Part shown: piece by piece, positions 1 through 64,000 of the stretch | Layout of the letters: the number at the start of each line of letters is the position of its first letter | How positions within the stretch are numbered: the first letter of the stretch is position 1 | From: Prochlorococcus sp. AG-402-N21 | GTDB taxonomy: Bacteria > Cyanobacteriota > Cyanobacteriia > PCC-6307 > Cyanobiaceae | Direction: 5' to 3' | Length of the DNA stretch: 64,000 bases | Assembly: GCA_003216435.1 (NCBI GenBank) | Contig: QCIW01000002.1 | Coordinates: 62,001-126,000, forward strand | Notes under the pieces: model-generated | What the model was told of the DNA's origin: nothing | The model's database searches: none | Seen by the model: the letters and a program-made list of their open reading frames with translations, nothing else | Translations under genes and position numbers: made by a program

Positions 1-12
1 AAAGATCTACTT

Positions 13-43
13 AAAGGTGGGCTATCAATAGCTCACCTTTTTT
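13..43 (+). terminator. Rho-independent terminator of an upstream plus-strand gene
   Basis: An 11-bp stem is formed by positions 13-23 and 30-40 with one G-T type mismatch and a six-base loop, and the 3' arm runs into six consecutive T residues (38-43). The T tract lies on the plus-strand side, so it most likely ends a plus-strand gene to the left of this window. The minus-strand purQ stops at 53, so the hairpin could also partly serve the opposite strand. Confidence 0.8.
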
Positions 44-52
44 ATTTCAAAA

Positions 53-706
53 TTATTGAAGAAGGGATTTTAATATTTCCACTCCATCAACTGAGCCAAG
101 CAAAGGGTCACATGCTCTTTCAGGATGAGGCATTAATCCAAAAATATTTTTTTCTTTATTTGTAATGCCAGCAATATCTGCTATTGAGCCATTGGGGTTA
201 TTCAAATATTGAAGTGCTATAGAACCTTCATCCTGAAGCTTTTTAAAAGTATCTTCACTGCATTGATATCTTCCCTCGCCATGAGCAATAGGAAGTTCAA
301 TAGATTTTTTATTTTTAATATTCTTCAACCAATCACTTTGAGAATTACTAATAGTTAAAGATGAAGACTGACAAATGAAATGCAGATTTTTATTTCTAGT
401 CAGTGCTCCTGGAAGTAGACCAAGTTCGGTGAGAATTTGAAATCCATTGCAAATTCCTAAAACTTTTCCACCACAAGAAGCAAAATGACAGAGAGATTGA
501 AGAACTGGAGCAAACCTAGCTATTGCTCCGCACCGTAAATAATCTCCATAACTAAATCCACCAGGAAGTACAAGTGCTTCCAATCCACTTAAATCTGTAG
601 TTTCATGCCAAAGGAAGCGAGTAGGAATTTTTAAACATCCTTCAAGAGCCCAACGAACATCTCGATCACAATTGGAACCTGGAAAGACAACAATACCAAT
701 AGTCAT
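53..706 (-). CDS. purQ: Phosphoribosylformylglycinamidine synthase, glutaminase subunit PurQ
   Basis: PurQ hydrolyses glutamine and passes ammonia to PurL in the fourth step of purine biosynthesis (FGAR to FGAM). The 217 residues are a class I glutamine amidotransferase: it begins [15 protein letters not shown], has the oxyanion motif [15 protein letters not shown], the nucleophile elbow LGICNGFQ with the catalytic Cys near residue 86, and the His-Pro-Glu end of the triad in LMPHPERA near residue 195. Length is normal for the small, separate-subunit form of the enzyme. It lies 10 bases downstream of purS on the same strand, so the two accessory subunits are probably co-transcribed, while the large subunit PurL is not in the window. 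Confidence 0.97.
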
Positions 707-716
707 GAGTTCTAAA

Positions 717-980
717 TCAGAGAGAATGTGCTTGGGTTAGCTCCAACGTCCAATCTTCAATTACTGGATTAGCTAATAATCGATCACTAAGTAATTCCAA
801 TCTTTTTTTAGCATCATTCTCGGAAGAGGCCTTAATTTCCAGATCAATAACTTTTCCAATACGCAACATGGAAATCCCTTCAATACCAAGCTTATTTGCT
901 GCTGCTTTAGTTGCCTCACCAGCTGGATCTAAAACAGAAGGTCTAAGATGAACTAAGACTCTTGCATGAAACGTTGACAC
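717..980 (-). CDS. purS: Phosphoribosylformylglycinamidine synthase subunit PurS
   Basis: PurS is the small structural subunit that bridges PurQ and PurL in the multi-subunit FGAM synthase. The 87 residues show the family features: an initial beta strand [18 protein letters not shown], the helix TKAAANKLG and a C-terminal strand-helix ending in [11 protein letters not shown]. Length is typical (about 80-90). It is transcribed just before purQ. Confidence 0.95.
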
Positions 981-1052
981 TATATTTAAAAAATATCTCT
1001 ATTTTGATTATCAATGGAATTTAAAATTTATCAAAAAAGTTAGATTAAAACT

Positions 1053-1235
1053 TTAAGCTGATTGTGATTGATCCAATATTGATCCTTGCCCTAGACAGCT
1101 AAGACAAGTTTTGTAGCAATCAGGAGAGGTTTTTGTATACCCACTCCCTCCACACTTTGAGCAAGTTACTGCAACAGGTTTTACAGGACTCTCTAGTCTT
1201 GTCATAAGAGAGTTTTGGTACATTGATGAATTCAC
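1053..1235 (-). CDS. Small DnaJ-type zinc-finger-like protein
   Basis: This 60-residue protein carries two Cys-x-x-Cys-x-Gly-x-Gly style repeats, CSKCGGSGY near residue 25 and CLSCLGQGS near residue 45, with an extra Cys in PDCYKTC. The repeats resemble the zinc-binding cysteine-rich module of DnaJ and of small plastid and cyanobacterial thiol chaperones such as the BSD2 type. There is no J-domain. It lies alone on the minus strand, 72 bases upstream of purS. The function is unknown; zinc binding or a protein-disulfide chaperone role is inferred only from the motif. Confidence 0.75.
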   Translation of the reverse strand: MNSSMYQNSLMTRLESPVKPVAVTCSKCGGSGYTKTSPDCYKTCLSCLGQGSILDQSQSA

Positions 1236-1362
1236 TAAAACACTAACAAGAGGGGTAGGAAAGGGAAGCCTGTTAGGAATTCCTAATTCAAAATATAGAT
1301 TCGCTAGTAGATGCTAAAAAAACAACCCAAAGTTCATATAAATAACAATTTCTTTATCAATT

Positions 1363-2418
1363 TCATAAGTCAAACTCCTTGAAAGTCCTGAGAATCTCTT
1401 TTTCAGAGCAATGCTTAAAACTAATAATCACAAAATCAACTCCTCCATCTTTGGCTTTCCAGCTGGTTTCAGGGACCTTTTCAAACCAACTATCAAGTCT
1501 TGCTCCAACCATTTGAATCTGAAGTGGTAGAGACTTATCCGATAACCAACAGCGTCCTTTTAATCTAATAATTTCAAACTTAGATGCTAGATGGGTAAGA
1601 ATTCGTTGAAGCTGAGTCTGTTCTACAGAACACTCATATCGAAAAGAAGTTGTATGAACCATCAAGTGGGAATGTTCTTCATCATTTTTATGAGGAATTC
1701 TTGTAATTTGAGAATGTTCGATATCACTTTGTATTCCAAGCACAATAGAAGGATCAATCTCCCCTTGACTAATAGGAACAATTGGAGTTGAGGATCTTAC
1801 TTTTATCGAAATATCAGTTTGTATCTTTTCTATTGAATCAGTAGAAATTTTATCCAAACGAGTTATTAAGACCAAATCAGCAACTTCCAACTGATGAGAA
1901 AATAATTCATCTAAAGGTGTTAGATGTTCAATACTTCGATCTTCTTTTCTTTGTTGATCAATACCTTGAATATTTCCAATTGGATTGCCATTAGAAAAAG
2001 ACTCACCATCTACAAGAGTAACAACTCCATTAACGAAAACTTTTGATCGTATCTCAGGCCATGCAAGGGCTTGGAGCAATGGTTTAGGTAATGCTAATCC
2101 ACTTGTTTCTATAACTATTCCATCAATTTCTTTAGATCCTAAAAGCAAAGACTGTATGGCTGGAAGAAAATCATCTTGAACTGTGCAACAGAGGCATCCA
2201 TTATTGAGTTCAACGACACGATCATTTAGGTCTTTTTCTTCACAAAATCCACAGCTTTTAAATAAATCACCATCCAATCCAATACTTCCGAATTCATTAA
2301 CAATTACAGCAAGCTTTCTATTACCATTTTTCAGTAAATATCTCAAAAGAGTGGTTTTACCTGACCCAAGAAACCCTGTAACTATTGTGACGGGGATACG
2401 TTGTGAGGTAGACATCAA
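1363..2418 (-). CDS. cobW: CobW/COG0523-family GTP-binding metallochaperone-like protein
   Basis: A 351-residue G3E-family P-loop GTPase. Visible motifs are Walker A GFLGSGKTTLL at residues 15-25, the metal-binding CxCC motif in GCLCCTVQDDF near residue 74, ETSGLALP near residue 104 and the G4-type LITRLDK near 184, followed by a CobW C-terminal domain. A His/Glu-rich patch (HKNDEEHSHLMVH) near residue 245 suggests divalent metal handling. Family members deliver zinc, cobalt or other metals; sequence alone does not say which. No cobalamin gene is adjacent, so a zinc or general metallochaperone role is as likely as a role in B12 synthesis. It ends 25 bases upstream of the pentapeptide gene start and runs in the same direction. 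Confidence 0.88.
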   Translation of the reverse strand: MMSTSQRIPVTIVTGFLGSGKTTLLRYLLKNGNRKLAVIVNEFGSIGLDGDLFKSCGFCEEKDLNDRVVELNNGCLCCTVQDDFLPAIQSLLLGSKEIDGIVIETSGLALPKPLLQALAWPEIRSKVFVNGVVTLVDGESFSNGNPIGNIQGIDQQRKEDRSIEHLTPLDELFSHQLEVADLVLITRLDKISTDSIEKIQTDISIKVRSSTPIVPISQGEIDPSIVLGIQSDIEHSQITRIPHKNDEEHSHLMVHTTSFRYECSVEQTQLQRILTHLASKFEIIRLKGRCWLSDKSLPLQIQMVGARLDSWFEKVPETSWKAKDGGVDFVIISFKHCSEKEILRTFKEFDL

Positions 2419-2443
2419 CTAAAGAATTTGGGAACAGAAAAAC

Positions 2444-2974
2444 TCAACATCCAAGGCTATAACTTGTATCTTCTCCAGTTGTAGGGTTTGTACCTTTAGC
2501 GAGATCGCAAAGTTGTTTCTGCTGGATTCGACTAATAACTGCATCAGTAAAGTCAGCGCCTTCAATGTTTGCATTGGTGAAAATGCTTTCCATTAAGAGT
2601 GCTCCATTAAAATTCACTCCACTCAAATCAGCATCTTCAAAATCACTTGCATAGGCAAGAGCATCTCGCATATCAGCATCGTGAAGATCTGCACCTTTTA
2701 GTTTGCTGTTATTAAAAACAGCTCCATTAAGATTGGAACCACTGAAATTAATCCCTCTCAGATCAAACTTTACAAATTCATTTCCGCTTAAATCCTGACC
2801 ATGCATATCTTGCGAGATCTGTAGATCCTCTTGATTGCGAATTTCAGGAGGTCTCTTAGCAAAAGCTCGAGGGGCAGGAAAGATCAAAACAAACAACAGA
2901 AAAAAAGTAAAAAATAATGTTTGAAACCGAAATAAGAATGAATGTCTTTTAGTCATTGGTGATAAAAAGGCCAA
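2444..2974 (-). CDS. Exported pentapeptide-repeat protein
   Basis: This 176-residue protein starts with a hydrophobic signal-like segment (residues 13-36, ending APRAFAKR), then has A(D/N)LxX pentapeptide repeats from about residue 60 to 145, such as SGSNLNGAVFNNSKLKGADL and GADFTDAV, which fold as a right-handed beta helix. Two Cys residues near the C-terminus (QLCDLA and SLGC) resemble thylakoid-lumen pentapeptide proteins of the TL17 type. Export to the thylakoid lumen or periplasm is inferred. The biochemical function of this family is unknown. It is divergent from the uracil phosphoribosyltransferase gene, with 54 bases between starts. Confidence 0.85.
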   Translation of the reverse strand: MAFLSPMTKRHSFLFRFQTLFFTFFLLFVLIFPAPRAFAKRPPEIRNQEDLQISQDMHGQDLSGNEFVKFDLRGINFSGSNLNGAVFNNSKLKGADLHDADMRDALAYASDFEDADLSGVNFNGALLMESIFTNANIEGADFTDAVISRIQQKQLCDLAKGTNPTTGEDTSYSLGC

Positions 2975-3028
2975 TAGCCAGTAGTTTGTTTATTCACGTT
3001 ATGGCAAATAATTGCCCTTTGATGCTTT

Positions 3029-3646
3029 ATGGCTATGACATTAAAAATAATAGTCCCACCTCATCCCTTAATAGCGCATTGGCTCACAATTCTCAGAGCA
3101 GAAGTAACTCCAAATGCTCTGTATGCAACCTCACTTGAACAATTAGGCAAATGGCTTACTTATGAAGCAATTAGAGATTGGCTGCCTTATAGAAAAGAGG
3201 AAGTCATTACCTCTAAAGGGAAAACTGAAGGGACCGTAATCGAAACCAGAGTACCCTTATTAGCTGTTCCTTCATTACCAGCTGGATTACAACTTTGGGA
3301 AGGAGCGAAAGATCTACTTCCTAATTCAATTTTGTGTCTTGGAGGATTACCAGATCAAATTGAAAAAACTGCAGGAGTAATTTTGTTTGTCGACCAAATA
3401 ACAACTGGGAAGAAGCTTTTATCAGACCTCGAATCATTGAACTCAAAGGGAGTTGATTTTTCTAGAATCAAAATAATTACGGCTTTAGCAAGCAATTATG
3501 GCCTGAAAACAATTGGGGAAATATTTTCAGATCTTACTATTTATTCGGCATGTATAGACCCAGAACTAACAGAAGAAGGGGAAATTAGTCCAGGCATAGG
3601 AAATCCAAGCAAAAGAATTAACACAAGAATTACGACATCGAACTAG
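3029..3646 (+). CDS. upp: Uracil phosphoribosyltransferase-family protein
   Basis: The 205-residue product aligns with the Upp fold: the N-terminus VPPHPLIAHWLTILRAEVTP matches the PLIxHKLTxLRd start of the family, followed by ETRVPLLAVPSLPAGLQLWEGA and IKIITALASNYGLKTI in place of the usual PRPP loop and catalytic regions. The canonical PRPP-binding loop and the C-terminal GDAGDR motif are not convincingly present (the C-terminus reads EISPGIGNPSKR). Uracil salvage to UMP is therefore the family inference, with possible loss or change of activity. Two Met codons lie at the start (MAMT), and either could be used. A small coiled-coil gene follows 12 bases downstream. Confidence 0.78.
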   Translation: MAMTLKIIVPPHPLIAHWLTILRAEVTPNALYATSLEQLGKWLTYEAIRDWLPYRKEEVITSKGKTEGTVIETRVPLLAVPSLPAGLQLWEGAKDLLPNSILCLGGLPDQIEKTAGVILFVDQITTGKKLLSDLESLNSKGVDFSRIKIITALASNYGLKTIGEIFSDLTIYSACIDPELTEEGEISPGIGNPSKRINTRITTSN

Positions 3647-3658
3647 GATTTAAAAGTA

Positions 3659-3970
3659 ATGATAAAAACTATGGGTCAATACAGGGACTCTGCAAGTAGC
3701 AGCTTTGCTTCATTAATCAGTGGGGCAATCTTGGGTGCCGCTGGTCTTGCATGGTGGCTCTTATCAGAAGCAGAGCGTCGCCAAGAGGGTCGAAAACAAA
3801 AAGCAATGCTTTATGCATCTCGAATACAAGATGGCTCCGAAGCATTAGAAACCTCAATCTCATCCAATGAAAATAAAAGCAGCGAAAAACTTGAACAACG
3901 TGTCGAGCAATTAAATGCTGCTATCGCGGACGTAAGGAAACAACTAGAAGACCTTGGTGAACAAAATTAA
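3659..3970 (+). CDS. Small membrane-anchored coiled-coil protein, unknown function
   Basis: This 103-residue protein has one hydrophobic segment at residues 16-35 (SLISGAILGAAGLAWWLLSE). A charged region follows, with a predicted coiled coil near the C-terminus (EKLEQRVEQLNAAIADVRKQLEDLGEQ). The topology is a single-pass membrane protein. I recognise no family with certainty; it resembles small cyanobacterial YtxH-like proteins. It sits 12 bases after the uracil phosphoribosyltransferase gene and 43 bases before ilvD, so it is probably co-transcribed. Confidence 0.75.
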   Translation: MIKTMGQYRDSASSSFASLISGAILGAAGLAWWLLSEAERRQEGRKQKAMLYASRIQDGSEALETSISSNENKSSEKLEQRVEQLNAAIADVRKQLEDLGEQN

Positions 3971-4013
3971 CTCTTGAATTGATTTCTCTTTAATAACTCA
4001 AGACTAAAAACAC

Positions 4014-5684
4014 ATGCTTAGATCCAGTGCTATTACTCAAGGGATCCAAAGATCTCCCAATAGAGCAATGCTCCGTGCTGTAGGTTTTGGAGATAAAGAT
4101 TTTAATAAACCAATAATTGGTATCGCAAATGGATACAGCACAATCACTCCATGCAACATGGGTTTGATGCACTTAGCAAGACGTTCAGAAGAAGCGGTAA
4201 AAACAGCAGGAGCAATGCCGCAGATTTTTGGAACTATCACCGTCAGCGATGGAATTTCAATGGGTACTGAAGGCATGAAATATTCTCTTGTTTCAAGAGA
4301 AGTTATTGCCGATTCTATTGAAACTGCCTGTAACGCTCAAAGTATGGATGGAGTTCTTGCTATTGGAGGTTGCGACAAAAATATGCCTGGAGCAATGATT
4401 TCTATAGCAAGAATGAACATTCCCTCAATATTTGTCTATGGAGGGACTATCAAACCAGGAAAATTAGAAGGTCGAGATTTAACAGTTGTTAGTGCATTTG
4501 AGGCAGTTGGTCAACTAACAAGCGGAAAAATCACTGAAGAAAAACTAAATGCTGTTGAAAAAAATGCTATCCCTGGTGCTGGAAGTTGTGGTGGAATGTT
4601 CACAGCTAACACAATGTCTGCAGCAATTGAAACTATGGGGTTAAGCCTGCCCTATAGCTCAACGATGGCTGCAGAAGACGAGGAAAAGGCTGAAAGTGCA
4701 GAACTAAGCGCAATAGCCCTTGTGGAAGCTGTAAAAAATGATATTAAACCATTAGATTTACTAACAAAGGAAGCCTTTGAAAATGCTATAAGTGTAGTTA
4801 TGGCAGTGGGTGGTTCAACTAATTCTGTATTACATTTATTAGCAATAGCAAAAACAGCAGGTATAGAATTATGTATAGATGACTTTGAAAGAATAAGGCA
4901 AAATGTACCTGTTATTTGTGATTTAAAGCCGAGTGGCAAATATGTCACAGTAGACCTTCATAAAGCAGGTGGCATTCCTCAAGTAATGAAACTATTGCTA
5001 GATGCAGGCTTAATTCATGGAGATTGTCGCAATATCCAAGGAAAGACAATTAAAGAAATAGTTAAAGATGTTCCTTCTTCCCCACCTCCAAATCAAGATG
5101 TAATTAGGACAATTTCAAATCCAATTTATAAAAAAGGTCATCTAGCGATCTTGAAAGGAAACTTAGCTGTGGAAGGAAGTGTCGCAAAAATAAGTGGTGT
5201 GAAAACTCCAGTTCTTACTGGTCCTGCAAGAGTTTTTGAAAGTGAAGAAGATTGCCTTTCTGCCATTTTGAAAAATAAAGTCCAAGCGGGAGATGTAGTT
5301 GTAGTTCGTTATGAAGGTCCTGTTGGAGGACCTGGCATGAGAGAAATGCTTTCCCCAACGTCGGCGATAGTGGGTCAAGGTCTAGGTGAAAAAGTGGCTT
5401 TAATAACTGATGGCAGATTTAGTGGTGGTTCGTATGGCTTAGTAGTTGGACATGTCGCACCAGAGGCAGCTGTTGGTGGAAATATAGCTCTCGTAGAAGA
5501 AGGAGATAGCATTACCGTAGACGCACATAAAAAACTGATTCAATTAAACGTCAAGGAAGCAGAACTCGAAGATAGAAGAAAAAGATGGCAAAAACCTACT
5601 CCAAAATATACAACTGGAATACTTGGCAAATACTCCAGACTTGTTAGTAGTTCGAGTAAAGGAGCAGTTACTGATCAAGCCTAA
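4014..5684 (+). CDS. ilvD: Dihydroxy-acid dehydratase IlvD
   Basis: IlvD dehydrates 2,3-dihydroxy-isovalerate and -methylvalerate to the 2-oxo acids in valine, leucine and isoleucine synthesis. The 556 residues have the Fe-S cysteines in [15 protein letters not shown] and [14 protein letters not shown] (near residues 47, 119 and 190), plus the C-terminal substrate loop [16 protein letters not shown] and [10 protein letters not shown]. The shorter length and these motifs fit the [2Fe-2S] cyanobacterial/plant form. It is the last gene of a plus-strand run and meets a minus-strand gene with one base between stop codons. Confidence 0.97.
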
Positions 5685-5685
5685 A

Positions 5686-6096
5686 TTAATCAATAATTAA
5701 AGATGAAACTGTTGCTCTCAATCTTCTAGCAAGAGATTCTATTTTCTCTCCATCTTCTGGACATGTAGAACGTTTCCCCGTAGAAGCATCCATCCATAGT
5801 GAATGTTTTCCTTGCCATAGTATGGGACGAAGTGGGAAAGAATTCCAGGCCAGAGTTATATTTAATTCCAAACCACTTCGAAAAATCTCAAGTTCCAAAT
5901 CATGATCTTTGAATCTAATGCCATTAGAATCCCTACATAATATAAGAAGCATTAATTCAGAAAATTCTCTATCAATAAAGTTCTTACTACTAACATCATC
6001 CTGCTGAATTACAGAATGAATCCATGGTTTCATACATAAATCTGCTGACTTCGCAATTTCAGCTAGAAATTCATCAGAAGATTCAAAAGTATGCAT
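5686..6096 (-). CDS. Conserved hypothetical protein, picocyanobacterial
   Basis: A soluble-looking 136-residue protein with no membrane segment and no motif I recognise. It is rich in charged residues and has a Trp-containing centre (LAWNSFPLRPILWQGKHSLWMDA). Its start overlaps the end of the CIA30-family gene upstream by 14 bases, which implies translational coupling, and it forms the tail of the minus-strand gnd-pgl cluster. A role linked to the CIA30 partner is possible but only inferred from position. Confidence 0.75.
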   Translation of the reverse strand: MHTFESSDEFLAEIAKSADLCMKPWIHSVIQQDDVSSKNFIDREFSELMLLILCRDSNGIRFKDHDLELEIFRSGLELNITLAWNSFPLRPILWQGKHSLWMDASTGKRSTCPEDGEKIESLARRLRATVSSLIID

Positions 6097-6655
6097 TTAT
6101 AGAGCGAAGACGGATTTTTATTAGGCCTGATTTAAACCCAGGATTCAATTTGCCTGGCTGGCCAAATTTAGAATGAAGAAGTTGAAATTGAGTAATAGAA
6201 CTAGGATTGAATTTAATTGGCCAATTAACAGGTTTAGCTCGAATAGCGGGTTCTAAAGAGGAAAAAGGTATCTTAATTATTGTTAGTCCAGATTTATTTG
6301 TTGGTACAGATGAAACCCAACGAACCTTCGAACCAAGAAAATTATCAATACCAAAAGAAGGCTTCTTACAAGTAATCGCAAATTTCAAAGTTCGTCCTTG
6401 GCCTTCTAATTCAAGCTTAAGACCTGAATATTCTGACAAATTAATAGGAGGGCTAAATAGAGGGGAACGACAACTAACGAAACCACCTCCTTGTTCAATT
6501 AATTTGCCTTCAAGTAAAAGTCCATCAGAAGTAGCGTGACAAAAAGCACTGCTTTGACCTCCCATAATTGTGTCATTGAGAACAGTCCATTCTGCAAATT
6601 GATATTGGCTACTTAGGAGGTCATTAGTCGGAAGATCATTAAAGAAGGGGAACAT
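6083..6655 (-). CDS. CIA30-family (NDUFAF1-like) carbohydrate-binding-fold protein
   Basis: The 190 residues match the CIA30 domain, known from a mitochondrial complex I assembly factor and widespread in cyanobacteria and plastids. The N-terminal signature is FAEWTVLNDTIMGGQSSA, followed by GGGFVSCRSP, SGLKLELEGQGRTLKFAI and a Pro-Phe-Ser-Leu strand near IIKIPFSSLEP. The domain has a galactose-binding-like fold. In this organism it may assist assembly of the NDH-1 complex, which is family inference rather than anything the sequence shows. It starts 9 bases after pgl and overlaps the next gene by 14 bases, so it belongs to that operon. Confidence 0.85.
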   Translation of the reverse strand: MFPFFNDLPTNDLLSSQYQFAEWTVLNDTIMGGQSSAFCHATSDGLLLEGKLIEQGGGFVSCRSPLFSPPINLSEYSGLKLELEGQGRTLKFAITCKKPSFGIDNFLGSKVRWVSSVPTNKSGLTIIKIPFSSLEPAIRAKPVNWPIKFNPSSITQFQLLHSKFGQPGKLNPGFKSGLIKIRLRSINAYF

Positions 6656-6664
6656 AAATTTTTT

Positions 6665-7378
6665 TTAAATTAACTCAGCTGCTGCATGATCAGCCAAAAT
6701 CAATATCTGGTTCAAAGGTTGAACTAACTTTGCAGGTGTTCTTTCAACACTTTCTGAAGAGTCTATCAATCTTTTTAAAGCAATTTGCTTAGATGAGCCA
6801 CTAACCAAAAACATGACTTTGATAGCGGCACAAAGGACAGGAGCAGTAAGTGTTATCCGTTCTTGTCCTTTACCTCTTCCTACAGTTGTCCATCTATCAA
6901 CAACTTTAAGGGAGTCTGTATATGGAAACAAAGAGGCAGTATGTCCATCTTCTCCAAGACCAAGAAGGATTAAATCAAAAACAGGAGGACTGCCTATGCA
7001 TTGTTTGTTCAATAAGTTTTCAAAAGCTTTAGCACTCTCTTCAGGAGTGGATAATTCTGTTGTGGGGTAGCTATGGAACTTAGAGTGAGCACCGGGCTCC
7101 CTAGAAAGAAGAGTTCTTCTAATCATAAGAGCATTACTTGATGTGCTATTAGGTTCAACCCATCGTTCATCACCAAGAAAAATATCAACTCTATGCCAAG
7201 GAATATTTTCTCCAGAAAGCAACTCATAAACTTCTGCTGGGGTTGACCCTCCTGAAAGAGCAACTTGAACTCGCTCTTTCTTCTTGAGGGCATTGTTAAT
7301 ATCTTGAAGAATTATTTTTGAAGCAGATCTTGCTAATTCATTTTTGGTTTTAGATAATTCAATTCGATAATTATTCAT
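6665..7378 (-). CDS. pgl: 6-phosphogluconolactonase
   Basis: Pgl hydrolyses 6-phosphogluconolactone to 6-phosphogluconate in the oxidative pentose phosphate pathway. The 237-residue protein has the family motifs VQVALSGGSTPAEVYELL (residues 37-54), VDIFLGDERWVE and LILLGLGEDGHTASLFP. It lies 9 bases downstream of gnd, so the two enzymes acting on consecutive intermediates share an operon; zwf is not in this window. Confidence 0.95.
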   Translation of the reverse strand: MNNYRIELSKTKNELARSASKIILQDINNALKKKERVQVALSGGSTPAEVYELLSGENIPWHRVDIFLGDERWVEPNSTSSNALMIRRTLLSREPGAHSKFHSYPTTELSTPEESAKAFENLLNKQCIGSPPVFDLILLGLGEDGHTASLFPYTDSLKVVDRWTTVGRGKGQERITLTAPVLCAAIKVMFLVSGSSKQIALKRLIDSSESVERTPAKLVQPLNQILILADHAAAELI

Positions 7379-7387
7379 AGTTAACTA

Positions 7388-8806
7388 TCATTTAATCCAA
7401 TCAGTGTGAAATTTCCCTTGATTATCTATTCTCTCGTAGGTATGAGAACCAAAGCAGTCTCTCATAGCTTGCACTAAGTTCTGAGGTAATCGGGAAGTTC
7501 GATAACTATTTATATAGTCAAGTGTGCTCGTAAAACAGGGAACTGGAATGCCTGCCTCAACCGCTCCCGCAACAACATGAGTTAATCCGGGTAATCTACT
7601 ATTTATTTGATCAGCAAACCAAGGATCTAAAAGTAAATTTATTGGTTTAGGGTTGGCATTAAAAGCATTCTGAATTCTCTTGAGTAGACGTGATCTAATA
7701 ATGCATCCACCCTTCCATATCTGAGCAATAGAAGGCATATCAAGATCATAATTATATTCATCAGAAGCAAGCCTTAATATCTCAATACCTTGCGCATATG
7801 AAGCTATGGATGACAAAACGACTGCATCCATAAGCTGAGGCATGCCCTTAGAAGGATCACCTAAGTCGAACTTGCTAAGAATCGGACCTTTGAGTATAGA
7901 CTCTGCGACCTGCCTTTGAGCCTTAAGAGAACTCATTACTCTTGCATTTAAAGAGGCATAAATGGTAGGAACTGATGCTCCTAATTCAAGTGCGCTAATT
8001 ACTGTCCATAAGCCTGTTCCTTTTTGACCTGCTTTATCCATAATTTTCTCTACTAAATCATTTCCATCAATTGAATCTTTAGTACGCAAACAAGCCTCTG
8101 TTATTTCTACTAAATAAGAAGAAAGTTCTTCAGTTTGATTCCAATAAGAAAATACATCAGCCATTTGATCGCCATTCATTCCAGAAACTCTCTTCATCAG
8201 GTCATAAGCTTCGGCCAGGATTTGTTCTATTCCATATTCAATACCGTTATGCACTGTCTTGACAAAATGGCCTGATCCTCCAGGACCGATATATGTAACA
8301 CAAGGTCCATCTTCGACTTGGGCGGCCATCTTATTCAATAAGGATTCAATTGCGTCGTAGGAAGCTTTAGTGCCTCCAGGCATCATGCTTGGGCCCTCTA
8401 AAGCGCCTTTAGCACCTCCAGAAACACCCATTCCGATATAACCAAAACTTTTACTCTCAAGTTCTGCGACTCTCCTTTCTGTGTCAGAAAATAGTGAGTT
8501 TCCACCATCAATGAGCAAGTCACCTTCTTCTAAATAAGTAGAGATTTGTTGAATTACAGCATCCGTAGCAGACCCTGCTTTTACCATCATCAATATTCTG
8601 CGAGGTCGGTCTAATTTATCTACAAATTCTTGCAGCGTTTTTGCACCATCTATGTTTTTACCCGCACCACGCTGTAATAAGAACGCTTCTGTCTTTGAGA
8701 AAGTTCGATTATAAACAACACTTGAGAATCCATTTCTCTCAGCATTCAAGACAAGATTCTCGCCCATTACACCAAGACCAATCAAACCAAAATGCGCCTT
8801 GGTCAT
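7388..8806 (-). CDS. gnd: 6-phosphogluconate dehydrogenase (decarboxylating)
   Basis: Gnd oxidises 6-phosphogluconate to ribulose 5-phosphate and CO2 with NADP+. The 472 residues start with the Rossmann motif GLIGLGVMGENL and continue with DGGNSLFSDTERR, the signature YIGMGVSGGAKGALEGPSMM, the catalytic Lys/His region GSGHFVKTVHNGIEYG and the C-terminal QAMRDCFGSHTYER. Length is typical. It is upstream of pgl by 9 bases. In cyanobacteria this NADPH-producing route works mainly at night, on glycogen made through GlgC, whose gene lies directly upstream. Confidence 0.97.
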   Translation of the reverse strand: MTKAHFGLIGLGVMGENLVLNAERNGFSSVVYNRTFSKTEAFLLQRGAGKNIDGAKTLQEFVDKLDRPRRILMMVKAGSATDAVIQQISTYLEEGDLLIDGGNSLFSDTERRVAELESKSFGYIGMGVSGGAKGALEGPSMMPGGTKASYDAIESLLNKMAAQVEDGPCVTYIGPGGSGHFVKTVHNGIEYGIEQILAEAYDLMKRVSGMNGDQMADVFSYWNQTEELSSYLVEITEACLRTKDSIDGNDLVEKIMDKAGQKGTGLWTVISALELGASVPTIYASLNARVMSSLKAQRQVAESILKGPILSKFDLGDPSKGMPQLMDAVVLSSIASYAQGIEILRLASDEYNYDLDMPSIAQIWKGGCIIRSRLLKRIQNAFNANPKPINLLLDPWFADQINSRLPGLTHVVAGAVEAGIPVPCFTSTLDYINSYRTSRLPQNLVQAMRDCFGSHTYERIDNQGKFHTDWIK

Positions 8807-8952
8807 TAATTAAAAAAAGTTCTTCCGCCAGTTTGGCGATTGAATAATCTTTCCGCTGCTATTGAAAGCTCAATGTCAGGATTGAAAAATTGTTCAAAAA
8901 AAATAGTTAAGAAAAGTCGCTTTAATTCTAAGGAGAATAATTAGAAATATTT

Positions 8953-10248
8953 TTAAATTAGAGAGCCCTCAGGAATGGTTGAATTCTTAACCACCACTAC
9001 TATTCCATTTCTTATATAGAAGCCTAAATCTGGCCTATCAGCCTCTTCAACACGGTCTTTATTGACAATTTTAACGTTATCACCAATTCGTGTGTTCTTA
9101 TCCAAAATAGCTCTTTTTACTGTTGTGCCTTTGCCAACGCCAAGTGGGGTGCCTCCTGCTTGCCTTAAAGCGTTTCTTTCATCGAATGATTCGAAGAAAT
9201 CTGAACCCATTACCAAGCAATCCTCAAGGACCACATCAGTTTCAATACGACTTCTTACACCTAAAACTGAATGATGAATGCTGCATGATTTAAGGATTGA
9301 CCCTTCACAAACAATAGAATTAGTGATTTGTGCATCAACAAGTTTTGATGGAGGGAGATACCTTTGTCTTGTGTAAATAGGGAACTTCTCATCATAAAAA
9401 CTAAATGGTGGCGAAGGCTGCTGGGTTAAAGCCAAATTCGATTCAAAAAATGCACCGATCGTCCCAATATCTTCCCAATAGTCATCAAAAACATAACTTT
9501 TCAACTTATCTCCACGACCCAGGGCTTCTGGAATAACTTCTTTGCCAAAATCAGTATGTGATGGATTCTTATTTAGTAAATCAAATAGTGTTTCACGACT
9601 AAACACATAAATACCCATTGAAGCCAAATATGGTCTTTCCTTAGCTGAATCCACTGACAAACCAAATTTCGAAGTATCCACAGCCATGGCCTTTAAGGAC
9701 TCTCCAGAGGGCTTTTCTCGAAACTCCTTAATATTTCCATCTTGATCAGTACGCATTAATCCAAAACCTTCAGCTTGAGAAGTATCTACAGGCAATGCAG
9801 CCACTGTTAAATCAGCCCCGGTTGAACGATGGTGTTCAACGAATAAGCTGTAATCCATGCGATATAACTGATCTCCTGAGAGAATTAAATATTCGTCAAC
9901 ATCCCATTCTTGAAAAAGCCATTGATATTTTCTAACTGCATCAGCAGTTCCTTCAAACCAAGATGGACTTTCTGGGGTTTGCTGAGCAGCAAGTACCTCG
10001 ACAAATCCTTGTCCAAAAGGAGAACTTAAATTATATGTCTGGGCAATATGTCTATTTAGAGAAGCACTATTGAATTGCGTTAAGACATACATCTTATTGA
10101 TATCTGAATTAATGCAATTACTTATAGGAATATCGATTAATCGATATTTACCTGCCAATGGCACTGCTGGCTTTGCCCTCATTTTAGTAAGAGGGTAAAG
10201 GCGTGAACCTTGTCCACCCCCAAGAATAATCGCTAAAACACGCTTCAT
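8953..10248 (-). CDS. glgC: Glucose-1-phosphate adenylyltransferase
   Basis: GlgC makes ADP-glucose, the committed step of glycogen synthesis. The 431 residues carry the nucleotide loop [13 protein letters not shown] at residues 9-21, [20 protein letters not shown], the catalytic-site regions [15 protein letters not shown] and [13 protein letters not shown], and [11 protein letters not shown], followed by a left-handed beta-helix regulatory domain. A C-terminal Lys ([26 protein letters not shown]) matches the 3-PGA-binding region of plant/cyanobacterial enzymes. It is separated from gnd by 146 bases, so it may have its own terminator or internal promoter. Confidence 0.97.
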
Positions 10249-10390
10249 GCCGCAACTTTAAATCGGCTTTGCGGTGCAAACCTACTGGAAGATGTGTCAA
10301 TAAGGCGAGGAAAGCATTGATACTTGTTAAGACTTATAAGAATTGGATTGAGAAAATTCATATAGCGGTGAGGTTGAATCATTTAAAAGA

Positions 10391-11680
10391 CTACAAATCA
10401 AAAAGATTTTCAATGGTTTTGAGTGAATCAAGTCGATCTGCTCGAGCTTGAGGGGATCTCAATTTCGTTACAGGAGTATGCAAAATCTTATTAATAATTC
10501 CCTTACTTAAAGCCTCAACAACTTTTTTTTCTCGAGCGGAGAAATCTGGACCCATTCGACTCAAAGCTTTTTGGAGTTCGTCTTTTCTTATTGATTCCAA
10601 GGACGATCTCAAAGAATTAATCGTCGGAACAGCTTCTAAACTTTCCCACCATTCTAAGAAGAGCCTGCCTTCCTCTTTTATTAATGCTTCCGCCTGGAGG
10701 GCTAATTTTTGTCTGGCTTCTTGATTCCTTGAAACAACTTCTTGCAAATCATCAACATCATGAGATTCAACACCTGAAACATTCCTTACATCTGCAGCGA
10801 TATTTCGAGGGACACCGATATCAATCAATCTCAAAGAATTTTGTAAGTTTAAATTTTGCAATCTGTTGGCATCAATTATTGGAGTTTCAGAAGCTGTACT
10901 TGTAAAAACAAGTGAAGAATGAGAGAGACAATTATCTAGTTGATTTAAAAGGCAGCATTTAATCTCAAGTGAAGAAAAGTCAGAAGCAAGTCCCTCTGCT
11001 CTATTAATTGTCCTATTGATTAAAGTAAGTTGTGAGCAACCCTTTGCTTGGAGATGTTGAATAAGTAATCGACTCATACGACCCGCCCCAACAACAGCTA
11101 CGTTTTCAGAGTCAAGAGAAACTAATTCATCCCTTCCTAAAGATTGGCCCAATTTCAATTGAGCCAATTCCACTGCTGCAGAACTAATAGAGACTGCTCC
11201 TGTTCCCAAATTTGTCTCCGTACGAACTCTTTTTCCAGTACTTACTGCTTGGGTAAGAAGCCTATTAAGGATAGGTCCCATGGCTTTATTTTCCTGACCT
11301 AGTCTTACCATTTTTTTTACTTGAGAAAGGATTTGCCCTTCCCCTAAAACCAAACTATCCAAACCAGATGAAACCCTCATCAAATGAGCCACAGCCTCTT
11401 CTTGGTTGTAATTAAAAAGATGAGGAAATAGATCTTCTTCAGAAAGACCAGAGTAATCCTTCAGAAAATCTTTAATAGCCTGAACACCAGCGTCTGCTTT
11501 TTTAACCAAACTGTATATTTCAAGCCTATTACAAGTACTAAGAATCGAGACCTCAATAACTTGTTGACTTGATTTTAGAGAATTAAATGAATTCTCAATA
11601 TTTTGCTCAGGGATACTGAGCTTTTCTCGGACTTCAACTGGTGCCGTCCGATGGCTTAGACCGACGACAGCAATATGCAT
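10391..11680 (-). CDS. hemA: Glutamyl-tRNA reductase
   Basis: HemA reduces glutamyl-tRNA(Glu) to glutamate-1-semialdehyde, the first committed step to heme and chlorophyll. The 429 residues show MHIAVVGLSHRTAPVEVREK at the start, the catalytic Cys in LSTCNRLEIY near residue 49, HLMRVSSGLDSLVLGEGQI, and the NADPH-binding VAVVGAGRMSRLLIQHL near residue 193. The C-terminal dimerisation helix is complete. It is followed after 142 bases by glgC and preceded by the FBP/SBPase gene at 30 bases, so tetrapyrrole supply and carbon fixation genes are linked in one direction. Confidence 0.97.
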   Translation of the reverse strand: MHIAVVGLSHRTAPVEVREKLSIPEQNIENSFNSLKSSQQVIEVSILSTCNRLEIYSLVKKADAGVQAIKDFLKDYSGLSEEDLFPHLFNYNQEEAVAHLMRVSSGLDSLVLGEGQILSQVKKMVRLGQENKAMGPILNRLLTQAVSTGKRVRTETNLGTGAVSISSAAVELAQLKLGQSLGRDELVSLDSENVAVVGAGRMSRLLIQHLQAKGCSQLTLINRTINRAEGLASDFSSLEIKCCLLNQLDNCLSHSSLVFTSTASETPIIDANRLQNLNLQNSLRLIDIGVPRNIAADVRNVSGVESHDVDDLQEVVSRNQEARQKLALQAEALIKEEGRLFLEWWESLEAVPTINSLRSSLESIRKDELQKALSRMGPDFSAREKKVVEALSKGIINKILHTPVTKLRSPQARADRLDSLKTIENLFDL

Positions 11681-11710
11681 AATTTTCTTTAAGTGTGTTA
11701 ATACTCACCG

Positions 11711-12715
11711 TCAATTAAGAGAGATGCTCTTAGCACCATCCTTGATATGAATAGTATTGGTAAATCGGGCACTACTATCAAGAGTGCTTATTACGAGACT
11801 GCTTGTTCTCGTGCAATCTGCTTCGAACTTCACGCCATCGAACAAAAGACCATCGGTAATACCACTACCTGCAAAAACAACGTTTTCACCTGAGGCCAAT
11901 TCATTAGCTTCATAAATTTTATCGACTTCTGTAATACCCATCTCATTTAATCGAGCAATATTTCCCTCTTTTGTGTAATCAGCCCATTCTTGTGTTTGAG
12001 CAACAGCTGGATCGTAAACCAATTGACCTTGAAAATGACCGCCTAAGGCCCTCATAGCAGCGGCAGAGATGACTCCCTCTGGGGCAGCTCCAATCCCCAT
12101 CAAGCAATGAGTTCCTGTTCCAGCAAAACCACATGCAATAGCAGCTTGTACATCTCCATCTGATATTGGTTGAACTCTTGCTCCTGTAGATCGAATTTCA
12201 GCGATTAAATCCTTATGCCTAGCTCTATCCATAACAACAAGGGTCAAATCAGATATTGCGATTCCTAGGCAATCACTAAGAATTTGAATGTTTTCCGTTG
12301 GAGATTTACGAATATCAACTTTTCCTTTTGCCGCAGGTGGTGCAGCAAGTTTCTTCATATAGAAATCAGGAGCGTTAAATAAACCACCACGATCAGAAGC
12401 CGCCAAAACTGCCATTGAACCTCTTTGGCTATTTGCACAAAGATTTGTTCCTTCACAAGGATCCACGGCAAAGTCAACACCTGGCCCGGATCCTGTACCG
12501 ACCTCTTCTCCGATATAAAGCATCGGAGCTTCATCTCTTTCCCCTTCACCAATAACTATCCGTCCTTGCATCTGTATTAGACCCATTCGTTTGCGCATGG
12601 CCTCTACAGCTGCAGCATCTGCTTCATCCTTCTTACCTAAACCTGTTAGATGGGCGGAAGCAATTGCTGCTTGTTCTACGACCTCGAGAATTTCTTGAAT
12701 AAGAGTGCGATCCAC
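11711..12715 (-). CDS. glpX: Class II fructose-1,6-/sedoheptulose-1,7-bisphosphatase
   Basis: This 334-residue GlpX-type enzyme removes the 1-phosphate from both fructose- and sedoheptulose-bisphosphate in the Calvin cycle of cyanobacteria. Metal and substrate motifs visible are [52 protein letters not shown] and [20 protein letters not shown]. It is the bifunctional cyanobacterial form by sequence; the symbol glpX is the family name. An AGGAGG-like Shine-Dalgarno sequence (minus strand, near 12718-12727) precedes the ATG. Confidence 0.95.
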
Positions 12716-12921
12716 GTTTAAGGAGGTTTAAATAAGGTACAGCCTCAAAAGAAATTAAATAGTACGCTCTTGATTAAACAAATTAATTTGGATAATCAAA
12801 AGAATCTACTTAAATTCAAAAAGAACTATCGGTTGAGGCGGGGACAACTTTATCAGTGCAGCCTCTCAGAACATGAAGGTCCGTCAGATTTATAGAATCA
12901 TTAGATAGATTTTTATTTCCG
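12716..12921. promoter_or_regulatory. Divergent intergenic region between FBP/SBPase and rpe
   Basis: This 206-base spacer separates two divergent Calvin-cycle genes and so holds both promoters. Next to rpe, GAGGC (12835-12839) can pair with GCCTC (12861-12865), a short stem in the probable rpe leader that may be an RNA structure. No recognised riboswitch is seen, and I did not identify a confident -35/-10 pair. Confidence 0.4.
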
Positions 12922-13686
12922 ATGAGCTCGCAAAATCATTCTTCAGCCACAGCTGAAAATCGTCCAATTCAAATAATCCCTTCTGTCCTCCCAGCTGACT
13001 GGGCGAACATGGGCAAATGCGTCAAAGACCTTGAAGAAGCAGGAGTTGACAGAATTCAATTCGATGTAATGGATGGCAATTTTGTTCCAAATTTAACTTT
13101 TGGTCCTGAAATGATTTCGGCCTGCAGAAAATACTGCAACGTTCCTTTCGAGACTCAACTAATGGTTAGTCAATACAACTGTGAAACAATGCTCGAAGCA
13201 TATGTAGAGGCATCAAAAGGACCGAATGGTGAACCTGGAGTTGTAATTGCTCACGTAGAAGCAAATGTTCACTTACATCGAATTCTCGGAAAAATAAGAC
13301 AGCTAGGAGGATCTCCCTCAGTAGCAATGAACCCCCATACACCAATGGAGATGGTTAAAAATATTCTTGACATGGTTGATCATGTACTCGTTATGACAGT
13401 CAATCCAGGGTTTGGAGGACAAGCTTATATACCAACAATGCTTTCTAAAATAAAAGAATTAAGAGAAGCTATTGTCTCAAATAATTACGATATTGATATC
13501 GAAGTAGATGGAGGAATCAAAGCAGATTGGACACTTTCTCAATGCTGTGCTGCCGGAGCAAATTGTTTTATTGCTGGGAGTGGAATGTTTGCATACCCGT
13601 CTCTCAAAGAAGGATGTGATGCACTCAGAAAAATTGCACTTGACGCACAATCTGGAACAGTTCTAAGTAAACCTTCAAAAAGCTAA
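12922..13686 (+). CDS. rpe: Ribulose-phosphate 3-epimerase
   Basis: Rpe interconverts ribulose 5-phosphate and xylulose 5-phosphate in the Calvin and pentose phosphate cycles. The 254 residues form a TIM barrel with [14 protein letters not shown], the catalytic [37 protein letters not shown] (phosphate site) and [11 protein letters not shown] stretch of about 20 residues before IIPSVL and a C-terminal extension make it longer than the bacterial norm of about 220, as in other cyanobacteria. Its last four bases overlap the stop of convergent ccsA. Confidence 0.97.
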
Positions 13687-14639
13687 TCAAAAAACCAACC
13701 ATAGCTATGTAGGCCAACTCCTAAAAGATTTACCCCGATATAACAAATAGTTATAACAAAAAGGCCCGTAACTGAAACCAGTGCGGGCCTTTTGCCCTGC
13801 CAACCTTTGACAAGACGCACATGCAAATAAGCGGCATAAACCAACCAACATATGAGCGCCCATGTTTCCTTTGGATCCCAGCTCCACCAACTACCCCATG
13901 CTTCGTTAGCCCATACAGCTCCACTGATTAAGCCAATAGTTAACAACATAAAACCGAAAGTAATAGTTCTATAACTAAATGAATCAAGTTGTTCAGCTTT
14001 GCTTATTTCAATCGATTGAATAAAATTGGATGGAATCTTTGAATAAATATTTGCTTCAGAATTTGCTTCAGTAGATAGATTCCTAAAAGCTCCCACACCA
14101 ACTGAACTGCTTCTTATTTGCAATTCATTACCTCTATCTATTATCAAGACCCCAAGTGAAAGCAACGATCCTATAATTAAGGCAGCGTAACTACACATAA
14201 TTACACTTACATGCATAACTAACCAACTAGATCTAAGAGCAGGTACTAAAGGAGCAGGGAGCCTTAATTGCTCAGGAAGAGCAAAACTTGCGAAAGATAT
14301 TGTTAACAATGAGAAAGGAATAGAAAAAGCAGAAATAAAAGGTGTACTCCACGATCTTTCGATCAACAATTGAACAAGAGTGCTAGCCCAAGCAAGAAAA
14401 CATAGTGATTCGTATAAATTACTTATCGGGAAATGACTGGATTGCCACCACCTGATAACAAGTTGAGAAGCAAGGAAAAGATTTGCTATAGCTACTAAAG
14501 TAGTTACTGTGGCTGATTTTTTATTTCCAGATAAAGACCAGAAAGATAACGGCAAAGCGATCAGTAATAAGGAAAAGGATATGAACCCAAAAAGGAAAAC
14601 TGGGTCTCCTAAGTCAGTTAGAAATGTATAAGTATTCAT
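13683..14639 (-). CDS. ccsA: Cytochrome c biogenesis protein CcsA (System II heme handling)
   Basis: CcsA is the membrane partner of Ccs1 that carries heme to apocytochromes c on the lumenal side of the thylakoid. The 318 residues are strongly hydrophobic, with about eight transmembrane helices, and include the tryptophan-rich WWD motif [18 protein letters not shown] near residue 243 and flanking His residues (HVSVIM, YLHVRL, LHSYGW) that ligate heme in this family. No ccs1 gene is in this window. It is followed upstream by the LptF/G gene at 18 bases. Confidence 0.94.
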
Positions 14640-14657
14640 ATAAAACGTAAGTAATAA

Positions 14658-15884
14658 TTACTGATCAACTTTTAGGAGCAAAAGACCTCCTGCAGACAAA
14701 GATATAAGAACAGGGGACCAAGCTGCAATCAATGGGTTAAGGGTACCTGTAACACCGAGGGAGCTAAAGCTAAAACTTAATACATAATAAGAAAGAATTA
14801 ACAATATACTCAATCCAAAGCCTTGTCCCTGGCTGGTTCTAGAATTTGGCTTTGAGCCAAGGCTACTGCCAATTAATCCAAATACAATACACGCCATTGG
14901 TAATGTAAATTTCTCTTGAATTCTGACTTTGATTCTTCTCTCCTCTTTCAAATTACCAGTTTGCTTATAAAGTCTTTGAGCTTTCCTTGCTTGAGAAATG
15001 GTCATATTGTTTGCATCTTTTGGCAACTTTGCTATATCTCTAGGTCCTGAATCAAGTGGATAAATATAACTGTCAAACCCAACAGAAGTTGAAGTGCTAT
15101 TAGGCGCAAGAGTAAGAATATTGCCTTCTCTAAATTCCCATTTAGCTTCAACTTCCCTCCAGAAAGCTTTTTTAGCAACCAACATTTGCGTATAACCAAC
15201 TGTAGAAAAATCAAGTAAAGTAATGTCAATCATTTCATTATTTTGAAATTGCTTTGCATAAAATAAATGTGTTAATCCATCTTTAGAATTGTTGTTTTTA
15301 GGATTAACTATTTTACCAAATCTTGAATACATGATGTCTGAACCGTAATCAGAATGCATTGCCACTCTTAGTCCTTTTCTCAGTGTCGATTCTGCTGCTC
15401 GATTAGATTTAGGGACAACAACATCATTAAAAATAAAAGTTAAACCTGTCATAAATACTCCTAAAATTAAAGCTGAACAAACTAATCGCTTAGAAGAAAC
15501 ACCGATACTTCTTAATGCCTTAATCTCACTATTTGACGAAAGTCTACTGAAAGCAAGTAATGAGGCCATCAACATGGCCATAGGAAAAGAAATTACAAGA
15601 AAACTAGGCAAACGGAGCATTAAAACCTTAAAAGCCATCTCAAAAGGAAGACCTGATTCGACAATCTTTCGAACCAGATCAAACATCACTCCGAGAGAGA
15701 GAGAGACTGTAGAGAGAGCTGCTATCGAAAATAAAAGTGGCGGAATGAGTTCAGAAAGAAGCCATCTATCTAAAAGAGGAATTGAACGTAATAAAGGTAT
15801 GGATCGTAGAAAAGAGAGAATCCAATGAATAAATTTCCTGATAAAACTATTTTTTATCACAACAAGTCTAAAAATGCTTTTCAA
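14658..15884 (-). CDS. LptF/LptG-family lipopolysaccharide export permease
   Basis: This 408-residue protein belongs to the YjgP/YjgQ family. Hydrophobic segments lie near residues 45-70, 90-115, 135-155 and three at the C-terminus, with a large periplasmic beta-jellyroll loop between. Family-typical sequences are LLDRWLLSELIPPLLFSIA and LPSFLVISFPMAMLMASLLAFSRLSSNSEIKALRSIG. LptF and LptG sit with LptB to pull lipopolysaccharide from the inner membrane; a single gene of this type is seen here, as is usual in cyanobacteria. Its start overlaps the lptB stop by four bases, so the pair is translated together. Confidence 0.9.
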   Translation of the reverse strand: MKSIFRLVVIKNSFIRKFIHWILSFLRSIPLLRSIPLLDRWLLSELIPPLLFSIAALSTVSLSLGVMFDLVRKIVESGLPFEMAFKVLMLRLPSFLVISFPMAMLMASLLAFSRLSSNSEIKALRSIGVSSKRLVCSALILGVFMTGLTFIFNDVVVPKSNRAAESTLRKGLRVAMHSDYGSDIMYSRFGKIVNPKNNNSKDGLTHLFYAKQFQNNEMIDITLLDFSTVGYTQMLVAKKAFWREVEAKWEFREGNILTLAPNSTSTSVGFDSYIYPLDSGPRDIAKLPKDANNMTISQARKAQRLYKQTGNLKEERRIKVRIQEKFTLPMACIVFGLIGSSLGSKPNSRTSQGQGFGLSILLILSYYVLSFSFSSLGVTGTLNPLIAAWSPVLISLSAGGLLLLKVDQ

Positions 15885-16609
15885 AGCTGAAAGCCCTCCC
15901 CTAGGTAGTTTGTCTTAACAAGTGGATCGTTTGCCACTTCATTTGGAAGACCGGAGGCAAGTATCTTGCCTTCACTAAGAATGTAAGAGTTGTCTGTTAT
16001 TGCAAGAGTTTCCCTTACATTGTGATCTGTAATTAAAATACCCATTCCCCGGTCTCTGAGTTTATGAATCAAATGCTGCAAGTCAGCAACAGCTATTGGA
16101 TCCACACCAGCAAAAGGTTCATCTAATAATAGATATTTAGGGCCTATAGAACCAACTGCTAAGGCTCGAGCAATCTCACACCGTCTTCGTTCACCTCCAG
16201 AAAGTTGATAACCAGGTCTGTCAATAAATCTTCCAAGATTAAATTCTTCAATAAGCTCTTCCTTCCTCAATCTTGAGAGAGGCTTCGAAAGAAAACTTTG
16301 TGAAAGTGCTATATCTAAGTTTTGCCTTACAGTTAATCGTCTGAAAACACTTGGTTCTTGAGGAAGGTAACCAATTCCCAACCTTGCTCGATGAGGCATT
16401 GAAAAATTCCCAATTTGTTGAGAACCCAATGCAACATGCCCTGAATCAGGACGCAGTAGTCCTATAAACAAATTGAACGTTGATGTTTTACCTGCTCCAT
16501 TAGGTCCCAACAATCCGACAACTTCACCAGGACCGATTGCCAAAGAAACATTTTTTACGATCGAACACCCTCCTAGCTCTAAGGAGACATTGTTTAAGCT
16601 AAGCCTCAT
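15881..16609 (-). CDS. lptB: LptB-type ABC transporter ATPase
   Basis: The 242 residues form one ABC ATPase: Walker A GLLGPNGAGKTSTF at residues 33-46, Q-loop YLPQEPSVFRRL, signature LSGGERRRCEIARAL, Walker B KYLLLDEPFAGVDP and the switch His in ILITDHNVRETL. The VFRRL and NVRET sequences are typical of LptB, which drives lipopolysaccharide transport. The directly overlapping LptF/G gene supports this assignment over a branched-chain amino acid transporter. Confidence 0.93.
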   Translation of the reverse strand: MRLSLNNVSLELGGCSIVKNVSLAIGPGEVVGLLGPNGAGKTSTFNLFIGLLRPDSGHVALGSQQIGNFSMPHRARLGIGYLPQEPSVFRRLTVRQNLDIALSQSFLSKPLSRLRKEELIEEFNLGRFIDRPGYQLSGGERRRCEIARALAVGSIGPKYLLLDEPFAGVDPIAVADLQHLIHKLRDRGMGILITDHNVRETLAITDNSYILSEGKILASGLPNEVANDPLVKTNYLGEGFQL

Positions 16610-16787
16610 GATTAATCTTTTCTCTGATCATGTTCTTATAGATAAAAAATGATTTGTTGAGATTGTTAGGTCAATTTCAAAATTTAAAACCAGTCTATTT
16701 TCATCTATTGATAAAACAACTTATTGATAAGCAAAATAATCAAAAGCTAATTGATAAAAATTAATGAGTTCATATCAATTTATGTCA

Positions 16788-17171
16788 CTATTTATTTTTC
16801 AACAAAGGAACAGGAGAATTTTTAATTTCTATTTCTTGTTGTAAAAGATTTAATCGAGACCCAACTATTTCACATAATTCCTCAAGGTCCAATCCTAAAT
16901 CTGGCGTATTAAATCCCTTTAACCTTCCCAAACCTTCCCCAAAAAGAATCATTGCTCCATTCTTATTACCACTCTCTAAATGGATTTGAGCCACTGCTAT
17001 TTGAAGAATACCTTGAATTGTTTGCCTTTCTGGGCCAATAGTTTCATGCCAAAGTTCTTCAAACAAATCATGAGCTTGATACCAATTTTCGGAATTAAAA
17101 AGTGCCCTACCTTGTGTAAATCGAGGATCATTAACTACTAGATAAGATTCTCTTTCTAATTGATTGCTCAT
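16788..17171 (-). CDS. DUF309 protein
   Basis: This 127-residue protein carries the DUF309 signature FTQGRALFNSENWYQAHDLFEELWHET (residues 18-44) followed by GILQIAVAQIHLESGN. It is a helical domain found mostly in cyanobacteria and plastids, of unknown function. Its start codon overlaps the typA stop by four bases, which implies coupling with the ribosome-associated GTPase. No membrane segment is seen. Confidence 0.85.
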   Translation of the reverse strand: MSNQLERESYLVVNDPRFTQGRALFNSENWYQAHDLFEELWHETIGPERQTIQGILQIAVAQIHLESGNKNGAMILFGEGLGRLKGFNTPDLGLDLEELCEIVGSRLNLLQQEIEIKNSPVPLLKNK

Positions 17172-18970
17172 TTTTTATGATTTTTCTTATTAAAAATCTT
17201 TCTCAAACGAATGGACTCTGGAGTAACTTCTAGCATTTCATCAGAACCAATATATTCCAAAGCTCTCTCAAGTGTCATTTCTATAGGCGATTGAAGGGTA
17301 TCTAATTCCTCAGCACCCGCAGAGCGCATATTAGTCAACTGCTTTGTCTTGCAAATATTTAATTCCAAATCCTGTGGGCGATTATTTTCTCCAATAATCA
17401 TGCCTTTATAAACTCTAACGCCAGGTTTTATAAAGAATTGACCGCGATCTTCAGCGTTCTTCAAAGAGTAAAAAGTTGAGACACCTTGTTCAAAAGCTAT
17501 CAACACTCCATTTCGGCGAGCTTCAAACTCCCCGATAGTTTTACGATACTCAAAAAAGGAATGACTCATTATCCCTTCACCTCTGGTAGCCCTAACAAAT
17601 TCACCTCGAAAACCAATAAGCCCTCTAGAAGGGACAAGGAATTCTAATTGGGTACGACCATCACTTCCTGTTTCCATATTTTGCATTTCGCCTTTCCTTG
17701 CTCCCAATTTTTCTATGCATGCACCTATACACTCCGCAGGAGCATCTATTACCAGTGTCTCTACTGGTTCGCATAAGATCTCATCAATAGTTCTAAAAAT
17801 TACTTGGGGCTGAGATACCTGAAACTCATATCCCTCTCTTCTCATGGTTTCTATCAATATACCCAAATGCAACTCCCCTCTTCCACTTACGGCAAAACGA
17901 TCAGGAGAATCAGTTTCTTCTACTCTTAAAGCGACGTTGGTAAGTAATTCTTTATAGAGTCGATCTCTTAATTGTCTGCTAGTAACGAACTTGCCTTCCT
18001 GACCTGCAAAAGGAGAGTCATTTACAACAAAGGTCATTTGCAAAGTAGGCTCATCGACTTTTATTAAAGGAAGAGCAGTTGGCTCATCAGGACATGCAAT
18101 TGTTTCCCCAATGTTCACCTCATCAAAACCTGACAAAGCGACAAGATCTCCGGCTATGGCTTGATCTATTTCTATTCTTTGTAAACCTTCAAAACCTAAT
18201 AGTTTACTAATTCTTCCTTTCTTTACAGTCCCATCCTCTTTTATCAAGCAAGCACTTTGACCATTACGAATGATCCCGTTATGAACTCTTCCTATAACTA
18301 TCCTTCCTAAAAAATCTGAGTAATCTAATGTCGTAACTTGTAATTGCAATGGTTTAGTTTGGTCACCAACGGGGGGTGGGACATGTCGAAGAATCGCATC
18401 AAATAAAGGCTGCATATTCTCACTTTCTTTAGACATTTCTGATTTAGCAAACCCACCTAAACCACTCCCAAAAAGATATGGAAAATCACACTGATCATCA
18501 TCTGCACCAAGCTCTAAAAAAAGATCTAGAACCTTGTCAACGGCTGTCTCAGGGTCGACTCGTGCTCTATCTATTTTGTTAACAAAAACTATTGGTCTCA
18601 AACCTTGTTCAAGTGCCTTCTTCAAGACAAATCTAGTTTGAGGCATTGGTCCTTCATTCGCATCAACAATCAAAAGACATCCATCGACCATTCCTAAAAC
18701 TCTTTCAACTTCTCCTCCAAAATCAGCGTGACCTGGTGTATCAACAATATTTACCCTTGTATCTTTGTAAGTGACAGCTGTATTTTTAGAAAGAATAGTT
18801 ATACCTCTTTCTCTCTCTAAATCATTAGAGTCCAATACACATGTAGGGACTGCTTCATTATCACGGAAAATACCTGATTGACTAAGTAGAGCATCTACCA
18901 AAGTAGTCTTACCGTGATCGACATGAGCGACGATTGCAATATTCCTGATCGATTGAGTTTTAGAACTCAT
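17168..18970 (-). CDS. typA: Ribosome-associated GTPase TypA/BipA
   Basis: TypA is a translation-factor GTPase that assists 50S assembly and growth under stress. The 600 residues have G1 IVAHVDHGKTTLVDALL, G2 RERGITILSKN, G3 VDTPGHADFGGEVERVL and G4 VFVNKIDR, then an EF-G-like beta barrel, GRGELHLGILIETMRREG and the TypA-specific C-terminal domain with SRGLIGFRGEFVRATRGEGIM. Length is normal. It is transcribed before the overlapping DUF309 gene. Confidence 0.97.
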   Translation of the reverse strand: MSSKTQSIRNIAIVAHVDHGKTTLVDALLSQSGIFRDNEAVPTCVLDSNDLERERGITILSKNTAVTYKDTRVNIVDTPGHADFGGEVERVLGMVDGCLLIVDANEGPMPQTRFVLKKALEQGLRPIVFVNKIDRARVDPETAVDKVLDLFLELGADDDQCDFPYLFGSGLGGFAKSEMSKESENMQPLFDAILRHVPPPVGDQTKPLQLQVTTLDYSDFLGRIVIGRVHNGIIRNGQSACLIKEDGTVKKGRISKLLGFEGLQRIEIDQAIAGDLVALSGFDEVNIGETIACPDEPTALPLIKVDEPTLQMTFVVNDSPFAGQEGKFVTSRQLRDRLYKELLTNVALRVEETDSPDRFAVSGRGELHLGILIETMRREGYEFQVSQPQVIFRTIDEILCEPVETLVIDAPAECIGACIEKLGARKGEMQNMETGSDGRTQLEFLVPSRGLIGFRGEFVRATRGEGIMSHSFFEYRKTIGEFEARRNGVLIAFEQGVSTFYSLKNAEDRGQFFIKPGVRVYKGMIIGENNRPQDLELNICKTKQLTNMRSAGAEELDTLQSPIEMTLERALEYIGSDEMLEVTPESIRLRKIFNKKNHKK

Positions 18971-19108
18971 TGGTTACTTATTTTTAAGAACTAGAAACGT
19001 ACTAAGACGCAATTGCGAAAGAATATCTCAATACGAGCTCTTTTACTTCTTTTGTCAGAAAGAAAGGTTCAGATGTGGCAAAAAATCATCTGCAATTCAC
19101 TAAAAAAA

Positions 19109-19864
19109 TCATTTAGGAAGTTCTTTATCAATTGCACTTCTATTAGCGGCTTCGAACTGCCTTAAGGCTTCAACAGTTCCCTCAAATCTCCAATGCCACG
19201 GCTCATAACTGACTTTCTGGATATTATCCTTGGGAAAAGAAAGAACAAAATGATATTTTGCGGCATTTTTAAGTAGCCAACGAAAAGCAGGAGTTGACTC
19301 AAATGAAGTCTCAAAATCTGTTTTTCTCATATCTCTATCTCCAATATCAACAGCAAAACCTGTGGCATGCTCTGAATATCCAGGAGGAGCAGAAACTTTT
19401 GCTCTTTCAATGGCTATTTGATTTCTTATAGATTTATTCTCATAAAATATTTCTCTTTGCAAATCAACTGAGCGAAATCCGCTTAAGAAAACCAGATAAA
19501 CACCATCCTTAGCGGCTGCAGACCTCATCTTCAGAAGGGCACTTAAAGTATCTTTATGAACCTTAAATCCAGGATATAAGTCAATTAAATATTCATCTGA
19601 GACTTCTGGGTATGGAAAATGTCCAAGCAAAAGAGCATCTTTAGATGAATTTGAGCCATCAATGGTGGTTAACTTGGAGGAAAATTGTGAGAAAAAAGGG
19701 CTAAGAAAAAGAAAGATCGCTGAACTAGAAATAATAAATAAAAAAATAGTTAAATAAATCCTTGTTGCTGAAATAAAATTTCGAGGGCGTATCTTCCTAT
19801 GTGCAAAAGGAATTTCATCTGTATTTTCAATTCGAGCTTCCTTTGCTCGATTCACAAATTTCAT
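19109..19864 (-). CDS. Membrane-anchored D-alanyl-D-alanine carboxypeptidase (M15B, VanY-like)
   Basis: The 251-residue protein has one N-terminal transmembrane segment (residues 32-56, IYLTIFLFIISSSAIFLFLS) and then an M15 zinc peptidase domain. Family motifs are LSGFRSVDLQREIFYE, the zinc site PGYSEHATGFAVDIGD (SxHxxGxAxD), and SYEPWHWRFEG, which holds the catalytic Glu and last zinc His. It probably trims terminal D-Ala from peptidoglycan stem peptides on the outer side of the membrane. It is divergent from chlP with 100 bases between starts. A second M15 enzyme of the VanX type lies at 25313-26032. Confidence 0.9.
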   Translation of the reverse strand: MKFVNRAKEARIENTDEIPFAHRKIRPRNFISATRIYLTIFLFIISSSAIFLFLSPFFSQFSSKLTTIDGSNSSKDALLLGHFPYPEVSDEYLIDLYPGFKVHKDTLSALLKMRSAAAKDGVYLVFLSGFRSVDLQREIFYENKSIRNQIAIERAKVSAPPGYSEHATGFAVDIGDRDMRKTDFETSFESTPAFRWLLKNAAKYHFVLSFPKDNIQKVSYEPWHWRFEGTVEALRQFEAANRSAIDKELPK

Positions 19865-19964
19865 GCAATTGATGTTTCGATCGTAACGACCTAAGCAAGT
19901 CTTTATGAAGTTACACTAATGCCGATGTAAGTTTTAGATACGAATACCTAGTTCAGAAAGAAAA

Positions 19965-21317
19965 ATGTTGCGTGTAGCAGTGATTGGTGGTGGACCAAGC
20001 GGTTCATGTGCCGCTGAAATTCTTGCCAAAGCAGGCATTAAGACATGGTTGTTCGAAAGGAAACTGGACAATGCAAAGCCTTGTGGGGGTGCAATCCCAC
20101 TTTGCATGGTTTCTGAATTCGATCTTCCAGAATCTATAATCGATAGAAAAGTCCGAAATATGAGGATGATATCCCCCTCAAATAGAGAGGTGGATATTCG
20201 TTTAGACAAGATTTACGGCGAAAGCGAAAAAGAATTTATTGGTATGTGCAGGAGAGAGGTTATGGACGCATTTATGCGAAATCGTGCCTCTGAGCTTGGT
20301 GCAAACCTAATTAATGGTCTAGTTAGCAATATTGATACTGGAAACAATAAACAGGGACCTTATACCCTTACTTACTCTGATTACACAAATGAAGATTCAA
20401 ACGGAGAGTCAAAGACACTAGAAGTGGATTTAATAATTGGTGCAGATGGAGCCACAAGTCGAGTCGCAAAAGTTATGGATGCCGGGGATTACAACTATGC
20501 AGTGGCTATTCAAGAACGTATAAAACTTCCCGAAGAAGAAATGAAATATTATGAAGATCGTGCTGAAATGTATGTAGGGACTGACGTCTCGCCTGACTTC
20601 TATGGGTGGGTATTTCCAAAATATGACCATGTCGCGGCTGGAACCGGCACAATGAAAGAAAATGGAGGTCTAATAAAAAGTCTCCAACAAGGAGTAAGAG
20701 AAAGAGCAAAAAAAAGGCTTGTAAATGGCGAAGTAATCAAAATCGAAGCGCACCCAATTCCTGAACATCCTCGCCCCAGAAGAGTTGTAGGAAGGATGGC
20801 ATTGGTTGGTGATGCGGCAGGGTATGTAACGAAAAGCTCAGGAGAAGGAATTTATTTTGCCGCCAAAAGTGGCCGAATGTGTGCAGAGCAAATTGTTGAA
20901 TCAAGTCAAGGTGGTAAAACAATCCCTACAGAGAAAGATCTGAAAAAATATCTTTCCAAATGGGACAAAAAATATGGGGCAACCTACAAAGTTCTAGATA
21001 TTCTTCAAAGGATTTTTTATACAAGTGACTCAGCAAGAGAGGCATTTGTTGAGATGTGTGATGATATAGATGTACAAAGAATGACATTTGATAGTTATCT
21101 ATATAAGACAGTGGTGGCAATGAAACCTCTTCAACAACTTAAGCTAACCTTCTTGACAATAGGATCCGTTTTAAGAGGACGAGCACTAGCACCTAAAACA
21201 TATAAACCAGTCCCAAGTGCTGTGAGAAATGAGCAAGAAATCAACAAAATGCTTGCTGCGAGTACAATTAAAACAGGGTTAAAGTCAAAAAAAGATAAGT
21301 TAACCGAAAAAGTTTAG
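19965..21317 (+). CDS. chlP: Geranylgeranyl diphosphate/chlorophyllide geranylgeranyl reductase
   Basis: ChlP reduces the geranylgeranyl side chain to phytyl for chlorophyll, tocopherol and phylloquinone. The 450 residues begin with the FAD-binding VAVIGGGPSGSCAAEILAKAG, have CGGAIPLCMVSEFDLPE and DLIIGADGATSRVAK, and the second FAD region RMALVGDAAGYVTKSSGEGIYFAAKSGR. Length and motif spacing fit cyanobacterial ChlP. It converges on glyS with 12 bases between stops. A light-responsive promoter is likely in the 100-base divergent gap, though I cannot assign its elements. Confidence 0.96.
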   Translation: MLRVAVIGGGPSGSCAAEILAKAGIKTWLFERKLDNAKPCGGAIPLCMVSEFDLPESIIDRKVRNMRMISPSNREVDIRLDKIYGESEKEFIGMCRREVMDAFMRNRASELGANLINGLVSNIDTGNNKQGPYTLTYSDYTNEDSNGESKTLEVDLIIGADGATSRVAKVMDAGDYNYAVAIQERIKLPEEEMKYYEDRAEMYVGTDVSPDFYGWVFPKYDHVAAGTGTMKENGGLIKSLQQGVRERAKKRLVNGEVIKIEAHPIPEHPRPRRVVGRMALVGDAAGYVTKSSGEGIYFAAKSGRMCAEQIVESSQGGKTIPTEKDLKKYLSKWDKKYGATYKVLDILQRIFYTSDSAREAFVEMCDDIDVQRMTFDSYLYKTVVAMKPLQQLKLTFLTIGSVLRGRALAPKTYKPVPSAVRNEQEINKMLAASTIKTGLKSKKDKLTEKV

Positions 21318-21329
21318 ATATATATTTTG

Positions 21330-23498
21330 TCAGCCTGATATCTTGCTGAAGTCAGCAAGTATATATGCTTGATTTCTTATTATTGCAAGAAGATTTAATC
21401 TATTTGTTCTTACCAATAAATCATCAGACATAACCATCACACTTTGATCTCCATCAAAAAATCTGGATAGAATTTCTGCGCCATTTATTAAATAATCGAC
21501 TAAGAGAGAATAACGCTCATTTGAATCTTGATTGACGATAGGTTCAATCGAAGTTATCAGGTCTAGAAGTTCCTTCTCACTGTTTCTTTCAAAAAGAGAA
21601 TCATTAATAACTTCAGATGGTCCAAAGATTTTTGTTGATATTAAACTCTTATCAGCTAATCGAGATGCCCTAATAACAACAGATTGAAGGGTTGAAAGTT
21701 TCTCGGACTTCCTCATATTAGAGAGCAATTCAGCACGCAAAAGAATATCCGCTGGATCAGAAAGTAAACTTGAGATAGAGATCGATGGTCCTGCCACAGC
21801 TTCAACAAGGTCAGGGTCTATTCCTTCTTCTTCTAATTGACTTATGATACGTTGCCTAAAAAACTCAAATAAGTCATTTGATAAATTATCAACATTAATA
21901 TTGAAATTAGGGAACATATTAAACCAATACTCTAAGAAGATACGTAAAGTTTGCTTAATATCAATCTTCCATTTTTTTGAAAATAAAATTTGAATAATAC
22001 CGTTACCAGCTCTTCTAAGTGCGAAAGGATCAGAAGAACCAGTTGGACGCTCACCTTTTGCAAATATACTAACCAACAGTTCAAATCTCTCGGCAAGTGC
22101 AAGAATAGAACCTGAATCAGAAGTAGGGACAGAATCCTTAGATCCACGAGGTAAATAATGTTCTAAAACAGCTAGAGCTACTTCTCTTGACTCTCCTTCT
22201 TTTAAAAGATATTTCCCACCAATAATTCCTTCTAACTCTGGGAACTCGCCAACCATCTTACTAACTAAGTCGTGCTTACACAATAGAGCTGCTCTTTTCG
22301 TATTTTCAGGATTATTATTAGGACCTACTAAATTTTGAGTAAGGACTTCAACAATCCAAACAATTCTCATAACACGATCATATAAGGAACCTAATCCTTC
22401 TGAAAAAGAAACAGCTTTCAGCAAATTTAATCTTTCTTCGCTGGTTAACGAAAGATCAGATTCTATAAAGAAGTTAGCATCAGAAAGTCTAGCTTTAAGA
22501 ACCCTTTGATTACCTTTTCTTACTGTTTCATTTGATTTGATTAAGCCATTGCTTATACATAAAAATACTGGTAATAATGTGGTCCTTGATTCTAATAAAA
22601 GGGGATCTATATTTGATTTATTATTAAAATATAGAGGAATATACCTTTGGTGAACCCTCATCACAGTAGTCAATACTTCTGGTGGAAGATTTAAGTATGA
22701 ATCTTCAAAGCTACCTTTAATCAAAGAAGGCGACTCTACAAGATCTGTAAGTTCATTAAGTAAAGATTCTGGGAGATCTGGTGAAGCCTTAAGTTCATTA
22801 GAAGCTTCATTAATTAAATTATCAATGAGTGATCTTCTTTCTTCGCGGTCTACTATAACTCCTGCATTCGCTAATAGTTTTAAATATTCTTTTGCGGAAT
22901 TTACAGACAAATTATTTTCATAAAGTCTATGGCCTCTTGTGAAAGTATTAGATTTAACATGAGGGGCACAACCGTCAACATTAACAGTTACTAATTTTTC
23001 ATCTAGCAAAGAAACTAACCATCTAATAGGGCGAGAGAATCTTCTTTCCCCTGTCCCCCAGCGCATGAAACGTCTCCCTTGAATATGTGCTATCCAATTA
23101 GGTATTAATTCCGAAAATAAATCATACGCCGACTTACCTTTTTTTATTATTTTTGCATAAACAAATGGTCCTTTAGGTGTTTCTCTTACCTCAAGATCAT
23201 CTGTTGAGATTCCACATCTTTTTGAAAAGCCCAAAGCTGCTTTGGTCGGCTGCCCATCGGCAAAAGCCTGCTCAGAAGGAGGACCTTTAAGTACCTCAAG
23301 AGAATCATTAGCAAATTCAGCTACGTCATTAATAAGCAAAACGATGCGTCTAGGAGTTGTAGAGCATTTAATTTCACCAAATTTTAAAGATGTAGAATTT
23401 AGATCATCACAGACTTTGCCAGAAAGTTGAGCTATTACATGCTCAGCAAAATCAGCTGGCAATTCCTCAGTTCCTATTTCAAGAAGAAAAGTTTTCAC
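21330..23498 (-). CDS. glyS: Glycyl-tRNA synthetase, beta subunit
   Basis: The 722-residue beta subunit of the heterotetrameric bacterial glycyl-tRNA synthetase. It starts TFLLEIGTEELPADFAEHVI, the hallmark of GlyS, has the HD-type region LCKHDLVSKMVGEFPELEGIIG, and ends with an anticodon-binding helical domain containing RTNRLNLLAIIRN. The alpha subunit gene glyQ is not in the window, as is usual for picocyanobacteria where the two are unlinked. It is divergent from the sulfite reductase gene (75 bases). Confidence 0.96.
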   Translation of the reverse strand: MKTFLLEIGTEELPADFAEHVIAQLSGKVCDDLNSTSLKFGEIKCSTTPRRIVLLINDVAEFANDSLEVLKGPPSEQAFADGQPTKAALGFSKRCGISTDDLEVRETPKGPFVYAKIIKKGKSAYDLFSELIPNWIAHIQGRRFMRWGTGERRFSRPIRWLVSLLDEKLVTVNVDGCAPHVKSNTFTRGHRLYENNLSVNSAKEYLKLLANAGVIVDREERRSLIDNLINEASNELKASPDLPESLLNELTDLVESPSLIKGSFEDSYLNLPPEVLTTVMRVHQRYIPLYFNNKSNIDPLLLESRTTLLPVFLCISNGLIKSNETVRKGNQRVLKARLSDANFFIESDLSLTSEERLNLLKAVSFSEGLGSLYDRVMRIVWIVEVLTQNLVGPNNNPENTKRAALLCKHDLVSKMVGEFPELEGIIGGKYLLKEGESREVALAVLEHYLPRGSKDSVPTSDSGSILALAERFELLVSIFAKGERPTGSSDPFALRRAGNGIIQILFSKKWKIDIKQTLRIFLEYWFNMFPNFNINVDNLSNDLFEFFRQRIISQLEEEGIDPDLVEAVAGPSISISSLLSDPADILLRAELLSNMRKSEKLSTLQSVVIRASRLADKSLISTKIFGPSEVINDSLFERNSEKELLDLITSIEPIVNQDSNERYSLLVDYLINGAEILSRFFDGDQSVMVMSDDLLVRTNRLNLLAIIRNQAYILADFSKISG

Positions 23499-23573
23499 AA
23501 ATAAAGATTACCGAGCTTATGCTTATTATTCAGTTTACTTTTCGCTACGGTAGATTAGGAAAAAGATGACACC

Positions 23574-25355
23574 GTGTTAGAAGGAGAGAAAGAATTACCT
23601 CCAATTAAAAACGAACGAATTTCTCCTTGCATAGCAAATGGTGCAAAAAGAGTAAAATTCGAACAGTTTAAAGCTGACAGCAATTATTTACAAGAACCAC
23701 TTGCAACTGAATTAGCTAATAGTAGTGATCACTTCACAAATGATGCCGTTCAATTACTGAAATTTCACGGTAGCTATCAACAAGACAACAGGGAAACAAA
23801 AGAGAAAGAGTGGCAAATGATGTTGAGGCTTAGGAGTCCTGGAGGAAAGATTCATCCTTCTTTATTTGTAGCTTTAGATGATCTTGCCAACAGACTTGGG
23901 AATGGAACTCTTAGAGCTACTACAAGACAAGCTTTTCAAATGCATGGGATTCGCAAAGATAATCTTAAAGAGGTGATAAAAACAATTGTCACCTCGATGG
24001 GATCTACTCTCGCTGCCTGCGGAGATATCAATCGAAATGTCATGGCCCCAGCAGCACCTTATGAAACTGGCTCCTACCCTGCCGCAAGAAAATTAGCGAA
24101 TGATATAGCTGATGTTCTAAGTCCAGTAACCGCAGAAAATACTTATCTTGAACTTTGGGCTGATGGTGATCTCAGCTACAAAATCAAACCATCCGATCAA
24201 GTAAAGAAAGCAAGGCAAAGACAAATCAAAGGAAATGTATTTAGTGGAGATACAAAAGAGCCCCTTTATGGAACAACCTACATGCCGAGAAAGTTTAAAT
24301 GTGCTGTCACTGTTCCTGGAGACAACTCAGTAGACCTTCTCACTCATGATATAGGCTTGGTTGCTTTCACAAATAAGACTGGAGACTTAAAAGGATGTAA
24401 CGTCTATGTGGGAGGAGGAATGGGAAGGACACACAATCTCGAAACCACATTTGCAAGAATAGCTGATCCCCTCGGTTACGTGGATGGCAAAAATATTTTC
24501 GATCTAGTCCAAAGTATTCTTGCTCTACAAAGAGATTATGGAGATCGCAAGACGAGAAGGTTAGCTCGAATGAAATATGTATTAAACGACATGGGGATCG
24601 AATGGTTCACCAAAGAACTAACAACAAAATACTTCTTTAAGTCTATTCATTCTCTCAAGCCAGAAATAAAAATGAAATTAGAAGACTATCTTGGCTGGAA
24701 GAGACAGTCAAAGGGACTATGGTTTGTAGGTATACCTCTTTTATCTGGTCGCTTATCAGGTCAGACAAAAACTGGACTTAAAAAAATTGTCCAAAAATTT
24801 CAACTTGAAATTCGACTAACTCCTAATCAAGATATTTTGTTATGCAATATTGGTGACTACCAAAAATCCAGTGTCAGTGATGCGCTTCATGAAATTGGGA
24901 TCGACAATCCAGGTAAAACTAAACCATTAGCAAAACATGCTCTTGCATGTCCCGCCCTTCCTCTATGCGGTCTTGCAATGACTGAAGCTGAAAGAACATT
25001 ACCGGACATTCTTGAGAGAATTAATACCCAACTAAAGAGTATGAAAATTATGAAATCTATTCTTATAAGAGTTACTGGATGCCCTAATGGATGTGCTCGT
25101 CCGTATATGGCTGAGTTAGCACTTGTTGGTAGTGGTAAAGATCAGTACCAATTGTGGTTAGGAGGAACAGACAACCTTCAAAGACTTGCTAAACCTTTTT
25201 TGCAACGCATGCATATAAACGATTTAGAAAAAACTCTTCACCCTTTATTTATTAGTTGGAAAAATTCAGAAAATAATCTTAACTTTGGAGATCATATTCA
25301 GAGTATGGATGATCAGGCAATCATAGATTTATTATCTTCATCCCAAGCTCCGTAG
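23574..25355 (+). CDS. sir: Ferredoxin-dependent sulfite reductase
   Basis: Sir reduces sulfite to sulfide with six electrons from ferredoxin, for cysteine synthesis. The 593 residues contain two ferredoxin-like substrate repeats, with RATTRQAFQMHGI near residue 120. The [4Fe-4S]-siroheme cysteines appear as CPALPLC (C-x5-C) near residue 460 and GCPNGCARP (C-x3-C) near residue 505. The N-terminal KFHGSYQQDNRE is characteristic of sulfite rather than nitrite reductases. The start is a GTG; the ATG eight bases upstream is out of frame and stops at once. Its 3' end overlaps the convergent VanX-type gene by 43 bases. Confidence 0.93.
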   Translation: MLEGEKELPPIKNERISPCIANGAKRVKFEQFKADSNYLQEPLATELANSSDHFTNDAVQLLKFHGSYQQDNRETKEKEWQMMLRLRSPGGKIHPSLFVALDDLANRLGNGTLRATTRQAFQMHGIRKDNLKEVIKTIVTSMGSTLAACGDINRNVMAPAAPYETGSYPAARKLANDIADVLSPVTAENTYLELWADGDLSYKIKPSDQVKKARQRQIKGNVFSGDTKEPLYGTTYMPRKFKCAVTVPGDNSVDLLTHDIGLVAFTNKTGDLKGCNVYVGGGMGRTHNLETTFARIADPLGYVDGKNIFDLVQSILALQRDYGDRKTRRLARMKYVLNDMGIEWFTKELTTKYFFKSIHSLKPEIKMKLEDYLGWKRQSKGLWFVGIPLLSGRLSGQTKTGLKKIVQKFQLEIRLTPNQDILLCNIGDYQKSSVSDALHEIGIDNPGKTKPLAKHALACPALPLCGLAMTEAERTLPDILERINTQLKSMKIMKSILIRVTGCPNGCARPYMAELALVGSGKDQYQLWLGGTDNLQRLAKPFLQRMHINDLEKTLHPLFISWKNSENNLNFGDHIQSMDDQAIIDLLSSSQAP

Positions 25356-26032
25356 ATAGCCTGGGATACACAATTTGTCCACGCCCATAATTGATCACCA
25401 AAACTATAATGCCACCATTCATGTGGATGTTGAACAAAACCCGCCTTAGACATAACCTTCAACAATAATTTGCGCCTAGTGTCATAAAGAGAAGAAGATG
25501 GTTGAGCACCATATTGTGCATAATAATTTGGCTCAGAAATAGCACCAATTGCATCAATTGGACCTCCCATGTCTATTGGTAGACCATTAACATCCGCGAG
25601 AGTTAAATCGATAGCAGCTCCTGTGGAATGAGGAGGTGGAGTACATGGATCAAGACTAGGTTGAGCCCAATATTTATTAACAAGTTTCATGACATCATTA
25701 AGTTGAGATAAATTTTCTTTTAATTCAGGATTAATACCTCTTTGGCGACATTCTTGTTCAATTGTGTAGTGAACCATAAATGATTGAACAGGAATAGGTC
25801 TCCATGCATCAAAAACTGCAAATTTCAAATTAGAATGATCAGAAAATAGGTATTCCTGAGCAATCAACAATCGTCGTACAACATCAATCCTCAATCTCCA
25901 GGGATCAACCCCCTCTCCATAGGGAGCACCTAGAGATAAATAGGGATGAGGGTTAAGACAATGAATCGAAGAAGGCAAGGAAACAAGAGGCTCCTTACAG
26001 TCGATAATTTTCACTTCGTTCCATGGTCTCAT
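25313..26032 (-). CDS. D-alanyl-D-alanine dipeptidase (M15D, VanX-like)
   Basis: The 239-residue soluble enzyme has the M15D zinc motifs PPPHSTGAAIDLTLAD (SxHxxGxxxD) and HPHEWWHYSFG (ExxH), and the substrate region AVFDAWRPIPVQSFMVHY. VanX-type enzymes cleave free D-Ala-D-Ala. Without van resistance genes nearby it most likely recycles or limits this cell-wall dipeptide. It has no signal peptide, consistent with a cytoplasmic role. The last 43 bases overlap the 3' end of sir on the other strand. It lies 21 bases downstream of recG's stop in gene order on the minus strand's upstream side, so it may be read from the recG transcript's opposite end only as a separate unit. Confidence 0.88.
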   Translation of the reverse strand: MRPWNEVKIIDCKEPLVSLPSSIHCLNPHPYLSLGAPYGEGVDPWRLRIDVVRRLLIAQEYLFSDHSNLKFAVFDAWRPIPVQSFMVHYTIEQECRQRGINPELKENLSQLNDVMKLVNKYWAQPSLDPCTPPPHSTGAAIDLTLADVNGLPIDMGGPIDAIGAISEPNYYAQYGAQPSSSLYDTRRKLLLKVMSKAGFVQHPHEWWHYSFGDQLWAWTNCVSQAIYGAWDEDNKSMIA

Positions 26033-26053
26033 AAGTAAATATTTGACAAGAAG

Positions 26054-28585
26054 TTAATTAAGATGAGGAGTTAAAGTAAAAAAATCAGAATGTTGATTAA
26101 TCCAATTTCTTAAAGAAATATGATTTGTCAAATCAGGATCTTCTTGTAATAGTTGTTTCGCTTGAGTACGAGCTAATTCAAGAACTTCTGCATCATCAAT
26201 CAAGCTAGCTAATGCAAAATCAGGCAAGCCTGATTGTTTTGTGCCAAGAACCTGTCCTGGGCCTCTAAGTCGTAAATCAATCTCCGATATCTCAAAACCA
26301 TCAGTAGTGCTAGAGAGTACTTCAAGTCGGTGTTTCGAACTTCGCTGATGTCCATCGTAAATAAGAGCACAATGAGATTTCAATGCGCCCCGTCCAACAC
26401 GTCCTCTTAGCTGATGCAGTTGAGACAATCCAAACCTATCGGCATTATCTATGACCATAACAGTAGCATTCGGGACATCTACTCCAACCTCAACAACAGT
26501 TGTGGAGACAAGAATTTGAAATTCTTTTGAAAGAAATTTTTGAATTACTAGCTGCTTTTCATTACCATTCAATCTGCCATGTAATAATCCAATTTGCAAA
26601 TCAGGGAAAATATCATTAGACAATTCATTATGAACTTTTATAGCCGAACGTAAGGACAGTTTTTGCGAATCATCTACCAAAGGCAAAACGAAATAAGCTT
26701 GTTGTCCTCGCCTTACTTCTTCTCTTATAAGATCGTAAACTTTATCTATCTGCTGACGTGTAAATAATCTTGTATCAACAGGAGTTCTACCTGGAGGCAA
26801 TTCATCAATTTGACTAACATCAAGATCTCCGTGGAGAGAAAGAGCTAAGGTCCTTGGTATTGGTGTTGCAGTCATTGTCAAAAGATGAGGTTGTAACCCT
26901 TTATTTAAAAGAAGGTTCCGCTGCCTGACGCCAAAGCGATGTTGTTCATCAACAACAACAAGACCAAGTCTTAGAAAAGTAACAGGTTCTTCTAAGAGAG
27001 CATGAGTCCCAACTAATATTTTTAGAGTGCCATTAGCTAAATTGTCCAAAAGTTCTCGGCGCCTTGCTCTAGTTGTCGATCCAGTTAACAAGTCAACAGT
27101 TACATGTATTTGAGGCAACCATTTGCATAAGTTTCGATAATGTTGCTCAGCTAAAACCTCTGTTGGGGCCATTAATGCTCCTTGCCATCCTGCTTCAACA
27201 GCATTTAGCAATGCGGTTGTAGCAACTACTGTCTTCCCACTACCAACGTCTCCTTGCAAAAGACGAGACATAGGTTCTATTTTATTTAAATCAATCTCAA
27301 TCTCATGAAGAACTCTCCTCTGAGCATTCGTCAAAGGGAAAGGCAAAGATGAAAGAAAAAGACCTGCCAATCCAATTTGATTATTAGTATTGGCTATAGC
27401 AGGAGCAGACTTCTTTTTAAGTGCACTCCTTCTTAGTAATAAACCTAGTTGAAAAGCAAAAAACTCATCGAAAACAAGCCTTCTTCTTGCATTCTTTAGA
27501 GATTCCTGGTTACAAGGTGAATGGATCAGAAAAAGAGCCTTTCCTTTGTCAAAAAGGGAAAGCGATTTAATAATCTTTTTTGGAATTGGATCAGGGCATG
27601 ATTTCAACAACGGCAGAATAAGTTCATAAAAACCTCGGAAACGATCAGCTGTTATGCCCTCCGCTAGTGAATAGATAGGAAGCAGTCGACCAATTGCCTT
27701 AGACCTTAGATTTGAGGTTGGATTATCAAGAACCTCGATAATAGGATCAGTAAAAGACTTCCCAAAAGAGCTTTCCTTAACAAGCCCACTTACGGCAATA
27801 GTCGATCCCAAAGGATACAAACGCTCTTGACTCTTTAGATAGGCAAACTTACTAAAACGGCGGCCTGCGAAAAATTTTGTAACCTTTAGACGTCCAGTTA
27901 TGTCTTGAATATGGATATCAAGAATTGCCAAATTTGTATTCTTGGGACTTATGAATGAACTACATCTCCTAACAGTCGCTACTACGGTAGAAGTTTGTCC
28001 CTCCACTAATTCATTAATTCTTTTTAGGCAGGAGTAATCTACATAATCTCTTGGGTAATAGTGGAAAAAATCGTTAACGAAGGAAATGCCTATAGAAGAT
28101 AGTTTTGCCTCTAACTTTTCACCAATACCAGGTATTTCAGCAACCGGGCTGTCGAAATTGAGGTAATTATTATCTGAAGCTGATACATTTTCAAATAATT
28201 GATTCTCAACCTTCAAATAAGGTGGTTTCAAAGTTGGATTACTTGCACAAGAACTAGAAACTCTATGGAGAAGTTGCCGTAGATCAATTACACGTCGACG
28301 CCTAGCCGATTCGTCATGAAGTTGATAATCCTTAAAAACATTTGCAAATTGAATTAATTTAGTAGTTTGCTCTGCCCCAAGAAAATCAGGAGCCTTCTTA
28401 AGTTCTCGTGCTATAAATTCATTAAAGTTTTCTTTTCTACCCTCAACATTTATAAACCCACTCTCAGCTTCTAATGTCAACGCCTTTTGTAATGGCCTCT
28501 TCCAATTCTGAAAGACACTGAGTTCCTTCTCAGTTAATCTATTGATTTTTTTATTCTGTTTGTTTTTAAAGGAGTCTTCAACCAT
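26054..28585 (-). CDS. recG: ATP-dependent DNA helicase RecG
   Basis: RecG drives branch migration and fork reversal in repair and replication restart. The 843 residues have an N-terminal extension of about 150 residues before the wedge OB-fold (VAEIPGIGEKLEAKL to VTKFF), then helicase motifs: RLLQGDVGSGKTVVATTAL (Walker A), VVVDEQHRFGVRQR (DEQH box), LLTMTATPIPRTLA, and IADRFGLSQLHQLRGRVGRG-type motif VI. It begins inside the end of the upstream hypothetical gene (52-base overlap). The first Met is used here, though a downstream non-ATG start would remove part of the overlap. Confidence 0.95.
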   Translation of the reverse strand: MVEDSFKNKQNKKINRLTEKELSVFQNWKRPLQKALTLEAESGFINVEGRKENFNEFIARELKKAPDFLGAEQTTKLIQFANVFKDYQLHDESARRRRVIDLRQLLHRVSSSCASNPTLKPPYLKVENQLFENVSASDNNYLNFDSPVAEIPGIGEKLEAKLSSIGISFVNDFFHYYPRDYVDYSCLKRINELVEGQTSTVVATVRRCSSFISPKNTNLAILDIHIQDITGRLKVTKFFAGRRFSKFAYLKSQERLYPLGSTIAVSGLVKESSFGKSFTDPIIEVLDNPTSNLRSKAIGRLLPIYSLAEGITADRFRGFYELILPLLKSCPDPIPKKIIKSLSLFDKGKALFLIHSPCNQESLKNARRRLVFDEFFAFQLGLLLRRSALKKKSAPAIANTNNQIGLAGLFLSSLPFPLTNAQRRVLHEIEIDLNKIEPMSRLLQGDVGSGKTVVATTALLNAVEAGWQGALMAPTEVLAEQHYRNLCKWLPQIHVTVDLLTGSTTRARRRELLDNLANGTLKILVGTHALLEEPVTFLRLGLVVVDEQHRFGVRQRNLLLNKGLQPHLLTMTATPIPRTLALSLHGDLDVSQIDELPPGRTPVDTRLFTRQQIDKVYDLIREEVRRGQQAYFVLPLVDDSQKLSLRSAIKVHNELSNDIFPDLQIGLLHGRLNGNEKQLVIQKFLSKEFQILVSTTVVEVGVDVPNATVMVIDNADRFGLSQLHQLRGRVGRGALKSHCALIYDGHQRSSKHRLEVLSSTTDGFEISEIDLRLRGPGQVLGTKQSGLPDFALASLIDDAEVLELARTQAKQLLQEDPDLTNHISLRNWINQHSDFFTLTPHLN

Positions 28586-29763
28586 TGTTGACTTACTTCA
28601 TCAGCCAATGAACGGTTTTGCCAATGACGATGTTGTCTTACCATTTTGCCCAAAATACTACGATATTGCTTAAGAGAGGATCTAGATTTCCTAAGACTAG
28701 GGGAATCAAATTCAAGCTCAGAAGGCCTCAATAATAGACAAGACACTTCTATCCCTTCATCAGGGTAAGTATTATCAATAGGCAAATTTATTTTCAATAG
28801 ATTTGAAGGTGCATCTTCATAATTAATTTGACCATTAATAGCGGCATCAAGCAGTGTGACTGGCATTAAGTTATTTATAAAGCCTGCTGTGAGAAGTTCT
28901 ACATTTATTGAATTTGATAGATTGCGCAAACTCCTTATAAGAGCAATTTCCAAGGAAGCCATCCATTTATAAAGATCCAATGGATTATCTGGGAGAAAGT
29001 TGCTATCAGAGAAGTCTTCTGAAAAGTTAGTTTCAGAGTTTCTCTTCTCCTTTGTTTTGTCAGTCAATGTTTCTTCAGATTGGTTAAGAATATCTTCTTT
29101 GGGAAATTTCGAAAATATTGATTCACTTGACAAAAAGAAAAATCTTTTAAGGTTGTCTAGAGTTTTGTTCTCTTGAGTTTTCGAAGATTCTTGTAATGTA
29201 TCCTGATTGTCAGGAGTCAAATTTTCATCAAAATTACTATTACTAGAGAAATTAAATTTACCTGCTAAGTCAATATCTGAAGATAAGAATCCTCGTTCTA
29301 TACGTGATGGATCTTCAAGTGGAGGTTCATAAGTTAAATCTATTGAATCTATATAATTATTATTTAATCCTATTGATTGATCGCTCCTTCCCATTAAACC
29401 ATTGATTAAGTTTCGTTGGGTTTCCTTCAATTTACTATTTTGCTCCTTCTCCAAACTATTTGCTACATTCATTAAGTGTTCAATAGTTATTAAGGGAAGA
29501 GCCTTTGATACGAGTTTGTCTATCTTATTTAAACTTATAGTCTTAGACCCTAAAGAAGAGATTCCCTCTTGATATTCCTTTTGATCTGTTATTAAATGAA
29601 AAACAGCTTGTCGAACAGCATTAGGCAACTCAGAGCGAATTCGTTGAAGATATAAAGCATTATTTTCATATAATTTAGGGGAAAGTTCTTTACACTGCAG
29701 CCTTAATAAGGCTAGCTGTTGTTTAGGATTATATTTTGAAGAATTCTTCTTTGGGATAGTCAA
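28534..29763 (-). CDS. Large conserved hypothetical protein between tsf and recG
   Basis: The 409 residues have no recognised catalytic motif. The N-terminus is helical and basic (YNPKQQLALLRLQCKELSPKLYENNALYLQRIRSELPNAVRQA), the middle (about residues 135-255) is acidic, Ser/Asn/Glu-rich and likely disordered. The C-terminal half has Leu-rich helices including WMASLEIALIRSLRNLSNSINVELL. It ends in a basic tail overlapping recG by 52 bases. The order rpsB-tsf-this-recG on the minus strand suggests one operon, which links it by position to translation or DNA repair; no more can be said. Confidence 0.8.
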   Translation of the reverse strand: MTIPKKNSSKYNPKQQLALLRLQCKELSPKLYENNALYLQRIRSELPNAVRQAVFHLITDQKEYQEGISSLGSKTISLNKIDKLVSKALPLITIEHLMNVANSLEKEQNSKLKETQRNLINGLMGRSDQSIGLNNNYIDSIDLTYEPPLEDPSRIERGFLSSDIDLAGKFNFSSNSNFDENLTPDNQDTLQESSKTQENKTLDNLKRFFFLSSESIFSKFPKEDILNQSEETLTDKTKEKRNSETNFSEDFSDSNFLPDNPLDLYKWMASLEIALIRSLRNLSNSINVELLTAGFINNLMPVTLLDAAINGQINYEDAPSNLLKINLPIDNTYPDEGIEVSCLLLRPSELEFDSPSLRKSRSSLKQYRSILGKMVRQHRHWQNRSLADEVSQQWLKTPLKTNRIKKSID

Positions 29764-29771
29764 AGTATTGT

Positions 29772-30422
29772 TTATTTCATAGAGGCAACTTCACTAGCAA
29801 AGTCTACTTGTTGGACATCAATCCCTTCTCCTAAAGTGTATCTAGTGAATCTACGAACCTGGATATTTTCACCTAATTTGCCAGCAACTTCTTTAACAAG
29901 CTGACCAACTGTTTTAGAACTATCACGGATAAAAGGTTGTTCTAACAAGGCAAGTTCTTTAAGCCTCTTACCTATTCTTCCTTCAACAATTTTCGATTTT
30001 ATTTGTTCTGGTTTCCCTGCTAAATCATCTCTTCCCATCTCTATAGATTTCTCCTTATCTGAAACATCTTGAGGAATTTCCTGAACAGTTACATATTCAA
30101 TATTGGGACAAGCAGCTATTTGCATAGCTAAATCCTTTAAAAGTGTTTGAAATTTTTCTCCACGAGCTACAAAATCTGTTTCACAATTCAATTCCAAGAG
30201 AACTCCGACCCTTGATCCAGTATGGATATAACTACCAACAGCTCCTTCTGCGGCTACTCGTCCTGATTTCTTTTCTGCACTTGCTATACCTTTCTGCCTA
30301 AGCCACTCAACAGCCTTTTCGATATCTCCTGAGCTCTCTGCCAAGGCTTTTTTGCAATCCATCATTCCTGCGCCTGTTTTATCGCGCAGGTCTTTGACGA
30401 GCTTCGCTGTTATTGCCACCAT
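29772..30422 (-). CDS. tsf: Translation elongation factor Ts
   Basis: EF-Ts is the nucleotide exchange factor for EF-Tu. The 216 residues carry the N-terminal UBA-like domain with [21 protein letters not shown] and the core motif [20 protein letters not shown], ending with the second dimerisation-like subdomain [24 protein letters not shown]. Length fits the short cyanobacterial form. It is 84 bases downstream of rpsB and 8 bases upstream of the large hypothetical gene. Confidence 0.97.
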
Positions 30423-30506
30423 TGTGTTTTAGAAATTGGAATTAATGAGAATTACCAAGTGAACTATAAATAAGTACTTGGCATTTAAAAGATTTAAAGA
30501 AGAATA

Positions 30507-31226
30507 CTATCTTCGACCACCATCCCCTCCTCTTGACTCATTTGAGCCATGCCTACCTTCATTAATTGCATCTGCGAGCCTTCCTAGAATTAACTGTACT
30601 GAACGAACAGCATCGTCATTACAAGGAATCGGCACTTCGCAAAGATCTGGATCACAATTAGTGTCTAGCATTGAAATTAAGGGTATATCTAATTTTCTAG
30701 CTTCTAGAACAGCATTTGTCTCTCTCCTCTGATCTACTAGAACTACAACATCTGGAAGCCTTTTCATGTTTTTTAATCCTCCTAGATATTTCTGTAGCCT
30801 TTCAAGCTCACGACGTAAAACAGCCCCTTCTTTCTTAGGCCTCATTGCAATTGCGCCACTAGATTCCATTCTTTCTAAATCTTTTAAGCGGTCGATTCTT
30901 GCTTTCATAGTGGTCCAGTTAGTAAGCATTCCTCCCAGCCATCGCTGGTTTACATATGAAGCTCCGCATCTCATAGCTTCCTGAGCGATAACATCAGAGG
31001 CCTGTTTTTTTGTCCCAACAAAAAGAAATCGTTTTCCACCTTTAGCCGCAGACCGAGTCCACTTATAAGCACTGTTCATACAGACAGCTGTTTTAACAAG
31101 ATCAATTATGTGAACTCCATTACGAGCACAATATATGTAGCGGGACATTTTAGGATTCCATCTGCGAGTCTGATGCCCAAAGTGAGCACCCGCCTCCATC
31201 ATTTCCGAGAGAGTTACTACTGCCAT
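30507..31226 (-). CDS. rpsB: 30S ribosomal protein S2
   Basis: The 239 residues have the S2 signatures [22 protein letters not shown] at residues 6-27, [39 protein letters not shown] and [26 protein letters not shown] short Arg/Gly-rich tail ([13 protein letters not shown]) closes the protein. It heads the rpsB-tsf operon. A perfect inverted repeat lies just upstream, at 31238-31299. Confidence 0.98.
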
Positions 31227-31237
31227 AAGTTTTTAGG

Positions 31238-31299
31238 GTTTCGGGTTGGCCTCCACCTGACAGGGATATATTGAATAAAGATCAATAATCACCCGAAAC
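31238..31299 (-). promoter_or_regulatory. rpsB upstream region with perfect 9-bp inverted repeat
   Basis: GTTTCGGGT at 31238-31246 and ACCCGAAAC at 31291-31299 are exact reverse complements separated by 44 bases, just upstream of rpsB. In minus-strand sense a TTGACT lies immediately before the first arm, which could be a -35 box. If that is the promoter, the distal arm is DNA rather than leader RNA. If transcription starts further upstream, the arms could fold an S2 autoregulatory leader. I cannot decide between the two. Confidence 0.45.
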
Positions 31300-31348
31300 A
31301 GTCAAGTGTGTGTTTTTTGTTTGCTCTTATAATTTAACAAAAAACGGC

Positions 31349-32284
31349 TCAACGAAGTCCAATTAATGTAGCTTCTCTATATATCTCTCTAACTCCTATG
31401 AGATTTAAAGGTATACGTAAAATTTCCATTGCAATAGCCGAATGACCTCTTCGAATAAGAAAAGCCATTAAAGGCCGCAAACTCTTCTCATTAATAACTC
31501 CACCTAGAGTTAAAAATTCCCATAAAAATCTATGTAGGAAAGTGTACTGAATAATAAATCGAACCCTAATAGTTGGATGTTTTTGATAAAAAATTAAACC
31601 CATCTTCGCTCGTTCCCTTTCAACTCGAATTAGGTCAGGTATTTTTTCTAATGTTAAAGAAGGATGCCAATGATATCCAACAGCTTTAGGGCACTTTATA
31701 AGTTCCACTCCCATCAGCCTAAGTCTTTCTCCTAGCTCTAAATCCTCCCATCCATATAAACGGAAAGAAGTATCAAAAAGTCCAGATCTCAATAGAACTT
31801 GTTTATCAATAGCTACATTTCCTGTTGCAAAATAAGCCCACGACAAATCACTAAGTTTGTGTGGTTCAGAGACTGGATTATCAAAATTAGATGTATTAAT
31901 AACGGCTCCATATGTAAAACAAAGACGATCCTTTTTCCTATTCCATCTTGTAAGTAAAGTATGAGCATGGGATATTAAGAATGTATTGGTTACGACTAAA
32001 TCACTATCTATAAATATTATTAATTCACCTTTACTCTTCATAACTCCTCTATTTCTAGCTTCAGCTGGTCCGCCATGATCCTGCTGAATTAATAGGACAT
32101 GAGGGAATTCAGTGCTTCTCTGTTGTAACCAGAGTGGGGTCCCATCAATTGACCCGTCATCAACTACAACCACCTCATATCCAGAAATAGCATTGGAAAG
32201 TATCTGATTCTCAAGTGCTCTTAAGCACTTTTCAAGAATAGGCCTCCTATTAAAGGTAGGTATAACGACACTTATAAACATCAA
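31349..32284 (-). CDS. GT2-family glycosyltransferase
   Basis: The 311 residues are a GT-A fold family 2 transferase. It has FISVVIPTFNRRPILEKCLRAL at the start, VVVDDGSIDGT, HGGPAEARNRGVMKSKGELIIFIDSDLVV (metal-binding DSD motif near residue 94) and YGWEDLELGERLRLMG, the acceptor-side ED motif. The C-terminus is helical without transmembrane segments. It most likely adds a sugar to an envelope polysaccharide or lipid; substrate is not predictable. It is the last of a minus-strand run after devA and a 51-residue gene. Confidence 0.9.
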   Translation of the reverse strand: MMFISVVIPTFNRRPILEKCLRALENQILSNAISGYEVVVVDDGSIDGTPLWLQQRSTEFPHVLLIQQDHGGPAEARNRGVMKSKGELIIFIDSDLVVTNTFLISHAHTLLTRWNRKKDRLCFTYGAVINTSNFDNPVSEPHKLSDLSWAYFATGNVAIDKQVLLRSGLFDTSFRLYGWEDLELGERLRLMGVELIKCPKAVGYHWHPSLTLEKIPDLIRVERERAKMGLIFYQKHPTIRVRFIIQYTFLHRFLWEFLTLGGVINEKSLRPLMAFLIRRGHSAIAMEILRIPLNLIGVREIYREATLIGLR

Positions 32285-32337
32285 AAATGACCTTTGATAA
32301 GTAAATTTTTATTGTTAAGAAGCATCCTTCAAGAACA

Positions 32338-32493
32338 CTAATCGGCGGCACCTCCATTATTAGCCGTTCCTGTAACTCCGTTGCCAGCACCTTCTCCACG
32401 GCCGTCATTACGGAGTTTACGCTTTTTGAATTTTCTAGCGTATAAACGATTACGCTCTTGTTTTTCTTTCTTTAGATTTCTTCTCTTAGCCAT
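32338..32493 (-). CDS. 51-residue highly basic small protein
   Basis: A short frame that runs from an ATG (32493) to a TAG (32338). It encodes MAKRRNLKKEKQERNRLYAR followed by KFKKRKLRNDGRGEGAGNGV and TGTANNGGAAD. The N-terminal two-thirds has 17 Lys/Arg among the first 33 residues and the tail is Gly/Ala/Asn-rich. That composition resembles ribosome-associated or nucleic-acid-binding proteins. It lies between devA (36 bases) and the glycosyltransferase gene (53 bases) on the same strand. I recall conserved short cyanobacterial proteins starting MAKRRN but cannot name the family. Confidence 0.72.
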   Translation of the reverse strand: MAKRRNLKKEKQERNRLYARKFKKRKLRNDGRGEGAGNGVTGTANNGGAAD

Positions 32494-32529
32494 ACCGAAA
32501 TAAGTCCTACATAAATATTCTCTTCTAAT

Positions 32530-33219
32530 TTACTCAATCGAGGAGATCAATCTTCCATCTTCCATTTTTACAATGCGATCTGCAATATCTAAGATTCTTG
32601 GATCATGAGTAACCATAAGTACTGAACAAGCCTGTTCTAAGGCTAATCTTTTTAATAAATCAACAATTTCCCTTCCTGTAACACTGTCAAGAGCTGAGGT
32701 TGGTTCATCTGCAAGTAATAATTTAGGAGAGGCTGCAAGAGCTCTAGCTATAGCGACTCTTTGCTTTTGCCCCCCTGATAGATCATGAGGAAGTTTTTGC
32801 ATTTCATGCTCTAGTCCAACTGCACGTAACCACTCTCGAGCTTTATCTCTTCTCACTTTATAACTAAGGTCAGAGAGCAAATCAGATCCCATTTGAACAT
32901 TTTGCTCTGCCGTGAGACAACGGAGAAGATTATGCCCTTGAAAAATCATTCCAATTTTTTTTCTAATTTTTTGTCTTGTTTTACGAGTAGCACCATAAAG
33001 TTGCTCTCCAAAAACAGACAAATGTCCTTCTTGGATTTTGCGGAGGGTTCCTATAAGTGTCAAAAGTGTTGTTTTCCCGCATCCAGAAGGCCCTGTTAAA
33101 AGAACAACTTCTCCTGGTTCAATTTTCATTGATACTGACTGAAGCACCTGACGTCTCGTTGAGTCTTTCCCATACCAATGACTCAATGAATCAATTTCAA
33201 CTGATGATTCATCAATCAT
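32530..33219 (-). CDS. devA: DevA-type ABC exporter ATPase
   Basis: The 229 residues form a MacB/LolD-class ATPase: Walker A LLTGPSGCGKTTLLTLIG (residues 40-57), Q-loop MIFQGHNLLRCLTAEQN, signature LSGGQKQRVAIARAL, Walker B LLLADEPTSALD and switch ILMVTHDPRILD (VLMVTHD). It is preceded by devC (49 bases) and devB. In Anabaena the DevBCA exporter moves heterocyst glycolipids with TolC. Prochlorococcus has no heterocysts, so the cargo here is unknown and could be a lipid or small molecule. Confidence 0.92.
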   Translation of the reverse strand: MIDESSVEIDSLSHWYGKDSTRRQVLQSVSMKIEPGEVVLLTGPSGCGKTTLLTLIGTLRKIQEGHLSVFGEQLYGATRKTRQKIRKKIGMIFQGHNLLRCLTAEQNVQMGSDLLSDLSYKVRRDKAREWLRAVGLEHEMQKLPHDLSGGQKQRVAIARALAASPKLLLADEPTSALDSVTGREIVDLLKRLALEQACSVLMVTHDPRILDIADRIVKMEDGRLISSIE

Positions 33220-33268
33220 TCGAAAACATCCATAAATCTGATACTAAAAAGTGTGAAAAATATTTCCA

Positions 33269-34441
33269 TCAAAATATCTCCGCTGGATCTGCATCCACTA
33301 GACGTTTCATAGCTACAAGGGCTGAGCCCATACACATTATCAATATCAAACTAAAGACAAGAGAGGCTCGCTGATAAGTCATAACTACTGGCAGCTTTGT
33401 GGAATTTCTCACAAGTAAATAAAGTGCTTGCCCCGAAAGGTATGCAGGAATATATCCCATAAAGGAAAGTAAAATTCCTTCCCGACCAACAACTCCAAGT
33501 AAAGTCCTTATTTGATAGCCCATCGCCATTAAAGTCGCATATTCCGCAAGGTGATCACTCACATCGCTATATAGAATTTGATATACAATCACACATCCAA
33601 CAACAAAACCCATTGCTGCACCGAGTGTGAAAATAAAACCTATAGAAGTGCTATTTCTCCAATAATTCTTTTCAAACTGAATAAATTCTTCTGTAGTTAA
33701 GACTTTCACATCATTAGGGAGACTTAACTGAAGAGACTTCGCTACTTTCTCAGAATCAGCATCTCTCCTTAATCTCACCAAGCCAATCTCGATACTCCCA
33801 CTAGGTGTGTTGGGTAATAACTTGAGAAAAGTTTCTCTACTAGTTATCAAGTTGCCATCAGCACCAAAAGAAGGACCAAGACTAACAAGACCAGTAACCC
33901 TAACCCTTTTACCAGCAACTTCAGTTTCAACAACCCGACCTTGACGAAACCACTTAGAAATTGGGCCAAATTCATCTCGAGAGAGTTCATCGAACAAAAC
34001 GCGGCCAGGGTTTGTTAAAGATTTAGCCTTCGACGAAAATTCTTTATCTGTAAGCAGAGGGTCAGTTGGCTCAAACCCAAGCGCAAGTATTGATCTGGTG
34101 GAAAGAGTCTTAGGATTTCTCCATAAAACAAAAGTCCAGTTAACAGGTGTTGTCCCTATAACATCCTCGTGAGCCATTGATTGGATAAGTCGCCTTCTTG
34201 GAAAACCACTCATACTTATTGAACTTTTAGATCTAGGACTAATAAGGACAATATCGGCATCAAACAATTTATGAACAGTTACGCTTGTATCAAAAAGACC
34301 ATCTCTAAAACCTAATTGCATGAACATCAGAATACCCGCAAAACATATGCCCGCAATTGCAACAAAAAGTCTTAAAGGTTGTCTTGTTAACAACAACCAA
34401 GAAAGAGGTATTTTTCTAGTATTCCAAACGTTTAAATTCAC
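33269..34441 (-). CDS. devC: DevC-type ABC exporter permease (FtsX fold)
   Basis: The 390 residues have one N-terminal transmembrane helix near residues 25-45 (LFVAIAGICFAGILMFMQLGF), a periplasmic domain of about 220 residues and three C-terminal helices (near 265-290, 320-345 and 360-380). That is the MacB/FtsX layout. FRDGLFD following the first helix is typical of the DevC family. It overlaps devB by four bases upstream and precedes devA, so the three parts of the exporter are transcribed as one unit. Confidence 0.9.
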   Translation of the reverse strand: MNLNVWNTRKIPLSWLLLTRQPLRLFVAIAGICFAGILMFMQLGFRDGLFDTSVTVHKLFDADIVLISPRSKSSISMSGFPRRRLIQSMAHEDVIGTTPVNWTFVLWRNPKTLSTRSILALGFEPTDPLLTDKEFSSKAKSLTNPGRVLFDELSRDEFGPISKWFRQGRVVETEVAGKRVRVTGLVSLGPSFGADGNLITSRETFLKLLPNTPSGSIEIGLVRLRRDADSEKVAKSLQLSLPNDVKVLTTEEFIQFEKNYWRNSTSIGFIFTLGAAMGFVVGCVIVYQILYSDVSDHLAEYATLMAMGYQIRTLLGVVGREGILLSFMGYIPAYLSGQALYLLVRNSTKLPVVMTYQRASLVFSLILIMCMGSALVAMKRLVDADPAEIF

Positions 34442-35361
34442 TTTGGTTGAAAACGAGCAATTACCTTGATACCTGTAAGATTTCGAACCAATTCAACAGA
34501 TTCCTTCGTAAGTTTTACTTGTACTTCTATTATTCTGGCATCTGCATCTCCAGTTGGATCAGTAGATAAGACTAGTCTTTGCCTTACTTGAGGGCTAATT
34601 CGACTAACAGTGCCATTCAAAGTTTCTTTAAAACCTCCATTCTCACTTGTCAAAGAAACTGATTGTCCAATATAAATTCTTGAAATATCTGATTCATAAA
34701 CTTCTATCAATGCTTGCATAATTTGATTGGCTCCTACTGATAAAACGCCGTCAGGTCCTGGCCTCTCTCCTACACGAGAATTTATTTGAAGTATAACTCC
34801 ATCAACTGGGCTAATTAATTGACTATCATTAAAATCAACTTCTAATCCTTTTATTTCTGCCAAAACTTCATTTTTCTGACCATCTAGTTCAATTAACTCT
34901 TGTTTTTTTGTGTCTAAAAGAACTTGTGAAGTAGCACCTTCAATTGCAGTAATCTCATAACGTGATATCTCTTTTTGTTGAATAGATATCTTTTTAACTA
35001 GTGTCTGGAGTCGAGCTCGGCTTATATCCAAATCTGCAAGAACACGTTTCTGGTTGTCAAAAACAGCAAGTATTTGTCCTTTATCTACAAGATCACCGTC
35101 TTCAACTAAAAGTTCTGAAACTCTAGGAGTACCGCCAAAACCACTAACGGGTGCAGCTAGTTGTCTTATCTGACCATAAGGAGACAATTGTCCTAAAGCT
35201 GCTACAGACTCTACAGGCTTTGCATTTATTACTTCTATTTGGGGAATTTCTGAGGTTTCAGGTCCTTTAATGCATCCAGTTAAACCTAGAAAACATAAGC
35301 AACCAACAGCTGTAAGAGTTGAGGATCTGAACAATACTATGTTTTGGGTAAAGGTGGGCAT
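34438..35361 (-). CDS. devB: DevB-type membrane fusion protein (HlyD family)
   Basis: The 307-residue periplasmic adaptor has a lipoprotein-like signal (LTAVGCLCFLGLTGCIKGP, with a lipobox Cys near residue 30). It is followed by a barrel-sandwich half GQLSPYGQIRQLAAPVSG, a coiled-coil hairpin (residues about 115-170) and the second lipoyl half ISPVDGVILQINSRVGERPG. It links DevC/DevA to an outer-membrane TolC channel, which is not in this window. The start overlaps the end of pcyA by 25 bases. Confidence 0.9.
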   Translation of the reverse strand: MPTFTQNIVLFRSSTLTAVGCLCFLGLTGCIKGPETSEIPQIEVINAKPVESVAALGQLSPYGQIRQLAAPVSGFGGTPRVSELLVEDGDLVDKGQILAVFDNQKRVLADLDISRARLQTLVKKISIQQKEISRYEITAIEGATSQVLLDTKKQELIELDGQKNEVLAEIKGLEVDFNDSQLISPVDGVILQINSRVGERPGPDGVLSVGANQIMQALIEVYESDISRIYIGQSVSLTSENGGFKETLNGTVSRISPQVRQRLVLSTDPTGDADARIIEVQVKLTKESVELVRNLTGIKVIARFQPK

Positions 35362-36083
35362 TCAAATAAAATTATGTCGATATAACGTTCAGCCCATTGA
35401 GGACTAAATGTCCTTGCCAAAACATTTCGGGTTTTATCGTTTTGTTTTTGTTGATGGCAATATTTTAATTGATGACGATGCCTTTCGATAGTAAGAGGAG
35501 AATCAAAAGAATTAGGTGTCACTGTATCCGTGTAAGAAATAAGGGCTGTTAAATAATCGTCAGTTAATTGAAGAAATTTTTTCTCCTCATCAATTGATGC
35601 TGGTTTTATAAAGCAAACCTTAGAAGAAAAAATATTTCCCCAATCGGGTAATTCTCTAATCAACTTAAAATCAAAATCATTTCTCAATTTAAATTTTTCC
35701 GTGAGATTTATAGGCAAATCTGTACCTACGGGAGAAAGATCAACTATCGCTGCAGATACACCATTAACACCTGCTACCAAATCAACACCAAAAATAGGAA
35801 GATCAAATCTAGGATCAGGAAAGAAAACACAATGAAGTATCTGTAAAGACGAACCAATTCTTGCCAATTCCAAATGAAGCTTTCTAAAACCTCTTGCTTG
35901 ATGTAATTCATTAACTATAAATAAGTCATCACCATCTACCTTCTTATAAATGTTTCTTAATTCAGGATCCAAGTCCAGCAAAGCCAAATCAATAAGTCTC
36001 TCTCTAGAGTCCCTTATTAAATCTGCGGTCAAATCCAAAAGAGGATGAAGACCTTGTCCACTTATAAAGGAAGAAAGCAGCAC
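35337..36083 (-). CDS. pcyA: Phycocyanobilin:ferredoxin oxidoreductase
   Basis: PcyA reduces biliverdin IXalpha to phycocyanobilin with four electrons from ferredoxin. The 248 residues show the ferredoxin-dependent bilin reductase fold with LHLELARIGSSLQILHCVFFPDPRFDLPIFGVDLVAG, containing the catalytic Asp in FDLPIFG near residue 105 and His near 88, and the C-terminal RNVLARTFSPQWAERYIDIILFECPP. Prochlorococcus lacks phycobilisomes, so phycocyanobilin may serve a bilin photoreceptor or residual phycobiliprotein. It overlaps devB by 25 bases and is divergent from the first M16 gene (27 bases). Confidence 0.93.
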   Translation of the reverse strand: MLLSSFISGQGLHPLLDLTADLIRDSRERLIDLALLDLDPELRNIYKKVDGDDLFIVNELHQARGFRKLHLELARIGSSLQILHCVFFPDPRFDLPIFGVDLVAGVNGVSAAIVDLSPVGTDLPINLTEKFKLRNDFDFKLIRELPDWGNIFSSKVCFIKPASIDEEKKFLQLTDDYLTALISYTDTVTPNSFDSPLTIERHRHQLKYCHQQKQNDKTRNVLARTFSPQWAERYIDIILFECPPLPKT

Positions 36084-36110
36084 AACTGAGAGAATAAATG
36101 GATTAAATCG

Positions 36111-37388
36111 TTGAGAAAAAAACTGACCAGCTCAATCCAAGAACCAAGTCTTAGTCTTTGGTCTCTTCAAAACGACACACTCTGTGTAAGTGCAGAGATG
36201 TCTAATGCAACACTAACCTGCATAGATCTTTGGATTAAAGCAGGAAGCTTATACGAAGAAAATGGAGAAGAAGGAATTGCACATTTTCTGGAGCACATGG
36301 TATTTAAAGGTGGAAGCCATCTAAAAGAAGGAGATTTCGACAGGAAGATTGAAGCTCTTGGTGGAAGTAGTAATGCAGCGACAGGTTTTGATGATGTACA
36401 TTTCCACGTACTGGTTCCTGCAGAATCTGTAGAACCCGCGATTAATCTTTTACTTAATCTAGTTCTAGAACCCACTTTTGATTCAAATGCATTTGAAATA
36501 GAAAGGCAAGTAGTGTTAGAAGAAATTGCCCAACATAAAGATCAACCAGACGAACAAATATTTCAACAATTACTTGAGATATGTTGGGAAGGTCACCCTT
36601 ATAGCCGACCAATACTGGGTTTCAAGAAAAGTCTTCTAGCAATATCACCATTCAACATGAAATCATTTCATAAGCGGTTATATACAGGAGGTAATTGCAC
36701 AATCTCAATTGCTGGAATAATCCCGGATAACATTCAAACTATTATAAATAAAAGTATTCTCTCAAACTTAAATAAAACACCTATAGAAGAAAAACTCTCT
36801 CCAAGAAAAAAAATAAACCTTTGCTTTAAAAAAGAATATCGAGAAATATCACTACCAAGAATCGAATCCTCACGTCTAATTATGGCTTGGCCGATTCCTC
36901 CTGCAAAAAAACAATCTTTTCTAATAGGAGCAGATATTGCCACATCTCTACTTGCAGAAGGGCGAAGAAGTCGCTTAGTTAAACATTTACGAGAAGATCT
37001 ACAAATAGTTGAATCTATTGAAATGGATATAACTATCCTAGAAGAAGGTGGCTTAGTTTTACTTGAAGCTTTATGTCAAGAAAAAAATTTAAAACAAGTC
37101 GAAGAGGAAATTCATTTAGTTTTAAAAAATTCTTTAAATGATCAGATAGAAGTTCAAGAAATAATGCGTGCTCATCAACTAGTGAAGAATAGTATTTACT
37201 TTAACCTAGAAGCAAGTAGTAATGTCGCATCTGCAATTGGGGCACAAACTCTTTGGGGTAGACATCAAAGTTTATTAGAGCCCTTAAAACATATTGAGAC
37301 ATGGTCAATAGAAAAACTAAAGCAAGAAATTCTAGTAAATCTTCAACCAGAAAAAAGCTCAACATTAATTGTAAAACCTAAGAAATAA
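36111..37388 (+). CDS. M16 zinc peptidase, catalytic subunit-like
   Basis: The 425-residue protein has the inverted zinc motif of M16 peptidases, HFLEHMVFKGG (HxxEH, near residue 59) with the third ligand Glu about 75 residues on in VLEEIAQHKDQPDE. A downstream RSRLVKHLREDL matches the family's C-terminal region. The start is TTG; the nearest in-frame ATG is at residue 30, inside the fold. It precedes by four bases a second M16-like gene that lacks HxxEH, so the two probably form a heterodimer as in other bacterial M16B peptidases. The substrate could be transit or signal peptides. Confidence 0.88.
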   Translation: MRKKLTSSIQEPSLSLWSLQNDTLCVSAEMSNATLTCIDLWIKAGSLYEENGEEGIAHFLEHMVFKGGSHLKEGDFDRKIEALGGSSNAATGFDDVHFHVLVPAESVEPAINLLLNLVLEPTFDSNAFEIERQVVLEEIAQHKDQPDEQIFQQLLEICWEGHPYSRPILGFKKSLLAISPFNMKSFHKRLYTGGNCTISIAGIIPDNIQTIINKSILSNLNKTPIEEKLSPRKKINLCFKKEYREISLPRIESSRLIMAWPIPPAKKQSFLIGADIATSLLAEGRRSRLVKHLREDLQIVESIEMDITILEEGGLVLLEALCQEKNLKQVEEEIHLVLKNSLNDQIEVQEIMRAHQLVKNSIYFNLEASSNVASAIGAQTLWGRHQSLLEPLKHIETWSIEKLKQEILVNLQPEKSSTLIVKPKK

Positions 37389-37391
37389 CAA

Positions 37392-38642
37392 ATGAATTTA
37401 TTAGATATTTACTTTGAAGATTACAACTCATTTGGAATAATGGCAGCAAAAATGTGGATTAGGGATGGAAGTCGTTGTGATCCCAAAGGACAAAAAGGGG
37501 CTCATCAATTGCTTGGTTCATTACTAAATAGAGGTTGTGGTCCGTATGACTATCATAAGGTTGGAGATCTTATAGAAGGTTGTGGAGCATCATTAAATTG
37601 CGAAACATATGAAGATGGTCTACTTATAAGTCTTAAATGTATGGAACAAGATGCGTATCAACTTACCCCTTTAATTGGCTGGATGATTGAAGAGCCGCAT
37701 CTAAAAGCTAGTCAAATAGCCCTCGAAAAGGAACTTAGTATTCAAGCTTTAATTAGACAAAATGAGAACCCATTTTATGTTGCATTTGACAGCTGGAGAC
37801 GAATAGCTTTTAGTGCTGGTCCATATGAGCATGACCCACTAGGTTCAATTAAAGATCTTGAAACAATAGGAAAAAATGAACTACAAGCTATTTCTAAAAA
37901 ACTCTCTTTAAGAAAAAAAGTCCTTGTCTTCTCAGGGTCATATCCTAAAAAATTAATCGAGGATATAACCCAAATGAAACCATTTAATTTACTTAATAAC
38001 TATAAAATTGAAAATTCGACTAAGCCTTCTTTCTTACCACATAACCATTCAAAACGAGAATGCTCTATCAATATTGAATTCAAAGAAACCAATCAGGTCG
38101 TTTTAATGCTCGGTCAGCCTACAACAAGCTATTGCCATAAAGATGACCTATGCCTACGCCTACTTAGTTGCCATCTAGGAGTTGGCATGTCAAGCGAATT
38201 GTTTCTCGAATTAAGAGAGAAATACGGCGTTGCCTATGATGTTGGAGTGCATCATCCCATAAGAGAAACAGATTGCCCATTCATTGTTCATGCCTCAACA
38301 AGCGAAGAGAAATCAGGACTTACCTTGAAACTGCTTCAGAAAGTGCTCAATGATATAAAAAAACACCCTCTTACAACTGAACAACTTTCGTTGGCAAAGG
38401 TTAAATACAAAAGTCTAATAGCACATAGCACTCAAACCGTTTCACAATGTGCTGAGAGAAAAGCTCATTTACTAGGCCTCGGATTAGCCTCAGATCAAGA
38501 TAAATTTAATCTAAAAAAAATTGAATCCATAACCAGCGATGAGCTTATTGCGGCTGCAACCAAATACCTAAGCTCTCCAATACTAAGCTTATGCGGACCA
38601 AAAAGGAGTGTGAAAAAGCTTGCTGATCAATGGCTTAACTAA
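37392..38642 (+). CDS. M16 peptidase-family partner, non-catalytic
   Basis: The 416 residues share the M16 fold (SLLNRGCGPYDYHKVGDLIEGCGASLNCETYEDGL, YGVAYDVGVHHP, ISLKCMEQDAYQLTPLI) but the HxxEH zinc motif at the position found in its neighbour is replaced by GAHQLLGSLLNRG. That is typical of the R/Y-containing non-catalytic subunit of M16B heterodimers. It starts four bases after the catalytic subunit stops. It converges on the SipA-like gene with four bases of overlap. Confidence 0.85.
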   Translation: MNLLDIYFEDYNSFGIMAAKMWIRDGSRCDPKGQKGAHQLLGSLLNRGCGPYDYHKVGDLIEGCGASLNCETYEDGLLISLKCMEQDAYQLTPLIGWMIEEPHLKASQIALEKELSIQALIRQNENPFYVAFDSWRRIAFSAGPYEHDPLGSIKDLETIGKNELQAISKKLSLRKKVLVFSGSYPKKLIEDITQMKPFNLLNNYKIENSTKPSFLPHNHSKRECSINIEFKETNQVVLMLGQPTTSYCHKDDLCLRLLSCHLGVGMSSELFLELREKYGVAYDVGVHHPIRETDCPFIVHASTSEEKSGLTLKLLQKVLNDIKKHPLTTEQLSLAKVKYKSLIAHSTQTVSQCAERKAHLLGLGLASDQDKFNLKKIESITSDELIAAATKYLSSPILSLCGPKRSVKKLADQWLN

Positions 38643-38869
38643 GCTTGTGCATCCTCAGAATCCTGCAAAGAAAGGTTTGCCAAAGGAATCACAAATGTAC
38701 CTCTCCTGAATCTAACCTCAGCACTCTTCATAGGTTTTAATCCAACAATTTCACCTAATTCGTCGAGTGAAACTAGATCTGGAGGTCGAAGTATAGGCAT
38801 TGGATCATTGGTTTTTAAATATTGCAATGGAGAATTTAATGAAACTTTGGCGCCGAGGTATAAATCCAT
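38639..38869 (-). CDS. sipA: SipA-like regulator (DUF3148)
   Basis: The 76-residue protein has the core motif LQYLKTNDPMPILRPPDLVSLDELGEIVGLKPMKSAEVRFRRGTFVIP. It matches the small SH3-like SipA/DUF3148 family that binds the histidine kinase NblS and modulates its activity towards RpaB. Length is typical (about 70-80). If correct, it links photosynthetic stress signalling to light and nutrient status. It overlaps the M16 partner gene by four bases on the opposite strand. Confidence 0.75.
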   Translation of the reverse strand: MDLYLGAKVSLNSPLQYLKTNDPMPILRPPDLVSLDELGEIVGLKPMKSAEVRFRRGTFVIPLANLSLQDSEDAQA

Positions 38870-39021
38870 GATAATTCGAATGAGAAAATTAATTGCTAAT
38901 CAAACCTCTTAAAAGAAGTCATAGGATTACCTATTAAAGGAGAAAACCTTCTTTTATATTTCAAAAAAAGTAGCGCTTGACAAGCATATGCATCAGGATG
39001 GGAGGAAATTGAAACACATTT

Positions 39022-39594
39022 GTGAGAGGTCTGAAAATCTTCACTGGGACACTTGCCGGATTAATGATAATAATCATTGGGGCCTTAACTCCTGCTGCAA
39101 TTTTAATTCCAGACTTTAGTTTTATCCCGAATATTCTACCTTTAAAAATTTCCTGGCAGCTTCCATCTGTTCTGCTATGCGCAATAGTTTGTGGACCAAA
39201 ACCTGCCGCAATTGCTTCTATATCCTATTTAACAATAGGGATTTTCTACCTCCCAATATTTCATGGTGGTGGAAGTATTGGCTATTTATTAACTCCTGAG
39301 ATTGGATATCTAATTGGATTTACACCAGCTTCCATACTTACTGGTGCATTAGCAAAGAATGAAAAAACAAATCGATTAATACGTCTAACACTAATCTCAA
39401 TGCTAGGGATGATAGTGATTCATATTACTGGCATAATAAACTTGCTTTGGGGGGGATTAACAGATAGATGGTCAGAATCAACTATCGATCTTTTGATTTC
39501 TTATAGCCTAATTCCAATAGCCAGTCAATTCCTGATTTGTCCATCAATAGCCTTAATTTCACTCGCAATAAAACAAATTCTATTTATAAAATGA
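39022..39594 (+). CDS. bioY: BioY biotin transporter, S component
   Basis: The 190-residue integral membrane protein has about six helices and BioY family features: AAILIPDFSFIPNILPLKISWQLPSVLLCAIVCGPK, FYLPIFHGGGSIGYLLTPEIGYLIGFTPASIL. BioY binds biotin and acts alone or with an ECF energising module, which is absent nearby. The start is GTG, with GGAGGA as a Shine-Dalgarno sequence about 19 bases upstream, and its stop overlaps the lspA ATG by one ATGA quartet. Confidence 0.9.
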   Translation: MRGLKIFTGTLAGLMIIIIGALTPAAILIPDFSFIPNILPLKISWQLPSVLLCAIVCGPKPAAIASISYLTIGIFYLPIFHGGGSIGYLLTPEIGYLIGFTPASILTGALAKNEKTNRLIRLTLISMLGMIVIHITGIINLLWGGLTDRWSESTIDLLISYSLIPIASQFLICPSIALISLAIKQILFIK

Positions 39595-40055
39595 ATAAGC
39601 AATTAATCACCTTTAAGTCAATCATACTTATCGCAGTTATCATTGCAACAATTGATCAGTATACAAAATACTTAATTATAGAGAAACTTAAAATAAGCAA
39701 CATTCCTGTAAATTTAGCCTACATATTTCAATTAAGACTAGTTAAGAATACAGGTGCAGCATTTAATTTGTTAAGCAACAATACCACCTTTCTCAGCTTT
39801 TTAAGTTTAATAGTAGGAATATCTATTATCTTTTGGCTATGGTACAATCAACCCTTGATTTTAATTAGAGGCTTAGGGATGGGATTCCTCTTGGGTGGGA
39901 CAATTGGAAATGGTCTTGATAGATTTAGACTTGGCTTTGTAATTGACTTTATTGAAATAAAAGCTATAAACTTTCCCATATTTAACCTTGCTGATATATC
40001 TATTAACCTCGCAATTTTTTTACTTTTGCTAGACAACCTAAGGAGCAAGAAATGA
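39591..40055 (+). CDS. lspA: Lipoprotein signal peptidase LspA
   Basis: LspA cleaves the signal of prolipoproteins at the lipobox in the plasma membrane. The start chosen is the ATG at 39591, in an ATGA overlap with bioY, giving 154 residues, the normal size. It has four helices and the active-site aspartates in TIGNGLDRFR and FNLADISINL, plus DQYTKYLI and RLVKNTGAAFNLL. A longer frame from 39537 would lie inside bioY and is not needed. Confidence 0.93.
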   Translation: MNKQLITFKSIILIAVIIATIDQYTKYLIIEKLKISNIPVNLAYIFQLRLVKNTGAAFNLLSNNTTFLSFLSLIVGISIIFWLWYNQPLILIRGLGMGFLLGGTIGNGLDRFRLGFVIDFIEIKAINFPIFNLADISINLAIFLLLLDNLRSKK

Positions 40056-40095
40056 AATCAATTTATTCGCTTAAATTCTACAGTTAATATCAATA

Positions 40096-41634
40096 ATGAC
40101 TCGCAAAAGACTAATTTTTTTAATTCTAGTTAGCCTGCCATTTTTGATTATAGTCTCATCTCTAATTGGATTATTAATACGTCTGATTAACTTTCAAACA
40201 ATCATCATAAGTATTATTCTAATAACATTATTTTCTAGATATGCTCGATCTCCTTTAGCAAATAAAATAATTAATAAGATTTTCAAGAAAAAATTAAACT
40301 ATAAATATTTCAATTCATCTATTAAAAGTAAAAAGGACGCGGCAAAACAAAGCCTAGAAAGCCTCGACTACTTAATTAAAAGGATACAAAACAACGTAGA
40401 GGTAGAAGCCTTAAAGCAAGAACGAGAACGAGTTGAAGATGAATTATCTCGAGGTGATCTAGAAGTAGTTATCTTTGGAACTGGTTCCAGTGGGAAGACC
40501 TCTTTAATCAGAGCCCTCTTAAATGAAATAGTAGGAGATATTGCCCCCTCATTTGGATCCACGATTATCAGTGAGTCTTATAGACTCCGGTTAAGAGGGA
40601 TCAACAGAGGGATTCAATTAATTGATACACCTGGAATTCTAGAAGGAGGAGAAGCTGGACGTTTAAGAGAAAAAGATGCACTAACAAAAGCCAGTCGAGC
40701 AGATCTAATGATTGTTGTTGTAGATAGAGATCTAAGAAAAACGGAATTTAAAATGATTAAAAGCCTTGCGATGGTAGGGAAAAGACTCTTTTTAGTTTTA
40801 AATAAAGTTGATCTCTTGGGGATAGAAGAAGAAAGACGATTGTTATCAGTCCTTAGAAGACGTACACAAGAGCTAATTCAGCCTGAAGATGTTATTACCA
40901 CCACAGCATCGCCTCAAACAATTCCACAGGTAGGAACTAATCCTTATCAACCGCTACCAGAAATAGATGATCTAGTTAGAAGATTGGCAAAGGTTCTATA
41001 CGATGAAGGAGAAGAACTGCTTTCAGATAACATCCTTCTTCAATGTCGAAACCTAGGAAAAGTAGGGAAAAATATTCTAAATAGCCAAAGAGCAAAATTA
41101 GCCAAGAAGGCTGTAGATAGATATGGGTGGATAAGCAGTGGTGTAGTGGCAATAAATCCACTGCCAGGAGTAGAACTACTTGGCACAGCAGTTGTTAACG
41201 CACAGATGGTAATTGAAATCGCAAAAGTATATGGCGTTCAATTGACAAGGGCCAGAGCGAAAGAACTAGCCTTATCCGTAGGCAAAACAATTACAGGATT
41301 AGGATTAGTGCAAGGCGGCTTAACCATAGTAAGTACTTCACTTGCAATGACCCTACCAGGCTTAGTTGTGGGTCGAGCAGTTCAAAGTGTTACTGCGGCG
41401 TGGTTGACACGTCTTGCAGGAGCAAGCTTTATTACATATTTCAAACAAGATCAAGATTGGGGAGATGGAGGGATGCAAGAAGTAATTCAACGTCAATATG
41501 ATATTGATCGCAGGGAGGAAAGCTTAAGAAAATTCATAGACAAAGCACTCGAAAGAATAGTCGAGCCATTGAAAAGAAATCAACGTAGGCAGCTCCCACC
41601 GCGCCAAAGGCCTCGGGGGGAGGTGGAGTCATAG
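40096..41634 (+). CDS. Membrane-associated Era-like GTPase with DUF697 domain
   Basis: The 512 residues have two N-terminal transmembrane helices (about residues 5-30 and 33-48), a GTPase domain with G1 VIFGTGSSGKTSLIRAL, G3 LIDTPGILEGGEAG, G4 LVLNKVDLLG and an SAK-like TTASPQ, and a C-terminal DUF697 (YcjF-like) domain with hydrophobic helices (VSTSLAMTLPGLVVG). DUF697 GTPases are typical of cyanobacteria and plastids; the function is unclear. Its 3' end overlaps the convergent 70-residue gene by 101 bases. Confidence 0.9.
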   Translation: MTRKRLIFLILVSLPFLIIVSSLIGLLIRLINFQTIIISIILITLFSRYARSPLANKIINKIFKKKLNYKYFNSSIKSKKDAAKQSLESLDYLIKRIQNNVEVEALKQERERVEDELSRGDLEVVIFGTGSSGKTSLIRALLNEIVGDIAPSFGSTIISESYRLRLRGINRGIQLIDTPGILEGGEAGRLREKDALTKASRADLMIVVVDRDLRKTEFKMIKSLAMVGKRLFLVLNKVDLLGIEEERRLLSVLRRRTQELIQPEDVITTTASPQTIPQVGTNPYQPLPEIDDLVRRLAKVLYDEGEELLSDNILLQCRNLGKVGKNILNSQRAKLAKKAVDRYGWISSGVVAINPLPGVELLGTAVVNAQMVIEIAKVYGVQLTRARAKELALSVGKTITGLGLVQGGLTIVSTSLAMTLPGLVVGRAVQSVTAAWLTRLAGASFITYFKQDQDWGDGGMQEVIQRQYDIDRREESLRKFIDKALERIVEPLKRNQRRQLPPRQRPRGEVES

Positions 41635-41746
41635 AACCTCTTGAATCTAAAATTACTATCAAAATCAAATAAAGGACTCCGATTAAGACTGAAATTCCAC
41701 CAGTAATTATTGCCAAAGCTTTTTTACGTGAGAATGGATCTGACAT
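41534..41746 (-). CDS. Small single/double-pass membrane protein, DUF3188-like
   Basis: The 70 residues begin MSDPFSRKKALAIITGGISV and contain a strong hydrophobic helix (residues 10-32, AIITGGISVLIGVLYLILIVIL), then a Pro-rich turn (SMTPPPPEAFGAVG) and a short C-terminal segment. It resembles the short cyanobacterial DUF3188 family, but I am not certain. The last 101 bases lie opposite the 3' end of the GTPase gene, so its C-terminal 30 residues are constrained by both frames. It stops 3 bases short of the PLP decarboxylase's end region at 41750. Confidence 0.6.
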   Translation of the reverse strand: MSDPFSRKKALAIITGGISVLIGVLYLILIVILDSRGSMTPPPPEAFGAVGAAYVDFFSMARLFFRVLCL

Positions 41747-41749
41747 TGT

Positions 41750-43129
41750 CTATGAATTCACTGACTGGTTTATAAGCATTGCAAGTTTATCTAAGTGACT
41801 GAATTGTGTATGAGGATTACCTAAAACTACTTTCAAATAATATTTTCCATTATAGAAAGGCCTAGAAACCATAAAATTCTGATCTAGTAAATGTTGACGT
41901 GTTGTATTAGACCATGAATATGAAATCGATTTATCAGCATTTTTGGGGGTTAAGGCAATCAAGTGCAATGGGCCAGAGGCAATAAAGAATTTCGATGCGT
42001 CAATATGCTTTTGAAGATATTCGCGACGCTCAATAGCTTGTTCTAGCAAAAGCTGAATGCCCTTGTCACCCAGCTGTCTTAACCCTAACCAAAGCTTAAA
42101 GATGTCAGCAGGGCGAGTTCCCTGTATACCAATTTCACCTCCATGAAAATCATCCCCAACAACAGGTTCTAGATAAGGAATATCAGTGCCAAAGCAAGAA
42201 TTCAGTTCAGTCCTATTTGCAACAAGTAGTAAAGAAGAAGTCTTAGCTACTCCTAATATTTTCTGAGGATTAATTGAAACTGAATTAGCCAAAGAAATCC
42301 CATCTACCAAATGAGAAGTATCTTTTATTAAGCCAAAAACTCCTCCGATTGCGCCGTCAATATGAAACCAAATATCCTCACGAAGACAGAATTCAGCAAT
42401 TTCCTTTAATGGATCAATCGCCCCTCGAATAGTTGTCCCAGCAGTTGCAACAACTGCAAAACATTTAAGTCCATTAGCTCGCAATTGTTTTAGTTCATCA
42501 AATAAAGTATCAACCAAAATCTGACCTTCTTCATTTGTAGAAACTCTACGCAAAGAATTTGGGGAGAGGCCCATTATGCCTACAGCCTTTAGAAGAGAAG
42601 TATGTGCATCTGAACTCGCAAGAATTACGACATTAGGATTACTTTGAAGATTCGCTTGCTTACGGGCTAAAACCAATGCCATTAAATTACTTATTGTTCC
42701 GCCACTTGCAAGAACGCCTCCACTTCCTGAAGACATTCCAATCCTATGAGCAATCCAATCGCATACCTTTTTTTCTAGCTTGGTAAAACCTGGAGATAAT
42801 TCATTAGCTAATAAATTATTATTAAGACCAGCAGAAACAAGATCTGCAACAATCGAGGAGGTAAGAGGAGGGGGATCTAAATGAGCAAGAGATCCTGGAT
42901 GAGAAGGTCTATATGCTCCATTCATTAAGATCTGAATATCTTTTAATAATGCTTCATTAGAAAGTCCTTCTAAACTAGGAGGAATATCAGGCAAATAGCT
43001 TGAAGTTGGTAATGGAGCAGCATCTCCTGTTTCCGCAAACCAATTACAGAGTTTGCCAGAAGCTTCCTCTAAAAAGGATCTCAATTTAGGATCAAGCTGA
43101 TCGGGTGAAGCAAAAGGTTCCAAAGACAA
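41750..43129 (-). CDS. Group II PLP-dependent amino acid decarboxylase
   Basis: The 459 residues have the fold type I PLP layout of glutamate/aromatic/diaminobutyrate decarboxylases: ASGGTISNLMALVLARKQAN, the PLP-stacking DIWFHIDGAIGG near residue 252 and the Schiff-base Lys in SVSINPQKILGVAKTSSLL (NPQK). The N-terminal PSHPGSLAHLDPPPL motif is typical of L-2,4-diaminobutyrate decarboxylases, the usual annotation in Prochlorococcus. The exact amino acid cannot be fixed by eye. It is divergent from tadA by 79 bases. Confidence 0.85.
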   Translation of the reverse strand: MSLEPFASPDQLDPKLRSFLEEASGKLCNWFAETGDAAPLPTSSYLPDIPPSLEGLSNEALLKDIQILMNGAYRPSHPGSLAHLDPPPLTSSIVADLVSAGLNNNLLANELSPGFTKLEKKVCDWIAHRIGMSSGSGGVLASGGTISNLMALVLARKQANLQSNPNVVILASSDAHTSLLKAVGIMGLSPNSLRRVSTNEEGQILVDTLFDELKQLRANGLKCFAVVATAGTTIRGAIDPLKEIAEFCLREDIWFHIDGAIGGVFGLIKDTSHLVDGISLANSVSINPQKILGVAKTSSLLLVANRTELNSCFGTDIPYLEPVVGDDFHGGEIGIQGTRPADIFKLWLGLRQLGDKGIQLLLEQAIERREYLQKHIDASKFFIASGPLHLIALTPKNADKSISYSWSNTTRQHLLDQNFMVSRPFYNGKYYLKVVLGNPHTQFSHLDKLAMLINQSVNS

Positions 43130-43207
43130 AGATGATTTTATATAAAGGATTTCATTTGATCATCAGAAAAACTTTATTCCTTTTTGTTCCATTCTTAGTC
43201 TTATTTA

Positions 43208-43723
43208 TTGAGAATCAAACTACTAAATCAAACCTTGTCAAAAACAATCAAACTTAGCAGCATTAAAATAGAAGAGTGGATGAAGATACTTCTTGATAGA
43301 GCTCAAGCAAATGGAGAAGAAGGTGAAGTCCCTGTGAGTGCAGTAGTCCTAGATAGTGACGGACGATGTATTGGACATGGAAGAAATCAAAGAATGAAAA
43401 AAAATGACCCTATCGGCCATGCAGAAATAATTGCAATTAGACAAGCTGCTTGGATTAAAAACGATTGGAGGCTTAACGATTGCACATTAATTGTGACTTT
43501 AGAGCCATGCCCAATGTGCGCTGCAGCACTTATTCAAGCAAGGGTTGGGCAAGTAATTTATGCAGCCTCAGATTTCAAAAGAGGAGCTTTGGGCGGAACT
43601 ATTGATTTATCAAAGCATGAAAGTGCCCACCATAAAATGGCAATCAAAAAAGGTGTTTTAAAAGAGCAAGCAAGTCTTCAATTGGGAGAATGGTTTAAAA
43701 AAAGAAGATCATTTAATTCCTAA
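43208..43723 (+). CDS. tadA: tRNA adenosine-34 deaminase TadA
   Basis: TadA converts A34 to inosine in tRNA-Arg(ACG). The 171 residues have the deaminase zinc site: PIGHAEIIAIRQAA (HAE) and LEPCPMCAAALIQARV (PCxxC), and VPVSAVVLD. The frame from TTG at 43208 adds 24 residues before the ATG at 43280. The motif KIEEWMKILLDRAQ aligns with the conserved helix EYWMRHAL... of E. coli TadA, so the TTG start or one close to it is preferred over the ATG. Confidence 0.93.
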   Translation: MRIKLLNQTLSKTIKLSSIKIEEWMKILLDRAQANGEEGEVPVSAVVLDSDGRCIGHGRNQRMKKNDPIGHAEIIAIRQAAWIKNDWRLNDCTLIVTLEPCPMCAAALIQARVGQVIYAASDFKRGALGGTIDLSKHESAHHKMAIKKGVLKEQASLQLGEWFKKRRSFNS

Positions 43724-44879
43724 ACTTAGGAAGTTCAGATTCAAATAAATTCAAAATCTTTTCGACATTCTCCTGCCTTGAGTTATATCCCATTAAGCCA
43801 ATTCTCCAAACTTTACCCGCTAAATCTCCCAAACCCCCTCCAATTTCCACTCCAAATTTGTTTAACAAATGAAGACTAAATTCTTTCCCATTAACCCCTG
43901 GAGGAATGCAAACTGTGCTTAAAGTTGGCAATCGCAAATCGATGGGGACATGAAGTTCTAAACCTAAACTCTGAAGACCATCCCAAAGTGCTTCGGCATT
44001 AGATCTATGACGAGCCCATGAATTTTCCAATCCTTCCTCTGCTAACAAACGGAGCGCTTCTCTAATACCGAAATTCATGTTTACTGGTGCAGTATGGTGA
44101 TAAACCCTGTCACTGCCCCAATACTTGTTTAACAAAGAAACGTCTAAATACCAATTAGGTACTTTTCCTTTCCTGTTATTTAGTTTTTTCTCAGCACGTT
44201 CATTAATACTAAAAGGTCCTAGCCCTGGAGGACAACTCAGACCTTTTTGACTGCAACTATAAGCAAGATCGATCTTCCAATCGTCAAGATAAAGAGGAAC
44301 ACCGCCAAGAGAAGTTACCGTATCAAGCAGCAACAAACAGTCATGCTTTCGGCAAAGATCTCCGATTCCATTCATAGGCTGGCAAACACCTGTTGAAGTT
44401 TCAGCATGAACTATTCCAAAAAGAGACGGTTTGTATTTTTCAAAAGCATTTTCAATCTCTTCTAAAGAAAATGCTTCTCCCCAATTTTTCTCAATAGTAC
44501 AAACCTTTGCCTTATATCTATCAGCCATATCTGCCAATCTATGTCCAAAATAACCTTTAATTGCAATTAAGACTGTATCTCCAGGTTCAACAATGTTGGC
44601 AATAGTTGCCTCCATGGCTGCGCTTCCTGTCCCACTCATTGGGAGAGTCAAACGGTTATCAGTTTGCCACGCATATCTAAGAAGCTCTTGGACTTCACCC
44701 ATTAAAGAAACATAAAAAGGGTCTAAGTGTCCTACAGGATTCAAAGCGAGAGCTTTTAGAACCGAAGGGTCCGAATTAGAAGGTCCTGGCCCAAGTAAAA
44801 GCCTTTCAGGAACTGAAATTGCTCCAAAGCCTTTTTTATGCCGATTATCTACTGAAGAAAGAATTTCGGTTGACAACAA
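43713..44879 (-). CDS. Class V aminotransferase (serine/alanine-glyoxylate aminotransferase)
   Basis: The 388 residues show ERLLLGPGPSNSDPSVLKALALNPVGHLDPFY, MSGTGSAAMEATIANIVEPGD and the PLP-Lys motif LAYSCSQKGLSCPPGLGPF, all typical of the SPT/AGT branch. In cyanobacteria this enzyme handles glyoxylate from photorespiration, making glycine with serine or alanine as donor. Its 3' end overlaps the 3' end of tadA by 11 bases on the opposite strand. It is divergent from glnA with 193 bases between. Confidence 0.9.
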   Translation of the reverse strand: MLSTEILSSVDNRHKKGFGAISVPERLLLGPGPSNSDPSVLKALALNPVGHLDPFYVSLMGEVQELLRYAWQTDNRLTLPMSGTGSAAMEATIANIVEPGDTVLIAIKGYFGHRLADMADRYKAKVCTIEKNWGEAFSLEEIENAFEKYKPSLFGIVHAETSTGVCQPMNGIGDLCRKHDCLLLLDTVTSLGGVPLYLDDWKIDLAYSCSQKGLSCPPGLGPFSINERAEKKLNNRKGKVPNWYLDVSLLNKYWGSDRVYHHTAPVNMNFGIREALRLLAEEGLENSWARHRSNAEALWDGLQSLGLELHVPIDLRLPTLSTVCIPPGVNGKEFSLHLLNKFGVEIGGGLGDLAGKVWRIGLMGYNSRQENVEKILNLFESELPKFRN

Positions 44880-45000
44880 GATTCGTCATTTATCTACTTA
44901 AGAGCCTATACAGCAAAGGTGTTATTACGGAAAAATTTTATAGTTTTTGCAATAGCCAATAAAAATAATTAAGTGGAGATCCTAAAAAGTATCAAGAAAG

Positions 45001-45039
45001 GTACCCGTTGATACAAAACGAGAGAGAAGCTCTTATTAT
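45001..45039 (+). promoter_or_regulatory. NtcA-activated promoter of glnA
   Basis: GTACCCGTTGATAC at 45001-45014 fits the NtcA consensus GTA-N8-TAC exactly. A -10-like TATTAT (TAN3T) lies at 45034-45039, with 19 bases between them, in the place expected for a class II NtcA-activated promoter (which usually has about 22). This is the standard architecture for nitrogen-controlled glnA in cyanobacteria. The glnA start is 34 bases downstream of the -10. Confidence 0.85.
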
Positions 45040-45072
45040 TTTCTGTTAAGGAAATTAAGTTCAAGGAAAGCC

Positions 45073-46494
45073 ATGGTTAAATCATCTCAAGACGTTTTAC
45101 GCCAAATCAAGGATGAAGGTATAGAGCTGGTTGATCTTAAATTTACTGATTTGCATGGCAAGTGGCAGCATCTAACCCTAACCAGCGAAATGATAGAGGA
45201 AGAATCTTTCTCCGAAGGATTAGCTTTTGATGGATCTTCTATTAGAGGTTGGAAAGCAATAAATGAATCAGATATGGCTATGGTTCCTGATCCAAGTACA
45301 GCATGGATAGACCCTTTCTATAAGCACAAGACCCTTAGTTTAATTTGTTCCATTCAAGAGCCAAGGACTGGGGAACCCTATGCAAGATGTCCACGAGCTC
45401 TAGCCCAAAAAGCCCTAAATCATCTATCTAATACAACCCTCGCCGATAAGGCATATTTTGGGCCCGAGCCTGAGTTCTTTATTTTTGACGATGTTAGATA
45501 TGACTCAAGTGAAGGAAGCAGCTCATATAGCGTTGACACAATTGAAGCCCCATGGAATACATCGCGAGTTGAAGAGGGAGGAAACCTTGCTTACAAAATT
45601 CAATACAAAGAAGGTTATTTTCCTGTAGCGCCAAATGACACAGCCCAGGATATTCGTTCTGAGATGCTCCTCTTAATGGGTCAATTGGGTATACCAATTG
45701 AAAAGCATCATCACGAGGTCGCTGGAGCTAGTCAACACGAGTTGGGAATGAAATTTGCACCATTAATCAACGCAGCCGATAATGTGATGATCTATAAATA
45801 TGTAGTGAGGAACGTAGCTAGAAAATATGGGAAAACTGCAACATTCATGCCAAAACCAGTCTTCAATGACAATGGTACTGGAATGCATGTTCACCAGAGT
45901 TTATGGAAAGGTGATCAACCTTTATTTTTTGGAGAAGGAACCTATGCAAATCTTTCTCAAACAGCAAAATGGTATATAGGTGGGATTCTCAAGCACGCTC
46001 CATCATTTTTAGCTTTTACCAACCCCACAACAAACAGCTATAAGCGACTTGTACCTGGATTTGAAGCCCCTGTAAACTTAGTTTATTCTCAAGGAAATAG
46101 ATCGGCAGCAGTCCGAATCCCTCTAACTGGACCAAGCCCTAAAGCTAAAAGATTAGAATTTAGGTCTGGAGACGCATTGGCTAATCCTTATATCGCATTC
46201 TCCGCAATGATGATGGCTGGATTAGATGGAATTAAGAACCAAATAGATCCAGGAGAAGGATTTGACGATGATCTGTTCGAATTACCAGCAGAACAACTTG
46301 CAAATATAAAAACAGTTCCATCATCTTTAAATGGTGCCCTAGATGCACTCAAAGCAGACAATGGTTATCTAAAAGAAGGTGGCGTATTCACTGATGACTT
46401 CATTGACAATTGGATCTCTATAAAATACGAAGAGGTACAACAACTTCGCCAGAGACCCCATCCTCATGAATTTTTCATGTACTACGATGCCTAA
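45073..46494 (+). CDS. glnA: Glutamine synthetase type I
   Basis: GlnA condenses ammonium and glutamate into glutamine, the main entry of nitrogen in cyanobacteria. The 473 residues have [55 protein letters not shown] and [10 protein letters not shown] with the adenylylation-region analogue in [15 protein letters not shown], typical of GSI-beta. It is preceded by an exact NtcA box and followed by a 331-base gap before the methyltransferase gene. A Tyr in the adenylylation loop position is not used in cyanobacteria. Confidence 0.98.
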
Positions 46495-46825
46495 AGATAA
46501 AATACTATTGCGGTAGAATTTTTGATTTAATAAATTCAAAGAAGAAACTTCTTATTTACCAAACAAAAACTATAACTTAAATATCACAAAATCGACTATC
46601 TCTAATAGTATATAATTAAGCTATAATTAATTCGATAATATAGTTATATTTAAATTTAAAAAATATTTCAAGAAAACTATTTAAATTTTGAGTAAACCTT
46701 TTAAGCCTTAGAAAGATTTATCTATAACAAATAATCTAAAATAAATTCAAAATTGTTAGTAAATAGAGGATTTACCTGCGACGAAGAGATATTTCTGTTC
46801 AAATGGTATCAGCTTGTATAGGTAA
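46495..46825. other. AT-rich gap after glnA
   Basis: This 331-base non-coding gap is very A/T-rich, with runs such as TTTAAATTTAAAAAATATTT and several short inverted AT repeats. No tRNA, no strong terminator with a T tract and no small frame that looks real was seen. The last 60 bases may hold the promoter of the methyltransferase gene that follows. Confidence 0.5.
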
Positions 46826-47884
46826 ATGGCTTCGCCGAACCTGACTAAATTTGCTTATCAGACTCTTCAACAGGGGAAGAGCCTTGCTGGACTAGCCCAT
46901 AAAGGTATTAGTTCAAAATTAATGGAATTAATATCACAAGATAATTCTCCAGATTTTCCTCTCCAACGAGAATTATTTAATGAGTTGAGGGATTCTATGA
47001 GTGAATTAGCTGAAATTGATTGGGAGGAAGCGGATGAAGGCCTTTACCCAAAAACCCAGCTCTTCGAGGCCCCTTGGCTTGAATGGGCAAGGAAATATCC
47101 TTGGGTTTGGTTAGATATGCCCTCTACCTGGAATAGACGTAAAAAAAGAAAAACAAGAGATTTACCAAAAGATATTGACAGAGACTCATACCCTGACTAT
47201 TACCTTCAAAATTTTCACCACCAAACAGATGGTTATCTAAGTGAACATTCAGCGGAACTTTATGACATTCAAGTAGAAATTCTTTTTAATGGAACAGCCG
47301 ATTCAATGAGAAGAAGAATAATTTCTCCACTTAAGAAAGGTTTAGAGAAATTTAATCACAGAAATAGTCGTAAATTGCGAGTTCTTGATGTAGCAACTGG
47401 GACAGGAAGATCACTCCAACAAATCAGAAGTGCTTTACCTGAGATTGAACTTTTCGGAATGGATCTGTCAGGCTCTTACTTGAAGCAAGCAAGCAAATAT
47501 TTGAGTGCCAGGAAAGGGAAAATGGTTGAATTGTCAAAAGGGAATGCAGAGAAATTATCATTCCAAAGTAATACTCTACAGGGTGTGACGTGCGTCTTTC
47601 TTCTACATGAATTACCTCCTCAAGCAAGGCAAAATGTTATCAATGATTGCCTAAGAGTACTTGAGCCAGGAGGTGTTTTTGTTTTAGCAGACTCTATTCA
47701 ACTATCTGATTCACCAAAATTCAAACCTGTTATGGATAACTTTCATAGGGCTTTTCATGAACCTTTCTACCGAGATTATATAAATGATGATATTGAAGCA
47801 AGACTTAAAGAAGCTGGTTTTGAGAATATTTCAGCCAACTCATATTTCATGACAAGAGTGTGGACTTCTAGCAAGCCATATTAA
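46826..47884 (+). CDS. Class I SAM-dependent methyltransferase
   Basis: The 352 residues have an N-terminal region of about 175 residues without a known motif, rich in Trp and acidic residues (LFEAPWLEWARKYPWVWLDMPSTWNRR), then a Rossmann methyltransferase domain: motif I LRVLDVATGTGRSLQQI near residue 190, acidic end of strand 2 IELFGMDLSGSYL, GNAEKLSF and VTCVFLLHELPP. It resembles UbiE-like methyltransferases, but the N-terminal extension is unusual, so the substrate (lipid, quinone or pigment) is unknown. It is flanked by AT-rich gaps and appears to be a single-gene unit. Confidence 0.87.
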   Translation: MASPNLTKFAYQTLQQGKSLAGLAHKGISSKLMELISQDNSPDFPLQRELFNELRDSMSELAEIDWEEADEGLYPKTQLFEAPWLEWARKYPWVWLDMPSTWNRRKKRKTRDLPKDIDRDSYPDYYLQNFHHQTDGYLSEHSAELYDIQVEILFNGTADSMRRRIISPLKKGLEKFNHRNSRKLRVLDVATGTGRSLQQIRSALPEIELFGMDLSGSYLKQASKYLSARKGKMVELSKGNAEKLSFQSNTLQGVTCVFLLHELPPQARQNVINDCLRVLEPGGVFVLADSIQLSDSPKFKPVMDNFHRAFHEPFYRDYINDDIEARLKEAGFENISANSYFMTRVWTSSKPY

Positions 47885-47992
47885 GTATAATACTATATAT
47901 TTAATATAAAAAATTAGAATATAGAATTCTATAAAAATAAGTAATCATCCAATTAATGCTATATGCTTTAGTTAATTACTTTTACAATAAAT

Positions 47993-48247
47993 ATGGATGT
48001 AAAATTATCAAAATGGAATGAAAATTCAAAACTACTACTAAAAAAGCTTCACGGTGAACTTTCCATTAACAACAAAAACTGGCATCAACAAAAATCAGAC
48101 AAGCAAATAAGAGCAGCAGAACTTTTAGTTGGGGCATTATCTCAATTAATAAATGAAGGTGATGAAACTAATGTCAAAGAATTACTAAGGCAAGCATTAA
48201 AATGGCTTGACAATGAAATCAAAGATCCTGGTTGTCCTAGTCATTAA
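47993..48247 (+). CDS. Small conserved hypothetical protein
   Basis: The 84-residue helical protein has no membrane segment. It includes the stretches KQIRAAELLVGALSQLINEG and NVKELLRQALKWLDNEIKDPGCPSH, with a C-terminal Cys and His. I recognise similar short picocyanobacterial proteins without a known role. Its stop is four bases before the convergent anti-sigma-type gene stop. Confidence 0.72.
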   Translation: MDVKLSKWNENSKLLLKKLHGELSINNKNWHQQKSDKQIRAAELLVGALSQLINEGDETNVKELLRQALKWLDNEIKDPGCPSH

Positions 48248-48250
48248 GAA

Positions 48251-48709
48251 TCAGCGTTTGCATGCAAGTTGTACTCTGTTACCTCTTTGACTCCACCTAA
48301 CATCATCAAAACACTCATGAATGAGGAAGAGGCCTCTCCCGTTCTCAGCATCTAAGTTAGATGGCAGAGTACTAATTCGTGCATTCAAAGGAATGCCAAT
48401 CCCTTCATCTTGTATTTGAAGAACAAACCAATGTGGAGTGAGAATTCTTCTTACTCGTAAAAATTTATTCGGGTCGGACGAATTTCCATGCCTAACAGCA
48501 TTTACGAGCGCTTCATGAAGTCCCAATTCAACTTGATTAACAGATCCATGATCTTCTAAAGGTTCTAATAAAATCCTTACAAAAGGGGATAAATGAAGAG
48601 TTGAAGGAGAAACAAATTCAGCCCATGTATAAGTAGGTCTTTTAATTGGACCTATAAATTGATAAAGATGATTTTTTAAAAATACCCAGCTAATAATCCT
48701 CATAAACAA
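48251..48709 (-). CDS. Anti-sigma-factor-type histidine kinase-like ATPase (RsbW family)
   Basis: The 152 residues have the GHKL ATPase motifs: N box HEALVNAVRHGN near residue 66, G1 IQDEGIGIP near residue 98 and G2 GRGLFLIHE near residue 123. There is no receptor or transmembrane domain, so it looks like an RsbW/SpoIIAB-type serine kinase or anti-sigma factor. In cyanobacteria such proteins regulate partner-switching pathways. No antagonist or sigma factor is adjacent. GUN4 lies upstream on the same strand, 59 bases away. Confidence 0.85.
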   Translation of the reverse strand: MFMRIISWVFLKNHLYQFIGPIKRPTYTWAEFVSPSTLHLSPFVRILLEPLEDHGSVNQVELGLHEALVNAVRHGNSSDPNKFLRVRRILTPHWFVLQIQDEGIGIPLNARISTLPSNLDAENGRGLFLIHECFDDVRWSQRGNRVQLACKR

Positions 48710-48768
48710 ATCGACCTTTTTCTTAAAATAAATCTTGTTTGATAATTATTTTTCACAAAAAAGAAGAT

Positions 48769-49485
48769 TTATTGCCTGGATTTTATTCCAGGGTGATTAA
48801 GTATCGAATTTATCAATCGAACCCCTCTTAATTGGTTTACCAAAGGCATATGTCCTTCAGGAGCTTTTATAGACCAATCAAATGAACTTGGATATCTTGT
48901 CCATACACCATCTTTTTTCCAACCTATTCTAGGCCAAAGTAATTCATACCTGCCACCAAGGGAATTTAAAAGCCTGGCCTGCACCGAAAAACCAAATCGA
49001 CCTTGAGAATAAGCTATCCATAACCTATCAAGCGTTTTGAGATCTTCGGAAGGGAATTCTTCAACCTCACTGAAGTAAACGTATCCTCTTTTTACAGCTC
49101 CCTCTCCTGCTAATTCTCTTAAACAAGAACTTGTAAATCTGTCAGCTTCCTCAAAATTCTCTTCAAGAAGAGACTTTTGAAGAGAACCATAATCAATTCC
49201 ACTAGATGAATAAACTTTAAACCAACCTTCAGAATGATTCTCCAGAAAAGTTGAAAGAAATGTAGGCTGATGTCTATTTAATACTTGCAATATCCAACCT
49301 GCAGCCCAATCATCGCCTTCTGGATCAAAAAGTTTCAACCCAGCACTATCAAGATTTACTAATTCATCTGATTTATCTTCAATAGAAGGAATCAGAGTCT
49401 TACGTTTTCGCTCAGAGCTACTAGAAAATTGTTCCAGCAACTCTTCAATGCTTAAACTATTTGAATTGGATTGTTCAGAAGGCAT
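48769..49485 (-). CDS. GUN4-domain protein
   Basis: The 238 residues have a GUN4 domain in the C-terminal half: LQKSLLEENFEEADRFTSSCLRELAG, EVEEFPSEDLKTLDRLWIAYSQGRFGFSVQARLLNSLGG and WKKDGVWTRYPSSFDWSIKAPEGHMPLVNQLRGVRL. GUN4 binds porphyrins and stimulates magnesium chelatase in chlorophyll synthesis. The N-terminal 100 residues form a helical domain partly disordered at the start (PSEQSNSNSLSIEELLEQF), as in Synechocystis Gun4 but longer. It is divergent from selU by 37 bases. Confidence 0.93.
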   Translation of the reverse strand: MPSEQSNSNSLSIEELLEQFSSSSERKRKTLIPSIEDKSDELVNLDSAGLKLFDPEGDDWAAGWILQVLNRHQPTFLSTFLENHSEGWFKVYSSSGIDYGSLQKSLLEENFEEADRFTSSCLRELAGEGAVKRGYVYFSEVEEFPSEDLKTLDRLWIAYSQGRFGFSVQARLLNSLGGRYELLWPRIGWKKDGVWTRYPSSFDWSIKAPEGHMPLVNQLRGVRLINSILNHPGIKSRQ

Positions 49486-49522
49486 AATTCACAAGGATCC
49501 TCCCAAATAAAGATTCAACACC

Positions 49523-50587
49523 ATGCAAGGGATTAGTAAAGTTCCCGTTCTTTCTTTGGAGAGATTTCGAAGTATCAATGGTCCCATAATAGATATAAGA
49601 AGCCCAAAAGAATTTACTCAAGGTCATTGGCCTGGATCTAGAAACATACCTATTTTCAACGACAAAGAGAGAGAGCTAATAGGTATTACCTATAAACAAA
49701 AAGGAAAAATCGAAGCGACTTCAATAGGGATTGAATGCATTTTAGCAAAACTCTCATTTATAAAAGACTCGTTGGAGGATTCTGTTAATAGAGCAAAGGA
49801 AAATTATCCTTCGGGAAATAATTTAATTCTTCGAATTTATTGCTGGAGAGGAGGTATGAGGTCAACAAGCTTAGTTTGGCTAGCCAATAAATTAGGAATT
49901 AAATCAGTTCAACTTTTAGGAGGATACAAATCCTATAGGCAATGGGTACTTAATCAATTTCAAAAGGATTGGCCTATATCGCTAATAGGTGGACGAACTG
50001 GTACAGGAAAAACAAAACTTATAATCTCTCTCGCACAAAAAAATATACGCACTATAGATTTAGAAGGCTTGGCAAATCATAGAGGTAGTAGTTTTGGAAG
50101 CCTTGGGATGCCTTCACAGCCCACATCCGAACATTATGAGAATTTAATAGGTGAATCCCTGGAGACCTATTCTAATAATTTAAATCAAACTATCTGGATG
50201 GAAGATGAAAGCCCAAACCTAGGAAAATGTCGAATACCAAAAGGCTTATTAGAACAAATGAATAAAGCCACAGTAGTAGAAATTAGAAAATCCAGGGATG
50301 AAAGAATTACAGAACTTGTAGGTGTCTATGGTAAATACACTCAGAAAGACTTAACAGAAGCAACTCTACGAATAAAGAAACGATTGGGATCTGAACGGAC
50401 GAAGTTAGCTCTGGATGCGATCTCAAAAAAAGATTGGCCCTCTGTTTGTGAGATTGTGCTTGATTATTACGATAAGTGTTATGATTTTCAGCTTGAGAAA
50501 GTTAAAATCAAAAAGCCTATAGATCTTTCAGGCTTAGACCATGAAGAAGCTGCAACAATCTTAATCGAAAAAGGTATTGTCTCTTAA
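49523..50587 (+). CDS. selU: tRNA 2-selenouridine synthase
   Basis: SelU (MnmH) swaps sulfur for selenium at the wobble uridine of some tRNAs. The 354 residues have an N-terminal rhodanese domain with PIIDIRSPKEFTQGHWPGSRNIP and the catalytic Cys in YCWRGGMRSTSL near residue 110, followed by a P-loop domain GGRTGTGKTKLI near residue 159. Length is normal. No selD (selenophosphate synthetase) gene is in this window, so the selenium step may not operate; geranylated 2-thiouridine activity is an alternative. Confidence 0.92.
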   Translation: MQGISKVPVLSLERFRSINGPIIDIRSPKEFTQGHWPGSRNIPIFNDKERELIGITYKQKGKIEATSIGIECILAKLSFIKDSLEDSVNRAKENYPSGNNLILRIYCWRGGMRSTSLVWLANKLGIKSVQLLGGYKSYRQWVLNQFQKDWPISLIGGRTGTGKTKLIISLAQKNIRTIDLEGLANHRGSSFGSLGMPSQPTSEHYENLIGESLETYSNNLNQTIWMEDESPNLGKCRIPKGLLEQMNKATVVEIRKSRDERITELVGVYGKYTQKDLTEATLRIKKRLGSERTKLALDAISKKDWPSVCEIVLDYYDKCYDFQLEKVKIKKPIDLSGLDHEEAATILIEKGIVS

Positions 50588-50644
50588 TAGGAAATTAGAA
50601 TATTAAACATGTTTTTATTCCTGATATTAAATATTGTCTAAACT

Positions 50645-51010
50645 ATGACAGAAAAGAAAATCAAAGCTTGCATTCAGTTCATAAGAGGTATCAATGAGAG
50701 TGAGAAACCTGAAATAAAAATAAACCGCGCCAGAAATGGTAGGGAAGGTTTTGCTTTATTTACTTTTAAGCAATACAATTGTTTATCTGATAAAAAATGT
50801 GAGGGTATTAATAAAATGCTACTAATTGACGAAGAAGGAGAATTACTTTCAAAAGATGTGTCTATTCACTATAAGAATGATAAAGATGGTTATGTTAAAG
50901 CAATATTTAAATGGAAATCTCAAGAAGAATTCAAAAGATTCATTCGTTTTGCCCAGAATCTAAAGAAATCTCAAGAATTACCCTCTATTAAAGAATTTGA
51001 GGCTGATTAA
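50645..51010 (+). CDS. psb28: Photosystem II assembly protein Psb28
   Basis: Psb28 binds the assembly-intermediate of photosystem II and protects the acceptor side. The 121 residues start with KIKACIQFIRGINESEKPEIKINRARNGREGFALFTF, the family signature, and end in FARFIRFAQNLKK-like RFIRFAQNLKKSQ. Length is normal. It is followed immediately, without spacer, by the AI-2E transporter gene at TTG 51011. Confidence 0.95.
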   Translation: MTEKKIKACIQFIRGINESEKPEIKINRARNGREGFALFTFKQYNCLSDKKCEGINKMLLIDEEGELLSKDVSIHYKNDKDGYVKAIFKWKSQEEFKRFIRFAQNLKKSQELPSIKEFEAD

Positions 51011-52087
51011 TTGAAATTTTCAAACTGGATTTCATTAACGCTTCTGATAATATCAATTATATTATTGTGGAACTTACGGGAGATAATAATACAAATATTT
51101 GCAAGTATTATACTAGCTATGTCCCTTTGCTCAATGGTAGGAAAAGTCAGGTCTTCCCTTTTGATTCCTAGAATAATTGCTTTATTTATAACACTGGTAA
51201 CAATATTATTTATTCTAACAATTACTACTATTATCATAGTTCCTCAATTTTCAAATGAATTTCAACAATTGATAACCCAATTACCTTCAGCAGCAAATGG
51301 TATCTGGGAACTCTTTATTAAAACGATTAATGATATTTCTCTAGTAATTTATGGTGAAGAAAGAATCAATTTAGTTGAGGAAGGCATCCTTCAAAAGGCT
51401 ATTTTAGCGATACCAGATGGAGCTACACTTGCCAATGGAGTAGCAGACAGTTTAAGCAAAATAGTTGGTTTAGCAAGCAACCTGGGAATAGGAATAATAC
51501 AGTTGATATTCATAATTTCAGTAAGTTTGATGATTACAGTACAACCATTGGCATACAAAGAAGTTTTAATACTATTAATACCATCATTTTACAGAAGAAG
51601 AACTAGAGAAATATTACTTATTTGTGGTAACGCTTTAACCAATTGGATGTTTGGAGTACTGATTAGTTCAACCATTGTTGCTCTATTAGCAGGCATTGGA
51701 CTCTATCTAATAGGGGTAAAACTTGTTATTGCAAATGCTCTTATTGCAGGACTATTAAATATCATTCCAAATGTTGGACCGACAATAAGTACAATATTCC
51801 CGATGTCAATAGCCTTTTTAGATGCACCCTGGAAATCGTTAGCCGTATTAGGAATATATATATTAATTCAAAATATAGAGAGCTATTTAATTACACCATC
51901 GGTTATGCATAAACAAGTAAAATTACTACCGGGATTAGCTCTGACCGCTCAATTTATATTTACAATAATATTTGGACCGATTGGATTAATTTTAGCATTG
52001 CCACTAGCTGTAGTAATACAAGTCCTTGTAAAAGAAATACTGATAAATGACATTCTAGAGCAGGGAAATAAATATCAAATAGAGTAA
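51011..52087 (+). CDS. AI-2E (PerM) family transporter
   Basis: The 358 residues have about eight transmembrane helices arranged in the AI-2E exporter family layout: early pair LLIISIILLWNLREIIIQIFASIILAMS, a helical domain, then LIFIISVSLMITVQPLAYKEVLILLIPSFYRRR and the conserved LIVGLLNIIPNVGPTISTIFPM (as GLLNIIPNVGPTIS). The start is TTG, with the codon directly after the psb28 stop. The family name comes from a quorum signal exporter, but cyanobacterial members transport unknown solutes. Confidence 0.88.
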   Translation: MKFSNWISLTLLIISIILLWNLREIIIQIFASIILAMSLCSMVGKVRSSLLIPRIIALFITLVTILFILTITTIIIVPQFSNEFQQLITQLPSAANGIWELFIKTINDISLVIYGEERINLVEEGILQKAILAIPDGATLANGVADSLSKIVGLASNLGIGIIQLIFIISVSLMITVQPLAYKEVLILLIPSFYRRRTREILLICGNALTNWMFGVLISSTIVALLAGIGLYLIGVKLVIANALIAGLLNIIPNVGPTISTIFPMSIAFLDAPWKSLAVLGIYILIQNIESYLITPSVMHKQVKLLPGLALTAQFIFTIIFGPIGLILALPLAVVIQVLVKEILINDILEQGNKYQIE

Positions 52088-52138
52088 TCCTCGCCTAAAA
52101 AATATAGTAAAAGAAAGCTGTTAAATCTTTTACGAGGA
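52088..52138 (+). other. Long imperfect inverted repeat after the AI-2E gene
   Basis: TCCTCG (52088-52093) and TAAAAGA (52108-52114) pair with the contiguous TCTTTTA-CGAGGA (52126-52138), giving a 13-bp stem in two parts with a 14-base bulge and an 11-base loop. It lies just after the transporter stop. There is no T tract after the arm, so a factor-independent terminator is weak; a processing site or small RNA is possible. Confidence 0.45.
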
Positions 52139-52226
52139 GTGTTCCAAATAAGATTTGAGTATTCAGACGCATGCAAAATTCGAACCTATGAGCTTTGATT
52201 TGTATGAAGTAATGACTTGACTGCTA

Positions 52227-52412
52227 ATGCTTAAACTACTTTTCCGAGGTCTATTGCAAGCATCGAGCGCATACTATGGTGATGCTATAGGGCTTGCTCC
52301 AATAAAGATGACTGGCACTCAGAAAGTAAAAGGCCACAAAAATGACAACTTTTGGATTAAAGATTGCGAAGAGCACCCCACTAGAATTGCTTGTTTAAAT
52401 TATGAATCCTGA
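52227..52412 (+). CDS. Small hypothetical protein
   Basis: The 61 residues (MLKLLFRGLLQASSAYYGDA, then a Lys-rich middle and CEEHPTRIACLNYES) show no known motif. There are two Cys residues (CEEHP and IACL) in the C-terminal third. It sits in an accessory stretch with no close partner. Base composition is not clearly different from noncoding DNA, so it could be a spurious frame. Confidence 0.4.
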   Translation: MLKLLFRGLLQASSAYYGDAIGLAPIKMTGTQKVKGHKNDNFWIKDCEEHPTRIACLNYES

Positions 52413-52430
52413 CTTAATTGTGGATTCTCT

Positions 52431-52634
52431 TTAATCATCAAATTCTGGCTTTGGTTTTTTCTTAATCTTTCCAGCTAGCAACTGGTAAAGAGCATCAAGA
52501 GAATTGTATATTTCTTTTAACTCAGTTAGTTCTGGCATAAGACCATCTTCACTAAGCATTTGGTCTAAGTCTCTAAGCTCTTGGCGGATATAACGCAAGT
52601 GAGAGCTGACTTCTTCTCTCTTACTGGTTGACAT
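52431..52634 (-). CDS. Small conserved hypothetical protein, coiled-coil
   Basis: A 67-residue, highly charged helical protein (HLRYIRQELRDLDQMLSEDG, then LKEIYNSLDALYQLLAGKIKKKPKPEF). The N-terminal half is a likely coiled coil. Similar small proteins are common in picocyanobacteria but I cannot name a function. It is convergent with the frame at 52227, 18 bases apart. Confidence 0.65.
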   Translation of the reverse strand: MSTSKREEVSSHLRYIRQELRDLDQMLSEDGLMPELTELKEIYNSLDALYQLLAGKIKKKPKPEFDD

Positions 52635-52899
52635 TAACTCAAGTATAAAAGTGTTGGGCCCTTCATTGAAAGAAATTTTCTAAGCTAAGCTTTTCACTTA
52701 TCAAAGAGTTAATCTCTTTACCTCTATCTAGTTATTAGTCCAGATAGTAAGTGATGTCTCTTCAATTTATAGAGGAGATGATTGTAGAAGGCTATATTTA
52801 CATATTACTGCACTAGCAACCCGTAATCCAAAAAGTTATTACTTTAAAGACAAAGCAGTGTAGAGATAAACTAATGTATACAAACAATATTAATTAGAA

Positions 52900-53259
52900 A
52901 TGGCATATAAAAAACAACAGGAGCTGGCTCAATGTGCAATAACTACCAATTGTTTACTTATTGAATGGAAATTCCAAAGTATAAATAATGCCTATGAAGA
53001 GATCATACATATATGTAACTCTCTTCCAAGAACTCAGGTTTTAGAACAAACTGATTATTACTGGCATGGCGTCTGCAGAAGCCTAATATTTAGATTCCCA
53101 GATGATCTAGAAGTTTTAAAAATATCTAATAGAGGAACAATTCAAATCAAATCTGCCTCAAGGATTGGAGCATCAGACCTAGGAGTTAACAGAATGAGAA
53201 TAAATTCAATTTACAAAGAATTAATGAAGAACAATAAAAACAAGCCGGTATTAATATAA
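52900..53259 (+). CDS. DUF1499 protein
   Basis: The 119 residues match the DUF1499 fold: LAQCAITTNCLLIEWKF at the start, then a central strand region VCRSLIFRFPDDLEVLKI and the conserved end IKSASRIGASDLGVNRMRINSIY. DUF1499 proteins are found in cyanobacteria and algal plastids with no known biochemistry. It is preceded by a 265-base gap that contains frameshifted small frames but no convincing gene. Confidence 0.85.
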   Translation: MAYKKQQELAQCAITTNCLLIEWKFQSINNAYEEIIHICNSLPRTQVLEQTDYYWHGVCRSLIFRFPDDLEVLKISNRGTIQIKSASRIGASDLGVNRMRINSIYKELMKNNKNKPVLI

Positions 53260-53301
53260 ATTCTATTATTAATACAAGGTAAGTAACCTTCTAACTAATT
53301 C

Positions 53302-53598
53302 ATGGCGATTTCGAAGAAAAAAGATCTTCAATTGAAATTAGGGAATCTCTTATTGGCAATATGGCTATCAACGGTGCCAACAGCCATTACATATGGAGCA
53401 TTAAGCCTGCATGGACTTAATATTTGCAATAATCTAAATAATAAGCTTGAAATAGAAAATAAACCGCAGGTAAAACAATATTGTCAACAGGCATCTTGGG
53501 ATACCTCCAAAAACTACATTGTTCTGATTGGATTTTTCATAACATTACCAACCTGGCTATGGTTCTATCTATCTGTAAAGAAAAAAAAATATCAATAA
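53302..53598 (+). CDS. Small two-helix membrane protein, unknown
   Basis: The 98 residues have two transmembrane helices, near residues 15-35 (LLLAIWLSTVPTAITYGALSL) and 70-90 (YIVLIGFFITLPTWLWFYLS), with an intervening lumenal-type loop with two Cys residues (ICNNLN, QYCQQ) that could form a disulfide. It lies 42 bases after the DUF1499 gene, so the two may be co-transcribed. No family recognised. Confidence 0.6.
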   Translation: MAISKKKDLQLKLGNLLLAIWLSTVPTAITYGALSLHGLNICNNLNNKLEIENKPQVKQYCQQASWDTSKNYIVLIGFFITLPTWLWFYLSVKKKKYQ

Positions 53599-53725
53599 TA
53601 AAATTCCTAGGCACTCCTCAAACTCAATCTTCAGCAAAAACTATAAAAATAGTTACTGCATGAAAAGAAAACCACAAAAGCAGAGCACTATGTCTTAAGA
53701 TTTTCTTAATATTTCCATTTCAATC

Positions 53726-53815
53726 ATGATGGGCGCTTCCCTTTTGGCAGCTACCGCCGCAGTTGGGCTAATTCTTGTCGCAACACCAGCTCTGGTTATG
53801 ACTCTAATCAACTAG
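53726..53815 (+). CDS. 29-residue hydrophobic peptide, candidate photosystem-type small subunit
   Basis: An ATG (53726, with a second ATG at 53729) opens a 29-residue frame: MMGASLLAATAAVGLILVAT then PALVMTLIN and TAG. It consists almost entirely of one transmembrane helix and ends in a polar Asn. The size and composition resemble the low-molecular-weight membrane subunits of photosystem II or cytochrome b6f, but it does not match any named one I know (PsbX, PsbY, PsbZ, PetN compared by memory). It sits alone between the two-helix membrane gene and a 215-base gap. Confidence 0.55.
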   Translation: MMGASLLAATAAVGLILVATPALVMTLIN

Positions 53816-53896
53816 AGTAGATTAGAGATAATATTTGCTTATTAAATAAGCTGAATGTTAAGGAGTATATAATCAAAAGTTATACATTTCAACATA

Positions 53897-53911
53897 GTCT
53901 TAGGCTAAGAC
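53897..53911. repeat. 15-base palindrome
   Basis: GTCTTAG-G-CTAAGAC is a perfect inverted repeat with a single-base centre, in a non-coding gap. It could be a dimeric regulator site; a hairpin would have almost no loop. No matching neighbour gene with a known regulator is evident. Confidence 0.4.
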
Positions 53912-54030
53912 CCATTTAAAATACAACTTCAGATAAATAATAAATATGCTCTAACGTAAAAGATGGTCAACATTTTATAAGAAAGAAAGAATAATATTAA
54001 CTAAATTATAAACTAATTAATTTTAATAAG

Positions 54031-54381
54031 CTAAGGTATTTGAGACTTGGTGAATTTACTGCATATATTACCTATCTCTATGGCATATTCGGACTCGTCA
54101 ATATTGGAAGAAATGGAATCAATTGGAGCAAAAGAGTCCCTTTCATGGCTTTGAATACTTAGATCTTCCTTTCTTGTCGAAATTGAATGAGAATGTTCAA
54201 ATAATATATCCTTTAAAAGCAACAAAAATAATTTAAAGGTAGCTAAGACTATTATTTTAACTGAATTATAAATCTCAAATATTAAAGATCTAATTTGCTT
54301 AGTGTTAGACCCTTTAATTAAAATCACTATCCAAGACCATAAACCTATTGAGACAAAAAGCCAGAAAATAATACCAAGCAT
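54031..54381 (-). CDS. Small membrane protein, unknown
   Basis: The 116 residues have two hydrophobic helices (residues 2-22, LGIIFWLFVSIGLWSWIVILI, and 40-58, VKIIVLATFKLFLLLLKDIL) followed by a polar, Ser-rich tail of about 55 residues ending SKFTKSQIP. The layout suggests a membrane protein with a cytoplasmic tail. It lies 23 bases downstream of the 63-residue gene on the same strand, but no homolog is recognised. Confidence 0.55.
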   Translation of the reverse strand: MLGIIFWLFVSIGLWSWIVILIKGSNTKQIRSLIFEIYNSVKIIVLATFKLFLLLLKDILFEHSHSISTRKEDLSIQSHERDSFAPIDSISSNIDESEYAIEIGNICSKFTKSQIP

Positions 54382-54404
54382 AATATAGATATAATCCTAT
54401 TAAG

Positions 54405-54596
54405 TTATTCTCTATATGGTTCTCCCATATAATCCATAATCAATATTTCAACATCAGTTATAGAAGAGGTAAGCCATTCCTTATATTCGCTCAACAATGC
54501 TTGCTGGTCGCCATCCTTGAGTAAATACATCCTGTCCATTGCATTGTCAATGGCAAACTCTACACATGTTTCTGCATTACTGGACTTTGTATCCAT
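54405..54596 (-). CDS. 63-residue protein, paralog of the gene at 56598
   Basis: The 63 residues contain the core DQQALLSEYKEWLTSS followed by DVEILIMDYMGEPY. The protein at 56598-56789 has DQLALAKEYKEWIQGP and DEEILIIDEF at the same spacing, so both belong to one small acidic family. It has no membrane segment. The function is unknown. It is transcribed on the minus strand in front of the two-helix membrane gene at 54031. Confidence 0.7.
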   Translation of the reverse strand: MDTKSSNAETCVEFAIDNAMDRMYLLKDGDQQALLSEYKEWLTSSITDVEILIMDYMGEPYRE

Positions 54597-54926
54597 CCGA
54601 TATATTTTCTATTACCTATAGCTTCATTGATTTTCAAAATAATGCAATATAAATGAGTAATTAGACTCCTTAGATTATTAAAGTTCGTAACTTTCTATAT
54701 AAAGATATTCGTTACTGAAAATAGTTCTTTCTTATTAAATTTCCTATAAATTGGGAAATTTATATTATTTATACCCATCCAATTAAGCTTGGAAAATTTA
54801 TTTTCAATTTATATAGCAAATATTTTAATTATCTTGAAAATAATTAGTTTAAATTTTCAGGCCTAATAAATATAGAATATAACTTCAGGGCAACAGTTGC
54901 TAATACGAAGATATTTGAAACTTCTA
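54597..54926. other. AT-rich gap with hairpin-like repeat
   Basis: A 330-base gap upstream of the 63-residue gene (minus strand). AAATTTCC at 54737-54744 and GGAAATTT at 54754-54761 form a perfect 8-bp inverted repeat with a 9-base loop. No tRNA, promoter pair or real frame was identified in the rest. Confidence 0.45.
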
Positions 54927-55124
54927 TCAATAGGCTATTGATGTAAGTTTCAAAAAATACTCTTGTGCTATAGGGTTTGTTACGTAAAGAATATAACCTA
55001 TAGCACTTGCTGAAGCTAAAGAACTTATTAAAGCACCAAAAACAAATGCCTGTTTAACTTTACCCTTTGAGATGCTAGTGAGTTGATCAATTTTGGATCC
55101 GCTCCTTGCCTTTGCTACTGTCAT
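54927..55124 (-). CDS. Small membrane protein, unknown
   Basis: The 65 residues have a basic N-terminus (VAKARSGSKIDQLTSISKGKVKQ) and one transmembrane segment (AFVFGALISSLASASAIGYILYV). It lacks the ExxNGR helix motif of high-light-inducible proteins, so it is not an Hli protein. A single-pass membrane protein with a basic cytoplasmic tail is the best description. Confidence 0.55.
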   Translation of the reverse strand: MTVAKARSGSKIDQLTSISKGKVKQAFVFGALISSLASASAIGYILYVTNPIAQEYFLKLTSIAY

Positions 55125-55400
55125 TTTTAAAATACATCTATTAAATTAATAGCTTATTCTCGCTATAAACGGCTAAGTATAAGTACTTGATATCAAGAAA
55201 GGATACTTGGCTCTATCAAAGGCTCTCTACTCAAATAACAAATATCGCATAACCAGCTATTTCAACTAAAGCAAGAACCTAGCTATTAAGGCTTCAAATG
55301 CTATACCAAAACTAAAATTAACGATTTTATAAACTTTTACTAGTAAGCATCTCAACAATGCCATTAATTCCTTTAAATATAAATGTTGTGAAACTAATCA

Positions 55401-56024
55401 TTGGATCCGCAATTAAACCCAAAAAACCAAAGGATCTCTTTGCTCAATTTAGAGCGCCTAGATTTACAGTTCCTACTTCCATTCCTGATAATTGTAATTA
55501 TATTTCTAATTAATCAAGTATTCTGGGGATCTAACAAGTTAACAGTTGCTTTCATACCGGAATTGCTGTTTATAGAACCATATAGAATAGTAACTAGTCA
55601 CTTTATTCATGCTGATTTTAATCATCTCCTAGCAAATAGCTTTGGAATAGTCGTTTCTAGATATTTCTTTAAAAATCTAGGTCTGACAAATAATTACTTA
55701 TTTATCCTCCTAGTTATTATATTGATCCCTTCTCAAACTCTCTTTCATTGGTTTAGTTCTCTTTTGTTTTATAATGATCAACCTTATATTGCATATGGTT
55801 TTAGTGGGATAATTTATGGAGTATATTCGTTTATATTAATCTGTGCCTCGTATGGTAAGGAAAGTTTGATTGGTATGAAAATAGATTTAAAACGTAACCC
55901 AAAAGTCAAGAAAGCAATTTCTATTATTATTACACTGGGGGTTTTTTATTCTTTATTACCTGGGATAAGCCTTTGGGGGCATCTATCAGGGGTTATTGCA
56001 GGTTTTACAATCTTCTATTTATGA
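55401..56024 (+). CDS. Rhomboid-family intramembrane serine protease
   Basis: The 207 residues form six transmembrane helices. The rhomboid active-site features are visible: HADFNHLLANSFG on helix 2, the catalytic Ser in the GxSG motif AYGFSGIIYG near residue 135, and the partner His in the last helix, WGHLSGVIAG near residue 193. The start is TTG; upstream in frame a stop occurs at 55395, and the nearest ATG is in another frame. Rhomboids cleave transmembrane substrates; the substrate here is unknown. It stands alone among small orphan genes. Confidence 0.85.
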   Translation: MDPQLNPKNQRISLLNLERLDLQFLLPFLIIVIIFLINQVFWGSNKLTVAFIPELLFIEPYRIVTSHFIHADFNHLLANSFGIVVSRYFFKNLGLTNNYLFILLVIILIPSQTLFHWFSSLLFYNDQPYIAYGFSGIIYGVYSFILICASYGKESLIGMKIDLKRNPKVKKAISIIITLGVFYSLLPGISLWGHLSGVIAGFTIFYL

Positions 56025-56068
56025 ATCAAACTGTAGTAAATATATATTTGAATTAAAATAATCTATTA

Positions 56069-56398
56069 TCATTGTCTGCCAAATAATTTAATTCTAGAAA
56101 TAGGATTAGAGTGAATTACAACATTTGCTAATTTTTCAATATTCCAAAATGATTCATCAATTACTACTTGATTATTTGATTTACTTGCAGAAAAAATATT
56201 CCAATCAATTTCTTCTAACGCAGAAAAAAGATATAAGAATGCTATAAAAAAGTTTAAAACCACTTTATTACTTATTGCTTCAAAGCTATCAATACTTATC
56301 TCATGATTACTCATTCTAGAAGAATAATCAACAATCTTATTCCCAATATTTCTCTTTGAAGCCGAATCAAGTTTCTTCAATCCAATGCGATTAGGCAT
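56069..56398 (-). CDS. Hypothetical protein
   Basis: The 109-residue protein is soluble or weakly hydrophobic in the middle (FISFDAISNKVVLNFFIAFLYLFSALEEIDW-like region near residues 47-68) and otherwise Asn/Ser/Ile-rich. No motif is recognised. Its start is 200 bases upstream of the 63-residue paralog on the other strand, in a stretch that looks accessory. Confidence 0.45.
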   Translation of the reverse strand: MPNRIGLKKLDSASKRNIGNKIVDYSSRMSNHEISIDSFEAISNKVVLNFFIAFLYLFSALEEIDWNIFSASKSNNQVVIDESFWNIEKLANVVIHSNPISRIKLFGRQ

Positions 56399-56597
56399 GA
56401 AAAAGTACGATTAGATATGTATCCCATAATTACATGTACCAAGAGGTATTTTCCAGTTTAAAAGTGCAAATGAAGATCAAATCCTAAACTTTTAAAATAA
56501 GCGTCATTAAATATACAAAAATATTTTCAACTCTTTCTTGTATAAGCCTATACAATACGATTTCATTAAGGTAACTTGAATTAAATACATTTTATAA

Positions 56598-56789
56598 ATG
56601 CACAGCATCCAGAGAATTGAAGACTCAATAGCTGAAACCTTAGTTAATGTCCTCAAAAGAGCCGAAGAATTAAAAGGCAAAGACCAATTAGCCCTAGCTA
56701 AAGAATATAAAGAATGGATTCAGGGACCTCCCTTCGATGAAGAAATACTTATTATTGATGAGTTTACTTTTAATGACTGTAACTTCTAA
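56598..56789 (+). CDS. 63-residue protein, paralog of the gene at 54405
   Basis: The 63 residues include VNVLKRAEELKGKDQLALAK, EYKEWIQGP and DEEILIIDEF, the same core as the gene at 54405-54596 (DQQALLSEYKEWLTSS ... DVEILIMDYM). The two copies are on opposite strands about 2 kb apart. The N-terminus is helical, with no membrane segment and no known domain. The repeat of a small family in one island supports real coding. Confidence 0.7.
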   Translation: MHSIQRIEDSIAETLVNVLKRAEELKGKDQLALAKEYKEWIQGPPFDEEILIIDEFTFNDCNF

Positions 56790-56864
56790 GTAATTTGCTG
56801 TAGTAATTATCATTAAATTAATCACCCCTACTTCTGCTAATAGTCTAATTTTTCTCGCCCAAAA

Positions 56865-57128
56865 TCATTCATTGTTATTTCCCTCTATAAAAATCCTTCT
56901 AACAAGGTCAGCATTAATATATTTAATCTCTCCTGTATCAATATCTGCTACTTGAAAAATACTATTAACACATGGATCGCGTGCGCCACCTACGACATGC
57001 AGTACTTGACCCATCCACCATTTATCTATATTTTTATGCCTCAATTCTAAATCGTCTTCAACGATAACGATATCACCTGGCTTTACGCGAAGAAACTCCG
57101 GTGTAACTCTATCAATACCTACACACAC
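56865..57128 (-). CDS. DUF3104 protein under a LexA-type box
   Basis: The 87 residues contain LRVKPGDIVIVEDDLELRHK, KWWMGQVLHVVGGARDPCVN and SIFQVADIDTGEIKYINADLV, the DUF3104 signature found in marine picocyanobacteria. The small beta-rich protein has no known enzyme activity. A LexA-type SOS box lies 15-28 bases upstream of its start (57143-57156), which makes DNA-damage induction likely and hints at a role in stress or in response to DNA damage. The gene is isolated, with no co-transcribed neighbour. Confidence 0.82.
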   Translation of the reverse strand: MCVGIDRVTPEFLRVKPGDIVIVEDDLELRHKNIDKWWMGQVLHVVGGARDPCVNSIFQVADIDTGEIKYINADLVRRIFIEGNNNE

Positions 57129-57142
57129 AACTACAACTGATC

Positions 57143-57156
57143 AGTACATTTGTACT
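57143..57156 (-). promoter_or_regulatory. LexA (SOS) box of the DUF3104 gene
   Basis: AGTACATTTGTACT is a perfect palindrome with a 2-base centre and matches the cyanobacterial LexA consensus RGTAC-N3-DGTWCB at every position. It lies 15-28 bases upstream of the minus-strand start at 57128. A TTGACA (minus strand, 57181-57176) is placed 19-20 bases upstream of the box, so the box would overlap the -10 region, where a repressor would block initiation. Confidence 0.78.
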
Positions 57157-57299
57157 ATCATACTAGCTGTGTCATTGTCAAGTATTCATAAAGCTAAAAC
57201 GAGTGATAGTGAGCCCTATGTCTGGTTAGTAAGGCTCTCCTCAAAAGAACTTGCTTGATTTCATTTTTGTCGCATATTTGGCTTATCTATTTAATTGAA

Positions 57300-57476
57300 A
57301 TGGAGAAATCTCCTAATCCGATCCATGATTCAAGTGCTAAGGGATGTACAACGAAACGAAAGTTTTCTCATTCAAGAAAATATGAAGAGATTATCAACTT
57401 AAATGCTTCAAATATTATTCAAGGTCTAATCGAATCCATTGACGAGGATTTAAATTGTAATTGCCAACAAAATTAA
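57300..57476 (+). CDS. Small hypothetical protein
   Basis: From the ATG at 57300 the frame gives 58 residues: MEKSPNPIHDSSAKGCTTKR, then KFSHSRKYEEIINLNASNI and IQGLIESIDEDLNCNCQQN, with three Cys. A longer frame opens 45 bases earlier at a TTG in hydrophobic sequence, which is less likely. No family is recognised; it is followed after 89 bases by another orphan frame. Confidence 0.5.
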   Translation: MEKSPNPIHDSSAKGCTTKRKFSHSRKYEEIINLNASNIIQGLIESIDEDLNCNCQQN

Positions 57477-57565
57477 CCGAAGAAATCAGGGCAAGAATCT
57501 TTCGAACAATGGTTTCTTTCTCCAGAATTTGAAGTTATAAATAGTTCGTTTGCAAGGATAGGAAA

Positions 57566-57904
57566 ATGTCTTCACTTGGAGAGCAGTTCAAGAAGATGCC
57601 TATATCAATCAAGAGTCCTCACTTGAAAGCTAATTTCTTTGACGAATGTCTCAATGCATTCCTTTTTGGTTCTAACTTCAATGAAGTTGAATCAGCCTAC
57701 CAATGCTTCGTAAACAGTAGAGAACTTCGCGACTCTGAATTAGATGTGTTAGCAAAAATCGACTGGGTGAAAATGTCAGAAAAATTCGAATCAATCGCCG
57801 TCCAAAAATATATGAGAAAAAGAAGCAACTGTAAAAATTTAGAAAAAGAAAATATAAAGCCTATACCCATAAGGAGTCATACAAGCTCTGACCAAGCAGC
57901 CTAA
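57566..57904 (+). CDS. Hypothetical soluble protein
   Basis: The 112-residue protein has a helical, aromatic centre (LKANFFDECLNAFLFGSNFNEVESAYQCFVNSREL) and a Lys-rich tail (YMRKRSNCKNLEKENIKP). No membrane segment and no motif is recognised. It is followed by the hairpin at 57972-58010 on the same strand. Confidence 0.55.
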   Translation: MSSLGEQFKKMPISIKSPHLKANFFDECLNAFLFGSNFNEVESAYQCFVNSRELRDSELDVLAKIDWVKMSEKFESIAVQKYMRKRSNCKNLEKENIKPIPIRSHTSSDQAA

Positions 57905-57971
57905 ATACGCTACTCAGGAATCTCGTCAAGTGTTGACAATAAAAGTAGAACGTAAGTACTGGGAGAGGTAA

Positions 57972-58010
57972 GTCCAGTGAGAGGGTTTGCACCTCTCAGC
58001 CCGCTTGGAC
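57972..58010 (+). ncRNA. Two-part stem-loop, candidate structured RNA
   Basis: GTCCA (57972-57976) pairs with TGGAC (58006-58010), and inside it TGAGAGG (57978-57984) pairs exactly with CCTCTCA (57992-57998) across the 7-base loop GTTTGCA. GC content is much higher than the neighbouring DNA. No T tract follows, so this is not a simple terminator. It lies between the 112-residue gene and the convergent histone-like gene, and may be a small RNA or a processing element. Confidence 0.4.
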
Positions 58011-58030
58011 GGATCTGGTATTAGCAACTA

Positions 58031-58555
58031 TTAAGAGTTTTCTGCAGTAGCTGCTTTAGCTGCTGCAGATTTTCTAGCACGTCTTGCTGGCCTAGGAGTT
58101 GTTGCTTTAGCCATTCGTTTTGCAACGGATGAGCTTCCTTTAGCTGTTGCTGCTTTTTTAGCAGTTACTTTCTTAGGGGTAGCTTTCTTGGCTGAAGCTG
58201 ATTTCTTAGTAGCCTTACTTTTGGCAGTAGAGGCTTTTTTAGCAGGAACCTTTTTGACAGGGGTTCCTTTACGGTTGCGATGAGAAAGGATTAAAGCCCA
58301 TTCTTCAGCGCTGATATTAGTGGGTTTGTTGCCATGTACTTCGGAGATCTTGGCGGCCTTCTCGATATCCTTTATGAGATTCTTCCAAGATGTCGCAAAT
58401 CTTTTGTCAGATTGAGATTTAGCACCACTCTCTACAAGCGTTTCTACAACACCTTGAGCAGTTACTTTTTTACGACGACGGTTAAAGATTTCTTTTTGAA
58501 GATGAGCAATTAAGGCATCTGCCTTAGCGCTCAGCTTGATAGTTAGTTGAGACAT
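58031..58555 (-). CDS. Histone-H1-like Lys/Ala-rich DNA-binding protein
   Basis: The 174 residues start with a ribbon-helix-helix-like segment (LTIKLSAKADALIAHLQKEI, then VTAQGVVETLVESGA). A helical middle (SWKNLIKDIEKAAKISEVHG, AEEWALILSHRNRKG) follows. From about residue 97 the tail is a Lys/Ala/Ser/Thr repeat such as PVKKVPAKKASTAKSKATKK and KKATPKKVTAKKAATAKG, ending AARRARKSAAAKAA-like (PARRARKSAAAKAATAENS). The tail has the character of histone H1 and bacterial HctA/HctB-type nucleoid proteins. DNA compaction or nucleoid binding is likely; the domain order is unusual. Confidence 0.75.
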   Translation of the reverse strand: MSQLTIKLSAKADALIAHLQKEIFNRRRKKVTAQGVVETLVESGAKSQSDKRFATSWKNLIKDIEKAAKISEVHGNKPTNISAEEWALILSHRNRKGTPVKKVPAKKASTAKSKATKKSASAKKATPKKVTAKKAATAKGSSSVAKRMAKATTPRPARRARKSAAAKAATAENS

Positions 58556-58659
58556 TCAGTAGAAATTACCTATATAATATGTAGCATATTTTGGGTTTAT
58601 CGTACAAATAACAGTAGGGTTTCCCACCTTTATTAGCGGTCATTAATAGGGTAGATCCA

Positions 58660-59050
58660 AGATTTTTGGAGTATTCAATCAGACTTATAAAGACGTCTAA
58701 AGCTCAGAAGAAGGCGATAAGAAGGAATAAAAATGGTCTATGTGATTTACAAGACACTACATTACGAAGCAATTAAACTATCTAAATATCGAGTTATATC
58801 AGGCGTTTAGAGGAAAAGAAAAAACGGAATCAATTATCTCAGCTCAGTAGGCAAAAAGTAGACAATTCAAAAATTCACAGCCTCGGGTATCAATTCTATT
58901 GAAAGCAAAAGAAACTTATCATCCCTTAAATTAGTGAGCATTCGTCGTCATCCATAAAGTTAAAGAGTAACTAAAAAATAAATAGGCTTGAACTACATAC
59001 CAAACAAGAAGACGAAACCATTGGGTCGTAGTAATACATTAATACTACTC
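58660..59050 (+). other. Non-coding stretch with strings resembling the 5' region of 23S rRNA
   Basis: No convincing gene lies between the histone-like gene and 59114. Several strings match conserved 5' 23S rRNA positions in the right order: GAAGC..TTAAAC.ATCT.AATA (58765-58788), AGAGGAAAAGAAA (58809-58821, 13 bases exact), CAGTAG (58845-58850), CAGCCT (58878-58883), TGAAAGC...GAAACT (58900-58916) and TGAACTA...TACC...GAAACC (58989-59019). Spacing is close to that in 23S rRNA. The rest is diverged. This is pattern recognition from memory, not an alignment. Confidence 0.35.
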
Positions 59051-59113
59051 TGAGTGGGATTACGGCAGGAAGTAATTTAATCTATTAATTTAGTCAATAA
59101 CTTCTATTAACAA

Positions 59114-59362
59114 ATGATTTTGCTCAAAATTACGAATGCATCAGAAGTCGTTAGGGCAAAGGCGGGAAAACTCCTTGAAAAAATGACCCCTGAGCAAATT
59201 GATCAAAAGTTAGTAGAATCACAAGTAATTCAAACAATGATCGAACAACTTAAGGTAGAAGGCCTTAAAGGCGAAATAACAAGTGTTAAGGGTCTAGAAA
59301 TTAATGAAGATACATTAATAACAAAAAATGGCTTTTCGATTAAAGAGACTAAAACGTTCTAG
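59114..59362 (+). CDS. Small conserved hypothetical protein
   Basis: The 82-residue protein begins MILLKITNASEVVRAKAGKL and has charged helices LLEKMTPEQIDQKLVESQVIQTMIEQLKVEG, then TSVKGLEINEDTLITKNGF. No membrane segment or motif is seen. Similar short proteins occur in picocyanobacteria, function unknown. It sits between the two 23S-like stretches, on the same strand. Confidence 0.6.
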   Translation: MILLKITNASEVVRAKAGKLLEKMTPEQIDQKLVESQVIQTMIEQLKVEGLKGEITSVKGLEINEDTLITKNGFSIKETKTF

Positions 59363-59399
59363 AGATATCACGTAAAAGTAGTTGCATTGACCTTAGGTC

Positions 59400-59540
59400 A
59401 TCTCCTGAGAACCTCTGCTACGAAGGAGAGACAAAGATTGAATTAGGTCCTAAAATTAATTAGTGAGGTAAGAGGATGGATTGGCTACTTGGTAGGAATA
59501 ACTGAGAGCATCCTATAGAAGATTAAATACAGCATATTTT
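59400..59540 (+). other. Non-coding stretch with a string resembling the 3' region of 23S rRNA
   Basis: Part of a 549-base gap without a gene. ATAACTGAGAGCATCCTATAGAAG from 59498 resembles the conserved 23S segment near GATAACCGCTGAAAGCATCTAAG, preceded by GGATTGGCTACTTGG (59477-59491), which recalls the GGGTAGCTA segment. Together with 58660-59050 the order is that of 23S rRNA, with the middle missing. The remaining gap up to 59911 (AT-rich) shows no other recognisable feature besides the pepN promoter. Confidence 0.3.
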
Positions 59541-59911
59541 GTATAAGCCAAAATATTAGTCTAGTTTTTAAAGATATGCCAACTCGTAAAGGTAATACAA
59601 ACCAAACAGATTCCCGTAATAAGAGCCTTAGTTAGATAAAAGGAAAATCTAACGAAAGGTACTTAGATAATGAGAATTGGAAAAAAGTCTGAATGTGAAA
59701 TATAGCGGTGAAATAATCCTAATAACCAGGAATGAAACTAAAATTCTAATTATAGATGATAAAAGAAAAAATCACATTGCATAAAATACTAACTAAAATA
59801 GAAGAAAACATCGTTAGGATTGACTGATGGAAATGGATATTAGTTTATTTTGGTAGGAAATTGTTTTAAAATAGAAATGGCTTCTACAAAATCATTAATT
59901 CTAACAATAAA

Positions 59912-62524
59912 ATGACAGCTGGAATAAAGTATCTTCTTAAAAACTACAAGCCTTATCCATTTGATATTGAAGAAATCTATCTTAATTTCTCTATCTATGA
60001 AGAATTTATAGACACTTTTTCTAGAATGAAGATAACACCTAAATTTAATGATAATAATGACCTTGAACTACAGGGTAAAAATATTAACTTAAAAGAAATT
60101 AGATTAAATAATAAAAAATTATCGAAAGGGTCATATAAAATAGAAAATGGTGTCTTAAAAATATCCAATATACCTAAAGAAACTTTTATAATTGAGATAT
60201 ATGGAAGTATTAATCCATACACGAATATGACATTAGAAGGCTTTTATTCTAGTGGAGGTATAATAACTACACAATGTGAGGCTGAAGGTTTTAGAAGAAT
60301 ATGTTTTCATCCAGATAGACCAGATGTACTTAGTAAATATAAAGTTAGGCTAGAGTCAGATAGAAATAAATATCCAGTATTACTATCAAATGGAAATAAA
60401 TTAGAGGAATCAATAATCTCCTCAGATAATTCCAGACATTATGTTATATGGGAAGATCCATTCCCCAAGCCTTCCTACTTATTTGCAGTTGTGGCAGGCA
60501 AGCTTAAGAATGTTACTGACACTTATGAAAGCTTATCAGGTAAGACTATAGGAATAAATCTATACGTAGAAGAAGGCGATGAGCATTACACATCTCATGC
60601 CATAGAATCTTTAAAAAGAGCAATGCGATGGGATGAAAATGTATATAATCTAGAATATGACCTGAATATATATAATATTGTCGCCATACGCCACTTTAAT
60701 ATGGGGGCAATGGAAAATAAAGGACTTAATATTTTTAATTCTAAATTAATTCTAGCCAATGCAAATATAACAACTGACGCAGAACTTGAAAGAATTGAAA
60801 GTGTTATCGCACATGAATATTTTCACAATTGGACTGGGAACAGGATTACTTGTCGAGATTGGTTTCAATTATCCTTAAAAGAAGGTTTAACAGTTTATAG
60901 AGATCAATCATTTACTTCTGATCTACATTCTTCATCACTGAAAAGAATAGAAGATGTTTCATTTTTACGAAGTATCCAATTTAAGGAAGATGCAGGTCCT
61001 ACATCTCATCCAGTAAAGCCTTTAGAATATACAGCTATAGATAATTTTTATACAACAACTATTTATGAAAAAGGAGCAGAGATAATTCGAATGTTAAATA
61101 CATTACTCAGTCCTAAATATTTTATGCTTGGCATTAAGAAATATGTGAATGATTTCGATGGATGCGCTGCTACTACAGAAGATTTCGTAGAAGCAGTTAT
61201 AAAAGGTGCTATCCAAAATGGTTATGAACTTAACTTTAATGTGGAACAATTCATACGTTGGTATTATCAGGCGGGAACTCCTTTTATTTCAATAAAAAGA
61301 AAATGGGATGAAAAGAATAATGTATTAAAGCTAACTCTTAATCAAAGTCTTCAAACTACAAGCCTTGACTCAGAATATCAACCATTAGTAATTCCCATAG
61401 TTCTTTCTATACTTAATCAATCAAATAAAAAAGAAGAAAGAACAATAATCTTTGATAAAATTTCACAAGAACTGGAATTCCCGAATATTCAAATAGATGG
61501 GAAAGTTCCCATTATTTCTGTCTTTAGAAATTTTTCCGCACCAGTAAATTGGGAATCTGATTTGTCGACAAAAGAATTATTTTATTTACTAGAAAATGAA
61601 GATGATGAGTTCTCTCGTTGGGATGCAATGCAAACTCTAAGTAGGAATATCTTAATATCTAGAGCATCTAAAGAGCCTCTCCAGGAGATAGAAAATTTGT
61701 TAATTGACTCGCTAAGAAGCAATATATTAAAATTTAAAGATAAAAATAAAGGCTTGTTATCTTCCCTATTAAAAATTCCCTCAGTTTCAGAGTTAGAGTC
61801 ATATCAAGAACCTATTGATCCCATAAGTTTAGAAGAGTCTTATTTATATTTAAATTCCTTTATTGGTAAGTCATTAATTAATCCTCTTAAGGATCTATTA
61901 ATAGAATGCGATACGGAGTCGCACAATGAATGGCCACAGGGACAAGAAGAACGACAGCTTATAGAAGTTATCTGGAAACTGCTTATAGCGAACGGGAATC
62001 AAGAGGTTAGGCAGGATGCGCTTAACGCTGTTAAAGGTTCCTCAATGTCACTCTCTAGAGCTGCTCTGAATGCTTTCTTACCAGTCAAATGCATCGAAAG
62101 AGAAGAAGCTTTGAGAATCTTCTATGAGAAATGGAAAGATAGTCCTGTTATTTTGGATTCTTGGTTCAATTTACAGGCTTCTCTTCCAAATCCTGACTCT
62201 TATAAAACTATTAAAGACTTGTTGTCTCATCCAAAATTTGATCCAATAGCCCCAAATTCAATTAGAGCAGTATTAGGAGGTTTCGCCAAGAATACAGTGG
62301 CGTTTCATTCATCTAATGGAAATGGTTACATGTTTATGGCAGATCAAATCATAGATGTTGATAAAAGAAATCCAATAACAGCATCTAGATTATCCAAAAT
62401 TTTCAGTCGATGGCAAAGTTATATTGAACCGAATAGTAAGCATATGTTGCTAGCTATTCAAAAGCTTAGCAATGGTGAATTGTCCTCAAATACAAGAGAG
62501 ATTGTAGAGATGATGCTCAAATAA
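59912..62524 (+). CDS. pepN: Aminopeptidase N (M1 family)
   Basis: The 870 residues match bacterial PepN in length and order: the N-terminal saddle domain, the exopeptidase motif HFNMGAMENKGLNIFN, the zinc motif VIAHEYFHNWTGNRITCRDWFQLSLKEGLT (HExxH-18-E), the catalytic-Tyr region YTTTIYEKGAEIIRML, and a C-terminal helical arch. It trims N-terminal residues from peptides in the cytoplasm. The start is the ATG at 59912; an ATG at 59878 is in another frame and stops in 12 codons. It converges with the FkbM gene with 6 bases between stops. Confidence 0.96.
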   Translation: MTAGIKYLLKNYKPYPFDIEEIYLNFSIYEEFIDTFSRMKITPKFNDNNDLELQGKNINLKEIRLNNKKLSKGSYKIENGVLKISNIPKETFIIEIYGSINPYTNMTLEGFYSSGGIITTQCEAEGFRRICFHPDRPDVLSKYKVRLESDRNKYPVLLSNGNKLEESIISSDNSRHYVIWEDPFPKPSYLFAVVAGKLKNVTDTYESLSGKTIGINLYVEEGDEHYTSHAIESLKRAMRWDENVYNLEYDLNIYNIVAIRHFNMGAMENKGLNIFNSKLILANANITTDAELERIESVIAHEYFHNWTGNRITCRDWFQLSLKEGLTVYRDQSFTSDLHSSSLKRIEDVSFLRSIQFKEDAGPTSHPVKPLEYTAIDNFYTTTIYEKGAEIIRMLNTLLSPKYFMLGIKKYVNDFDGCAATTEDFVEAVIKGAIQNGYELNFNVEQFIRWYYQAGTPFISIKRKWDEKNNVLKLTLNQSLQTTSLDSEYQPLVIPIVLSILNQSNKKEERTIIFDKISQELEFPNIQIDGKVPIISVFRNFSAPVNWESDLSTKELFYLLENEDDEFSRWDAMQTLSRNILISRASKEPLQEIENLLIDSLRSNILKFKDKNKGLLSSLLKIPSVSELESYQEPIDPISLEESYLYLNSFIGKSLINPLKDLLIECDTESHNEWPQGQEERQLIEVIWKLLIANGNQEVRQDALNAVKGSSMSLSRAALNAFLPVKCIEREEALRIFYEKWKDSPVILDSWFNLQASLPNPDSYKTIKDLLSHPKFDPIAPNSIRAVLGGFAKNTVAFHSSNGNGYMFMADQIIDVDKRNPITASRLSKIFSRWQSYIEPNSKHMLLAIQKLSNGELSSNTREIVEMMLK

Positions 62525-62530
62525 AAAATA

Positions 62531-63508
62531 TCAATTTGGCATTAAGGTAACTGTACGTATACCACCTCTATTGCATATCATTTCGAGTGCATCTTTGTCT
62601 CCAATACCGTTGTATACATTTCTAGTTAAACCATCACTTTTTATCTGTTTAATGGATTTATAACCATAAGAATTTATAATTTTGGTACCACTTGAAGATG
62701 AGGAACCTACATAGCCTATTTTATAACCTAATTCAAACATTTTCTTTAAAATATCACTGAAATTATGATTGGTATCATATTTGGTTATGTGGGTTTCAAA
62801 AATAATTATAGGCCTAAGCTCTTTAGCTTCAATAGATGGGATCAAGCCTTTTATTATCTCTACTTCATGACCTTCGACATCCATCCTAATCAAATCTAAT
62901 TTCCTTCCAGACATAATTTCTTGAACTGTCATAGTTTTAACATCTATAGTTTCTCCTGAAAGATGTTCTATTCCTGTTCCTACATTATGGAATGTATTTA
63001 AATTAGACTGTAATGATAAGTGAAACTTTTTTACACAAGACTGGTCAGAAACTGCTGCCTGATGAATCTCTACATTGTTATAATTATTTAATTTAAGGTT
63101 CCTTCTAAGTAAATCTATATTACTGGGAGAGGGTTCTACTGCTATTAAATTTCCTTTATCTCCTATTAATTCGAGTTCCATTAACGCATAATAACCAATA
63201 TTGGCCCCTATATCTAAGATGGTCATACCCTCCTGAGTAATATTTTCCAAGATATACTTGTGTTCTAATTCTCTTTTACCAAAAAGGAGTAATGATCTTG
63301 ATATACCTCTATCATTGAGATCTAAAAACATCTTATACGTAAAGATATTCTTTTTTAAATATCTCCCCCTTAGTTTCCTATGAAATAGTCCTAATATATG
63401 ACCATAGACTGAGGATATCGTTTCAGATATACCCCTATCTTTAAGTGTAAGAATAAAATTCCCAGCAAGTGACATAGGAATAACCTTAAAATAAAACGCC
63501 ATAAACAC
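62531..63508 (-). CDS. FkbM-family methyltransferase
   Basis: The 325 residues have a class I SAM domain of the FkbM type: motif I MTILDIGANIGYYALME near residue 90, LIAVEPSPSNIDLLRRNLKLN, the FkbM signature LIRMDVEGHEVEIIKGL near residue 205 and the C-terminal IIFETHI. The N-terminal 85 residues are basic with a short hydrophobic start (KVIPMSLAGNFILTL). FkbM enzymes O-methylate sugars of surface polysaccharides or small molecules. It lies next to an incomplete gene at the window edge, a setting often seen at polysaccharide clusters. Confidence 0.9.
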   Translation of the reverse strand: MFMAFYFKVIPMSLAGNFILTLKDRGISETISSVYGHILGLFHRKLRGRYLKKNIFTYKMFLDLNDRGISRSLLLFGKRELEHKYILENITQEGMTILDIGANIGYYALMELELIGDKGNLIAVEPSPSNIDLLRRNLKLNNYNNVEIHQAAVSDQSCVKKFHLSLQSNLNTFHNVGTGIEHLSGETIDVKTMTVQEIMSGRKLDLIRMDVEGHEVEIIKGLIPSIEAKELRPIIIFETHITKYDTNHNFSDILKKMFELGYKIGYVGSSSSSGTKIINSYGYKSIKQIKSDGLTRNVYNGIGDKDALEMICNRGGIRTVTLMPN

Positions 63509-63545
63509 TAATTAAAGCACGACGTTCATCTTCATTTCTCTTTTA

Positions 63546-63578
63546 ACCGGGAAACAGGTCTACTGAGCTATCAAGGCG
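63546..63578 (-). other. tRNA-like fragment with D-arm motif
   Basis: On the minus strand the sequence reads CGCCTTGATAGCTCAGTAGA then CCTGTTTCCCGG. TAGCTCAGT is the typical D-arm start of many bacterial tRNAs, but no anticodon arm, T-arm (GTTCGA) or acceptor pairing follows. It may be a remnant of a tRNA used as an integration site, or chance. A near-direct repeat GAGCTAT-AAGGC (63565-63577 and 63588-63599) lies here as well. Confidence 0.25.
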
Positions 63579-63751
63579 AGATCATAAGAGCTATAAGGCA
63601 AATCGCGTAGACTGCTGTCTAAAAGCACTAATCCCAATGCTTTAAAGAGTAAAAGCAAAATCTTTGAGGGTTTGATGAATAGAAATATATGGATAATTTA
63701 ACGAATGATGAATCTTCATTCTTCTGGAAGATAGATATGGGTCTAAGGAAA

Positions 63752-64000
63752 TTATTTAACACGCCTTAAGAGAACTAACAAATGGTTATTATCATCACAT
63801 TTACGAATTTTATCCAATAAATCCAGAGATGATTTGGATCTAAAAAAAGTACTATATTCTAGTATCTTAGTAATTCTTTTTACTTCCTCATTTAATTCAG
63901 GTATATTAATATAATCTATTGAGGCATCTTCAATGAATATTTGCCATTGATTACGATAATGTAAATAGAGGTTTCGTTCATGTGAATTAAGTTGAGATTG
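63752..64000 (-). CDS. 3' part of an unidentified gene, cut by the window edge
   Basis: A minus-strand frame runs from the window end to a TAA at 63752, with 82 codons and no stop. It contains LNSHERNLYLHYRNQWQIFI and DLLDKIRKCDDNNHLLVLLRRVK. It is hydrophilic, Asn/Leu/Lys-rich and helical. The start lies beyond the window, so the function cannot be told. Its location after the FkbM gene is compatible with an accessory cluster. Confidence 0.6.
   Translation of the reverse strand, partial: QSQLNSHERNLYLHYRNQWQIFIEDASIDYINIPELNEEVKRITKILEYSTFFRSKSSLDLLDKIRKCDDNNHLLVLLRRVK

Follow-up and report, generated by a model that had tools for sequence, protein, structure and literature searches.

The LexA operators of Prochlorococcus and Synechococcus have been described as TAGTACA-N2-TGTACTA (Li et al., 2010, PMC3091678; Kolowrat et al., 2010, PMC2921402), which is a tighter and more symmetric sequence than the RGTACN3DGTWCB box given for cyanobacterial and Gram-positive LexA (Mazon et al., as cited in PMC3091678). 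In marine Synechococcus, recA, lexA, umuC and dprA are induced by mitomycin C or UV (PMC3744912, PMC7393227), and a conserved hypothetical gene, sync_1474/SYNW1405, is strongly induced by mitomycin C (PMC3744912). Predicted LexA sites are unreliable when taken singly: among the genes predicted in two strains, 15 of 27 and 10 of 46, respectively, responded to mitomycin C (PMC3744912). For Prochlorococcus itself, a passage of a 2010 study describes the role of the SOS system as yet to be established (PMC2955971). In the portion of the open literature searched, DUF3104 appeared in a metagenome clustering passage and DUF1651 in one on cyanophage infection (PMC5490813), with LexA and SOS absent from both, and a published connection of either family with LexA was not found. 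The main texts of the published damage arrays and of Li et al. (PMC3091678) do not name DUF3104, and the latter names no DUF at all, although its supplementary tables may hold an unnamed prediction.

The locus studied here lies in a window of 64 kb, i.e., the whole stretch of DNA that was analyzed, from a draft genome of 1.36 Mb that is 76% complete. It had been predicted that a LexA-type box matching RGTACN3DGTWCB exactly was located 15-28 bases upstream of a DUF3104 gene and about 20 bases downstream of a TTGACA. A pattern scan of the window confirmed the sequence AGTACATTTGTACT and its position, as well as the TTGACA (Table 1). It was the sole RGTACN3DGTWCB site in 64 kb, scoring twice because it is a palindrome, and dinucleotide-shuffled windows contained a mean of 0.19 such sites. 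When scored with a position weight matrix (PWM), the box reached 20.3 and the runner-up in the window 11.6. Read on the gene strand, its sequence is TAGTACAAATGTACTG, which differs from TAGTACA-N2-TGTACTA at a single one of its 16 positions if the two N are counted as matches. The gene itself was assigned by a PF11302 profile match covering profile positions 2-66 of 69 (E 1.2e-26; 92.6 bits against a curated cut-off of 27), and the nearest named relative of its product is from an uncultured Prochlorococcus. The GTG is the sole in-frame ATG/GTG/TTG start, with an in-frame stop 15 nt upstream of it, and the distance from box to start codon was as predicted.

Table 1. Coordinates of the box, the candidate promoter elements and the DUF3104 gene in the 64-kb window.
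Feature	Position	Strand	Basis
LexA-type operator (SOS box), AGTACATTTGTACT	57143..57156	none	pattern scan, PWM, conservation
TAGTAC, candidate -10 element that overlaps the operator (spacing to TTGACA, 18 bp)	57152..57157	-	spacing
TTGACA, candidate -35 element, 19 nt before the box	57176..57181	-	sequence, spacing
DUF3104 gene (PF11302), 87 aa, GTG start	56865..57128	-	ORF list, profile match

An exact match to RGTACN3DGTWCB is uninformative in this genome, where the consensus is too loose: it was not enriched genome-wide (3+2 matches versus 2+3 for a reversed control), and a site of this kind on its own therefore proves little. The strict box with two mismatches allowed was likewise no more frequent than its control in this genome (48 versus 46). 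Neither scan was retained as evidence, since neither exceeded the reversed control. The exact strict box AGTACANNTGTACT, in contrast, was strongly enriched across 61 genomes of the host's cyanobacterial family, with 53 sites versus two reversed-control sites.

Conservation of the box upstream of DUF3104 orthologs, which the original prediction had put forward as a check, was assessed with a PWM built from 28 published sites (Li et al., Table 1, PMC3091678), these being computational predictions and not footprints. We scored the 200-bp upstream regions of 82 DUF3104 loci from 33 genera, with 948 windows from the same loci as controls. At a score of at least 8, a LexA-type box was found within 200 bp upstream in 72 of the 82 loci and in 33 of the 948 controls; at a score of at least 12, the corresponding numbers were 57/82 and 2/948. 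Column-shuffled PWMs reached the latter score in a mean of 1.1 and a maximum of 6 of 82 loci. At least one boxed DUF3104 copy was present in 31 of the 33 genera (score of at least 10). Alignment of 65 loci on their boxes yielded TAGTACA..TGTACTA, flanked by columns that were near random. The outer T and outer A, neither of which is in the PWM, were present in 50/65 and 43/65 boxes, respectively, and the resulting consensus is the one published for Prochlorococcus LexA (PMC2921402).

Besides the box, no upstream sequence of the DUF3104 genes was conserved across genera, nor was any neighboring gene, so it is with the DUF3104 gene that the box stays. With its box conserved between near-random flanks and amid variable neighbors, the operator is evidently under selection and moves with its gene. 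DUF3104 copies lacking a proximal box were mostly extra paralogs: no recognizable box was seen for several paralogs in genomes G078 and G080, nor for single copies in G017, G035 and G222. In two further loci (L053, L055), DUF3104 is the second gene behind a boxed gene of a Cys4 family, so that a strong box is present but lies 307-308 nt away on the upstream side. The possibility that the box is a chance palindrome, i.e., an accidental consensus match before a gene outside LexA control, draws on the unenriched genome-wide scans but is hardly credible and was rejected in view of this conservation and of the excess of exact boxes among the 61 genomes. If anything, the case had been understated, as the box is family-wide and is carried by at least three other families of small proteins.

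The host genome contains a lexA gene, the absence of which had been named as grounds against the original prediction. Its 208-aa product has HTH and S24 domains and the motifs AAGG, a possible Ala-Gly cleavage site, and GDSM and TTLKH, the Ser and Lys motifs, and is by sequence a LexA of the SOS type. The lexA ATG is preceded at 9 nt by the box GGTACATATGTATT and the recA ATG at 73 nt by CGTACGTCTGTACT, which are identical to the predicted LexA boxes of MIT9211 lexA and NATL recA, respectively (Li et al., 2010, PMC3091678). The DUF3104 box thus shares with published Prochlorococcus and Synechococcus operators its palindrome, its closeness to the gene start and the class of box found on the host's lexA and recA; it differs in that it precedes a lineage-specific small protein and not a repair gene.

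A sequence by itself does not name the protein that binds it, and a different repressor with a LexA-like target, either another HTH factor or an S24-type protein, might respond to a signal other than DNA damage. We regard this as very improbable, however, because boxes of this class lie before lexA and recA here and before umuD and dprA in relatives, and because the box equals the published LexA consensus. The operator is conserved and belongs to the lexA/recA/umuD/dprA class; LexA binding, repression and induction at DUF3104 are inferred. At the level of comparative genomics, these data support the original interpretation: very probably, the site is an operator of LexA and DUF3104 belongs to the SOS regulon of picocyanobacteria.

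The arrangement of promoter and operator was also compared among the 65 aligned loci, in which the box mostly ended 6-20 nt before the presumed start codon. The extended box begins with the six bases TAGTAC. TTGAC(A)-N16..18-TAGTAC was present in 11 of the 65 boxed loci, including the window (TTGACA-N18-TAGTAC), and only these 11 had a canonical -35 element. With TTGAC(A) 16-18 bp before TAGTAC, the -10 element would fall inside the operator, a layout that appears to fit direct occlusion of RNA polymerase. In an undamaged cell, LexA dimers would block RNA polymerase by sitting on TAGTACA-N2-TGTACTA, a site that would span the -10 region of the DUF3104 promoter as well as its transcription start. 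RecA filaments formed on single-stranded DNA would trigger LexA self-cleavage at the Ala-Gly bond and so open the promoter, from which a protein of about 87 residues, presumably an SH3/Tudor-like barrel, would be made from an mRNA with a very short leader.

Among 60 relatives, DUF3104 was confined to the host's family of cyanobacteria. Up to 14 copies were counted in a genome. A sequence search of solved structures yielded no significant match, and DUF3104 had no match in PADLOC or NCBIfam. An AF2 model showed five strands in SH3/Tudor order with a pLDDT of 63; its input was an alignment of two sequences only, i.e., those of the window and of locus L030, with a 70-sequence alignment left out, and the model is consequently weak. 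In VIA-align, Tudor and SAWADEE domains scored best, with Z reaching 8.3, although common arrangements can also give a Z of about 8, and weak SH3_9 profile matches were obtained for 21 of 70 DUF3104 members (best E 2e-4). Like the known small beta barrels of this type (SH3_9, TDRD3, PHF1, SAWADEE, Spt5 KOW), DUF3104 is predicted to form a five-strand barrel, and a WW motif is located where its SH3-like stretch is about to end; it differs from them in its low-confidence model and in having no significant counterpart among solved structures. DUF3104 is probably an SH3/Tudor-like barrel, a fold that is plausible, not established, and that says nothing about function.

Bacterial SOS regulons often hold a short, lineage-specific division inhibitor, and DUF3104, a small protein with an operator close to its start codon, could be a checkpoint protein halting division, analogous to SulA, YneA or SidA. 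This seems quite unlikely, given that a checkpoint protein would not usually occur as several very different paralogs in one genome and that neither SulA nor the membrane inhibitors resemble an SH3/Tudor-like fold. Our best guess, offered tentatively and with rather low confidence, is that DUF3104 may act as an adaptor for as long as damage persists, its partner being a protein (or nucleic acid) involved in replication, repair or division.

The genes following 29 of the exact AGTACANNTGTACT sites of the family genomes were examined. DUF1651, a Cys4 “CMTC” family, a short “SSPYAVFRA” ORF or DUF3104 followed 22 of these sites, two were before dprA, two before a umuD-like S24 gene and three had no clear target. 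The dprA gene, for which control by LexA had been suggested earlier, is induced by UV in WH7803 (PMC7393227), and its presence in this set supports reading the box as LexA's. DUF1651 loci were boxed in 20 of 30 cases at a score of at least 12, versus 3 of 341 controls, and TTGAC(A)-N17-TAGTAC promoters preceded DUF1651 in many genera. The host genome has a DUF1651 gene of its own (L061:1501-1774; G000:C1:91216-91489) with a LexA-type box 14 nt before the start. Boxed genes were seen in the operon layouts box-SSPY-CMTC-DUF1651 and box-CMTC-DUF3104.

The Cys4 family (about 93 aa; CMTC..C..LLTC..HQRLI..GEH) is found directly after exact LexA boxes in many genera (e.g., L080:1501-1813, L085:1125-1514), and the two members examined had no Pfam match. 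The short ORF, SSPYAVFRAxDW...IGIGQCLR, begins some 12 nt past the LexA box, and the gene that follows overlaps it in a different reading frame (L064:1285-1514, L078, L085, L088, L092, L093); one copy is in the host genome. The exact boxes at position 1501-1514 of L090, L091 and L095 had no obvious target gene. In the host genome, an NAD-epimerase-like gene has its ATG almost directly after the box GGTACAAATGTATT, a sequence that also occurs as the lexA box of some Synechococcus (L155:298-1209; G000:C4).

DUF1651 (PF07864) resembles DUF3104 in being a small picocyanobacterial family with several copies per genome and the same operator; the two are unrelated in sequence, and infection data exist for DUF1651 (PMC5490813), whereas none were found for DUF3104. 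In several strains, DUF1651 genes are repeatedly among the host genes that go up when cyanophages infect (PMC5490813). A LexA operator before DUF1651, together with DNA damage during infection, would be a simple explanation for this rise, one that was not found stated in the open literature searched. DUF3104 might be a LexA target serving phage or mobile-element matters and not repair. It would then be an island gene or a host-response gene induced by SOS, which has been suggested for DUF1651. Its many copies without conserved neighbors and the infection response of DUF1651 are consistent with such a role. Against it, DUF3104 was not found among the viral sequences of IMG/VR, INPHARED and PHROGs and, as noted, had no PADLOC match, and we consider this role possible but somewhat unlikely.

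Under the SOS reading of DUF3104, the nearly invariant family-wide operator would be the first regulatory context for the family and would make its role testable. DUF3104, DUF1651 and the two unnamed families would then define an SOS output specific to very abundant phototrophs, and their shared operator would link DNA damage with unexplained host genes whose levels increase when cyanophages infect. We see roughly even chances that picocyanobacterial LexA governs these four as a lineage-specific battery, which recombines into different operons and keeps its operator though scattered over the genome. Such a battery would be the main SOS output and may explain the DUF1651 “host-response” genes when cyanophages damage DNA.

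Two 63-aa ORFs without a Pfam match flank the DUF3104 region of the window (56598-56789 on the + strand and 54405-54596 on the - strand) and look paralogous (EYKEW..., EILI.D). The protein encoded at 58031-58555 on the - strand (174 aa) has a tail that is rich in lysine and alanine and resembles histone H1, and relatives of this protein were also observed near DUF3104 in L030 and L010.

Follow-up and report, generated by a model that had tools for sequence, protein, structure and literature searches.

A histone-like candidate nucleic-acid-binding protein of Prochlorococcus and a tRNA-like RNA element common to its gene and to T7-like cyanophages

The minus strand of a 64,000-nucleotide stretch of Prochlorococcus sp. 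AG-402-N21 DNA (contig QCIW01000002.1; hereafter the window) carries a gene for a member of a so far uncharacterised protein family that is under strong constraint in abundant marine phototrophs. The gene is followed directly by a structured RNA, R1, which belongs to an RNA family absent from Rfam and common to phage and host. Our preferred reading, for which we see the chances as evenly balanced, is that the gene encodes a histone-like protein that binds nucleic acids, and that its mRNA carries at the 3′ end a tRNA-like element also present in phages.

The 174-residue open reading frame (58031..58555, minus strand, ATG start) has exactly the boundaries given in a first-pass annotation of the window. 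It comprises a conserved head (residues 1–96; 58268..58555, minus strand), delimited by conservation and by structure models of low to moderate confidence, and a Lys/Ala/Arg-rich tail (residues 97–174; 58034..58267, minus strand). The gene is conserved in 60 of 149 relatives, excluding a chance ORF, and its head is under strong purifying selection, with a dN/dS of about 0.04 (0.036), a rough value given that 49 of 400 sampled pairs were usable and dS is near saturation. Both observations show the head-plus-tail ORF to be real, and relatives with the same head do exist: 25 other sequences share 79–95% identity with the window head (alignment A2), and by our own count 49 of the 96 head columns, about half, are invariant across 59 distinct heads. 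The protein has no match in Pfam, NCBIfam, PHROGs or PADLOC and none among PDB sequences, the sole PDB profile match being at E 1.1. The open-access literature searched, judged from its listings, yielded no treatment of the protein family or of R1; a term search of PMC4646655 gave no mention of tRNA, promoter, riboswitch, non-coding, intergenic or histone.

A search of 386 genomes across the cyanobacterial phylum gave matches in 35, of which 33 fall in one taxonomic family; the two outside this picocyanobacterial family, at E 0.002–0.005, were treated as noise. Within the searches made, the gene family is thus confined to one picocyanobacterial family, and such a distribution rules out a widespread nucleoid protein. 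The gene is also absent from 13 listed genomes of genus g17 (1.6–1.7 Mb, near complete), so it does not encode an essential nucleoid protein. A nucleoid role, as the first-pass annotation had proposed, is plausible. The genome studied here (76% complete) has one copy, while relatives give up to five matches per genome and Prochlorococcus holds 1–5 scattered copies.

The head had been described as a ribbon-helix-helix (RHH) DNA-binding fold, and only the predicted order of its elements points that way. AlphaFold predicts for residues 1–52 an extended segment (1–9) followed by helices at 10–29 and 33–51 (pLDDT 80). Over residues 1–51 the order of elements in this model is that of an RHH protein, with no paired strands in the monomer; the strand of an RHH protomer pairs only within the dimer. 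Further helices are placed at about 48–74 and 83–93 by models of low to moderate confidence, and for the 97-residue head AlphaFold (AF2) gives a poor model (pLDDT 62). RHH proteins are absent among the Foldseek matches of the head models, and neither Foldseek nor VIA-align of the models returned anything useful. Pfam scans of the protein and 26 members produced no RHH match beyond chance, with CcdA appearing in one of the 26 at E 0.13. Direct comparison by hhalign with 28 Pfam-RHH_1 peptides (29 were taken and one with a stop dropped; locus L198 was omitted) places head residues 4–22 in RHH register at a score of 10.1, below the 19.2 of the best of 200 column-shuffled heads. Neither profile searches (Pfam, hhalign) nor Foldseek matches establish RHH or any other DNA-binding domain in the head. 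An RHH fold is therefore no more than possible, and no profile relationship to RHH families was found.

The description of the tail as resembling those of histone H1 and Hc1 fared better, as its Lys/Ala-rich, acid-poor composition recurs throughout the family. In 119 distinct complete copies the part after residue 96 is 21–40% Lys+Arg (median 33%), with a median of 27.5% Ala, 0–7% Asp+Glu (median 0%) and a net charge of +11 to +47, and just 3 of 120 tails contain any Phe, Trp, Tyr, Cys or His. Tail length varies between these copies from 39 to 191 residues, as a comparison of orthologues had been expected to reveal. The window tail ends in the motif PRPARRARK, and a pattern search finds such a basic C-terminal motif (e.g. 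GRPARRARK) in 76 of 120 copies, and of the 44 without it many have close variants such as KPRKARRAKR. Searches of Pfam and NCBIfam to E 1 matched neither a linker-histone nor an Hc1 profile.

The gene has its own promoter, an extended −10 element, TGCTACATAT (58577..58586, minus strand), lying 31 nt before the ATG and conserved in the family. The consensus TGnTA[GC] occurs within the last 60 nt upstream in 117 of 120 copies, compared with 13.5% in shuffles, and in 109 copies it stands 31–34 nt ahead of the ATG. This conserved promoter travels with the gene. Two near-identical pairs of copies illustrate the unit that appears to move: L143:6785-7363 and 9652-10229 are separated by 2.3 kb, point in opposite directions and share 99.8% identity over 579 bp; L147:6954-7531 and L148:7269-7846 lie about 500 kb from each other in one genome and share 99.5% over 578 bp. 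In both pairs the match reaches from some 80 bp upstream of the ATG to within a few bp after the stop codon and is bordered by unrelated flanks, the mark of a promoter-plus-ORF unit that was recently copied or underwent gene conversion. The L143 pair lies at sites where another genome has copies only 76% identical (by eye), which suggests gene conversion.

The neighbourhoods of the copies differ. In the Synechococcus-type regions read (L138 and L140) a single copy stands downstream of ftsH, flanked by eda and aroC, with psbA about 5 kb beyond it in L138, the gene names here being our own reading of the sequences. In the Prochlorococcus regions read the gene is at other sites, adjoining different small genes, and the Prochlorococcus copies other than these aroC-type ones form one clade (support 100/100). 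Near the gene in the window (56868-57128) is a DUF3104 protein (PF11302, E 1e-26).

R1 (57968..58024, minus strand) begins 6 nt past the stop codon and has the form of a three-way-junction, tRNA-like RNA. Its core of about 50 nt consists of a stem P1, a hairpin P2 (CCGU-loop-GCGG) and a hairpin P3 with a T-arm-like loop (UGCAAUN or UUCAAUG). In an alignment of 28 rows, each an exact piece of a locus (A3), 96.9% of cells pair and 6 of the 15 R1 pairs have changed on both sides. The R1 model has one match in this genome and 17 strong matches in 15 genomes among 119 relatives (this genome included), all 17 of them at the stop codon of this gene family. Sixteen start −1 to 17 nt from the stop (in one case the copy ahead of R1 is frameshifted); the seventeenth overlaps a read-through ORF. 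Such a read-through is seen in L007 (its protein the same as that of L039), where the ORF runs into R1, so that RNA and coding sequence overlap. When 16 genomes were searched more loosely, seven gene-linked matches scored 64–76 bits and the next best about 18. By text pattern, R1 follows at least 57 of 97 Prochlorococcus-type copies (24 of 62 clusters at 95% head identity) and none of 22 aroC-type copies, the overall count of 57 in 120 coming from a pattern that misses at least L018. Given these frequencies, R1 is not needed for the function of the gene. At L143:7353-7517 a convergent 55-residue ORF follows a copy lacking R1, and several other Prochlorococcus copies without R1 have similar DNA downstream.

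Within hosts the pairs of R1 are kept by compensatory change, which suggests selection and rules out a degenerate tRNA left by integration. An intrinsic terminator was likewise rejected, as a scan finds none on the gene's strand after the gene. ARAGORN calls no tRNA at R1 in the window, in L137 or other host regions, or in the R1-bearing phage loci scanned, and Rfam at gathering score has no match to R1 in the window and reports from the phage loci only Glutamine-II, at other positions.

The same RNA occurs ahead of the major capsid gene of T7-like cyanophages. A search of five phage loci first gave an R1-like match, ahead of the capsid gene in P-SSP3 and P-SSP7 (20.5 bits). A pattern modelled on this P-SSP7/P-SSP3 element found 81 viral stretches, with the major capsid gene downstream on the same strand in 75 (73 at 120–191 nt, two at 397 nt); the other six contigs have only 4–192 nt of sequence remaining past R1. 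Upstream on the same strand is psbA in 65 of the 81, and the remaining 16 each have at most 1500 nt of room. Of 28 scored with the R1 model, 26 reach 32–46 bits and two reach 17 and 14, scores that are not an independent test of homology since the contigs were chosen by the phage-based pattern. Two tests are less biased. A host-derived pattern matches viral DNA in just three places, each some 170 nt ahead of a capsid gene, with scores of 46–54 bits. Unfiltered searching of 10 phage-record loci gives R1 matches at the capsid slot in L294, L157, L158 and L295 (E up to 0.0016), a weak one in L291 (E 0.05), and no full-length match there in L159, L289, L290, L292 or L293. A second R1-like match lies just upstream of psbA in MedDCM-OCT-S45-C4 (L294:3195-3242, 27.5 bits), and L296 and L298 contain further weak ones (13–18 bits). 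When 42 host and phage elements are aligned, 98.2% of cells pair, 9 of the 15 pairs change on both sides, and the covariation score is reached by none of 500 shuffles, in an alignment fitted to the R1 model with 41 hand-chosen sources.

The phage slot is not always filled by R1. In 11 phage records, with classes assigned by eye, it holds R1-type elements in P-SSP2, P-SSP3, P-SSP7 and MedDCM-OCT-S45-C4, tRNA-like elements with a canonical T-arm, GGTTCGATTCC, in S-TIP37 and S-RIP1 (the capsid leaders of L291 and L293), a true tRNA-Gly in NATL1A-7, and a plain hairpin in P-SSP10, 9515-10a, NATL2A-133 and MedDCM-OCT-S05-C849, as also in contig L112. A glutamine-II riboswitch lies upstream of R1 in five of the six phage loci scanned, a seventh locus being host DNA.

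Contig L112 is a T7-like cyanophage fragment that carries the protein gene itself. Its 5668 bp encode portal, scaffold, hli, psbA and the start of the major head protein, with flanks on both sides of the insert similar to P-SSP3 and others. Beside psbA, the family gene (L112:450-944) lies between a phrog_417 gene and the capsid leader, directed against the late genes and retaining its own host-type promoter; R1 was not found in this contig. The copy nests inside the Prochlorococcus clade, nearest L091 (support 83/78), and on this basis we read the transfer as probably from host to phage. This phage-borne copy is known from a single metagenomic contig: the gene is in none of 50,697 phage records and has no match in 72,556 plasmid records, and with one match in viral contigs it is not an ordinary phage gene. 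The presence of the same RNA ahead of the phage capsid gene suggests that both the gene and the RNA have passed between phages and their hosts.

If the protein is indeed histone-like, its head of 96 residues, probably an RHH-like dimer with extra helices, would give dimerisation and specific binding, and the presumably disordered Lys/Ala/Arg tail would coat or bridge DNA (or RNA) by charge. Lys/Ala tails bind DNA through charge, and nucleic-acid binding is what this architecture would lead us to expect. The gene may be seen as a self-contained unit of extended −10 promoter, ORF and, often in Prochlorococcus copies, R1, which would most likely mark and protect the mRNA 3′ end or act as a processing site. 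tRNAs punctuate polycistronic RNAs, and tRNA-processing enzymes recognise T-arm folds. It is mainly because a tRNA occupies the same phage slot that we call R1 tRNA-like and propose a role in punctuation or processing. RNase E is among the few host genes reported as raised in P-SSP7 infection in the review PMC10989914, a rise that, in a connection of our own, would favour a protected or processed phage mRNA.

R1 might instead be a phage footprint, functionless in the host, if the Prochlorococcus copies returned from a T7-like phage that held the gene between psbA and the capsid gene, beside R1. It would explain why the aroC-type copies, in L138 about 5 kb from psbA, lack R1, why the other Prochlorococcus copies form one clade and are at other sites where read, and why in L112 the gene occupies exactly this phage position. 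We consider it unlikely, as the compensatory change within hosts suggests that R1 is under selection, and the L112 copy lies inside the Prochlorococcus clade, making that case one of host to phage, with the gene in the opposite orientation to phage R1. Rather improbable to our minds is an RNA-binding autoregulator that binds R1 in its own 3′ UTR, with phages using an R1 ahead of the capsid gene to recruit the host protein or titrate it, or with that protein repressing capsid synthesis. Strong R1 matches in the hosts searched do adjoin only this gene, phage R1 matches do precede the capsid gene, and one phage does hold the protein gene in the same psbA–capsid slot, but R1 is missing from many copies, including all 22 of the aroC type, and co-inheritance of two adjacent pieces accounts equally well for the linkage. 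A matched RNA–protein pair, in which R1 would be the site on its own mRNA that the host protein recognises, and T7-like cyanophages would have placed R1 before the capsid gene (at least one having taken the protein gene as well) to hijack or escape that control, strikes us as distinctly improbable. An antitoxin-like repressor with a toxin partner, which the first-pass annotation had raised and which the predicted RHH-like element order would favour, is hardly credible given that the gene has its own promoter, that neither it nor its four neighbours match PADLOC, and that neighbours vary between the copies read, with no constant partner or toxin gene among those neighbourhoods.

Since host R1 lies behind one gene only in the genomes searched and phage R1 before the capsid gene, the RNA offers a handle both on how these phages order late-gene expression and on gene traffic in Prochlorococcus.

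Comparison with known systems shows partial likeness in each case. The tail, which we take to resemble histone H1 tails and bacterial Hc1/H1-like proteins, shares with histone H1 C-terminal tails and these proteins a variable length and Lys/Ala/Pro-richness, whereas here it is joined to a conserved, unrelated head, ends in an RPARRAR motif and has no profile match. With the RHH_1/Arc-MetJ-CopG fold (PF01402) the head shares, in the model of residues 1–51, an extended N-terminus followed by two helices, but it differs in its longer helices, its lack of profile similarity, an extra helical segment (48–97) and the long basic tail. As in tRNA, a short closing stem is combined in R1 with a T-arm-like hairpin (loops UUCAAUG, UGCAAUN and UGCRANN), but R1 has no anticodon and only three helices, no CCA end is seen, and ARAGORN does not call it. 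The glutamine-II riboswitch (Downstream-peptide, RF01704), like R1, sits in the psbA–capsid interval of cyanophages, in which R1 is a separate, downstream element that differs from it in both fold and sequence.
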